Source: Candidatus Shapirobacteria bacterium
GTDB lineage: Bacteria; Patescibacteriota; Microgenomatia; UBA12405
Direction of reading: 5' to 3'
NCBI GenBank assembly: GCA_028700625.1
Contig: JAQVSI010000009.1
Location: 1 to 36,088 of the forward strand
DNA length: 36,088 bases
The position numbers and the translations under genes were made by a program. The notes under the pieces are model-generated. The model did no database searches. It was not told where the DNA came from and was given only the letters and a program-made list of their open reading frames with translations. Shown piece by piece: positions 1 through 36,088 of the stretch. Within the stretch, counting starts at the first letter, position 1. The number at the start of each line of letters is the position of its first letter.

Positions 1-2
1 CT

Positions 3-92
3 GCACTTCTAATTGGAGTAATTTGTGGAACTTATTCTTCAACTGGTGTCGCCATCCCCCTAGTCTTATTTTTTAAGAAAAAGAAAAAATAA
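3..92 (+). CDS. secF: SecF C-terminus (partial, 5' end outside window)
   Basis: Twenty-nine codons remain before the TAA at 90-92. The peptide contains GVICGTYSSTGVAIPLVLF followed by a lysine-rich tail. This is the last transmembrane segment and the G-T-Y-S-S signature typical of the C-terminus of SecF, the SecD partner that uses the proton motive force in Sec-dependent export. The basic tail after the last helix fits a cytoplasmic C-terminus. The gene converges on cca with one base between the two stop codons. Only the tail is visible, so a SecDF fusion cannot be excluded. Confidence 0.72.
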   Translation, partial: ALLIGVICGTYSSTGVAIPLVLFFKKKKK

Positions 93-93
93 A

Positions 94-1416
94 TTATTTT
101 TGCTCTTCTATTTTCTTCAGCAAAACTTCTCTTTCGTTTAATTTTGGTTTTTCTTCCACTTCTTTAAAAATTGCTTCTAAAACTTCACCGACTTTTCGAC
201 TTGGTTTTATTTTTAATATTTCCATTACATCTTTACCGTCAATTTTTAAGTCTTTAATCGAAAAAGGCTGTTTTTGTACCTCCACAATTCTTTCTTTAAA
301 AAGTTCCCATCTCCAACTGCTCTCTTTTGCCCCACTTCCAAGTCTATCAGCCCTTCTCAAACTAATCATTTCATCAATATAGTTTAAAGTTACGTTTCGA
401 ATAAATCTTCTCACTGCTTTGTCTGTTTGAGTGGCTTCAGTGGTAAACATGTGGTATCTCACTAATTTAAATAATTGTTCTAATTCTTTATTCGACAATT
501 TCAATCTTTTTCCAATTGAAACTGCTATTCTTGATCCAATAATTTCATGATTGTGAAAAGTTCTATCTTCTCCTTCTCCAATCATTGATTTTGGTTTCCC
601 CACATCGTGAAGTAAACAAGCCAGTTTTGTAATTGGATTTTTACTTTCACAATTATCCAAAGTTTTTAAATTATGAGTCCAAACATCATCAACATGATGA
701 CCTTTTTGAGCCATTTCGTAGCCATCCAACAATTCTGGAATTATTTCTTTTAATAATCCACAATTTTTTAATAAAGTTATTCCCTGTAAAGGATTCGGAG
801 AGACTAATATTTTAAATAATTCATCTCGAATTCTTTCACCAGCGATTTTTTTAATTAAATTAGCATTTTTTTGAATCGATTCAAAAGTTTTTTCTTCAAT
901 TAAAAATCCAATTTGGCTAGCAATTCTAATTGCTCTCATCATCCTCAAAGCATCTTCCTTAAATCGTTTGTCGGGATCACCGACCGCCCTAATAATTTTA
1001 TTATCCAAATCATTTTGTCCACCATACAAATCGATTATTTTTTTATCCCAATCTAAAGCAATCGCATTTATAGTAAAATCCCTTCTCTCCAAATCTTCTG
1101 TTAAAGTTTCTCCCCATTTAATTTCATCTGGATGTCGAAAGTCAGAATAACCAACATCAGTTCTAAAAGTAGTCACTTCAAAAATATCATCACCATCAAC
1201 AATACTAATTGTCCCAAATTTATTATTATAAAAACTATTTTTTGGAAATATCTTTTGAATCTCTTCTGGTTTTAAATTGGTTGTAAAATCCCAGTCTTTT
1301 ACTTCTCTTTTCAAAATAAGGTCGCGAACAGCCCCACCGACTATATAAATTTCAGCTTTATTTTCTCTAAATTTATTAATTAATTTGTCTACTTTTATGG
1401 GAATATTAAACTCCAT
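94..1416 (-). CDS. cca: CCA-adding tRNA nucleotidyltransferase / poly(A) polymerase family
   Basis: Adds or repairs the 3' CCA of tRNAs. The N-terminal class II nucleotidyltransferase head carries GGAVRD and the metal-binding DWD (in VKDWDFTT). It is followed by the RRDFTINAIA and DALRMMRAIRIASQ elements that bind nucleotide and tRNA. An HD domain (HDVGKP) sits near the middle, then the C-terminal tail domain; total 440 aa, normal for HD-containing bacterial enzymes. The reading frame can be extended to a TTG at 1455, but the ATG at 1416 is preferred because a TAAAAT box lies 5 nt before it, the pattern seen across this window. The tRNA-Gln gene at 18.5 kb encodes no CCA, so this activity is needed. 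It is divergent from recJ. Confidence 0.93.
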   Translation of the reverse strand: MEFNIPIKVDKLINKFRENKAEIYIVGGAVRDLILKREVKDWDFTTNLKPEEIQKIFPKNSFYNNKFGTISIVDGDDIFEVTTFRTDVGYSDFRHPDEIKWGETLTEDLERRDFTINAIALDWDKKIIDLYGGQNDLDNKIIRAVGDPDKRFKEDALRMMRAIRIASQIGFLIEEKTFESIQKNANLIKKIAGERIRDELFKILVSPNPLQGITLLKNCGLLKEIIPELLDGYEMAQKGHHVDDVWTHNLKTLDNCESKNPITKLACLLHDVGKPKSMIGEGEDRTFHNHEIIGSRIAVSIGKRLKLSNKELEQLFKLVRYHMFTTEATQTDKAVRRFIRNVTLNYIDEMISLRRADRLGSGAKESSWRWELFKERIVEVQKQPFSIKDLKIDGKDVMEILKIKPSRKVGEVLEAIFKEVEEKPKLNEREVLLKKIEEQK

Positions 1417-1421
1417 GCCCA

Positions 1422-1427
1422 ATTTTA
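1422..1427 (-). promoter_or_regulatory. -10 box of cca (leaderless start)
   Basis: On the minus strand TAAAAT is followed by TTGGGC-type spacing and then the ATG at 1416, leaving 5 nt between box and start. Transcription would start on or next to the A of the ATG. The tRNA-binding protein gene at 31.3 kb has the same arrangement (TAGAAT then TGGGC then ATG). Confidence 0.55.
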
Positions 1428-1467
1428 CTATATTATTCAAACAAAAAGTGTACAATTTAATATTCAG

Positions 1468-3078
1468 ATGTTTTCACAAATAATTTTAAAAAATAAAAAA
1501 ATTATTGATAATTCGCTCTCCGAGTCGGATTTTCTTGATGTTTTATTAAAAAATCGCCATATAAAAAAATCAAATCAAGAAGATTTTTTTAAACCTCATT
1601 TTCCTCAAGATTCGGATTTTAATGTTTCTAAAAAAGAAATAAAAAAAGCCGTTGATAGGGTAAAAAAAGCCATAAAAAATAATGAAAATATTTTAATCTA
1701 CGGTGATTACGATGTTGACGGTATTACTTCTACTGCTATTCTTTGGCAGGTTTTATACCAACTTGGCGCCAAGATTTTACCTTTTGTTCCAGATAGGGAA
1801 ATCGATGGTTATGGCATTAAAGCTCAATCTTTTTTTGATTTTGAAACTCAAAAAAATCTTCATTTTGATCTTTTAATTACTGTTGATAACGGCATTGTGG
1901 CCAACAAAGAATTAGCTAAAATTTCTAAAAAAAATACAGACATTATTATTATTGATCACCATTTACCAACAGAAAAATTACCAGAAGTTTTTGCCACTAT
2001 TCATTCAACCGATTTTTCCGGATCAGCTCTTTCTTGGTTTTTTGCTTCTCTTTTCAATAAAAATGCCGACCTTGGTCTGGCTGCGGCTGGTGCTGTAGCC
2101 GATTGTGTTCCCCTAATTGGTATTAATCGTAATATTGTTGTTCATGGTCTTAAATCTCTTAGATTAAACCCTAATCCAGGTATTAAAAAATTAATCGAAA
2201 TTAGTGCTATCAAGCAAGATTCTTTATCAACTTATGATTTAGGTTTTGTTATTGGCCCTCGTATTAATGCTGTTGGTCGTTTGTCTAATCCAACTGAAGC
2301 CTTACGTCTATTATGTAGTCAAAATTCAGAACAAGCTTCAAAATATGCCAAAAATTTGGATAAATTTAATAAAGACCGCCAAACTATTCAAAAGGACAAT
2401 CTTGAAATTGCTGAAAAAAATAATTTAAATAATAAAAATAAATTAGTTTTTATCGCTCATAAAGAATTTTTACCAGGAATTATCGGTCTAATTGCTGGTC
2501 GTCTAACTGAAAAATATTATCTACCTTCCATAATTATTAGTGTTGGTAAAGAATATTCCAAAGCCTCTTGTCGTTCAGTTAAAGAATTAAATATTATCGA
2601 AACTCTTCGTAATTTTAATGATGAACTTGTTGAATTGGGTGGTCATGCTGGTGCTGCTGGTTTTACTATTAAAACCGAAAATATTGCCAAATTTCAGAAA
2701 AAAATTACCAATTTTATAAACAAACAACTTAAAGACATCGACTTAAAACCCTCAATTGTCGTCGAAGCAGAGATGAAGTTATCAGCTGTTAATCTTAAAA
2801 ATTGTCATCTTATTAATAAATTTGAACCGTTCGGTATTGATAATAATAAACCTTTGTTTTTATTTAAAGATGTCGTTATTACTCAAAAAAGAGTCATTGG
2901 TTCCACTGGTGACCATCTAAAATTAAAATTTGACGATATTGACGCCGTTGCTTTTAAAAAAGGGGATTTAGGTAAAACTCTAAAAGTCAGCGATTCGATT
3001 AACCTCATCGCCTCCCTCGATTTAAATACTTGGAATGGCACTACTTCTCCTCAACTTATAATTAAAGAGATTTTTTGA
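1468..3078 (+). CDS. recJ: Single-stranded-DNA-specific exonuclease RecJ
   Basis: 5'-3' ssDNA exonuclease of recombination and mismatch/base-excision repair, cytoplasmic. A DHH phosphoesterase core is visible: motif I GDYDVDG at residues 79-85, a VDNG motif near 139-142, and DHH at 163-165. The DHHA1 domain follows with GGHAGAAGF near residue 390, then a C-terminal OB-like domain ending LIIKEIF. At 536 aa it is close to the usual 550-580 aa. The ATG at 1468 has a weak TTTAAT box at 1456-1461, 6 nt upstream, and no Shine-Dalgarno. It ends in TGA, which helps show that TGA is a stop in this organism. It is divergent from cca. Confidence 0.94.
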   Translation: MFSQIILKNKKIIDNSLSESDFLDVLLKNRHIKKSNQEDFFKPHFPQDSDFNVSKKEIKKAVDRVKKAIKNNENILIYGDYDVDGITSTAILWQVLYQLGAKILPFVPDREIDGYGIKAQSFFDFETQKNLHFDLLITVDNGIVANKELAKISKKNTDIIIIDHHLPTEKLPEVFATIHSTDFSGSALSWFFASLFNKNADLGLAAAGAVADCVPLIGINRNIVVHGLKSLRLNPNPGIKKLIEISAIKQDSLSTYDLGFVIGPRINAVGRLSNPTEALRLLCSQNSEQASKYAKNLDKFNKDRQTIQKDNLEIAEKNNLNNKNKLVFIAHKEFLPGIIGLIAGRLTEKYYLPSIIISVGKEYSKASCRSVKELNIIETLRNFNDELVELGGHAGAAGFTIKTENIAKFQKKITNFINKQLKDIDLKPSIVVEAEMKLSAVNLKNCHLINKFEPFGIDNNKPLFLFKDVVITQKRVIGSTGDHLKLKFDDIDAVAFKKGDLGKTLKVSDSINLIASLDLNTWNGTTSPQLIIKEIF

Positions 3079-3135
3079 ACTCATTTAACCAACCTTATTG
3101 TGGTGATAATTCGTATTAATAAGCTTTTTTTTTGC

Positions 3136-3141
3136 TAAAAT
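3136..3141 (+). promoter_or_regulatory. Extended -10 box of aspS
   Basis: TGCTAAAAT (extended -10, TGn + TAAAAT) lies 6 nt before the ATG at 3148 in the 69-bp gap after recJ. No convincing TTGACA is seen 17 bp upstream. The spacing predicts a leaderless transcript and supports ATG 3148 over the in-frame ATG at 3160. Confidence 0.55.
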
Positions 3142-3147
3142 ACTCCT

Positions 3148-4944
3148 ATGGAAAGAACAATGGCAAAAGAATGTCTCCAAAAGATTGGAGAAAAAGTTTT
3201 AGTTCAAGGTTGGGTCAGTAATATTCGTGACCATGGACAACTTATCTTTATTGAATTTAGAGATTGGAGTGGTAATGTTCAAATTATCATTGACGCTAAT
3301 AATAATCCCCAAATTCATCAATCAGCCTCAACACTGGGCATGGAATGGGTCATTGAGGTTGAAGGTAGTGTTATTAAAAGAGATGAAAAAGCCGTCAATA
3401 AAAAAATAAAAACTGGAACTATCGAAATTGTTTGTGAAAAATTAACAGTTTTAAACAAAAGTGAAGTTTCTCCTTTTCCTCTCGACACCGATGGTATTGA
3501 ATTAGACGAATCTCTTAGACTTAAATATCGTTATCTCGATTTACGTCGTCCTAGACTTGCCAAAATTATCCAAGATAAACATAAATATATTTTAGCCGTC
3601 AGAAACTGGATGGATAAAAATGCTTTTACTGAAATTATTACTCCTCTTCTTACTACTACTTCACCAGAAGGTGCCAGGGATTTTTTAATTCCTTCTCGTG
3701 TTCACAAAGGCAAATTTTTCGTTCTTCCTCAAGCCCCTCAACAGTTCAAGCAATTATTAATGGTTTCTGGTGTTGATAAATATTTTCAAATTGCTCCTTG
3801 CATGCGAGACGAAGACCCTCGGGCCGATCGCCATGCTGGTGCTTTCTATCAAATTGACATCGAAATGAGTTTTCCTACTATCGATAAAATTTTTTCCACT
3901 GCTGAAAATTTAATCAAAGACACTTACCAAGTTGTTGCTCCTCAAAAAACTATTGCTAAATTTCCTTTTCCTCGAATTCCCTTTAAAGAAGCCATGAATA
4001 AATATGGTAGTGATAAACCAGACACCCGTTTTGGTCTAGAGCTTCAAGATCTTACTGAAATTATCAAAGGGAAAAGTGAATTTAATGTTTTTAATAGTGC
4101 TGAAACTATTAAATGTATTGTTGCTCGAAAATGTGGTGAATTTAGCAAAACTCAAATTGAAAAATTAGAAAATCTAGCCAAAGAAAAGGGTGCTAAAGGT
4201 TTAGCTTACACCAAAGTCATTGATGGTGGTTTAGATACTGGTGTGGCTCGATTTTTTGACCCAAAACTACAACAAGAAATTATTAAAAATACTTCTGCCA
4301 ATATGGGCGATTTAATTCTTTTTATTGCTGATAATTTAACTATTACCAATAAAGTTCTTGGTCAAATCCGTTTAATGTTGGGAGACCTTCTAAAACTTAG
4401 AGACCCTAATATTTTATATTTTAATTGGATTACCGGTTTTCCTTTCTATGAAATCAATGATGAAGGCAAATTAGATTTTGGCCATAATCCTTTTTCAATG
4501 CCTCAAGGTGGAATGGAATCTTTAAAAAATAAAGATCCTTTAAATATTGAGTCTTATCAATATGACCTAACCTTAAACGGTTTTGAATTAGCTTCTGGTT
4601 CAATTCGTAATCACGAACCAGAAACTCTAGTTAAAGCTTTTGAGATTGTTGGTTATGGCAGGGAAGAAGTTATTAAAAAGTTCGGTGGTATGTATAGTGC
4701 TTTTCATTATGGAGCTCCACCTCATGGTGGCTGGGCTATTGGTTTAGATCGTCTTTTAATGTTGCTTCTAGATGAACCAAATATTCGTGATATTTATGCT
4801 TTTCCTCTAAACTCAAGTGGAGTCGACTTATTAATGAATGCTCCAAGTGAAATTGATCAAAAACAATTAGACGATGTTGGTCTTATGTTAAAACCAGAAA
4901 CAAAAGCAGTTCTAAAAGAAAATGATTCAGATTTTAAAGCATAA
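3148..4944 (+). CDS. aspS: Aspartyl-tRNA synthetase (bacterial type)
   Basis: Charges tRNA-Asp (possibly also tRNA-Asn if non-discriminating). The N-terminal OB-fold anticodon domain contains [14 protein letters not shown]. The class II catalytic core follows with [25 protein letters not shown] and the [14 protein letters not shown] stretch. The [11 protein letters not shown] region begins the bacterial-specific GAD insertion, and motif 3 is GLDRLLMLL near residue 530. Its 598 aa with a GAD domain is typical of bacterial AspRS rather than the short archaeal form. The last 23 nt overlap the start of the downstream carboxypeptidase gene, suggesting cotranscription. GatCAB, which would tell whether Asn-tRNA is made indirectly, is outside the window. 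Confidence 0.96.
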
Positions 4945-5845
4945 ACCATTTGAAGTTATTATTATTTTTTTAATTGCTTTTTTAAATTTATTTTGGCTTC
5001 CAACTTTTAGTTTTTGGGATATATATCCCAAAAATTTTTCTTTTTTTAAAAGCAGTAATTTGATAGAATATAAACATCCTCCTAAGGTTTATTCAAAATT
5101 ATCAGCAAATCCTCAATTAAGTTCTCAACATTATGTTCTTTTAGATGCAATTACCAATACTATTGTTTTGTCTCAAAATAAAGACAATCGCATATATCCT
5201 GCTTCAACCACAAAACTAATAACAGCCTTAACTGCTTTAAATATTTACCCCTTAGATGAAGAGATTACTATTAAAGAAGAGTATAAAGAGGGGAAAGTAA
5301 TGGAATTAAAATTAGACGAAAAAATTACCATCAAATCTCTTGTCACTGCTCTTTTAGTCTATTCAGCTAACGATTCTGCTTTTACTTTGGCCAATCATCA
5401 TCAACTCGGAGTTATCGGTTTTATTAATGAAATGAATTTAATTGCCCAAAAATATAATTTAAAAAATACCCATTTTACTAACTTTGATGGTATTCATAAC
5501 GAAAATCATTATTCCACTGCCTACGATCTTTCTCAAATAGCCAGAATTGCTATAAAAAATCCAGTTGTAATAGAGACTGTTAAAAAAAAGAATATTTTTG
5601 TCGAAGATATTGATAAAACTATCAAACACGAACTTACTTCAACTAATGAACTACTTGGAATTGTTCCTGAGATCGAAGGTTTAAAAACTGGTTGGACACC
5701 AGAAGCAGGGGGTTCTTTTATTGGTCTAATAAATTTAAATGGGCACTATTTAATTAGTGTGGTTGCTCAAAGCGAAGATCGTTTTACTGACACTAAAAAA
5801 ATCATTGATTGGGCTAAGGGTAATGTTTTTTGGCAAACTTACTAG
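4922..5845 (+). CDS. dacA: Serine-type D-Ala-D-Ala carboxypeptidase (peptidase S11)
   Basis: Trims the terminal D-Ala of peptidoglycan stem peptides on the outer face of the membrane. An uncleaved signal or anchor helix spans about residues 10-28 ([15 protein letters not shown]). The three penicillin-binding motifs are all present in order: SxxK as STTK at 95-98, SxN as SAN at 148-150, and KTG at 255-257. At 307 aa it lacks the long C-terminal beta domain and amphipathic anchor of E. coli PBP5, so membrane attachment is N-terminal. The ATG lies inside aspS (out of frame), and I see neither a -10 box nor a Shine-Dalgarno there, so translation is probably coupled to aspS. It converges on the next gene with a 6-nt gap and no terminator. 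Confidence 0.9.
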
Positions 5846-5851
5846 GGACCT

Positions 5852-6898
5852 TTATTGTCTTGAAATATATTTATCTGTTACCGCAGAAACAAAGGCTACA
5901 AAGTTATTATCGCCCTTAAATATATATATTGGTTGGAGATATTGAGTTAGTGTTATAGGTTCATAATAAGCCAATTGAATTTCTCTAATTGTTACGTTTT
6001 CCGAATTAATATCTGACGAAGGCCAATAATTACCATTTTTTAAATTTTCTATAGCCTGTTCTACTGTTTTTACTGGATAAGTAGAAAAAGATTCTCTGTC
6101 AATATTTGCATATTTAAAACTAGCCTCAATTATTTGTTTATCATTATTTTCATCTCCAGAAACCAAAACTGAAACAGATGCTTCACCTGTTTGGGGCGAA
6201 GTTATCTCCCATTTATCTTCTAATTTTTTTCTATAGAAATCAACTCTAACAACATTTGCCTCGGATTGAGCTAAAACTGATTTCAAGTTTCCATCTGCAA
6301 TCTGCCAATAACTTATTTTTTTTTCTCCATTTTTTAAATCATCAGTGTATTTATCGCCAGATTCTAAAAAAGAAGCCGCAATTTCTATGGCTTTAACTTT
6401 ATTTGGCACATTTTTTGCTTCCAAAATGGAAGAATCTTCTAAGTATGGGTATTTTAATTTAAAGTCACCTTGTAAAACATTTATAGTCAACGTTTTATTA
6501 TTTTTTTCATTTTTAAATTCGTAAATACCTTCACCAATTTCATTAGGATCACTTTCAAATCCAAACTGTTTTGCTATTTCTTTTCCTTCTTCAAAAGCTA
6601 AAATTTTTGTTGTTGATCTGTAAATAATATAGACTTTAGATTGATCACTAAAAGATGGTGTTTTGTCATCAGTAAATTCAAAAGTAAACCTCTTATTTTC
6701 AAACTGTTTTTCCGGGAAGATAATCTTTGGTAAAGCTCCATACCTAACTGTTGGGGCTATATATTTTGGGTGAGCCAATTTATAAGCCTTAATGGAAATT
6801 GAACCAATTGACCATATTAATATAAATGCAATTAAACCAGACCCTCCATATTTAATTATTTTCCGACTAGCATCGGCAGTATAGGTTAAAGAAGACAT
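5852..6898 (-). CDS. Membrane-anchored hypothetical protein, large extracytoplasmic part
   Basis: I do not recognise the family. The 348-aa product has a short basic N-terminus, one transmembrane helix at about residues 18-36 (YGGSGLIAFILIWSIGSIS), then a roughly 310-aa polar domain with no Cys and no obvious enzyme motif. The last 50 residues (TIREIQLAYYEPITLTQYLQPIYIFKG) resemble the closing beta-strands of PepSY/YycI-like extracytoplasmic domains; this is only a weak impression. N-in/C-out topology is inferred. It is divergent from gltX with 33 bp between the two start codons, and a TAAAAT box 6 nt before its ATG supports this start. Confidence 0.75.
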   Translation of the reverse strand: MSSLTYTADASRKIIKYGGSGLIAFILIWSIGSISIKAYKLAHPKYIAPTVRYGALPKIIFPEKQFENKRFTFEFTDDKTPSFSDQSKVYIIYRSTTKILAFEEGKEIAKQFGFESDPNEIGEGIYEFKNEKNNKTLTINVLQGDFKLKYPYLEDSSILEAKNVPNKVKAIEIAASFLESGDKYTDDLKNGEKKISYWQIADGNLKSVLAQSEANVVRVDFYRKKLEDKWEITSPQTGEASVSVLVSGDENNDKQIIEASFKYANIDRESFSTYPVKTVEQAIENLKNGNYWPSSDINSENVTIREIQLAYYEPITLTQYLQPIYIFKGDNNFVAFVSAVTDKYISRQ

Positions 6899-6904
6899 AA
6901 AAAT

Positions 6905-6926
6905 ATTTTACACTAAATGGTAAAAT
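6905..6926. promoter_or_regulatory. Back-to-back -10 boxes of the 6898(-) gene and gltX
   Basis: The minus-strand TAAAAT occupies 6905-6910 and the plus-strand TGGTAAAAT has its hexamer at 6921-6926. The two hexamers are 10 bp apart. Each lies 5-6 nt from its start codon (6898 minus, 6932 plus), so any -35 region of one gene lies near or inside the other gene's 5' end. The same 10-bp spacing recurs at the trmD/glycosyltransferase junction. Confidence 0.55.
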
Positions 6927-6931
6927 TAGCC

Positions 6932-8371
6932 ATGATCGACAATAAAACAGTAAGAACAAGAATCGCCCCTAGTCCAACAGGAGAACTCCATATTGGAACA
7001 TTAAGAACTCTTCTTTACGATTATGCTTTAGCCAGAAAATATAACGGTCAATTTATTTTTCGTCTAGAAGACACCGATCAAAAACGCTATGTCACAGGTT
7101 CAGAAAAAAGATTATTAAAAACAATTAATGCTTATGGTTTGAATTGGGACGAAGGTCCAGATATTGGGGGTCCTTTTGGTCCTTATGTTCAAACTGAGCG
7201 TCTAGAAATCTACAATAAATACATTAAAGAGTTAATAGATAAAGGTTTCGCTTATTACTGTTTTTGTAGCCAGGAAAGATTAGATAATCTTCGTGTCACT
7301 CAAAAAGCTTCCCAAAAAATACCTCGCTATGATCAACATTGTCTTAAATTATCTAAGGATGAAATTCAAAAAAACTTAGATAATAAAGTTTCTTACACTA
7401 TTCGCCTGATTGTTCCTAAAAATGAGACCATTATTTTTGAAGATGCAATTCGGGGTAAGATAAAATTCAATACCAACGAAATTGATGACCAGGTTTTAAT
7501 TAAGTCAAACGGAATTCCGACTTATCATTTTGCTGCTGTAGTTGACGATCATTTAATGAAAATTACTCATGTTTTTCGAGGGGAAGAATGGCTTACTTCT
7601 ACTCCAAAACATCTCTTACTTTATAGATACTTTGGCTGGGAAGCACCTATATTTGCCCATCTTACTGTTTTATTAAATCCAGATGGTAAAGGTAAAATGA
7701 GTAAAAGATCTGGTTCAACTCATGCCAAAACTTTTCTAGAGGAAGGTTATCTACCAGAAGCTATGTTGAATTTTTTAATGCTTCTTGGTTGGAACCCTGG
7801 CACTGAAAAAGAGTTTTTTACCCTAGAAGAATTTATTAAAGAATTTGACATTAGTCATCTTCATAAAAAATCACCAATTTTTGATAGAAAAAAATTAGAT
7901 TATATTAATGGTTATTATCTTCGTCAAAAAAACGACGAAGAGTTATCAGTTTTATTCAAGAAATTTTTACCTCAAGCCTCAGATGACCAAATAAAAATCT
8001 TAATTCCGGTTTTAAAAGAAAGAATAGTTAAACTTTCCGATTTACCAATTCAAACTAAATTTTTATTTGAAAATATTGAATATGAAAAATCTCTTCTTTT
8101 AGAATATAAAGATAAAATTCTTGACTCGAAATTAGTAATAGACATGCTTCGTAAAACCAAAGAATTTTTTAATGATTTTAGTAATCTACAAGAAAGATTA
8201 ACTAATTTAATTAAAGAAAATAATTGGAACATAGGGGAGTATTTTATGGTATTTAGAGTTGCTATTTGCGGATCAAAGTTTACTCCACCAATAGTCGATT
8301 GTCTACCGGCATTAGGACAAGAAAAAACTTTAAAAAAACTTGAAATTGCCATTTCAAAACTAACCAATTAA
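6932..8371 (+). CDS. gltX: Glutamyl-tRNA synthetase
   Basis: Class I synthetase that charges tRNA-Glu. The N-terminal catalytic domain has TRIAPSPTGELHIGTLRT (HIGH-type motif as HIGT). The KMSKR signature is KGKMSKRSGS near residue 255. YYCFCS within the connective region carries two Cys of a possible zinc site. The C-terminal alpha-helical anticodon-binding half completes 479 aa, the usual size. The ATG at 6932 is preferred over the in-frame ATG at 6917 because TGGTAAAAT ends 5 nt before it. The enzyme may be non-discriminating and also glutamylate the tRNA-Gln found here, with an amidotransferase finishing the job, as in many bacteria without GlnRS; that is inference only. Confidence 0.95.
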   Translation: MIDNKTVRTRIAPSPTGELHIGTLRTLLYDYALARKYNGQFIFRLEDTDQKRYVTGSEKRLLKTINAYGLNWDEGPDIGGPFGPYVQTERLEIYNKYIKELIDKGFAYYCFCSQERLDNLRVTQKASQKIPRYDQHCLKLSKDEIQKNLDNKVSYTIRLIVPKNETIIFEDAIRGKIKFNTNEIDDQVLIKSNGIPTYHFAAVVDDHLMKITHVFRGEEWLTSTPKHLLLYRYFGWEAPIFAHLTVLLNPDGKGKMSKRSGSTHAKTFLEEGYLPEAMLNFLMLLGWNPGTEKEFFTLEEFIKEFDISHLHKKSPIFDRKKLDYINGYYLRQKNDEELSVLFKKFLPQASDDQIKILIPVLKERIVKLSDLPIQTKFLFENIEYEKSLLLEYKDKILDSKLVIDMLRKTKEFFNDFSNLQERLTNLIKENNWNIGEYFMVFRVAICGSKFTPPIVDCLPALGQEKTLKKLEIAISKLTN

Positions 8372-8387
8372 CTGCTAAACTAATATT

Positions 8388-9164
8388 GTGTTAATTATAT
8401 TACTACTATTTTTTTTAGTTTTTCCTTCTAAAATTTCTGCTATTCCAACTGTCACTATAAATTCTGCTCCAGATGTTGTCACTGCTGGAACCACTTTTCC
8501 TGTTACTTTTACTATAAATGAGGCCAGTAGTAGCGCCTCTTATGTATATAAATTTTTTGGAGGAGTAGACTCTGATGTCTCCAAAATTACCGGTGGTCCA
8601 GATTTATTTTATACCAGTAGTTGGGTAAATTTTCCTCAGGTCACATTAAGTTCTGGTATTTCTAATGTCTTTAGTGGGTATGCTTTTATAAAACCAGATG
8701 CTTTAACTAGTGTTTTTAACTTAAAAATAAAAATTGCATTAACTACAAATACTAATACTGGTTTCACTAGTCCATCTTTTTTGATAGATGTTATTGCTGC
8801 TTCTCCAACTCAAACTCCAACAATGTCTCCAACCTTAATCCCAACTTCAACTCCAATCCCAATAAATACTCCTACTTCAACTATAAAACCCACCGCCACT
8901 CCAACCATCGATTTAAATAAATACACTCCATCCCCAAATGCTTCCGTTTCTGCTGTTCTAGAGCCAACAGAAACCGTCCAAGTCATCATTCCAACTCAAG
9001 AACCAACTATTATTTCAATTGAAGATTCCGGTTTAGTTTTAGGTGAAGATACTTCTCAAAAAAATATTCTTCCTCTGATTTTCATTTGCTTAGGTGGTTT
9101 ATTTTTGTTAACCCCTCTAATTATTGCTAAGATTAAATCAAGATCAAATGAAAAAAATAATTAA
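8388..9164 (+). CDS. Cell-surface protein with Pro/Thr-rich stalk and C-terminal anchor
   Basis: Starts with GTG, preceded by TGCTAAACT 6 nt upstream. A hydrophobic signal peptide (IILLLFFLVF) ends near the A-x-A-like SKISA at about residue 18. Residues 20-140 form an all-beta, Ig/cohesin-like domain (VTAGTTFPVTFTINEASS). Residues 143-195 are a low-complexity stalk with repeated P-T-x-T-P and TPTS patterns, like CPR and archaeal S-layer-associated proteins. A transmembrane helix near residues 229-250 is followed by the basic tail KIKSRSNEKNN. No LPxTG sortase motif is present, so it is membrane-anchored. The stalk may be O-glycosylated. Ligand unknown. The 3' end overlaps the VanZ-like gene by 17 nt. 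Confidence 0.8.
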   Translation: MLIILLLFFLVFPSKISAIPTVTINSAPDVVTAGTTFPVTFTINEASSSASYVYKFFGGVDSDVSKITGGPDLFYTSSWVNFPQVTLSSGISNVFSGYAFIKPDALTSVFNLKIKIALTTNTNTGFTSPSFLIDVIAASPTQTPTMSPTLIPTSTPIPINTPTSTIKPTATPTIDLNKYTPSPNASVSAVLEPTETVQVIIPTQEPTIISIEDSGLVLGEDTSQKNILPLIFICLGGLFLLTPLIIAKIKSRSNEKNN

Positions 9165-9510
9165 ATTTATACCAGCCATAATTTGGATGTTTGTTATTTT
9201 CTATTTTTCCTCAAGACAAACTACCGGTATAGGCACTAGTGCCACAGATCGTTTTTTAATTCTCAAATCTTTTCACTTAATTGAATATGCTTTTTTAGCT
9301 ATATTATTTTCGTTTGCCATTTATGAAAAAAAAGTTATATTCTTAACTGCCTATTTATACGCTATTTCTGATGAATTTCATCAATATTTTGTTCCTGGCC
9401 GCACTGGTCGTTTTAGAGACACTTTAATCGATTTAATTGGAATTCTAATCGGTATTTTTATTTTTAATAAGATTTTTCCTTTAATAAAAAAGAAAATTCA
9501 TTTATACTGA
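9148..9510 (+). CDS. VanZ-like integral membrane protein
   Basis: A 120-aa protein with about four transmembrane helices and the VanZ family signature: FHLIEYAFLAILF (H-x-x-E-Y) and DEFHQYFVPGRTGRFRDTLIDLIG (D-E-x-H-Q-x-F-x-P-G-R, then D-x-x-x-D). VanZ-like proteins are linked to low-level teicoplanin resistance and to envelope functions, but most chromosomal members have no known reaction. The ATG at 9148 is chosen over an upstream TTG at 9124 because it starts MKKIIKFIPAIIW, a normal signal-anchor start. It overlaps the upstream surface-protein gene, so the two are probably translated from one message. Confidence 0.86.
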   Translation: MKKIIKFIPAIIWMFVIFYFSSRQTTGIGTSATDRFLILKSFHLIEYAFLAILFSFAIYEKKVIFLTAYLYAISDEFHQYFVPGRTGRFRDTLIDLIGILIGIFIFNKIFPLIKKKIHLY

Positions 9511-9514
9511 TATT

Positions 9515-10378
9515 GTGTTGAAAAAACTTTGGACTCATTATTTTATTCCTCAAGAAAAAAACAACCATCGGGCTACTCTTTTAAAACCTAATTTTTTACT
9601 TTTTTTCTTAATTCTTTATCTTCTAAACCAATCTGTTATTAAAACACTTGTCATAATTAAACCAGGTATTCTTGGTTATTCTTCAGAGATTACTGTACAA
9701 AAAGTTTTAGATCAAACTAATAATGAAAGAAAGAATCTCGGATTAGAGTCTCTTTCTTATAACTCAATTTTGTCTCAGTCTGCTCAAAAAAAAGCTGAAG
9801 ATATGTTTGAAAATGATTATTGGGCACATAATTCTCCTCAAGGAAAAACTCCTTGGACTTTCTTTGATGCTTCTGGTTATAAATATTCAGTTGCTGGGGA
9901 AAATTTAGCTAAAGATTTTTATAATACTGAATCTTTAATTAAAGCTTGGATGAATTCCCCAACCCATAAAGCCAATATTGTTCATCAAAAATATAAAGAA
10001 ATTGGAATTGCTGTTGTTAACGGTACAATTGATGGAATTAAAACTACACTTGTTGTTGAGCACTTTGGAACGCCACTTATTGGTCAAATTGAAACATCTT
10101 CTACTCTAACTAACGATTCTCAAGTCTCTAAATCTTCAGGAGTAAAGACTGGTAATATTCTTGCTGGCAATAGTGAAAAATTAATTAGTCCTTTAACTGT
10201 TAGTAAAATTTTTAACTCTGCAATATTTATTGTTTTAGTAATTGTTCTTTTTGTTGATGGTTATATTACTATTAAAAACAATGTCCACCGACTAACTGGT
10301 TCCACTGTTGGTCACATTGGTTTTTTAATTTTTATCTTTTTATTAATGATTTATAACCAACAAGGGAGTATTTTTTAA
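9515..10378 (+). CDS. CAP-domain (SCP/PR1-like) membrane protein
   Basis: Starts with GTG 6 nt after TATACT, giving a leaderless-type start. A membrane helix lies at residues 27-42, then the CAP domain at about residues 62-190. The core signatures are visible: TNNERKNLGL, AQKKAEDMFENDYWAHNSPQGKTPW (first His), SVAGENLAKDF (Glu) and AWMNSPTHKANI (second His). Bacterial CAP proteins are extracytoplasmic and of uncertain activity. The C-terminus has two more hydrophobic helices (about 230-247 and 262-283), so this version is a membrane-tethered loop domain. It overlaps the next gene by one base (TAATG), implying translational coupling. Confidence 0.87.
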   Translation: MLKKLWTHYFIPQEKNNHRATLLKPNFLLFFLILYLLNQSVIKTLVIIKPGILGYSSEITVQKVLDQTNNERKNLGLESLSYNSILSQSAQKKAEDMFENDYWAHNSPQGKTPWTFFDASGYKYSVAGENLAKDFYNTESLIKAWMNSPTHKANIVHQKYKEIGIAVVNGTIDGIKTTLVVEHFGTPLIGQIETSSTLTNDSQVSKSSGVKTGNILAGNSEKLISPLTVSKIFNSAIFIVLVIVLFVDGYITIKNNVHRLTGSTVGHIGFLIFIFLLMIYNQQGSIF

Positions 10379-10638
10379 TGATTATTCCAAAAGAAGTTAA
10401 ACAAAAACCATTCGAATATATAATTCTTTTAATTTGTCTAGTTATTGGGTTTATTTTTTATATTTTAATTGGTGATAATCAAGCCAGAAGATGGATTATT
10501 TACAGTGTTGGCATTGTCTATTTTGCTTGGAGTCTCTATCATCATTATCAAAGAGGAGATCTGCAATTATCAATTGTTGTTGAATATCTTCTAGTTATTC
10601 TTTTTGGGATTGTCTTTATTTCTGGAACCCTTTTTTAA
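10378..10638 (+). CDS. Small three-helix membrane protein, hypothetical
   Basis: An 86-aa hydrophobic protein with predicted helices at about residues 14-31, 37-54 and 64-84, and a charged loop GDNQARRW between the first two. I do not recognise a family. It starts at the ATG within the TAATG overlap with the CAP-domain gene, so the two are probably coupled. Its last 23 nt overlap the end of trmD on the opposite strand with no terminator between them. Confidence 0.72.
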   Translation: MIIPKEVKQKPFEYIILLICLVIGFIFYILIGDNQARRWIIYSVGIVYFAWSLYHHYQRGDLQLSIVVEYLLVILFGIVFISGTLF

Positions 10639-11305
10639 TCTGTTCTATTTGCCATTCTTTAATTTTTTTAGGATCACCACTTACTAGCACTTCTGGTACC
10701 TTATGACCCATAAATTCTTGAGGTCTGGTGTATTGTGGATATTCCATTGTTCTTATTTTTTTACCTTCAATTTCTATTTCTGACCAACTTTCAATTTGAT
10801 TTGATTTATCTCTTCCTAAGACTCCAGGAATTAGTCTACTTACTGCATCAGTTATTATCATAGCTGGTAATTCTCCCCCTGTTAATATATAGTCACCTAT
10901 CGATATTTCCTCGTCTACCATAAAATCAGATATTCTTTGATCAAAACCTTCATAGTGTCCGGCCACTAAAATTAAATTATCTAATTTAGCCAATTCTTCG
11001 GCTTTTTTTTGATCAAATTTTTTCCCTCTCGCCGACATCAAAATTATCTTTTTTTTATTTGACATCTGAAATCTGACATCTGAGATCTCTTTTAATGCCT
11101 CATATACCGGTTCTGGTCTTATTAACATTCCTACATCTCCGCCAAATGGTTTATCATCGACCGATCCATAACTGTCAATTGCGAAGTCTCTTAAGTTATG
11201 AATTTTTAAATCAATTATTCCATTTTTAATTGCCCTTTTAATAATACTTTCTGCAAAAGGTGATTCAAACATTTTTGGGAACAAAGTTATAATATCAATT
11301 TTCAT
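10616..11305 (-). CDS. trmD: tRNA (guanine-N1)-methyltransferase TrmD
   Basis: Makes m1G37 in tRNAs reading CUN, CCN and CGG codons, which prevents +1 frameshifting. SPOUT fold signatures: MKIDIITLFPKMFE at the start, DDKPFGGDVGMLIRPEP, VAGHYEGFDQRI, and IGDYILTGGELPAMIITDA forming the trefoil-knot SAM site. YPQYTRPQEF closes the substrate site. At 229 aa it is the standard length. Between residues about 73 and 82 a short stretch (EISDVRFQMS) is encoded by an ATCTGAAATCTG-type DNA repeat and looks like an in-frame insertion. A TGATAAAAT box 6 nt before the ATG supports this start. It is divergent from the glycosyltransferase. Confidence 0.96.
   Translation of the reverse strand: MKIDIITLFPKMFESPFAESIIKRAIKNGIIDLKIHNLRDFAIDSYGSVDDKPFGGDVGMLIRPEPVYEALKEISDVRFQMSNKKKIILMSARGKKFDQKKAEELAKLDNLILVAGHYEGFDQRISDFMVDEEISIGDYILTGGELPAMIITDAVSRLIPGVLGRDKSNQIESWSEIEIEGKKIRTMEYPQYTRPQEFMGHKVPEVLVSGDPKKIKEWQIEQIKKGFQK
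11061..11088. repeat. ATCTGAAATCTG-type short repeat inside trmD
   Basis: Tandem variants of a 9-10-nt unit (acatctgaa, atctgacatc, tgagatct) occur here. Related stretches lie at 24077-24103 and 30743-30774. This copy is read through in frame by trmD as about ten residues. Confidence 0.55.
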
Positions 11306-11311
11306 ACCAAT

Positions 11312-11333
11312 ATTTTATCATTTGAGATATACT
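11312..11333. promoter_or_regulatory. Back-to-back -10 boxes of trmD and the GT2-GtrA gene
   Basis: The minus-strand TGATAAAAT has its hexamer at 11312-11317, 6 nt from the trmD ATG. The plus-strand TATACT is at 11328-11333, 9 nt from the ATG at 11343. The gap between the hexamers is 10 bp, identical to the 6905-6926 pair. Confidence 0.55.
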
Positions 11334-11342
11334 GATATTAAT

Positions 11343-12533
11343 ATGAAACAACAAAACACTGCAGTCATCGTTATCCCTACTTATAATGAAGCCGACAATA
11401 TCGGTCGTATGATTAAGTATCTTAATTCTAAAACTTTTCCCAATATTGTTGCCCAAAAAGGAGATTTAAGTAATAACTGGGAGATGAAAATTTTAGTTGT
11501 TGACGGAAATTCACCAGATGGTACGGGTAAAGTTGTTGAAAAAGAGGCTAAAAAATATAATAATACGTTTTTATTAACTGAAACTAGTAAAGATGGTATT
11601 GGTGCTGCTTATTTAAAAGGTTTTAAATATGCTGTAGACAAATTAGCTGCCGATTTTGTTTTTGAATTTGATGGTGATTTTCAACATCCTCCTGAAACTA
11701 TTCCTTTAATGCTTAAAGCCATGGAAGAAGGCTATGATTATGTTATTGGATCTAGAAAAGTAAAAGGTGGTTCCAATCCAAAAGGTTGGGGATTTAAACG
11801 GGTTTTCTTTAGTGAATTTGGTGGTTTTACGGCTCGTTTTATTATGTTCTTTCCTTTTAAAAATTTCTTTAAAGTTACCGATCCTACTACTGGCTTAAAA
11901 GTTACCAGAGTCAAAGGTTTTATTGACAAAATGGATTTAGATTGGACAGGAAATCGTCTTCTTACTAGAAGTTTTGGTTACAAACTTCAACTTTTGTTTG
12001 AAACTCTTAAAATGGGAGCTAAATTTAAAGAAGTTCCTCTTCAATTTCATGTTCGCAATGCTGGTGAATCTAAAATTGAACCAAAAACTGCTAAAGATAT
12101 TTTTCGAGTTGCTATCTTGCTTAGGTGGTACGATGATTTCACTCAAAAATTTCTTAAGTTTGGTACTGTTGGTTTTGTTGGTTATTTAGTTAATGCCATT
12201 TTTTTGGGAATTTTTTCTAAAACCTGGTCGATCGAATGGCTTTCTTGGTTACTTTCAACCGAATTAGCTATTGTTAGTAATTTTGCCCTTAATAATATTT
12301 GGACTTTCAAAAAACAAACTATTTCTGGATTTTCATCTCTAGCTAGTAAATTTTTCCAGTTCAATCTTTCTTCAGTCGGAGCCTTATTAATTCAGACAGT
12401 TGTTGGTTCCCTTGGTGTTAAATATTTAGGATTATCTCGTCAAATATTATTACCATTTATAATCATCTTTTTGGTTCTTCCTTACAATTGGTTTATGTAC
12501 AATACTTTTATTTGGAAAAACAAAAAGAAATAA
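11343..12533 (+). CDS. GT2 polyprenol-phosphate glycosyltransferase fused to a GtrA-like domain
   Basis: Residues 1-255 are a family 2 glycosyltransferase of the DPM1 / polyprenol-phosphate mannose synthase type: VIVIPTYNEADNIGRMI, VVDGNSPDGTG, and the metal-binding FEFDGDFQHPPETIP. RKVKGGSNPKGWGFKR and the late RNAGESKIEPKTAKDIFR fit the same group. Residues about 262-396 are a four-helix GtrA-like membrane domain (FGTVGFVGYLVNAIFLG, SNFALNNIWTFKK, PYNWFMYNTFIWKNK). The enzyme should load a sugar onto a lipid carrier, with the GtrA part anchoring or helping flip the product for envelope glycosylation. The ATG at 11343 follows TATACT and is preferred to an earlier in-frame start at 11322. Confidence 0.9.
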   Translation: MKQQNTAVIVIPTYNEADNIGRMIKYLNSKTFPNIVAQKGDLSNNWEMKILVVDGNSPDGTGKVVEKEAKKYNNTFLLTETSKDGIGAAYLKGFKYAVDKLAADFVFEFDGDFQHPPETIPLMLKAMEEGYDYVIGSRKVKGGSNPKGWGFKRVFFSEFGGFTARFIMFFPFKNFFKVTDPTTGLKVTRVKGFIDKMDLDWTGNRLLTRSFGYKLQLLFETLKMGAKFKEVPLQFHVRNAGESKIEPKTAKDIFRVAILLRWYDDFTQKFLKFGTVGFVGYLVNAIFLGIFSKTWSIEWLSWLLSTELAIVSNFALNNIWTFKKQTISGFSSLASKFFQFNLSSVGALLIQTVVGSLGVKYLGLSRQILLPFIIIFLVLPYNWFMYNTFIWKNKKK

Positions 12534-12564
12534 ATATAGTAAAATATTCGCATATTATTAATTT

Positions 12565-12607
12565 CTCCCTTTTGTCAAAGGGAGACACGGCGAAAGCCGA
12601 GAGGGAT
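12565..12607. repeat. REP-like palindromic element before the nucleotidyltransferase gene
   Basis: The first hairpin CTCCCTTT / AAAGGGAG has a TGTC loop (12565-12584). The second hairpin CGGC-GAAA-GCCG (12588-12599) is followed by GAGAGGG. The element ends 9-10 nt before the ATG at 12615. It lies between a TAAAAT box at 12540-12545 and the gene, so it is in the 5' leader. Relatives are at 14427-14474 and 20268-20305. Confidence 0.7.
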
Positions 12608-12614
12608 TTAAATT

Positions 12615-13334
12615 ATGAAAGGAATTATTTTAGCTGGTGGTAAAGCCACTCGACTTCGTCCATTAACTGCCATTACTTCTAAGCAACTCCTTCCGGTTTA
12701 CGATAAACCAATGATTTATTATCCTATCGAAACCTTAATTAAAGCTGGAATTAAAGATATTTTGATTATTATTTCTCCAGAATATTCTGGTCATTTTTTA
12801 AATCTTTTAGGTGATGGTCGCGAGTTTGGGGCTCGTTTTAGTTATGCTGTTCAAAAAGAACCAAGAGGTCTAGCCGATGCCTTTATTATTGGTGAAGATT
12901 TCATCGATAATGATGACGTTACTATGATTTTAGGTGATAATATTTTTGATCAAGACTTTTCCAAAGAAATTAAAAATTTCAAAGGCGGTGCCATGATTTT
13001 TGCCAAACAAGTTCCAGATCCAGAACGTTTTGGTGTTGTCGAATTTGATAAAGAAATGAGAGCTATCTCTATAGAAGAAAAACCAGAAAAACCAAAAAGT
13101 AATTATGCAGTAGTTGGTCTTTACACCTACGACAATCGCATTGTTGAATTTGCTAAAAATTTAGCTCCATCTCCTCGAGGTGAGATTGAAATTACTGATC
13201 TTAATAATATTTATCTCAAAAGTGGAGAAATGAAAGTTAATCTTTTTAATACTATTTGGGAAGATGCTGGTACTTTTGATTCCCTTCTAAGAGTTGCTAA
13301 TATAATGGCCAAAAAAGCCGCTTCTGAAAAATAA
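12615..13334 (+). CDS. rmlA: Sugar-1-phosphate nucleotidyltransferase (short RmlA-like, likely glucose-1-phosphate thymidylyltransferase)
   Basis: Converts a sugar-1-phosphate plus NTP to an NDP-sugar, probably dTDP-glucose for surface polysaccharide. Motifs: [16 protein letters not shown] (nucleotide loop), [28 protein letters not shown], the metal-binding MILGDNIF, and [21 protein letters not shown]. At 239 aa it is the short form lacking the C-terminal extension of E. coli RmlA (about 290 aa); substrate choice is therefore not certain. The likely -10 (12540-12545) is separated from the ATG by the palindromic element, unlike the leaderless neighbours, and the element's terminal GAGAGGG sits where a Shine-Dalgarno would be. 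Confidence 0.88.
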
Positions 13335-13358
13335 TCATATTGTGGTACTATCTAATAT

Positions 13359-13889
13359 ATGACTCAAAATAATGATCTTTGTCCAAAATGTGGTGCTCCA
13401 TTAAGTGAAATAACTGAAACCCCAACTGGTCGTCGTCTTCAACGATGTACTAAAGGTTCTTGGAATCCTCAAACTCACAAAACTGAGGGTTGTGATTATG
13501 TTAAATGGCTTGAAATTGAGCCACAACAACTAGACGAAAAATGTCCAAAATGTGGTGCTCCTCTTGTCTTACAAGTAACTCGATTTGGTAAAAAAATGAA
13601 AAAATGTAGTGCTGGTAGTTGGGATAAAGAAACTAAAAAAGTAATTGGTTGCGACTACGTTGAATGGATCAATGGAACTACTGAAAATTTAGACGAAAAA
13701 TGTCCAAAATGTGGAGAAAATTTAGTTCTTTTCACTACTACTAATGGTAAAAAAATGAAAAAATGTTCAACTTCTGGTTGGGACAGAGAAGCCAAAAAGG
13801 CCACTGGTTGTGATTATATTCTTTGGCTAAAAGCCGATCAAGTTTCCAGTGATAATGGTGAAGAATATTTACCACCAGAAGAATTTTAA
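13359..13889 (+). CDS. Triple zinc-ribbon protein (topoisomerase-type C4 fingers)
   Basis: A 176-aa protein made of three repeats of about 53 residues, starting near residues 7, 60 and 114. Each reads C-P-K-C-G, then a GRRLQRC or GKKMKKC stretch, then G-C-D-Y-hydrophobic-W. Four Cys per unit (CxxC, C, C) give three Zn sites. The spacing resembles the C-terminal zinc ribbons of topoisomerase I, which bind ssDNA. There is no catalytic domain, so a nucleic-acid-binding role is inferred, not shown. TGGTACTAT lies 7 nt before the ATG. It overlaps the next gene by one base (TAATG), linking it translationally to an rRNA methyltransferase and raising the possibility of an RNA-related role. Confidence 0.8.
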   Translation: MTQNNDLCPKCGAPLSEITETPTGRRLQRCTKGSWNPQTHKTEGCDYVKWLEIEPQQLDEKCPKCGAPLVLQVTRFGKKMKKCSAGSWDKETKKVIGCDYVEWINGTTENLDEKCPKCGENLVLFTTTNGKKMKKCSTSGWDREAKKATGCDYILWLKADQVSSDNGEEYLPPEEF

Positions 13890-14743
13890 TGCCCCTTTCT
13901 CAAAACTTTATTAAAGATCCATTTGTTGTTAAAGAACTTCTCAAGGCTAGTTCTATTAATTCTAGTGACTTAGTTGTTGAAATTGGACCTGGCCGGGGGA
14001 TTATTACCAAACAACTTCTTTCTCGCGCCAAAGAGGTTATAGCCATCGAAAAAGACCAAGATTTATATACAGAACTTCTAGAAAAATTTAATCAAGAACC
14101 TAAATTAAAACTTATCAATAAAGATTTTTTAGTTTGGAATTTACCAGATAAACCATATAAAGTTTTTTCCAATATCCCTTTTAGTATTACAGCAGAAATT
14201 GTCGATAAGTTTCTTAAATCAGAAAACAGACCAAACGAAATTTATTTAATTCTTCAAACTGAAGCGGCTGAAAAATATCTTGGTGGTAAAATTGAAACTC
14301 AAAATTCCATTATGACTAAAATTTTTTATAATATCGAAATTTTAGGTGAAATTGATCGTACTGCTTTTACTCCTAAACCTCAAATTAATATTACTTTTAT
14401 TAAATTTGTTTTAAAAAATCAAAATAAAAAACTCCCTTGTCAAGGGGAGATGCCCACAGGGCAGAGGGGTTTTGATTATCAACAATTTCGTGATTTTGTA
14501 ATTTTTGGTTTTAATCAATGGAAAGAAGATATTTTTAACGCCTATAAAAAGATTTTTTCCTATCAACAATTTAAAAATATTAATAAAAGTCTAAAAATTA
14601 ATCAATTAAAACCTAGTCAATTGAAATTAGATCAATGGTTAGCTTTTTTTGATACCTATCAGAAATTTGTTCCAATTTCTAAAAAAGATTTAATTGATGG
14701 ATTTGAAAGAAAATATTTAAGTCGAATTAGGGCTAAAAAATAA
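13889..14743 (+). CDS. rRNA adenine N6-dimethyltransferase, Erm/KsgA family
   Basis: SAM-dependent N6,N6-dimethylation of rRNA adenine. The N-terminus SQNFIKDPFVV is the family's QNFL start; SAM motif I is VVEIGPGRGIITKQLL, motif II contains EKDQDLY, and the catalytic motif IV is NIPF (residues 95-98). KsgA (16S A1518/A1519) and Erm (23S A2058) share these. The C-terminal third (GFNQWKEDIF, QQFKNINKSLKINQLKPSQLKLDQWLAFF read in pieces) resembles Erm tails, and I do not see KsgA's RRK-L-N-L segment. No second copy is visible, so it could still be the organism's RsmA. Residues about 181-194 (LPCQGEMPTGQRGF) are encoded by an inserted palindromic DNA element that keeps the frame. It is coupled to the zinc-ribbon gene. 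Confidence 0.85.
   Translation: MPLSQNFIKDPFVVKELLKASSINSSDLVVEIGPGRGIITKQLLSRAKEVIAIEKDQDLYTELLEKFNQEPKLKLINKDFLVWNLPDKPYKVFSNIPFSITAEIVDKFLKSENRPNEIYLILQTEAAEKYLGGKIETQNSIMTKIFYNIEILGEIDRTAFTPKPQINITFIKFVLKNQNKKLPCQGEMPTGQRGFDYQQFRDFVIFGFNQWKEDIFNAYKKIFSYQQFKNINKSLKINQLKPSQLKLDQWLAFFDTYQKFVPISKKDLIDGFERKYLSRIRAKK
14427..14474. repeat. REP-like palindromic element inserted in frame in the methyltransferase gene
   Basis: The first hairpin is CTCCCTT / AAGGGGAG (14432-14449). The second is TGCCC-ACA-GGGCA (14451-14463). It is closed by an outer pairing of AAAA..CTCCC with GAGGGGTTTT. The element is GC-rich in AT-rich surroundings, and its length is compatible with the reading frame. It matches the elements at 12565 and 20268. 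Confidence 0.75.
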
Positions 14744-14759
14744 GATAGAATATAAAGCG

Positions 14760-15884
14760 ATGCCAAAAAAAATTTTAATAATTACTATTATTTTAAGTTT
14801 ATCTGTAGTTATTTTCTTTTCTGTTTTTAGTTTTTTAAAGTATCGACAAATTGTAGTTAAGGTTAAAGAGTTTCCAATTTTCCCAAATATTAGTCCGACT
14901 CCAACTCCTACTCCCGATCCAGATAAACCCTTTTCTATTCTTTTAATGGGTTATGGCGGTGGTGCTCATGAGGGTGGTACTTTAACTGATTCTATTCTTG
15001 TTGCTCAATTTATTCCGCTTGAAAAAAAGATTAAATTAATTTCTATTCCTCGTGATCTTTGGGTACCAATTCCTGTTTCAATTGGTACTACTAAAATGTC
15101 AAAAATTAATGCTGCTTATACTATTGGTCTTGATGATAAACATTATCCTGATAAAGAAATTCAGTTTACCGGTCTAGCTGGTGGTGGCCAAATGTCAAAA
15201 ACAATTTTATCTCAAGTTTTAGGTTTTCCTATTGATAATTTTGCCATTATTAATTTTAATGGTTTTCTAAAAACAATCGACACTCTTGGAGGAATTGATG
15301 TTAATGTCCAGAAAACTTTTGATGACAATTTTTATCCTATTGAAGAAAATATTAATGATCCTTGTGGCAAATCAGATGAAGAAATAGCAGCTCTCACCGC
15401 CACCATGTCAGCTACTAAATTAGAAGAACAATTTACTTGTCGTTATGAAAAACTTCATTTTGACAAGGGCTTACAGCATTTTGATAGTGTCACTGCCCTA
15501 AAATTTATTCGTTCTCGTCATTCTCAAGAAGATGGGGGAGATTTCAATCGATCGGCCCGACAAAAATTAGTTATCGAGGCAGTTAAGAAAAAAATCATTT
15601 CCCTAAATTTTATACCCAAATTAATTCCTTTTGTTAATAGTTTAGCTGGTAATTTAACCACTGATATTAATTTAGACCAAATGCAAAAACTTCTTTCTCG
15701 TGCTGATGAATTTCAAAATTATCAAATCGAATCTTTCCCTATTACTGATAAAAATCTTCTAATTAACTCTACTAGTTTTGATAAACAATATATTTTAATT
15801 CCTAAGATAGGTGAAAATAATTGGATAGACATTCAAAAATTTATTTCTCAACCCACTGTCACTTCTTCTTCAAAAGTAAATTAA
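14760..15884 (+). CDS. LytR-CpsA-Psr (LCP) family cell-envelope ligase
   Basis: LCP enzymes transfer lipid-linked glycopolymers to the wall. A membrane anchor lies at residues 5-27, followed by a short Pro/Thr linker (SPTPTPTPDPD) and the LCP domain. Domain signatures: FSILLMGYGGGAHEGGTLTDSILV (Asp of the metal/pyrophosphate site), ISIPRDLWVPIP, SKINAAYTIG, FNGFLKTIDTLGGIDV, ALKFIRSRHSQEDGGDFNRSARQ with the conserved arginines. A 40-residue insertion near 200-240 carries two Cys (DPCGKS and FTCRYE) that could form a disulfide outside the cell. At 374 aa it is standard. A TAGAAT box lies 8 nt before the ATG. It follows sugar-nucleotide and glycosyltransferase genes, fitting an envelope role. 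Confidence 0.92.
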   Translation: MPKKILIITIILSLSVVIFFSVFSFLKYRQIVVKVKEFPIFPNISPTPTPTPDPDKPFSILLMGYGGGAHEGGTLTDSILVAQFIPLEKKIKLISIPRDLWVPIPVSIGTTKMSKINAAYTIGLDDKHYPDKEIQFTGLAGGGQMSKTILSQVLGFPIDNFAIINFNGFLKTIDTLGGIDVNVQKTFDDNFYPIEENINDPCGKSDEEIAALTATMSATKLEEQFTCRYEKLHFDKGLQHFDSVTALKFIRSRHSQEDGGDFNRSARQKLVIEAVKKKIISLNFIPKLIPFVNSLAGNLTTDINLDQMQKLLSRADEFQNYQIESFPITDKNLLINSTSFDKQYILIPKIGENNWIDIQKFISQPTVTSSSKVN

Positions 15885-16374
15885 TTTGACCCCTTTCCTT
15901 TGTTTTTAAAAAGTAATATCCTTTGCTCATACCAATTATTTAAAATAATTTGTATAAAGCACTTTTAGATCCCAGAGAAGAGAGGTTTATTTGTTGAAAG
16001 GAGTTTTTTAGTCGTTATTAGTTTAATAAAGCAAATTAAAAAACAACTCGAATCGCCCTTAAAAAAGAAGAAAAAACCAAAAAGATAAATAAGCTATTCA
16101 ATCCATTTATTAATGGACAATAGACTGGTGATTTTTCATCAAAATACTTTTTGGGCTTCTTCCTCTATCCAACAAAAAAATATCAATCACAACCTCTCTT
16201 TCTCTTTTTTACTCCCCGGGCTGGCGCCAAAAATAATCCTAAAAAAATTATTCAAAACGCCAGCCCCTCTCATTTTCTTTTTAGCTTCTATTTTTTGTTG
16301 ACTGAGTGGAATGATTTTAGAACTTTAAATAATCTTTAACTTAAAATATCTTTTCCTTAATAATTATTTTTTAG
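15885..16374. other. About 490 bp without a recognisable protein gene; structured
   Basis: No open frame with a sensible start and composition is present; short frames at 16113-16339 have low-complexity products and cross a hairpin. Two inverted repeats stand out: ATAC(C)AATTATT-TAA-AATAATT(T)GTAT at 15929-15955, and the hairpin at 16218-16266. An AAAGGAG stretch at 15998-16003 has no start codon at a useful distance. I see no hallmark of tmRNA, SRP RNA or RNase P RNA. The segment lies between two convergent genes and may hold a terminator or a small RNA. Confidence 0.5.
16218..16266. repeat. Long GC-clamped hairpin in the 15.9-16.4 kb gap
   Basis: GGGCTGGCG (16218-16226) pairs perfectly with CGCCAGCCC (16258-16266). 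An inner AATAAT / ATTATT pair lies at 16232-16237 and 16247-16252. A 9-bp GC-rich clamp is unusual in this AT-rich DNA. It could be a terminator for the convergent LCP and PcfJ-like genes, though no clean T-tract follows, or part of a structured RNA. Confidence 0.6.
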
Positions 16375-18423
16375 TTAATTTATCATTTTTTGTCTTTCTT
16401 TTATTTTTTCAATAAATTTTTTATTTTTAACTAAAAAACTATCATCCCTATTATTTTTTATAATAGCCATCCAAAGTTTGGATATATTTCTTTTAGACAA
16501 ATAACCATTTTTAATAATAAAATTTACAGCCTTATCTAAATTTTTTCCAGATAATTTATTATTTTCAATTGTATTAATTAAATCTCCAGCTGCTTCTTCT
16601 CCGCCTTTTTCAATAATTAATTCCAAAGCTCTTTCTAGATCATTACCTTTAAATGTATCTACATTTATACTTTTAATTAAAATTGAAGCTGTTGTATTAT
16701 CATCACCTTTATCAAAAACAAATTCCCAAATTTTGCCATAAGTAAAAAAATGATCATCATCACCGAACGCATTATTATAATAATCTGTATCATTTTTACT
16801 GTGAATATCTCTAATTTCATCACAGGCTGATGAAACAAAATATGCAGCTGTCTTTTTTTTACCTTTTTCATTAATAAATTTCCAAGCTTTATCCAGATTT
16901 TCTTCAGAAAGATATTTACCTACTAATCCATGAGCTAAATTTGTAGCTGCCGCTTCTCCCCCTTTTTGATTAATAAATCCCCAAACTTTATCTAGGTTTT
17001 TTTTAGATAAATTATTATCTCCTAATCTATGAGCTAAATTTGTAGCTGCCTCTTCACCACCTTTTTCATTAATAAATTTCCAAGCTTTGTTTAAACTTAA
17101 AGAAGATAAATCTTCATCTATAATTACCGAAACTAAGTTTATAGCAACTTTTTCTTGATCTTCTTTTTGAGTTAATTTATTAAAACATTTTAATTGATCT
17201 AATTTAGATTTAATCTCTTTAATTCTCGGATCTATTCTGTATCCAAAACCTTCAATTTTATCTCTTAATTCATAAATAAAAATAACATCATTTTCACTTA
17301 AATCAATATTATTATTTACCTTGTTATCAATTAATGTCAGTAAATTCATATCATGATCTTTTTTGTCAAATTTTTCTCCACCAGGTAATTGCTGATACTT
17401 TTCTTTAGCAATATCAGTCATATTACCTTCTAAGTTTTGATTTTTTTCAATACCTCTAACTTCAGCGACTTTTCCATTTTGCATTCTAATAGCAATTCTG
17501 GGAATAGTATTTAATCCTTTTTCATCTTTGGTGTAATAGACATAAAAATCACCACCATTTAATTGACTTCTAGCTACTCCTTCTCCAGCCGTACACCAAC
17601 CAGTGCCATGACCTTGAAGTGATTCAACCAAAGCAGTCGGATCATCACCTTGATTGAATTTAGTCCATTCACCTTCTGTCTTTTCTTTGTTTTCTTTAGA
17701 AGCAGAAGTGACTTTATCTATGGCAAAAGCATAAATTTTATCAAATCTAGCTATATCTAAAACTTTGTTTAATTCTTCTCCTTCTAATGTTTCACCTCTA
17801 AGATAACGTTGTTGTAAAACATCATAGGTGTAAGCTAAAGCTTCTCTGTTTAGGTCTGGAAAGATACTAGTACTGGTTTTAGTTCTTTTATTAAATTCAT
17901 GAGTGTCTTTATTGTAGTTTCCCATCTTAACTACATTTCTCATTACATAATACTTAAACCAAGAAAGATAACTAGTATCTTTATCGCTTAAATAATCTAT
18001 CCAAGTGTCTAGAGATTGTTTTTGATCATTGTAAAGTGTTTCTCCTATTTTTCTTCTGGTTTCTTGAGGAATATCTTTTGCTTCTTTAATATCTCTCAAA
18101 TCTCCACCTTGACCTCTTTCTTTGGCTATCTTAATTTGTAATTCAAAGTAAGAATCAGGAACATTATCTTTATCAATTAAAACTTCAGGGTAAAGAAATC
18201 TTTCAGTGAACAATTTAATGTTCCTTTCTTTGGTATCTTCATTTTGATTATCAAAGATATTTTCCAATCTATTTAAAAATACTTCATTTCTATCAGCTGG
18301 ATTATTAGGAGTTTTAATATCTTCTAATCTTTTCTTTTTATCAACTGATTTTTGAACTTGAGGAGACTTTTGTAAATCAGGATATTTAATATTAATAAAT
18401 TCACTACCACTTCGTTCAGACAT
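16375..18423 (-). CDS. Large hypothetical protein with PcfJ-like core and C-terminal helical repeats
   Basis: A 682-aa soluble protein without signal peptide. The central part (about residues 255-355) reads ESLQGHGTGWCTAG, then QLNGGDFYVYYTKDE, IPRIAIRMQNGKVAEVRGI and NQNLEGNM. The order Cys-centred motif, glycine-aspartate-aromatic strand, then gxvxxvRGxxNqxl resembles PcfJ-like proteins of plasmids, phages and CPR genomes, whose reaction is unknown. From about residue 440 on there are imperfect 33-35-aa repeats (LDKVWGFINQKGGEAAATN, LDKAWKFINEKG), likely helical pairs for protein binding. Four or more units are visible, the last ones degenerate. TAAGAT lies 6 nt before the ATG, supporting the start. 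Assignment to PcfJ is by eye and moderate. Confidence 0.72.
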   Translation of the reverse strand: MSERSGSEFINIKYPDLQKSPQVQKSVDKKKRLEDIKTPNNPADRNEVFLNRLENIFDNQNEDTKERNIKLFTERFLYPEVLIDKDNVPDSYFELQIKIAKERGQGGDLRDIKEAKDIPQETRRKIGETLYNDQKQSLDTWIDYLSDKDTSYLSWFKYYVMRNVVKMGNYNKDTHEFNKRTKTSTSIFPDLNREALAYTYDVLQQRYLRGETLEGEELNKVLDIARFDKIYAFAIDKVTSASKENKEKTEGEWTKFNQGDDPTALVESLQGHGTGWCTAGEGVARSQLNGGDFYVYYTKDEKGLNTIPRIAIRMQNGKVAEVRGIEKNQNLEGNMTDIAKEKYQQLPGGEKFDKKDHDMNLLTLIDNKVNNNIDLSENDVIFIYELRDKIEGFGYRIDPRIKEIKSKLDQLKCFNKLTQKEDQEKVAINLVSVIIDEDLSSLSLNKAWKFINEKGGEEAATNLAHRLGDNNLSKKNLDKVWGFINQKGGEAAATNLAHGLVGKYLSEENLDKAWKFINEKGKKKTAAYFVSSACDEIRDIHSKNDTDYYNNAFGDDDHFFTYGKIWEFVFDKGDDNTTASILIKSINVDTFKGNDLERALELIIEKGGEEAAGDLINTIENNKLSGKNLDKAVNFIIKNGYLSKRNISKLWMAIIKNNRDDSFLVKNKKFIEKIKERQKMIN

Positions 18424-18517
18424 AGATTAATCTTACACTAAAATTTAGTATTTTAGAACTTTCTTAAAACCTATTTTATGGGAATAATTATTACAAAATC
18501 ATCTCTGTTTTGTTTAG

Positions 18518-18588
18518 TTGCTCCGTATGGATTCGAACCACAATTAGTCGGTTCAGAGCCGACTGTCCTACCATTAGACGACAGAGCA
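18518..18588 (-). tRNA. tRNA-Gln (anticodon CTG)
   Basis: Read on the minus strand, a full cloverleaf folds. The acceptor stem is TGCTCTG / CGGAGCA (one G-T pair). The D arm contains GTCTAATGGTAGGAC. The anticodon stem is GTCGG / CCGAC around loop CTCTGAA, giving anticodon CTG (reads CAG). The variable loop has 4 nt. The T arm is TGTGG-TTCGAAT-CCATA. The discriminator is A and the 3' CCA is not encoded. It lies between the PcfJ-like gene and a damaged copy of its own 5' half. Confidence 0.93.
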
Positions 18589-18599
18589 TTAATTTATTA

Positions 18600-18713
18600 G
18601 ACTGTCCTATTTACCATGCCGTAGCTTCAGCGAAGGCTGGCCATTAGTCCCGATCCTTCGGATCGAGGATGCTCGGTCCATATTCAATCAGACCGGCAAC
18701 GACAGAGCATTAA
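18600..18713 (-). pseudogene. Broken copy of the tRNA-Gln 5' half carrying inserted palindromes
   Basis: The plus-strand 10-mer GACTGTCCTA at 18561-18570 recurs at 18600-18609. The 15-mer from 18578 to 18592 (acgacagagcattaa) recurs exactly at 18699-18713. In the intact gene these are about 7 nt apart; here about 90 nt separate them. The extra DNA includes gccgtagcttcagcgaagg (18618-18637), flanked by CCAT on both sides like a target duplication, and a CGATCC-TTC-GGATCG hairpin around 18650-18666. No complete cloverleaf can form. Confidence 0.65.
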
Positions 18714-18735
18714 AGACAACCTATTATACGACAAA

Positions 18736-18744
18736 TGTTATAAT
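18736..18744 (+). promoter_or_regulatory. Extended -10 (TGTTATAAT) of the 55-codon gene
   Basis: A perfect TATAAT at 18739-18744 has a TG one base upstream and lies 7 nt before the ATG at 18752. It is the best -10 match in the window and predicts a leaderless transcript. Confidence 0.6.
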
Positions 18745-18751
18745 CTAATTA

Positions 18752-18919
18752 ATGCAAACCGTTGAACAATTAACTCAAGATCTAAAATTAACGTCAGAAC
18801 AAACAAAAGCTATTGAAACTTATATAAACAGTCTTTTAATTGAACTTTTGGAAAGTATTAAACAAGATCACATCAAAAACTTTGAAGAGACCATCGATAA
18901 TCTTAGAGGTAACGCTTAG
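18752..18919 (+). CDS. Small helical protein of 55 aa, hypothetical
   Basis: The frame ATG 18752 to TAG 18917-18919 encodes MQTVEQLTQDLKLTSEQ, then TKAIETYINSLLIELLESI and a charged end NFEETIDNLRGNA. It is entirely polar/helical, consistent with a small coiled-coil or helical-hairpin protein. I know no family for it. The strong extended -10 directly upstream, the high-quality amino-acid composition (no AT-run artefacts) and the position in an otherwise empty gap argue it is real despite its size. Its last 17 nt overlap the 3' end of the MBL-fold gene on the other strand. Confidence 0.68.
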   Translation: MQTVEQLTQDLKLTSEQTKAIETYINSLLIELLESIKQDHIKNFEETIDNLRGNA

Positions 18920-19529
18920 ATTCTTTCTTAATTGTCGTTTCTTTTCCGTGCCCAGGTAAGACTAAAGTATTTTCATCTAATTTCATTAATTTTTTAAGAC
19001 TTTCAAATATTTTTTTAGTTGATCCATATTTAAAATCTGTTCTACCCCTAAATCCAGCAAATAATGTATCTCCAGAAAATAGTAATTTATTATTTTTTGA
19101 ATAAAAACACACACTACCTGGAGTGTGTCCTGGTGTTTTAATAATCTCTATTTTTTCTTTTCCCAATTCAAATTCTTTTTTTTCATTCAAATCAATATCT
19201 ATTTTAATAAAATTTGGTACCTGAATCTCTTTTTTTAAAAAGTGTTTAGCTGTCTCATCTTGCCTATCTAATAAAAAAGTATCTTCACTACTACAGCCAA
19301 AATCAACATTATAAATTAACTTTAAATCTAAAGCGCCAAGACAATGATCAAAATGACCATGAGTTAAATATATATATTTTACCTTTAATTTTTTACAACT
19401 TATTTCTTCACTAATACTGACTCCATCATCAGCAGGATCAATTACTAAACATTCTTTTGTTTTTTCTTCCCAGACCAAATAACAGTTGGTTTCTAATTCT
19501 CCAATCACTATTTTTTCATAATTAAGCAT
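18903..19529 (-). CDS. MBL-fold metallo-hydrolase (glyoxalase II-like)
   Basis: A 208-aa protein of the metallo-beta-lactamase fold. The metal-binding motif is THGHFDHCLGALDL (H-x-H-x-D-H). Further ligands come from IIKTPGHTPGSVCF, the LLFSGDTLFAG aspartate and the LVLPGHGKET histidine. The start MLNYEKIVIGELETNCYLVW is the typical N-terminus of the YcbL / glyoxalase-II-like group (about 210 aa). The substrate is likely a thioester such as a hydroxyacyl conjugate, but cannot be told from sequence. TGGTAAAAT ends 5 nt before the ATG. Divergent from the RRM gene, convergent with the 55-aa gene. Confidence 0.9.
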   Translation of the reverse strand: MLNYEKIVIGELETNCYLVWEEKTKECLVIDPADDGVSISEEISCKKLKVKYIYLTHGHFDHCLGALDLKLIYNVDFGCSSEDTFLLDRQDETAKHFLKKEIQVPNFIKIDIDLNEKKEFELGKEKIEIIKTPGHTPGSVCFYSKNNKLLFSGDTLFAGFRGRTDFKYGSTKKIFESLKKLMKLDENTLVLPGHGKETTIKKESKRYL

Positions 19530-19534
19530 TATTG

Positions 19535-19551
19535 ATTTTACCAGGTATAAT
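19535..19551. promoter_or_regulatory. Divergent -10 boxes of the MBL and RRM genes
   Basis: The minus-strand TGGTAAAAT has its hexamer at 19535-19540, 5 nt from the MBL start. The plus-strand TATAAT at 19546-19551 lies 10 nt from the RRM start. Only 5 bp separate the hexamers, so the two promoters cannot easily be occupied at once. Confidence 0.5.
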
Positions 19552-19561
19552 ATGAGTATCT

Positions 19562-20266
19562 ATGTCGTCATCAAAACCTGTCTCAAAACGCCTATTCATC
19601 GGCAGTTTACCTTATCGCTTCAGCGAAGGTGAACTTTTAACTCTTTTTATCACTGAAGGTAAAATTGTCTCAATTAAAATAGTTAATAATCGTTGGGGTC
19701 GAAGCCGTGGCATTGCTTATGTTGAATATGAAAATTTAAACGATGCTGTTCGTGCCAAAGAAAAATATCATAATTACTATCTTGTCGATCGTACTATTAT
19801 TGTCGATTACGCCGAACCCGATCCATTTTTAACCGAAGAAGGTCGTGCTCGTCATGAAGAAGCTTTAAAAGATCATCCAAACCGTCGTCAATCTCAGGTT
19901 TTTCTTCCTCATCCCGACAGTGATGTTAATGATTATCGTAGTCAAAAAAAATCCTTTGATAATCGTCAATATCCACCTCGTCAGAATGAACAGAAAAAAG
20001 CTCGTGAATACAAAGGTGGTAAACCAGTCTTTAATTCCCTTGGTCGATCTTTAAATAAAAATAAGACAGGGGAATATATGCCAAAGTTTTTTCCAGAAGT
20101 TGAATCTTCTCCAAACAAGAAAAAATTTAGACCAAAGAAAGGTCAAAAACCAGAATACAAATCAAGTTCAGATCTTCATGTTCGAACCTCAGTTTTCAAG
20201 CAACGTAATTTTGGTTCCAAAGTCGGTGCCAAGTTCGACTTCAAATCAAAAAAAAGAACTAGATAA
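19562..20266 (+). CDS. RNA-binding protein with one RRM and a basic disordered tail
   Basis: Residues about 9-87 form a single RRM: RNP2 is RLFIGSLPY and RNP1 is RSRGIAYVEY, spaced normally. Bacterial RRM proteins of this kind (cyanobacterial Rbp type and CPR homologues) bind RNA, often as cold-shock or mRNA-associated factors. Residues about 95-234 are low in hydrophobics and rich in Lys, Arg, Gln, Asn and Pro (NKKKFRPKKGQKPEYK; FDFKSKKRTR at the end), suggesting a disordered RNA-binding tail like that of cold-shock and DEAD-box proteins. The ATG at 19562 follows a TATAAT by 10 nt. Downstream, a palindromic element separates it from dus. Confidence 0.88.
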   Translation: MSSSKPVSKRLFIGSLPYRFSEGELLTLFITEGKIVSIKIVNNRWGRSRGIAYVEYENLNDAVRAKEKYHNYYLVDRTIIVDYAEPDPFLTEEGRARHEEALKDHPNRRQSQVFLPHPDSDVNDYRSQKKSFDNRQYPPRQNEQKKAREYKGGKPVFNSLGRSLNKNKTGEYMPKFFPEVESSPNKKKFRPKKGQKPEYKSSSDLHVRTSVFKQRNFGSKVGAKFDFKSKKRTR

Positions 20267-20267
20267 A

Positions 20268-20305
20268 GCCGCCCTGTCAAGGGAGGTGCCTGAAGGGCGG
20301 AGGGT
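20268..20305. repeat. REP-like palindromic element upstream of dus
   Basis: The element starts 2 nt after the RRM stop. CCGCCCT (in the left arm) pairs with AGGGCGG (20293-20300 region), and an inner CCCTGTCAAGGG hairpin is present. It ends GGAGGG followed by TTTTAATATT and the dus ATG at 20315, so the GGAGGG is where a Shine-Dalgarno would be. Same family as 12565 and 14427. Confidence 0.7.
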
Positions 20306-20314
20306 TTTAATATT

Positions 20315-21370
20315 ATGAATTTTTTAAATAAATTACCAATTATCACTCTTTCCCCAATGGACGGAATTACTGACGAAGCTTTTCGTTTATTGCAAACTGA
20401 AATTGCTAAACCAGAATTAATCTTTACTGAATTTGTTAGTGCCGAGGGTATTAGTCATGGTGGAGTTAAACTTTACGATACTCTTTTGTTTTCGTCTAAA
20501 GAACGTCCAATTATTGGACAATTATTTGGTAAAAATCCAGAAAGTTTTTACAAATCCGCTATCATTCTTTGCGAATTAGGCTTTGATGGAATTGACATAA
20601 ATATGGGCTGTCCAGCCAAAACTGTTACTCAAAATGGTAGTGGGGCGGCTCTAATTGGTAAACCAGATTTAGCGGTCGAGATAATTAAAGCTACTAAAAA
20701 GGGGATTAATGATTGGTTTACTGGCAAAACTGGGGTGTCTGATATTAGTCTTAATCAAAAAACTTTAGATGTAATTAATCGAAATAAAAAATATTCTAGC
20801 ATTGTAGAGACGTATTGCAATACGTCTCTACTTAAAAAAAATAAACCTACAGTTTCAGTAAAAACAAGACTCGGCATCACTGAATCAATTATCGATTCTT
20901 GGGCACTAATTTTATTGGCTCAAGATTTGGATTTTTTAACCATTCACGGTCGAACTTTAAAACAAGGTTACGCTGGCACTGCCGATTGGGCTGAAATTGC
21001 CAAAGTTGTTAAATTAGCCAAAAATACTAAAACCAAAATTTTTGGTAATGGTGATATTGAATCAAAATCTCAAGCTTTAGAATTTTGCCAAAAATACGGC
21101 GTTAATGGTGTGTTAATTGGTCGCTCGGCCTGTGGTAATCCTTGGTGCTTTACCGACCATATTGCCACTCCAAAAGAAAGATTCTCTGCCATGCTTTTAC
21201 ATGCTCAATTTTTTACCGAAGTTTTTCCTCATCGTCGTTTTGATAGTCTTCGTAAAAATTTCTTATTTTATGCCTCTGGTTTGACCAATGCCAAACAATT
21301 AAGAACTAAATTAGTTCGATTAAATTCAATTAAAGACCTTTTGGCGCTTGAAGACGACTTTTTATCTTGA
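20315..21370 (+). CDS. dus: tRNA-dihydrouridine synthase (DusB-like)
   Basis: FMN/NADPH-dependent reduction of uridine to dihydrouridine in the tRNA D loop. TIM-barrel signatures: ITLSPMDGITDEAFR (FMN site), FTEFVSAEGI, DGIDINMGCPAKTVTQNGSGAALI with the catalytic Cys, VSVKTRLGI, FLTIHGRTLKQGYAG, IFGNGDIES and GVLIGRSACGNPW. Between IIKATKKG and PTVSVKTR there is an insertion of about 50 residues relative to ordinary Dus proteins, where only a few residues are expected. Part of it (residues 164-173) is encoded by a 28-bp perfect DNA palindrome. The insertion probably forms a surface loop, since all catalytic motifs are intact. It ends in TGA and just touches the next coding region. Confidence 0.93.
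   Translation: MNFLNKLPIITLSPMDGITDEAFRLLQTEIAKPELIFTEFVSAEGISHGGVKLYDTLLFSSKERPIIGQLFGKNPESFYKSAIILCELGFDGIDINMGCPAKTVTQNGSGAALIGKPDLAVEIIKATKKGINDWFTGKTGVSDISLNQKTLDVINRNKKYSSIVETYCNTSLLKKNKPTVSVKTRLGITESIIDSWALILLAQDLDFLTIHGRTLKQGYAGTADWAEIAKVVKLAKNTKTKIFGNGDIESKSQALEFCQKYGVNGVLIGRSACGNPWCFTDHIATPKERFSAMLLHAQFFTEVFPHRRFDSLRKNFLFYASGLTNAKQLRTKLVRLNSIKDLLALEDDFLS
20804..20831. repeat. 28-bp perfect palindrome inside dus
   Basis: Half-site GTAGAGACGTATTG (20804-20817) is followed directly by its exact reverse complement (20818-20831), with no spacer. It is read in frame by dus as VETYCNTSLL. The GTAGAGACG...CGTCTCTAC pattern recalls dispersed palindromes common in cyanobacterial genomes. Confidence 0.8.
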
Positions 21371-21384
21371 TAAAGTTAAAAGGT

Positions 21385-21801
21385 ATGTCAAACGAAAACC
21401 AAAATTTAAATCCAAATCAAGTAGCCAACCTATTAAATATCGAGTCTCTCATCAATGCTTCCACTGCCAGATTTGATACTCTAAACAAAGAATATCAAGA
21501 TCAAAAATCTCAGCTCGATTCTATTTTTGAGAGCGATGTTGAATATCAAGAGGTCGCCCAGGAAGCTCAAAAACAAAGCAAGCTTAAAACTATTGCTAAA
21601 CAAAAAGTTATGGTTCGTTCTGAATGTACTCAATTAGTCGAAAAAATTAAAGATGCCCAAATTCAAATTAGAGAATTAAAAACTGCTATGTCTGATTATT
21701 TAGCTCAATATGTTGTCTTATCAGGTACAAATCAAATTGAAGGACCAGATGGTGTTCTTCGTCAAATTATTTACAGTGCCAAATTAGTTAAAACTAAATA
21801 A
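21385..21801 (+). CDS. Small coiled-coil protein, hypothetical
   Basis: A 138-aa soluble protein starting MSNENQNLNPNQVANLL. Residues about 20-110 are rich in Lys, Gln and Glu with heptad-like spacing (YQDQKSQLDSIF, VEKIKDAQIQIRELK), predicting a long coiled coil. The C-terminus (YVVLSGTNQIEGPDGVLRQII) looks like a short beta segment. No family recognised. The ATG at 21385, preceded by AAAAGG a few nt upstream, is chosen over a TTG at 21367 that would overlap the dus stop. It is probably cotranscribed with dus. The trxA promoter sits just after its stop. Confidence 0.75.
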   Translation: MSNENQNLNPNQVANLLNIESLINASTARFDTLNKEYQDQKSQLDSIFESDVEYQEVAQEAQKQSKLKTIAKQKVMVRSECTQLVEKIKDAQIQIRELKTAMSDYLAQYVVLSGTNQIEGPDGVLRQIIYSAKLVKTK

Positions 21802-21803
21802 GG

Positions 21804-21809
21804 TATAAT
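21804..21809 (+). promoter_or_regulatory. -10 box (TATAAT) of trxA
   Basis: A consensus TATAAT lies 3 nt after the stop of the coiled-coil gene and 8 nt before the trxA ATG. No Shine-Dalgarno is present, so a leaderless trxA message is likely. Confidence 0.6.
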
Positions 21810-21817
21810 ATAAATCT

Positions 21818-22129
21818 ATGATCAACCTAACTAAAGAAAATTTTAAAACTGAAGTTCTAGATTTTAAAGGTAAAGTTTTAGTTGATTTTTGGGCTCCTTG
21901 GTGCGGTCCTTGTCAGATGCTAACTCCAATAATGGAAGAACTTAGTACTGAAATGAATTCTGTTGTTAAAATTGCTAAGGTAAATGTTGATGAACAACAA
22001 AATTTAGCAACCCAATATAGTGTTTCTTCAATTCCTATGGTCATCTTATTTAAAGATGGCCAAATGGTCGATACTTTAATTGGCTTTAGGCAAAAAGAAG
22101 ATTATATTAATGCCATCAATAAGGCATAA
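21818..22129 (+). CDS. trxA: Thioredoxin
   Basis: A 103-aa single-domain thioredoxin. The active site is FWAPWCGPCQML (WCGPC) and the cis-proline is in SSIPMVILFKDG; KVNVDEQQNLATQYSV matches the family's third strand region. Cytoplasmic dithiol reductant for reductases and repair enzymes. No thioredoxin reductase is in the window. Three bases separate it from rlmN, so the two are likely cotranscribed from the TATAAT at 21804. Confidence 0.96.
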   Translation: MINLTKENFKTEVLDFKGKVLVDFWAPWCGPCQMLTPIMEELSTEMNSVVKIAKVNVDEQQNLATQYSVSSIPMVILFKDGQMVDTLIGFRQKEDYINAINKA

Positions 22130-22132
22130 TCA

Positions 22133-23125
22133 ATGGATTTATCTCTTCTTAAAAAAACATTGGATGAATTAGAACTTCCTTCGTTTCGCTATCGTCAAAT
22201 AGTTAAAAACTATTATTCAGGTCGTTATCTAAATTTTGATCAGATGACTGATCTTTCTCTCGATCTTCGTCAAAAACTTTCTCAAACTTTTTCTTTATTA
22301 TCAATTTCAGAAGAAACTGTTGTTGGTGACGAATCAACTCAAAAAGCTCTTTTGAAACTTTCTGATGGTCAAAAAATTGAATCAGTTTTCATGGACTATG
22401 AAGATTGGTTAACTGTCTGTGTCTCTAGTCAAGTCGGTTGTCCTCTTGCTTGTTCTTTTTGTGCCACGGGTAAAATGGGTTTTAAAAGAAATTTAATAGC
22501 TGGAGAAATTGTTGATCAAATCTTATATTGGAATCAAAAAATTTACCCAAAATATATTGGCCGAGTTGTTTTTATGGGTATGGGTGAACCTTTTTTAAAT
22601 TGGGAAAATGTACTTGAAGCCATCAATATTATTAACTCTAAAGATGGGTTAAATATCGGTGCTAGAAAAATTAGTATTTCTACTGCTGGTGTTGTTAATA
22701 AAATTATTGAATTTGCCAATTTAGATATCCAAATTAATTTAGCCGTTTCTCTTCATTCGGTCGATCAAAAAACTAGAGAATCTTTTATGCCAATTGCTAA
22801 AAAATATTCTTTACTAGAGTTAAAAAACGCCTGTAATTATTATGTTGGCAAAACCAATCGTCAATTGTTTTTTGAATATGCTTTAATGAGTGAAAATACC
22901 AGTCAAAACGATGCTAAATTATTAGTCAATTTTATAAAATCAAACCGTCTTTTCTTTTTAAACTTAATACCACTTAATTTAGTTGATGGCGGTATGACTC
23001 CAGCCACAAAAAAACAACAAGAATTTTTCATAGATTATTTAAATAAATTTGGCGTGGAATATTCTCTTCGTCGATCCTTTGGTCAAAAGCTCAATGCTGC
23101 TTGTGGTCAATTAGCTACTGTATAA
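22133..23125 (+). CDS. rlmN: Dual-specificity rRNA/tRNA (adenine-C2)-methyltransferase RlmN
   Basis: Radical-SAM enzyme making m2A2503 in 23S rRNA and m2A37 in some tRNAs. The [4Fe-4S] motif is VGCPLACSFCATG (CxxxCxxC). SAM-binding GMGEP and ISISTAGVV follow, along with the SLHSVDQKTRESFMPI helix. The C-terminal NAACGQLA carries the Cys that attacks the methylated intermediate. At 330 aa it is full-length. It follows trxA by 3 nt, and its TAA stop is embedded in the -10 box of obg. Confidence 0.96.
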   Translation: MDLSLLKKTLDELELPSFRYRQIVKNYYSGRYLNFDQMTDLSLDLRQKLSQTFSLLSISEETVVGDESTQKALLKLSDGQKIESVFMDYEDWLTVCVSSQVGCPLACSFCATGKMGFKRNLIAGEIVDQILYWNQKIYPKYIGRVVFMGMGEPFLNWENVLEAINIINSKDGLNIGARKISISTAGVVNKIIEFANLDIQINLAVSLHSVDQKTRESFMPIAKKYSLLELKNACNYYVGKTNRQLFFEYALMSENTSQNDAKLLVNFIKSNRLFFLNLIPLNLVDGGMTPATKKQQEFFIDYLNKFGVEYSLRRSFGQKLNAACGQLATV

Positions 23126-23126
23126 T
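23121..23126 (+). promoter_or_regulatory. -10 box (TATAAT) of obg, overlapping the rlmN stop
   Basis: A perfect TATAAT whose internal TAA (23123-23125) is the rlmN stop codon. It lies 6 nt before the obg ATG at 23133, predicting leaderless obg transcription. Confidence 0.6.
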
Positions 23127-23132
23127 ACACTC

Positions 23133-24092
23133 ATGCTTATCGATGAAGTTAGAATAAAAATTAAAGGTGGAGACGGTGGTGATGGTACTGTTAGTTTTTA
23201 TAATGATGCTTTCCGTCCTAAAGGTGGCCCTGATGGTGGTATTGGTGGTGATGGTGGTTCTGTTTTTTTTGAAGCAGTTTCTGATATTAGTAAATTAAAT
23301 CAATTTCGCCATACTAAAATTTATTCAGCTGGTAGGGGAGAAAAAGGTGGCAAAAATAATTGTACTGGTAAAAATGGTGAAGAGCTAGTTATTCAAGTTC
23401 CAATTGGGACTCTGGCTTCTTACGATAATGGTACTTCTGTTGAATTAACTGAAATTGGTCAAAAAGTTTTAATGGCTAAAGGTGGTAGTGGTGGTCGTGG
23501 TAATTATTGTTTTAAATCATCAACGAATCAAACTCCTCAACAAAGAGAATTAGGTTATAAATGTCAAGTCAAAAATCTTTTTTTACAATTAAAACTTATC
23601 GCCAAGATTGGTCTAATTGGTCTACCAAACGCTGGTAAAACCAGTCTTTTAAATGAACTCACTCCAGCTAATGCTAGAGTTGCTAATTATTCTTTTACTA
23701 CCCTTGAACCAAACTTAGGTGTTACCAAAGGTGGCCTTATTATTGCCGATATTCCTGGATTAATTGAAGGTGCTGCTGAAGGTAAAGGTCTAGGAATTAA
23801 GTTTTTAAAACACGTTGAACGAACTAGTATTTTAGTTCACTGTATTTCTGCTGAATCACAAGATCCTTTAAAAGATTATCAGACTGTTCGTCAAGAATTA
23901 ACCAATTACAGTTCAAATTTAGCCAACAAACCAGAAATAATTGTTCTAACTAAAACTGATCTTTTAGATGAAAAAGAAATTATTCGTATTAAAAAATTGA
24001 TTAAAGCTGATGTTTGTACTTCTATTATCAACCCAGACAGCATCAAAAAACTCAACGATCTAATTGCCAAAAAATTGAAATCTGAAATCTGA
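23133..24092 (+). CDS. obg: Obg/CgtA ribosome-associated GTPase
   Basis: GTPase in 50S assembly and stress control. The N-terminal glycine-rich Obg fold is clear (IKGGDGGDGTVSF, PKGGPDGGIGGDGGSV, AKGGSGGRGNYCFKSS). The G domain has G1 GLPNAGKTS, switch/G2 FTTLEPNLG, G3 DIPGLIEG, and G4 TKTD. At 319 aa it lacks the C-terminal OCT domain found in many Obg proteins; OCT-less forms are common in small genomes. The last codons (KSEI, TGA) are encoded by an ATCTGAAATCTG repeat, so the original C-terminus may have been altered. It converges with era, 11 nt apart. Confidence 0.95.
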   Translation: MLIDEVRIKIKGGDGGDGTVSFYNDAFRPKGGPDGGIGGDGGSVFFEAVSDISKLNQFRHTKIYSAGRGEKGGKNNCTGKNGEELVIQVPIGTLASYDNGTSVELTEIGQKVLMAKGGSGGRGNYCFKSSTNQTPQQRELGYKCQVKNLFLQLKLIAKIGLIGLPNAGKTSLLNELTPANARVANYSFTTLEPNLGVTKGGLIIADIPGLIEGAAEGKGLGIKFLKHVERTSILVHCISAESQDPLKDYQTVRQELTNYSSNLANKPEIIVLTKTDLLDEKEIIRIKKLIKADVCTSIINPDSIKKLNDLIAKKLKSEI

Positions 24093-24103
24093 TATCTGAA
24101 ATC
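24077..24103. repeat. ATCTGAAATCTG-type short repeat at the obg/era junction
   Basis: Three tandem variants of gaaatctg / gatatctg fill the end of obg and the whole gap before the era stop. The obg stop TGA lies inside the repeat. Related stretches are at 11061 and 30743. Confidence 0.55.
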
Positions 24104-25018
24104 TTATTTCTCAATATCTCTTTCTGCCCAGTGTTTGTCTATTTCTACTATTAATTCTAAAAATACTTTTCGATTCGACATTAATTCTAATTCTTTTCTA
24201 GCGTTATAACCAATTTCCTTAATTTTTTTACCGTTTTTACCAATAATCATTTTTTTATATCTATCAGCCGTAGTTAAAATTCTAGCCTTAATTACAATCA
24301 ATTTTCTTTTATCAACTACACTATCCACCTCCACGTTAACTGAGTAGGGGACTTCTTTTCTTAAAAATAAATAAGCTTTTTCTCGGATAATTTCGGCAAT
24401 ATATTCTTTTGAATTTAAACTAATTACAGTTTTATTTTTAGATTGAATTATTTCCGCATCTTCTTCAATTGAATTAATATCTTTCTTTGGAATTAATTCA
24501 AAAATAAGACCAATTAGACCTTTTATATTTTTTTCTTTAATAGCACTTACCGAAATTACTTTATCGAATTCTTCTTCCATATAATTATATTCAGCCAAAT
24601 GATCTTTTGATCCAATTGCCACATCTATTTTGTTATAGACCAAAATCTTTTTTGCTTTTGATTTTCTAACCAAACCGATTACTTTATTTTCTTCTTCAGT
24701 TTTTGGTCTAGAAATATCAAAAAGACACAATAAAATATCGGCTCGTCCAACTTCTTTTGGAGCCTCTGTATTTACTCTTTTACCCACCAAATCGGACACT
24801 TTATTAATAATTCCTGGGGTATCAGAAAAAATAATTTTTCCTCTTTCATCACTAAACACCACTCGAGAATTTTTTCTAGTTGTCTGAGCCATTGGTGAAG
24901 TTATGGCTACTTTTTGGCTCATTATGGCATTAAGTAAAGTCGATTTTCCAGTATTAGGGCGTCCTAAAATAACCACTCTCCCAAACTTTGGCTTTATGTC
25001 TTCAATTGTTTTTCGCAT
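24104..25018 (-). CDS. era: Era GTPase
   Basis: Essential GTPase that binds the 3' end of 16S rRNA during 30S maturation. G1 is GRPNTGKST, G2 in TTRKNSRVV, G3 DTPGI, G4 NKID (in VYNKIDV) and G5 SAIKEKNIKGL. The C-terminal KH domain (about residues 200-300) carries IIGKNGKKIKEIG. At 304 aa it is the usual length. The ATG at 25018 has TGGTAAAAT ending 7 nt upstream on the minus strand. It is divergent from the 25.2-kb two-gene cassette. Confidence 0.96.
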   Translation of the reverse strand: MRKTIEDIKPKFGRVVILGRPNTGKSTLLNAIMSQKVAITSPMAQTTRKNSRVVFSDERGKIIFSDTPGIINKVSDLVGKRVNTEAPKEVGRADILLCLFDISRPKTEEENKVIGLVRKSKAKKILVYNKIDVAIGSKDHLAEYNYMEEEFDKVISVSAIKEKNIKGLIGLIFELIPKKDINSIEEDAEIIQSKNKTVISLNSKEYIAEIIREKAYLFLRKEVPYSVNVEVDSVVDKRKLIVIKARILTTADRYKKMIIGKNGKKIKEIGYNARKELELMSNRKVFLELIVEIDKHWAERDIEK

Positions 25019-25025
25019 TCGTCAT

Positions 25026-25031
25026 ATTTTA
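25026..25031 (-). promoter_or_regulatory. Extended -10 box of era
   Basis: Minus-strand TGGTAAAAT (hexamer 25026-25031), 7 nt from the ATG at 25018; leaderless-type spacing. Confidence 0.55.
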
Positions 25032-25049
25032 CCAGTTTTTACTCAAAAA

Positions 25050-25077
25050 TTGACTTTTTGATCAAAAATTATAAAAT
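25050..25077 (+). promoter_or_regulatory. Full -35/-10 promoter of the two-gene cassette
   Basis: TTGACT at 25050-25055, a 16-bp spacer, then TAAAAT at 25072-25077. Transcription should start about 25084, giving a leader of about 120 nt before the ATG at 25204. This differs from the leaderless pattern of most genes here. The leader contains a GTTC-GCAA-GAAC mini-hairpin around 25152-25163. Confidence 0.6.
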
Positions 25078-25203
25078 ACATCCACATTTCAAAAACCAAA
25101 GCAATTTTGTAAATGTAAAGCACCTTAAAACCATAAACTTAAAAAACAACGGTTCGCAAGAACTTATATATAAAAAACCTCTTAATAAGAAAGGATATTT
25201 CAA

Positions 25204-25437
25204 ATGATTAAATTAAATTTAGAGAAATTATCACTCATTGAGTTATTGGAAAGTTATTTTCTTTTGATAAAAATACGGTCAAAAGATATTGATGAAATTC
25301 ATCAATATGCAAATCAGATTGTAAAAACGGGGACCGCTAATGAATTAAAAATACTAGAAGTATGTTTATCTTTAGACGATTCACTTAGAAAAGAAATAAC
25401 CGACACAAAAAAAAGAATTGATAGAAATCAACAATAA
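25204..25437 (+). CDS. Small helical protein of 77 aa, hypothetical
   Basis: A soluble, all-helical protein starting MIKLNLEKLSLIELLESYF, with Asp/Glu/Lys-rich amphipathic segments and the end TDTKKRIDRNQQ. No family recognised. It has an AAGGA Shine-Dalgarno at 25191-25195, 8 nt before the ATG, plus a leader of about 120 nt. Eighteen bases separate it from the next gene, with which it shares a promoter and a terminator. Confidence 0.72.
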   Translation: MIKLNLEKLSLIELLESYFLLIKIRSKDIDEIHQYANQIVKTGTANELKILEVCLSLDDSLRKEITDTKKRIDRNQQ

Positions 25438-25455
25438 AAAAGGAGGAAATTTAAA

Positions 25456-25725
25456 ATGGGATCAGTATTATCTTTATCACCATTATTCTTTCTCCCAAAA
25501 GAAGACTTAAAAGCTTTTTTCGAGAGAACCTTTCCTGGATTAGAAAGATATGAAACAAGTTACGACAGATTTCCTGGTTCGTTTTATATCTGTTTCAGAT
25601 GGAAAAAGAAAACAATTGAAATTGGCTTAGGCAGAAATAAAGTCTATATTTTTAATAAAAAAATAGAAGATTTTATCCAACTTTTAATTCGGAAACAACT
25701 GCAGATTGATCAACTTAAAAATTAA
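25456..25725 (+). CDS. Small protein of 89 aa, hypothetical
   Basis: Starts MGSVLSLSPLFFLPKEDLK; the rest has helices and a compact alternating region (YICFRWKKKTIEIGLGRNKVYIF) that looks like a small alpha/beta fold. No family recognised. The ribosome binding site AGGAGG (25441-25446), 9 nt before the ATG, is a perfect match to the 16S 3' end and the strongest in the window, implying high translation. It is followed by a strong hairpin terminator. Confidence 0.74.
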   Translation: MGSVLSLSPLFFLPKEDLKAFFERTFPGLERYETSYDRFPGSFYICFRWKKKTIEIGLGRNKVYIFNKKIEDFIQLLIRKQLQIDQLKN

Positions 25726-25737
25726 GTTTATGGTAAA

Positions 25738-25780
25738 AAAGAGATGTAGTTTAAAACTACCCCGTAGTCTACATCTCTTT
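25738..25780. terminator. Strong hairpin after the two-gene cassette
   Basis: AAAGAGATGTAG (25738-25749) pairs perfectly with CTACATCTCTTT (25769-25780). An inner ACTAC-CCC-GTAGT hairpin lies at 25756-25768. The arms end in A and T runs, so it could work as an intrinsic terminator in either direction, although the T-tract is short. Confidence 0.72.
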
Positions 25781-25835
25781 ACCCATTTCAAAAAAATAAT
25801 ATCCAGGTAAAATAAAAAGACTATTAAAAAGTCAA

Positions 25836-25869
25836 TTGACACTTAGCAATAGAAGTGTTAGACTGCTAA
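25836..25869 (+). promoter_or_regulatory. lon promoter with overlapping CIRCE-like (HrcA) operator
   Basis: TTGACA (25836-25841), a 17-bp spacer, then TGTTAGACT (-10 hexamer 25859-25864), 7 nt before the ATG at 25872. Over it lies TTAGCA (25843-25848), exactly 15 nt, then TGCTAA (25864-25869). CIRCE is TTAGCACTC-N9-GAGTGCTAA; this site has the same 27-bp length and matches 15 of the 18 defined positions. HrcA bound here would block the -10, so lon is predicted to be heat-inducible through HrcA. Confidence 0.7.
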
Positions 25870-25871
25870 TT

Positions 25872-28256
25872 ATGACAGATAATATTAACCAAAATCCAGT
25901 TCAAACTCTGCAACCTCTTCGAAAAGTACTGCCTCTTATTCCCCTTCGTAATATTGTTCTTTTTCCTTCAGTCGAAACTTCTCTTTTTTTTGGCCGCAAA
26001 GAATCAATGAATTCCCTTCTCCATGCTTACGATAATACTAACAAATTAGTCGTTATTGCAACACAGCAAAATTCTCGGATTGAAAAACCTCAATACGAAG
26101 ATCTCTATAATGTCGGTGTTTTAGCTAAAATTGAACACATTCTTCAAAGCGACGGCAGTCTTCACGCCATTGTTAAAGGTATTTCTCGAGTTAATATTCT
26201 TAACTTAACTCAAACAGATCCATTTTTTGTCGTCGAATATGTAGATCTTCCTGTAGTTGCTGAACCTGTAGTTGAAATTCAACAATCAGCTGAAGCCTTG
26301 TTAAGTCAACTTAAAAAAGCTTTTGCTATGGGTCGCCAATTTGATCTTCCTGCAATGATGCAGCTTTCAACCGGTGTCTCTAGTAGTGATCTTGCCGATC
26401 AAGTTTGTTTTTCTATTGAAGCCAAAATTCCTGAAAAACAAGTTTTATTAGAGACTCTTATTGTTAGTCAAAGATTAAAAGCGGCTACAGAACGTTTAAT
26501 TCAGGAAATGAAAGTGGCTGAACTTGAAAGATCTATTGAGGAAAAAACTCAAGAAAAATTTAATACAGGAGTTAAAAGAAATGTTTTAGAAGAAAGAAAA
26601 CGTCAAATTGAAAAAGAATTAAAACGTCTTGGTCAAAGTAGTGGAGGGGAATTTTCTGATTTAGAAAAGAAAATAAAAAATAAAAATATTCCAGAAGAAA
26701 TTAGAAAAAAATTAAATAAAGAATTAGAACGTCTTGCCGAAATGGGCTCTATGGCTCCAGAGTCTAGTTACATTCGCACATATTTAGAAACTGTGGCTGA
26801 GCTTCCTTGGGGCAATTATAGTGAATCTAAGATTAGTCTTTCCAGATCCTCAAAAATTTTAGATGAAGATCACTATGGTATTAAAGATGTTAAAGAAAGG
26901 ATTCTTGAATATTTAGCAGTTTTAAATCTTAAAAACAAAACTAACACCAAAGGCGAAGAGCTGTCGGCCACTGCTAATATACTTTGTTTTATTGGTCCTC
27001 CAGGAGTTGGTAAAACCTCTTTAGGTAAATCTATTGCCAAAGCTATGGGTAAAAGTTTCGTTCGAGCTTCTCTTGGTGGTATTCGTGATGAAGCCGAAAT
27101 TCGTGGTCATAGAAGAACTTATGTTGGGGCCATGCCAGGTCGTATCGTCAAAGGTCTTAAAGATGCCAAATCAATGAATCCAGTTTTTATGCTCGATGAA
27201 ATTGACAAAATTGGCGCTGACTACCGAGGTGACCCATCTGCTGCTTTACTAGAAACTCTTGATCCAGAACAAAATCGTGAATTTTCCGATCATTATTTAG
27301 ATTTTCCTCTAGATTTGTCCAAAGTTTTCTTTATTTTAACCGGTAATGATTTATCGACTGTTCCTGGTCCACTTAAAGATCGTTTAGAAATTATCAATTT
27401 TTCTGGTTACACTCAAGAAGAAAAATTCCACATTGCCAAAAAATATTTAATTAAAAAAGAGCTTAAAGCTAACGGTTTAAAAGAAAATAATTTGGTCGAA
27501 ATTAAAGACGAAACCATTAGATATTTAATTGACAAATATACTCGTGAAGCTGGAGTTCGTGGACTCGAAAGAGTTTTCGCTAGTCTTTTTAGAAAAGTTG
27601 CTAAAAAAATTATTGTCAATCATGTTAAAAAAGTCAATTTAAACGATCAAGCTGTTATTAAAAAATTCTTAGGCCCTGCTAAATTTAATTCCACTTTAAA
27701 AGGTAAAAAAGATGAAGTTGGTTTATCCACTGGTCTAGCCTGGACTTCTGTTGGTGGTGAAATTCTTTTTGTTGAAGTTAATGTTATGCCAGGTAAAGGC
27801 CAACTAATTTTAACCGGTAAACTTGGTTCAGTTATGAAGGAATCTTGTCAAGCTGCTCTTTCTTATATTCGTAGTCAAGCCAAAGAATTTGGTATCAAAC
27901 AAGATTTTCACAAAATAGATATTCATATTCATGTTCCAGAAGGAGCTACTCCTAAAGATGGTCCTAGTGCTGGCGGTGCCATTACTACAGCTCTTATTTC
28001 TGCTCTAAAACAAGTTGCTGTTCCTAGAGATCTTGGTATGACAGGGGAAATAACTTTACGGGGAAATATTTTAGAAATTGGCGGTCTTAAAGAAAAATCT
28101 ATTGCTGCTCATCGAGCTGGTTTAAAAACTATTTTTATTCCAAAAGATAATGAAAAAACTTTAATCAATATTCCCAAAGAAGTTAAAAAAGATATCAAAT
28201 TTATTCCTGTCTCTCACTATTCCGAAATCTACAAAAAGATTTTTAAAAACAATTAA
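25872..28256 (+). CDS. lon: ATP-dependent protease Lon (LonA)
   Basis: Cytoplasmic AAA+ serine protease degrading misfolded and regulatory proteins. The N-terminal LON domain begins LPLIPLRNIVLFPSVET and is followed by a coiled-coil segment. Walker A GPPGVGKTS lies near residue 375, Walker B is VFMLDEIDKIG, and the sensor-2 region includes REAGVRGLER. The protease domain has the catalytic Ser in PKDGPSAGGA (about residue 699) and the catalytic Lys in LKEKSIAAHRAG (about 741). At 794 aa it is full-length. The ATG at 25872 is chosen over an upstream in-frame start at 25836 because that one falls inside the -35 box. Its 3' end overlaps a minus-strand gene by 14 nt. Confidence 0.97.
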   Translation: MTDNINQNPVQTLQPLRKVLPLIPLRNIVLFPSVETSLFFGRKESMNSLLHAYDNTNKLVVIATQQNSRIEKPQYEDLYNVGVLAKIEHILQSDGSLHAIVKGISRVNILNLTQTDPFFVVEYVDLPVVAEPVVEIQQSAEALLSQLKKAFAMGRQFDLPAMMQLSTGVSSSDLADQVCFSIEAKIPEKQVLLETLIVSQRLKAATERLIQEMKVAELERSIEEKTQEKFNTGVKRNVLEERKRQIEKELKRLGQSSGGEFSDLEKKIKNKNIPEEIRKKLNKELERLAEMGSMAPESSYIRTYLETVAELPWGNYSESKISLSRSSKILDEDHYGIKDVKERILEYLAVLNLKNKTNTKGEELSATANILCFIGPPGVGKTSLGKSIAKAMGKSFVRASLGGIRDEAEIRGHRRTYVGAMPGRIVKGLKDAKSMNPVFMLDEIDKIGADYRGDPSAALLETLDPEQNREFSDHYLDFPLDLSKVFFILTGNDLSTVPGPLKDRLEIINFSGYTQEEKFHIAKKYLIKKELKANGLKENNLVEIKDETIRYLIDKYTREAGVRGLERVFASLFRKVAKKIIVNHVKKVNLNDQAVIKKFLGPAKFNSTLKGKKDEVGLSTGLAWTSVGGEILFVEVNVMPGKGQLILTGKLGSVMKESCQAALSYIRSQAKEFGIKQDFHKIDIHIHVPEGATPKDGPSAGGAITTALISALKQVAVPRDLGMTGEITLRGNILEIGGLKEKSIAAHRAGLKTIFIPKDNEKTLINIPKEVKKDIKFIPVSHYSEIYKKIFKNN

Positions 28257-28746
28257 GATTCCATTTCATTGGGTGTCTTATCCCTCTGGCAATAGTTTCT
28301 TCTAATTTTCCTTTCTCGATTGGATAATAATTATATTGATCACCTCGGGCTTTATGTCTAACTAAACATAAAGTATTTTCCAAGACAGCTATTCTTACTT
28401 CTGACCAATGTCTTTTCTTCTCATCCTCATTAAAAATTAAAGAAATATAAACAGGTTGATCTTTACTAGAACTCCTTTTTTCTTTTTTGTGAATATAAGG
28501 CGCTTTACCACTATCATAATTTTCTATCAAGTTCTTTTCTATTGCTTCTTTTAGAAATTTTTCAACCTCAAATTCTTTTAGAACTTTATTATTAATTTCA
28601 TCTTCTTTTTGAATTTCACCAATATTATCTTCTTCATTTTTTCCCAACCTTATTTCATTACCCCAATAAGCATGATCCCTTTCTCTTCTTTTTCTAAACA
28701 TTTCTCTGATATTTTTTTCTCTTGATTCAACTCTTTCTTTATCCAT
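28243..28746 (-). CDS. Hypothetical charged protein, 167 aa
   Basis: I do not recognise it. The first 75 residues are highly charged and helical (REKNIREMFRKRRERDHAYW; KEDEINNKVLKEFEVEKF). The C-terminal half looks like a compact alpha/beta domain with strands VYISLIFNED, HWSEVRIAVLENTLCLVRH and a closing YNYYPIEKG-x-helix. No signal peptide or membrane segment. It is 12 nt downstream of the 144-aa gene, has no clear ribosome binding site, and probably shares that gene's transcript. Confidence 0.68.
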   Translation of the reverse strand: MDKERVESREKNIREMFRKRRERDHAYWGNEIRLGKNEEDNIGEIQKEDEINNKVLKEFEVEKFLKEAIEKNLIENYDSGKAPYIHKKEKRSSSKDQPVYISLIFNEDEKKRHWSEVRIAVLENTLCLVRHKARGDQYNYYPIEKGKLEETIARGIRHPMKWNLNCF

Positions 28747-28758
28747 TTATCATTTCTT

Positions 28759-29193
28759 TTAAACTCTTTTGTAGTTAATTAAAGAAGCGGAAAATTTTGA
28801 CGTAATTTTTTCCATCATTTCTTCTTTTTTAACTTGATCAGATAAATTAACAATCGATTTTTCTACTTTTTTTTCTCCATTTTGATCAACCTCTCTAAAC
28901 AAAAGATGAATTCTTTTTTCATCAATAACTGTACTCATTAAAGTCAAAGATCTGTGTGTCACTTCATCATCATTATCTTGATTACACCACATATATGACA
29001 AAATTAAAAATTCCCAATTTTCGTGATGTTTTAATATAGAAATAACCGGATCTTTTTTCTTTAACTTTGGATTAGAAGTAATTTCATTTAATCCAGTTAA
29101 TAAAGTAGTCATCCCTGAACCATCTAAAATTTCTTTATTTCTTATGGCACTTAATCCTTCCTGTCTTAATTCATTTTCAATATTCCTACTCAT
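28759..29193 (-). CDS. Hypothetical soluble protein, 144 aa
   Basis: Starts MSRNIENELRQEGLSAI. An N-terminal helical part is followed by a mixed segment (HHENWEFLILSYMWCNQDND; MSTVIDEKRIHLLFREVDQ) and a charged C-terminus ending SLINYKRV. No family recognised. The ATG at 29193 is chosen over an earlier in-frame ATT/ATG context at 29211 because TATATT (29202-29207, minus strand) lies 8 nt upstream and overlaps the longer version. It is likely the first gene of a pair with the 167-aa gene; both may belong to one uncharacterised function. Confidence 0.68.
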   Translation of the reverse strand: MSRNIENELRQEGLSAIRNKEILDGSGMTTLLTGLNEITSNPKLKKKDPVISILKHHENWEFLILSYMWCNQDNDDEVTHRSLTLMSTVIDEKRIHLLFREVDQNGEKKVEKSIVNLSDQVKKEEMMEKITSKFSASLINYKRV

Positions 29194-29247
29194 ACATGAG
29201 TAATATATCACAAATCAAGAGAATAAGATATTATAATATAATTTATA

Positions 29248-30963
29248 TTACATCTTTTCTATTGTTTTTATCCCCAACAAATGAAGCCCAGTATGAAGAA
29301 TACTAGTTGTTGTTTTTGTTAAAAATATTCTAAAATTTTCCTGCTTTTCATCAATAATTCTGTTTTTGGCATAAAACTCATTATATTTTCTCGCCACAGA
29401 TAACAAATATTCCGCAATTACAGCCGGGGAATATCTTTCACTTGCTTCCATAATTTTTTCTTCAAATTTATAAAACTCCTTAATTAAAGCCATTTCCTCG
29501 GCATTAATTTCTTTTGGAATTTTATTAATATTTTTTTGTTCTTTAAGTTGAGTTTTATTTAATACACTAATTCCTCTGGCATATGTATATTGTAAATATG
29601 GACCAGAATCACCATCTAAACTCATAATTTTTTCCCAATCAAAAATAACATCCCTTCTTGGATCCGAAGATAAATCATTAAATTTAATTGCCCCAATTGC
29701 CACCGATTTAATCATCTCTTCTTTTTCAGTCGCACTTAATTTTTTATCAACTACACTTTTATTAGCAATTTCTTCTGCCTTTTCCATAGCCTTGTCAATT
29801 ACATCCGATAAATGAATAGTGTCTCCTTTTCTGGTTGAGAATTTTCCAGTTGTCCAACGAATTAATCCATGAGCAATATGAACCAACCCTTCACTTGGTG
29901 TCCACCCCATCATTTTGGCTGTTTCAAAAACTTGCCTAAAATGTAATTCTTGATCATTTCCAACTTCATAAATTATCAAGTCTGGATTCCAATTTTCTAA
30001 TCTATATTTAATTGTGGCCATATCACGGGTAAAATATGTAGTTGTTCCGTTTGATTTTTGTAACATCGCTGGTGGCATGTTTTTAAATTCCACAATCACT
30101 GCCCCCTCACTCTTTTTAGTAATTCCTTTACTAATAATTTTTTTAGTTACCTCTTCTAATTTATCTTGATAAAAAGATTCTCCATGGATAAAATCAATTT
30201 TCACTCCCAACATTTCATAAACTCGGTCAAATTCAACCAAAGAAATATCAATACATTTTTGCCAAATTTCTTTGGCTTCTTTATTTCCTTTTTCTAATTT
30301 TGCAAACCAATCTCGACCTTCATCAATTAATTTTTCATCACTTTCTGCTTCTTTATGAAATTTAACATACAGTTTTTCTAAATCATCAATTGTTAAATCG
30401 TTCAGTTCTTTTTTATTCCATTTTTTAATTGCCGCCACTAATTTTCCATATTGAGTTCCCCAGTCACCAATATGATTGTCGCCAATACAGTTCCAACCTA
30501 AAATTTTATAAATATTATAAATTGCTTGGCCAATGTCAGTTGATCTTAAATGTCCAATTCCAAACGGTTTAGCAATATTTGGGGCCGAATAATCAATTAC
30601 CATCGTTTTTCCATTTCCATTTTTACTTAATTTATTTTTAAATTCAATTTCATAATTAATAGATTCAGCTTCTTTAATTAAAAATTCTGGCTTTAAATAA
30701 AAATTAATGAATCCCGCCCCCGCCACTTCCACTTTTTCAACTATCTGAGATCCAATATCTGAAATCTGAGATCTAATTGACTCTGCCAATTCTTTTGGAT
30801 TAATTTTATTAACTTTACCCAATACCATGGCCACATTAGTTGAGTAGTCACCAAAATTAACATCCCCCGGATGTTCAATTTTTATTTCTTCTTCTTTAAT
30901 ATTAATTTCTAAGGCCTTAACACTTTCGATTAATATTTTTTTTAATTCTTTTACAATTTTCAT
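29248..30963 (-). CDS. argS: Arginyl-tRNA synthetase
   Basis: Class I synthetase. An N-terminal additional domain is followed by the catalytic core with DYSAPNIAKPFGIGHLRSTDIG (HIGH-type motif as GIGHLRS), IGDNHIGDWGTQYGK and the KMSKS-equivalent FSTRKGDTIHL. The C-terminal helical DALR anticodon domain begins near residue 450 (QYTYARGISVLNK). About 571 aa is normal. The ATG at 30963 follows the upstream gene's TAA by one base; an earlier in-frame ATG at 30984 would overlap that gene. Residues 64-74 (ISDIGSQIVE region) are encoded by a short ATCTGA repeat. Confidence 0.95.
   Translation of the reverse strand: MKIVKELKKILIESVKALEINIKEEEIKIEHPGDVNFGDYSTNVAMVLGKVNKINPKELAESIRSQISDIGSQIVEKVEVAGAGFINFYLKPEFLIKEAESINYEIEFKNKLSKNGNGKTMVIDYSAPNIAKPFGIGHLRSTDIGQAIYNIYKILGWNCIGDNHIGDWGTQYGKLVAAIKKWNKKELNDLTIDDLEKLYVKFHKEAESDEKLIDEGRDWFAKLEKGNKEAKEIWQKCIDISLVEFDRVYEMLGVKIDFIHGESFYQDKLEEVTKKIISKGITKKSEGAVIVEFKNMPPAMLQKSNGTTTYFTRDMATIKYRLENWNPDLIIYEVGNDQELHFRQVFETAKMMGWTPSEGLVHIAHGLIRWTTGKFSTRKGDTIHLSDVIDKAMEKAEEIANKSVVDKKLSATEKEEMIKSVAIGAIKFNDLSSDPRRDVIFDWEKIMSLDGDSGPYLQYTYARGISVLNKTQLKEQKNINKIPKEINAEEMALIKEFYKFEEKIMEASERYSPAVIAEYLLSVARKYNEFYAKNRIIDEKQENFRIFLTKTTTSILHTGLHLLGIKTIEKM
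30743..30774. repeat. ATCTGAAATCTG-type short repeat inside argS
   Basis: Variants atctgagatc, atatctgaa and atctgagatct are arranged nearly tandemly, read in frame by argS near its N-terminus. Related stretches at 11061 and 24077. Confidence 0.5.
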
Positions 30964-30964
30964 A

Positions 30965-31294
30965 TTAAAAAACTTTTGAACCATTAGGTAAATCTTTGTC
31001 TAAAAATAATATTGAAATTTTTTCATCGTTTTCCCCAGCAAAAATCATGGCTTGTGATTCTTCACCCATAATTTTTCTTGGTTTTATATTAGTTACAAAT
31101 ACCGTTTTTTTGTCAATTAAATCTTCAGGTTTATACCATTTCTTAATTCCTGAAAATACATTTCTTAATTTTTCTTCACCAAAGTCAACCTGAAGTCTTA
31201 ATAGCTTTTCTGATCCTTCTACTTCGATTACTTCTTTTATTTCACCAATCATAAATTCCACTTTGGCAAAATCATCATATTTTATTTGATCCAT
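30965..31294 (-). CDS. tRNA-binding OB-fold protein (MetRS C-terminal / Trbp111-like)
   Basis: A stand-alone 109-aa EMAP-type tRNA-binding domain: FAKVEFMIGEIKEVIEVEGSEKL, LRLQVDFGEEKLRNVFSGI, WYKPEDLIDKKTVFVTN, and IMGEESQAMIFAG. It matches the dimerising C-terminal domain of bacterial MetRS, found alone as Trbp111 or CsaA-like proteins. It probably binds the tRNA elbow, possibly helping MetRS (not in the window). The ATG at 31294 is preferred over a TTG at 31321; minus-strand TGATAGAAT (31300-31305) lies 5 nt upstream. Its stop is one base from the argS start, so the two form an operon. Confidence 0.9.
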   Translation of the reverse strand: MDQIKYDDFAKVEFMIGEIKEVIEVEGSEKLLRLQVDFGEEKLRNVFSGIKKWYKPEDLIDKKTVFVTNIKPRKIMGEESQAMIFAGENDEKISILFLDKDLPNGSKVF

Positions 31295-31299
31295 GCCCA

Positions 31300-31305
31300 A
31301 TTCTA
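31300..31305 (-). promoter_or_regulatory. Extended -10 box of the tRNA-binding protein/argS operon
   Basis: Minus-strand TGATAGAAT, 5 nt before the ATG at 31294. Likely the promoter for both this gene and argS. Confidence 0.5.
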
Positions 31306-31373
31306 TCAAAAAATCAGTCAAAATGTGTTATTCTTAGCTTACTTAACCACATTATTAATTAGTCGAAAAAATT

Positions 31374-32735
31374 ATGATTAATCTTGATACTTCCATCTTT
31401 AAATCTTACGATATTCGCGCTATTTATCCAACTCAAGCCAACGAGGAATTAGCTGAAAAAATAGGTTGTGGTTTTGCTAAATACTTAAATTTTCCTGGCA
31501 AAGTTGTGGTTGCTCGCGATGGTCGCATTTCTGGCGAATCAATGAAAAATGCCCTAATTTTAGGTTTAAATAAAGTTGGAGTTAATGTTATCGATGTCGA
31601 CTTAGCCTCTACCGATATGTTTTATTACGCTTGTCAAAAATATGATCTCCCGGGAATTTCCGTTACTGCCAGTCATAATCCAAAAGAATACACTGGTTTT
31701 AAAATGGTCAAAAAAATCCCTGAGCTTCTTTCTGGCGAAGCCGGTATTAAAGAAATTAAAGAATATATTTTAAATGATGATCTTCCTACCGATGCCACTA
31801 TTCCTGGGTTAATTGAATCACAGAATATGCAATCTGAATTTGTTGATTATGTTTTATCTCTAATCGACATCGCTAAAATAAAAAAATTCAAAATTCATGC
31901 CGATACTGCCAATGGTATGGTTGGCCCATTTCTAGAGCTTTTATCACAAAAACTGCCTCAAATAGAATTTACTAAGATGTATTGGGACATTGACGGTAAT
32001 TTTCCAAATCATGGAGGAGATCCACTTTTAGCCGAAAATAGGATTGAAATTCAAAAAAGAGTCCCTGCTGAAAATAGTAATTTAGGAATAATGTTTGATC
32101 CAGACGGTGATCGCTTTTTTGTTATCGATAGTAGAGGACGTTTTATTCCTGGTGATTTTATGACTGCTATCTTGGCTAAATATTTTATCCAAAAAAATCC
32201 AGGCTGTAGTATTGTCTACGACATTCGCGCTTCTAAAGTCGTCCCTGAAACTATTGCTACTTGTGGTGGTAAAAGTTTTGCAAACAGGGTTGGTCACACC
32301 CACATCAAAGCTCGTATGAAAACTGAAAATGCTTATTTTGGTGGCGAAGTTTCTGGTCATTACTATTTTAAAGATTTCTTTTTATGTGACACTGGTCTAG
32401 TAACATTTGTCTACCTTTTGGACTTTTTATCAAACACCGATAAGTCTCTAGATTTAATTATTGATGAAATGTTGGCCAAATATCACATTTCTGGCGAAAT
32501 TAATTCAAAGGTTGCCGATGTTTCCAATATTTTAACCAAAATTGAAAATACTTATAGTCCAAACACTATTTCTCCAATAGAGCGCATGGACGGTCTAACT
32601 TTTGAAATGGGTGATTGGCGTTTTAATCTCAGATCTTCAAACACAGAACCTCTTTTGCGTTTAAATTTAGAAGCTAACACTGAAGAGCTCATGATTCAAA
32701 AAAGAGATGAACTTTTATCCCTCATTAGAAATTAA
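31374..32735 (+). CDS. manB: Phosphomannomutase/phosphoglucomutase (alpha-D-phosphohexomutase)
   Basis: Interconverts hexose-6-phosphate and hexose-1-phosphate, feeding sugar-nucleotide synthesis (for example for the nucleotidyltransferase at 12.6 kb). The phosphoserine loop is SVTASHNPKEYTGFK; the metal loop is MFDPDGDRFFV; the sugar-specificity loop is FGGEVSGHYYF; and the phosphate-binding loop is LRSSNTEPLLRLNLEA. At 453 aa it is full-length. The GEVSGH motif is typical of PMM/PGM bifunctional enzymes; exact substrate is inferred. No clear -10 box or Shine-Dalgarno lies just before the ATG. Confidence 0.94.
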   Translation: MINLDTSIFKSYDIRAIYPTQANEELAEKIGCGFAKYLNFPGKVVVARDGRISGESMKNALILGLNKVGVNVIDVDLASTDMFYYACQKYDLPGISVTASHNPKEYTGFKMVKKIPELLSGEAGIKEIKEYILNDDLPTDATIPGLIESQNMQSEFVDYVLSLIDIAKIKKFKIHADTANGMVGPFLELLSQKLPQIEFTKMYWDIDGNFPNHGGDPLLAENRIEIQKRVPAENSNLGIMFDPDGDRFFVIDSRGRFIPGDFMTAILAKYFIQKNPGCSIVYDIRASKVVPETIATCGGKSFANRVGHTHIKARMKTENAYFGGEVSGHYYFKDFFLCDTGLVTFVYLLDFLSNTDKSLDLIIDEMLAKYHISGEINSKVADVSNILTKIENTYSPNTISPIERMDGLTFEMGDWRFNLRSSNTEPLLRLNLEANTEELMIQKRDELLSLIRN

Positions 32736-32738
32736 ATT

Positions 32739-33938
32739 ATGTACCAACCTTCCACTCAGATTTTAGATAAATATGCCGATGTTTTGGTAAATTTTGCTCT
32801 AAACAGTGGTCATGGAATCAAAAAAGGAGAAGTTGTTTTTCTTCAAGTTCCAGAATCTGCTAAACCACTTTTGATTTCTCTTCAAAGAGCTGTTTTAAAA
32901 AGTGGAGCTCATGCTTTAATTCAATATTTACCCGATGAAATGTCTCGTGAATTTTTTGATCTAGCCGATGATGATCAGCTTAAATTCTTTCCCGCCACTT
33001 TTTTAAAAGGTCGAGTTAGACAAGCTGATCATTTTTTAATGGTTCTAGCCGAAACTAATTTTCATGAATTAGAAGGCATTGATCCAAGAAAAATAATGGA
33101 AAGAAGTGCTGTTTTTAAACCCTACAAAGAATGGCGTGATAAAAAAGAAAACAGTGGTAAATTAACTTGGACTCTTGGTTCCTATGCCACTCCTGCCATG
33201 GCCAAAGAAGCTGGTTTGACTCTCAGAGAATGTTGGCAGCAAATTATCAAAGCTTGTTATTTAAATCATCGCAATCCAGTCGAAAAATGGCGCCAGATTC
33301 AATTCAAATCAGAAAAATTAAGACAAAAATTAAACAAACTAGAAATAGTCAAAGTTAATATCAAGGCCAAATATACCGATTTAAACATTACTATTGGTGA
33401 TAATCGTCAGTGGCTTGGTGGTGGCGGTCGCAATATTCCTAGTTTTGAAATTTTCACTTCACCAGATTGGAGAGGAACCAATGGTTATATTTTTTTTGAT
33501 CAACCTCTCTATCGCCAAGGCAATTTAATTAAAAATATTAAATTAACTTTTAAAGATGGTTTAGTTGTTGATGCTCAAGCCGATTACGGAGAAGAATTTT
33601 TAAAACAATTAATTAAAGTTGAAAATTCAGACAAAATAGGGGAGTTTTCTTTAACAGACAAACGCTTTTCTAAGATCAATAAATTTATGGCAGAAACTCT
33701 TTATGATGAAAATTTTGGCGGTCCTTTTGGTAATACCCACATTGCTCTTGGATCAGCCTACAAAGATACTTATTCAAAAAAAATGACCAAAATGACCGAA
33801 AAAGATTGGTCGGAATTAGGTTTCAATAATTCAGCTGTCCATACCGATATTATTGCCACCAGTGATAGAATAGTCACCGCCATTCTTAAAAATGGAAAAG
33901 AAATTATTTTATACAAATCAGGAAAATTTCAAATTTAA
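32739..33938 (+). CDS. Aminopeptidase, M29 family (AmpS/PepS-like)
   Basis: A 399-aa cytoplasmic metallo-aminopeptidase of the thermophilic M29 group. Visible motifs: LDKYADVLVNFALNSG at the N-terminus, AMAKEAGLTLRECWQQI, the metal-site region GGGGRNIPSFEIFTSPDW (with E as ligand), PLYRQGNLIKNIKLTFKDG, the HIALGSAY histidine, and HTDII near the end. These positions correspond to the E, H, Y, H and D residues of characterised M29 enzymes. It starts 3 nt after the phosphohexomutase stop, so they are probably cotranscribed. Confidence 0.9.
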   Translation: MYQPSTQILDKYADVLVNFALNSGHGIKKGEVVFLQVPESAKPLLISLQRAVLKSGAHALIQYLPDEMSREFFDLADDDQLKFFPATFLKGRVRQADHFLMVLAETNFHELEGIDPRKIMERSAVFKPYKEWRDKKENSGKLTWTLGSYATPAMAKEAGLTLRECWQQIIKACYLNHRNPVEKWRQIQFKSEKLRQKLNKLEIVKVNIKAKYTDLNITIGDNRQWLGGGGRNIPSFEIFTSPDWRGTNGYIFFDQPLYRQGNLIKNIKLTFKDGLVVDAQADYGEEFLKQLIKVENSDKIGEFSLTDKRFSKINKFMAETLYDENFGGPFGNTHIALGSAYKDTYSKKMTKMTEKDWSELGFNNSAVHTDIIATSDRIVTAILKNGKEIILYKSGKFQI

Positions 33939-33952
33939 TTATTAAAACAAAA

Positions 33953-34282
33953 ATGACAACTGAATTAAAAATAGAAGATATAAAAGTTGGTGAAGGTTAT
34001 TCTGTTAAGTCGGGAGATATTGTCTCTATAAATTATCTTGGCATTCTTGAAGATGGCACTAAATTTGACAGTTCTTACGATCGAAAAGAACCTTTTGAAA
34101 CCGCCATTGGCGTTGGTTACGTAATTAAGGGTTGGGACGAAGGTGTTGTTGGTATGAAAGTTGGTGGTAAAAGAAAACTAACCATTCCTTATCAAATGGC
34201 TTATGGTAAATACGGCATTCCAGGAGCAATTCCACCAAAAGCAACTTTAATTTTCGAAGTTGAATTATTAGAAATTAAATAA
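33953..34282 (+). CDS. FKBP-type peptidyl-prolyl cis-trans isomerase
   Basis: A 109-aa single-domain FKBP: VSINYLGILEDGTKFDSSYDR, FETAIGVGYVIKGWDEGVVGMKVGGKRKL, IPYQMAYGKYGIPGAIPPKATLIFEVELLEI. Active-site positions of FKBP12 (Y, F, D, F/V, I, W, Y, F) are all present. No signal peptide, so cytoplasmic folding helper. It follows the aminopeptidase by 14 nt without a promoter or Shine-Dalgarno and is probably the last gene of a three-gene transcript ending at the hairpin around 34.45 kb. Confidence 0.95.
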   Translation: MTTELKIEDIKVGEGYSVKSGDIVSINYLGILEDGTKFDSSYDRKEPFETAIGVGYVIKGWDEGVVGMKVGGKRKLTIPYQMAYGKYGIPGAIPPKATLIFEVELLEIK

Positions 34283-34443
34283 ATTTTTAGTAACCCTAGA
34301 CCTTCCGCAAGGGAACCAAATCATTAATGAAATTATTTTCTATTTCAAAACCTTTAATAAAGACATCTCTAACCTGACAAATCCTTCTCAATTACTTCTC
34401 TTATAGAGAATAGAAATAGAAATAAATTAATTAAAACAAAAAA

Positions 34444-34494
34444 AAAGACCTTAAGATTATTATTCACACTAATGTGTGTAATCTTAAAGTCTTT
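34444..34494. terminator. Bidirectional hairpin terminator between FKBP and the repeat gene
   Basis: AAAGAC and TTAAGATTA on the left pair with TAATCTTAA and GTCTTT on the right, with one mismatch. Above this are a TTATT bulge, a CACAC / GTGTG stem and a TAAT loop. A-rich sequence on the left and T-rich on the right make it usable in both directions, matching the convergent genes that flank it. The 160 bp between FKBP and this hairpin contain no gene that I can support. Confidence 0.78.
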
Positions 34495-34513
34495 ACTAAT
34501 CTAAAAATCTTTT

Positions 34514-35302
34514 TTATTCTGGCCACAACCCTACCAGTTTTACAATAGCTTTTCTTCGAGCTTCACTGCCATTAGGAGCCTTACGGTAAGTTTCTATAAC
34601 TTCTTCAACAGTTTTAGCTTTTTCAACTTCTTCAAGTGAAAGTTTATCCCACTTTTCCAAAGCTTTTATTCGAGATTCATTGTCTTTATAAAGAATCTTA
34701 TAGTAAACTTCTCTAACTTCTTCAATACTTTGACAAAGTTCTATCCACTTTTCAAAAGCTTTTCTTTCAGCCTCACCATCCTTAGGAGTCTTACGGTAAA
34801 CTTCTCTAACTTCTTCAACAGTTTTAGCTTTTTCAACTTCTTCAAGCGAAAGTTCTATCCATTTTTCCAAAGCTTTTTTTTGAGTTTCACTATAGCAATC
34901 AGCTTCTCTGTAAACTTCTCTAACTTCTTCAATACTTTGACAAAGTTCTATCCACTTTTCCAAAGCTTTTCTTCGAGATTCACCATAAGGAGCCTTATGG
35001 TAAGCTTCTATAACTTCTTCAACAGTTTTAGCTTTTTCAATTTCTTCAAGTGAAAGTTTATTCCACTTTTCCAAAGCTTTTTTTTGAGTTTCACTATTAT
35101 TAGGAGCCTTACGGTAAGCTTCTCTAACTTCTTCAACAGTTTTAGCTTTTTCAATTTCTTCAAGTGAAAGTTTATTCCACTTTTCCAAAGCTTTTCTTTG
35201 AGTTTCACTATAGCAATCAGCTTCTCTGTAAGCTTCTCTAACTTCTTCAACAGTTTTAGCTTTTTCAATTTCTTCAAGTGAAAGTTTATTCCACTTTTCC
35301 AA
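34514..35302 (-). pseudogene. Downstream part of the repeat-protein gene, beyond the in-frame TGA
   Basis: This frame is continuous and in phase with the 35384-35689 gene; only the TGA at 35384-35386 separates them. It has no ATG of its own and could start only from a TTG within a repeat. The translation from the TGA on adds repeats 3-10 of the family (EKW-x-x-L-S-L-E-E, then KAKTVEEVREAYRKA), ending AIVKLVGLWPE, which looks like a natural C-terminus. Two short-type units (ELCQSIEEVREVY) alternate with long ones. Either this is the lost C-terminal two-thirds of a 391-codon gene, or it is made by TGA readthrough. Helical-hairpin scaffold function is inferred. Confidence 0.62.
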
Positions 35303-35600
35303 AGCTTTTCTTTCAACTTCACTATTTTTAGTAGTCTTACTGTAAGCTTCTCTAACTTCTTTAATAGTTTGACTAATTTCTATTCACTTTTCCAAAGCTT
35401 TTCTTTTAGTTTCACTATAGCAATCAGCTTCTCTGTAAGCTTCTTTAACTTCTTCAACAGTTTTAGCTTTTTCAATTTCTTCAAGTAAAAGTTCTATCCA
35501 CTTTTCCAAAGCTTTTCTTTCAGCTTCACTATTTTTAGTAGTCTTACTGTAAGCTTCTCTAACTTCTTCAACAGTTTTAGCTTTTTCAATTTCTTCAAGT
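34580..35600 (-). repeat. Ten tandem coding repeats (about 90-117 bp units)
   Basis: Seven long units contain a nearly identical DNA core (cttcaacagttttagctttt on the plus strand). Three shorter units have a variant core (tactttgacaaag or tagtttgactaa) at about 34725, 34937 and 35368. Near-identity at DNA level indicates recent duplication or gene conversion. In protein each unit reads KALEKWxxL(SLEE-IEKAKT)VEEVREAYRKA, about 30 or 38 residues. Confidence 0.85.
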
Positions 35601-35689
35601 AAATCATCACTAATCAAATAAGAAAATTGAATTAAAGGAATACCTGTTTTTTGGGAAATCTCTGTTATCTTTTTCTTTATATCAACCAT
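35384..35689 (-). CDS. Helical repeat protein, N-terminal part (stops at in-frame TGA)
   Basis: 101 codons starting MVDIKKKITEISQKTGIPL, a unique N-terminal cap, then two copies of the LLEEIEKAKTVEEVREAY repeat and part of a third, ending RKALEK then TGA. In every other unit the position after KALEK is Trp (TGG), so TGG to TGA is the simplest explanation. The start has a Shine-Dalgarno AAAGGTGG (about 35699-35706, 9 nt from the ATG), unlike the leaderless housekeeping genes. Each repeat predicts two helices, like a SEL1/TPR-type solenoid, though no named family is recognised. Cytoplasmic (no signal peptide). Whether the truncated product is functional is unknown. Confidence 0.65.
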   Translation of the reverse strand: MVDIKKKITEISQKTGIPLIQFSYLISDDLLEEIEKAKTVEEVREAYSKTTKNSEAERKALEKWIELLLEEIEKAKTVEEVKEAYREADCYSETKRKALEK

Positions 35690-35703
35690 CTTTCATTACC
35701 ACC

Positions 35704-36088
35704 TTTCACTAATTGTTTATTTTTTTATATATAAAAAAGAGAACAACCTCTTAATTGTTTTCAAAAGATTTTTTAGATTTTTAATGTATGACTATATTAA
35801 ATTTATCTACTGCAAAATAGTAGTCAAATTAATTTAGTAGAAAATTATAGCAGAAATACAAAGATAATCAACATTATAGGACTTCTGTGAACCTACAGGA
35901 AGTCGAACCCTAATATTAAGCCTTAAAATTTATTTTTTTATTAAAAAATATATTGCATGTAGAATATATATGGAAATATTACTGAATTTTTATTAATTAG
36001 TCTCAATTTTTAAAATATACCAGCGCGATTGTTGCGCAATTATTGCGCAATTACAAAAAATTATATTTTTTCTAAAAAAATTATCGGA
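35704..36088. other. AT-rich stretch of about 390 bp without a supported gene
   Basis: It holds the leader and probable promoter (TATATATAAA-type sequence near 35730) of the repeat gene. A hairpin GACTTC..GGAAGTC lies near 35880-35905, and three 11-bp GC-rich repeats at 36023-36054. A minus-strand frame is open from the window edge to a TAA near 35995 (about 31 codons, ending WYILKIETN), but this is too short and ambiguous to call. Confidence 0.5.
36023..36054. repeat. Three 11-bp tandem repeats with a 19-bp palindrome
   Basis: Units gcgcgattgtt, gcgcaattatt and gcgcaattac follow one another with an 11-bp period. Within them TTGCGCAAT-T-ATTGCGCAA (36032-36050) is a perfect inverted repeat. 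The GC core in very AT-rich DNA and near-helical period suggest a protein binding site. Confidence 0.65.

Follow-up and report, generated by a model that had tools for sequence, protein, structure and literature searches.

The window (the whole stretch of 36,088 nucleotides analyzed here) is contig 31 of an 813-kb genome that is 96.7% complete. The closest named loci with the same Lon, 89–91% identical, belong to Candidatus Shapirobacteria, a lineage of the Microgenomates (Microgenomatia) within the Patescibacteria. The features around the lon promoter are the following:

25732–25783, no strand assigned: terminator-like inverted repeat with a perfect 12-bp stem (AAAGAGATGTAG/CTACATCTCTTT), upstream of the lon promoter
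25836–25841, plus strand: −35 element TTGACA of the lon promoter; TTGAC, TTTAC or TTGCC lies exactly 1 nt before CIRCE in nearly all 52 class genomes
25843–25869, plus strand: CIRCE-like putative HrcA operator TTAGCA-N15-TGCTAA, 15 of 18 positions as in the CIRCE consensus
25843–25851, plus strand: left CIRCE arm TTAGCAATA; the outer TTAGCA is kept and the inner 3 nt vary among relatives
25856–25864, plus strand: extended −10 element TGT-TAGACT in the right half of the operator; in the class sites TG is conserved to 86–96% and TAnnnT to 96–100%
25861–25869, plus strand: right CIRCE arm GACTGCTAA, an arm type shared with the groES and hrcA operators of the clade (TTAGCAGTC)
25872–25874, plus strand: lon start codon ATG, 7 nt after the −10 element, a leaderless geometry
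25872–28256, plus strand: lon, encoding ATP-dependent protease La of 794 amino acids (TIGR00763; Pfam LON_substr_bdg, AAA and Lon_C)

The earlier note had named the downstream gene lon, and with 852 bits against TIGR00763 (cut-off 608) it encodes a genuine and complete Lon, in which the substrate-binding, the AAA and the S16 protease domains are all present. The inverted repeat, a candidate terminator, probably separates lon from the preceding gene.

Read 5′ to 3′, the −35 box is followed after 1 nt by the operator, the operator by TT and this by the ATG at 25872; the span 25836–25872 singled out in the earlier note thus runs from the −35 box through the A of the ATG. The promoter spacer between TTGACA and TAGACT (25842–25858) has 17 nt, and the −10 hexamer TAGACT (25859–25864) carries a TGn extension. 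The operator is composed of TTAGCA ATA GAAGTGTTA GAC TGCTAA (whole sequence TTAGCAATAGAAGTGTTAGACTGCTAA). Its halves have the exact CIRCE spacing (27 bp in total) and its outer 6-bp arms match at 12 of 12 positions; the left inner triplet is ATA vs. CTC in CIRCE, and the right one is GAC. The geometry described earlier (exact CIRCE length, 15 of 18 matches, both outer arms perfect) was confirmed base for base, and so were the overlap with a TTGACA-17-TAGACT promoter and the end of the palindrome 2 nt before the start codon.

A chance match in an AT-rich genome could explain such a palindrome, but nothing was found in its favour and we consider it practically excluded. TTAGCA-N15-TGCTAA matches once in the window and not once in 100 shuffles; genome-wide palindrome scans, which were pattern searches, found it exactly at seven places in the whole 813 kb, and the reversed-pattern control at none. 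In Markov-shuffled lon upstream regions (52 regions with 40 shuffles each) 12 of 12 outer-arm positions were never reached. Under a scoring matrix trained on 46 sites that relatives have on hrcA and groES, with no lon site included, the lon site scores 27.7 bits, which is the first rank in the window (the runner-up has 4.3 bits) and the median of the training sites; the random maximum under this matrix was 20.4 bits in 8 Mb. Chance was rejected since the shuffles never match the site and since it is conserved across the class.

The conservation was read from 52 Microgenomatia genomes with a lon upstream region, 30 of them from the family of the window. The outer arms on lon are perfect in our genome and the six others of its genus (7/7) and in 18 of 23 further family members; the other five have 10 or 11 of the 12 positions, and the site is present in all 30 family genomes. 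In the class, 50 of 52 genomes have a lon site of at least 10 bits and 49 one of at least 15 bits, where 3.75 and 0.25 per Mb, respectively, are expected at random under the lon-free matrix. The two genomes below 10 bits are G043, whose lon upstream region contains no CIRCE-like site, and G049, which has a 28-bp version (N16) approximately 240 nt upstream of lon; G052 has a weak match of 11.0 bits. The arms are thus kept in the genus, the family and most of the class, which is what the earlier note had proposed to look for upstream of lon in relatives. In other Patescibacteria classes CIRCE on lon is mostly absent (L137, L138, L140, L142–L146, L148 and L149). Two Patescibacteria families outside the class (L139 and L141) both have TTAGCAGTC-N9-GATTGACAA approximately 100 nt upstream of lon, a shared repeat that may be a weaker CIRCE.

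The bases could also be kept only as promoter and start-codon context, with the palindrome as a by-product, and at lon the −35 box, the extended −10 element and the spacing to the ATG are indeed all conserved. In the column profile of the class TTGAC, TTAGCA, TGnTAGACT and TGCTAA are mostly conserved to 84–100%, with variable columns in the middle and in the inner left triplet; the −10 variants of distant families (TAGAGT, TAAACT, TATACT, TATATT) all keep TAnnnT. Yet TTAGCA sits in the spacer between −35 and −10, where the polymerase requires no specific base, and is nevertheless conserved to 88–100% in the class lon sites, and TGCTAA to 98–100%. Moreover, the palindrome is missing from the leaderless promoters of other window genes. 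Conservation as a promoter alone is contradicted by the columns of the arms and was rejected as very improbable; judged from the alignment, the column pattern is the one expected where polymerase and repressor both constrain one set of bases.

The ATG follows the operator within 1–4 nt in 28 of the 29 family genomes other than our own, and in the family no conserved reading frame precedes it. Where relatives have the ATG at +4, the −10 element supplies an in-frame TAG, and where they have it at +3, the operator supplies an in-frame TAA; therefore, no translation start lies further upstream there. An in-frame TTG at 25836 in the window was rejected as start codon because it is the −35 box and because several relatives have in-frame stops before the ATG. 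Since the stops in operator and −10 element fix the ATG, the lon mRNA is probably leaderless. The distance from −10 to ATG is 7–9 nt in most family genomes and, by the usual distances from −10 to transcription start, the transcript probably starts at the ATG or within approximately 3 nt of it. The leaderless start claimed in the earlier note fits the geometry of lon but is no peculiarity of this gene: among the 26 genes of the window, 12 carry a −10-like hexamer 5–10 nt before the start, compared with 8 in the 44 more distant upstream positions, and a Shine-Dalgarno-like motif precedes only 2 of them (example gene starts in the window: 3148, 6898, 8388, 11305 and 23133). From these positions leaderless architecture seems to be common in this genome. 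Elsewhere in the class some genomes have their next ATG 10–30 nt downstream of the operator, so that the layout is typical, not universal.

The genome contains hrcA, on contig C1 (L010:637–1371, minus strand), as an open frame of 253 amino acids. Microgenomatia HrcA have approximately 245 amino acids vs. the 338 positions of the equivalog model TIGR00331, against which our HrcA scores 189.9 bits (curated cut-off 197.2); a score just below the cut-off is consistent with a shortened HrcA. The C-terminal domain is above the cut-off of PF01628 (61.7 vs. 22.2 bits), and the winged helix, typical of HrcA, aligns to residues 13–93 of Thermotoga maritima HrcA (1stz; E = 5e-15), which is the top solved relative both by sequence and by predicted fold (15 class members, pLDDT 86, TM 0.72/0.56). 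With 18–21 bits for these proteins, PF03444 was not sensitive enough by itself, and an alignment-based search was used instead.

As to the other CIRCE copies that the earlier note had suggested looking for together with hrcA, sites were found on hrcA, hsp20 and groES. The one before hrcA (C1:1373–1399) ends 1 nt before the hrcA ATG, one lies directly before hsp20 (PF00011), and the one on groES (C18:8027–8053) reads TTAGCAGTC-GGTCATTTT-GACTGATAA, with an N9 spacer and one outer-arm mismatch. The sites on hrcA and groES of relatives have, as in our groES, the arm type GTC/GAC beside the textbook CTC/GAG, and the right arm of the lon site is of this GTC/GAC type; the hrcA promoters of relatives show the same layout with CIRCE in the promoter adjoining the ATG. 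On C1 hrcA is followed by grpE; contig C52 carries the end of hrcA, a slightly different grpE, dnaK and dnaJ. Between C1:1–1400 and C52:1–640 the hrcA 3′ end and grpE thus occur in two versions with small differences, probably from a second strain merged in the assembly.

We therefore propose, with a probability of approximately 0.9, that lon has in the 27-bp palindrome its HrcA operator (CIRCE), embedded in the core promoter. The site, its conservation, hrcA, the CIRCE sites on hrcA, groES and hsp20, the promoter overlap and the start codon were all read from the sequence. The presence of hrcA, the conserved arms and the promoter overlap support the earlier note in its view of an HrcA operator on lon acting by blocking the polymerase. 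Of the two findings that the note had named as refuting, a genome without hrcA and 6-bp arms not kept in relatives, neither was obtained. Three findings count against the proposal: the genomes G046 (L065) and G047 (L056), which belong to other families and are 95–97% complete, keep the CIRCE-like site on lon while neither hrcA nor groES was found in them even by the alignment-based search; the inner left triplet ATA is not CIRCE-like; and our HrcA stays just below the TIGR00331 cut-off.

The palindrome could instead be bound by a different repressor sharing the TTAGCA/TGCTAA arms, for which these two genomes speak, together with several incomplete family genomes also without a detected hrcA and with a second class of TTAGCA-N15-TGCTAA in the genus that has a CCTA-N4-TAGG partner. 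We regard this as unlikely: the same arms, including the GACTGCTAA type, lie on the promoters of hrcA and groES, which are classical HrcA targets, and the lon sites score like the hrcA and groES sites under a matrix trained without lon.

The second class was met in the genome-wide scans. The remaining exact palindromes lie before pth (C32), before ppsA (C49), between the genes of a penicillin-binding protein and pheT (C22) and before the gene of an Ig-like protein (C53), and other genomes of the genus have them at the equivalent positions. In most of them a second palindrome, CCTA-N4-TAGG, lies exactly 23 nt off one end, and both orientations relative to the gene occur. These composite elements are intergenic and lie near pth, ppsA, an mtaB-like gene, the gene of the Ig-like protein and pheT:

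C32:8149–8210 (L012:4150–4211), C49:2308–2369 (L014) and C22:26399–26460 (L011): composite elements of our genome
L218–L237: composite elements of genus relatives

In a pattern search that allowed 18–28 nt the spacing of the pair was almost only 23 nt in the family and 24 nt in the other families of the order; the reversed control of the composite pattern gave no match. The CCTA-N4-TAGG partner is absent from the lon, hrcA, hsp20 and groES sites. A speculative reading, which we hold to be rather improbable, is that the shortened HrcA of Microgenomatia has a regulon beyond chaperones, with lon as an ancestral promoter-embedded target, and that in the order of the Shapirobacteria it would also act, together with a partner, at a composite element of CIRCE-like palindrome and CCTA-N4-TAGG at a fixed 23–24 nt near the genes of peptidyl-tRNA hydrolase, PEP synthase, a tRNA methylthiotransferase and a surface Ig-like protein.

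In other bacteria heat-shock proteases are controlled by sigma-32, CtsR or HspR; lon is likewise a heat-shock gene in these systems, but regulator and operator differ from those proposed here. In delta-proteobacteria CIRCE is found on groESL, hrcA-dnaK and rpoH, and sigma-32-like sites precede clpP-clpX-lon (PMC545781). The classical CIRCE TTAGCACTC-N9-GAGTGCTAA of groESL and hrcA-grpE-dnaK shares with the lon site the 27 bp, the TTAGCA/TGCTAA arms and the overlap with a sigma-70-type promoter, whereas the lon site matches it at 15 rather than 18 of 18 positions, with ATA as left and GAC as right inner triplet.

Control of lon by HrcA and CIRCE has been reported for Mycoplasma pneumoniae (PMC7737663), Spiroplasma melliferum (PMC5138195) and Mycoplasma gallisepticum (PMC4245973), and in these Mollicutes lon is grouped with dnaK, clpB and dnaJ as HrcA target (PMC7737663, PMC4245973, PMC5138195). 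The earlier note had called such control less usual; with the precedents in Mollicutes (PMC7737663, PMC5138195, PMC4245973) it is not as rare as the note implied. As in these small genomes, CIRCE lies upstream of lon here; unlike in Mollicutes, which are of a different phylum, the whole core promoter is covered by the operator, which ends 2 nt before an ATG of the leaderless type, and the arm types include TTAGCAGTC/GACTGCTAA beside CTC/GAG. A further difference is that M. pneumoniae lon is also served by an upstream trigger-factor promoter. The three mismatches of the lon site exceed the two-mismatch rule for Mycoplasma (PMC4245973); its right-arm GAC is that of the clade's groES. The open-access literature that was searched contained no relevant paper on HrcA or leaderless mRNAs in Patescibacteria; HrcA-CIRCE on lon is known from Mollicutes and, in the searchable papers, not from Patescibacteria.

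Because the operator overlaps the core promoter, the direct reading, well supported by the sequence, is that HrcA would repress lon by promoter occlusion. At normal temperature an HrcA dimer would sit between the −35 box and the start point, cover the extended −10 element and block RNA polymerase. Upon heat or misfolding stress HrcA would lose DNA binding. Titration of GroEL may be the trigger, as suggested by groES with its CIRCE and by analogy with B. subtilis, whose HrcA loses binding as GroEL becomes titrated (Mogk et al. 1997, as cited in PMC7737663). On release, lon would be transcribed along with hrcA-grpE, groES and hsp20, its mRNA probably starting no more than about 3 nt from the ATG. 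Binding by HrcA, repression as the direction of control, GroEL titration and the exact start point are what we infer.

Lon would thus be a conserved predicted HrcA target in Microgenomatia as in the unrelated, also genome-reduced Mollicutes. Gene regulation has hardly been studied by experiment in the large group of the Patescibacteria, for which this gives a concrete class-wide stress regulon, and the fixed layout of promoter and operator could serve to annotate their lon start codons and heat-shock genes automatically. The wider HrcA regulon, if true, would tie protein stress to translation and central metabolism.
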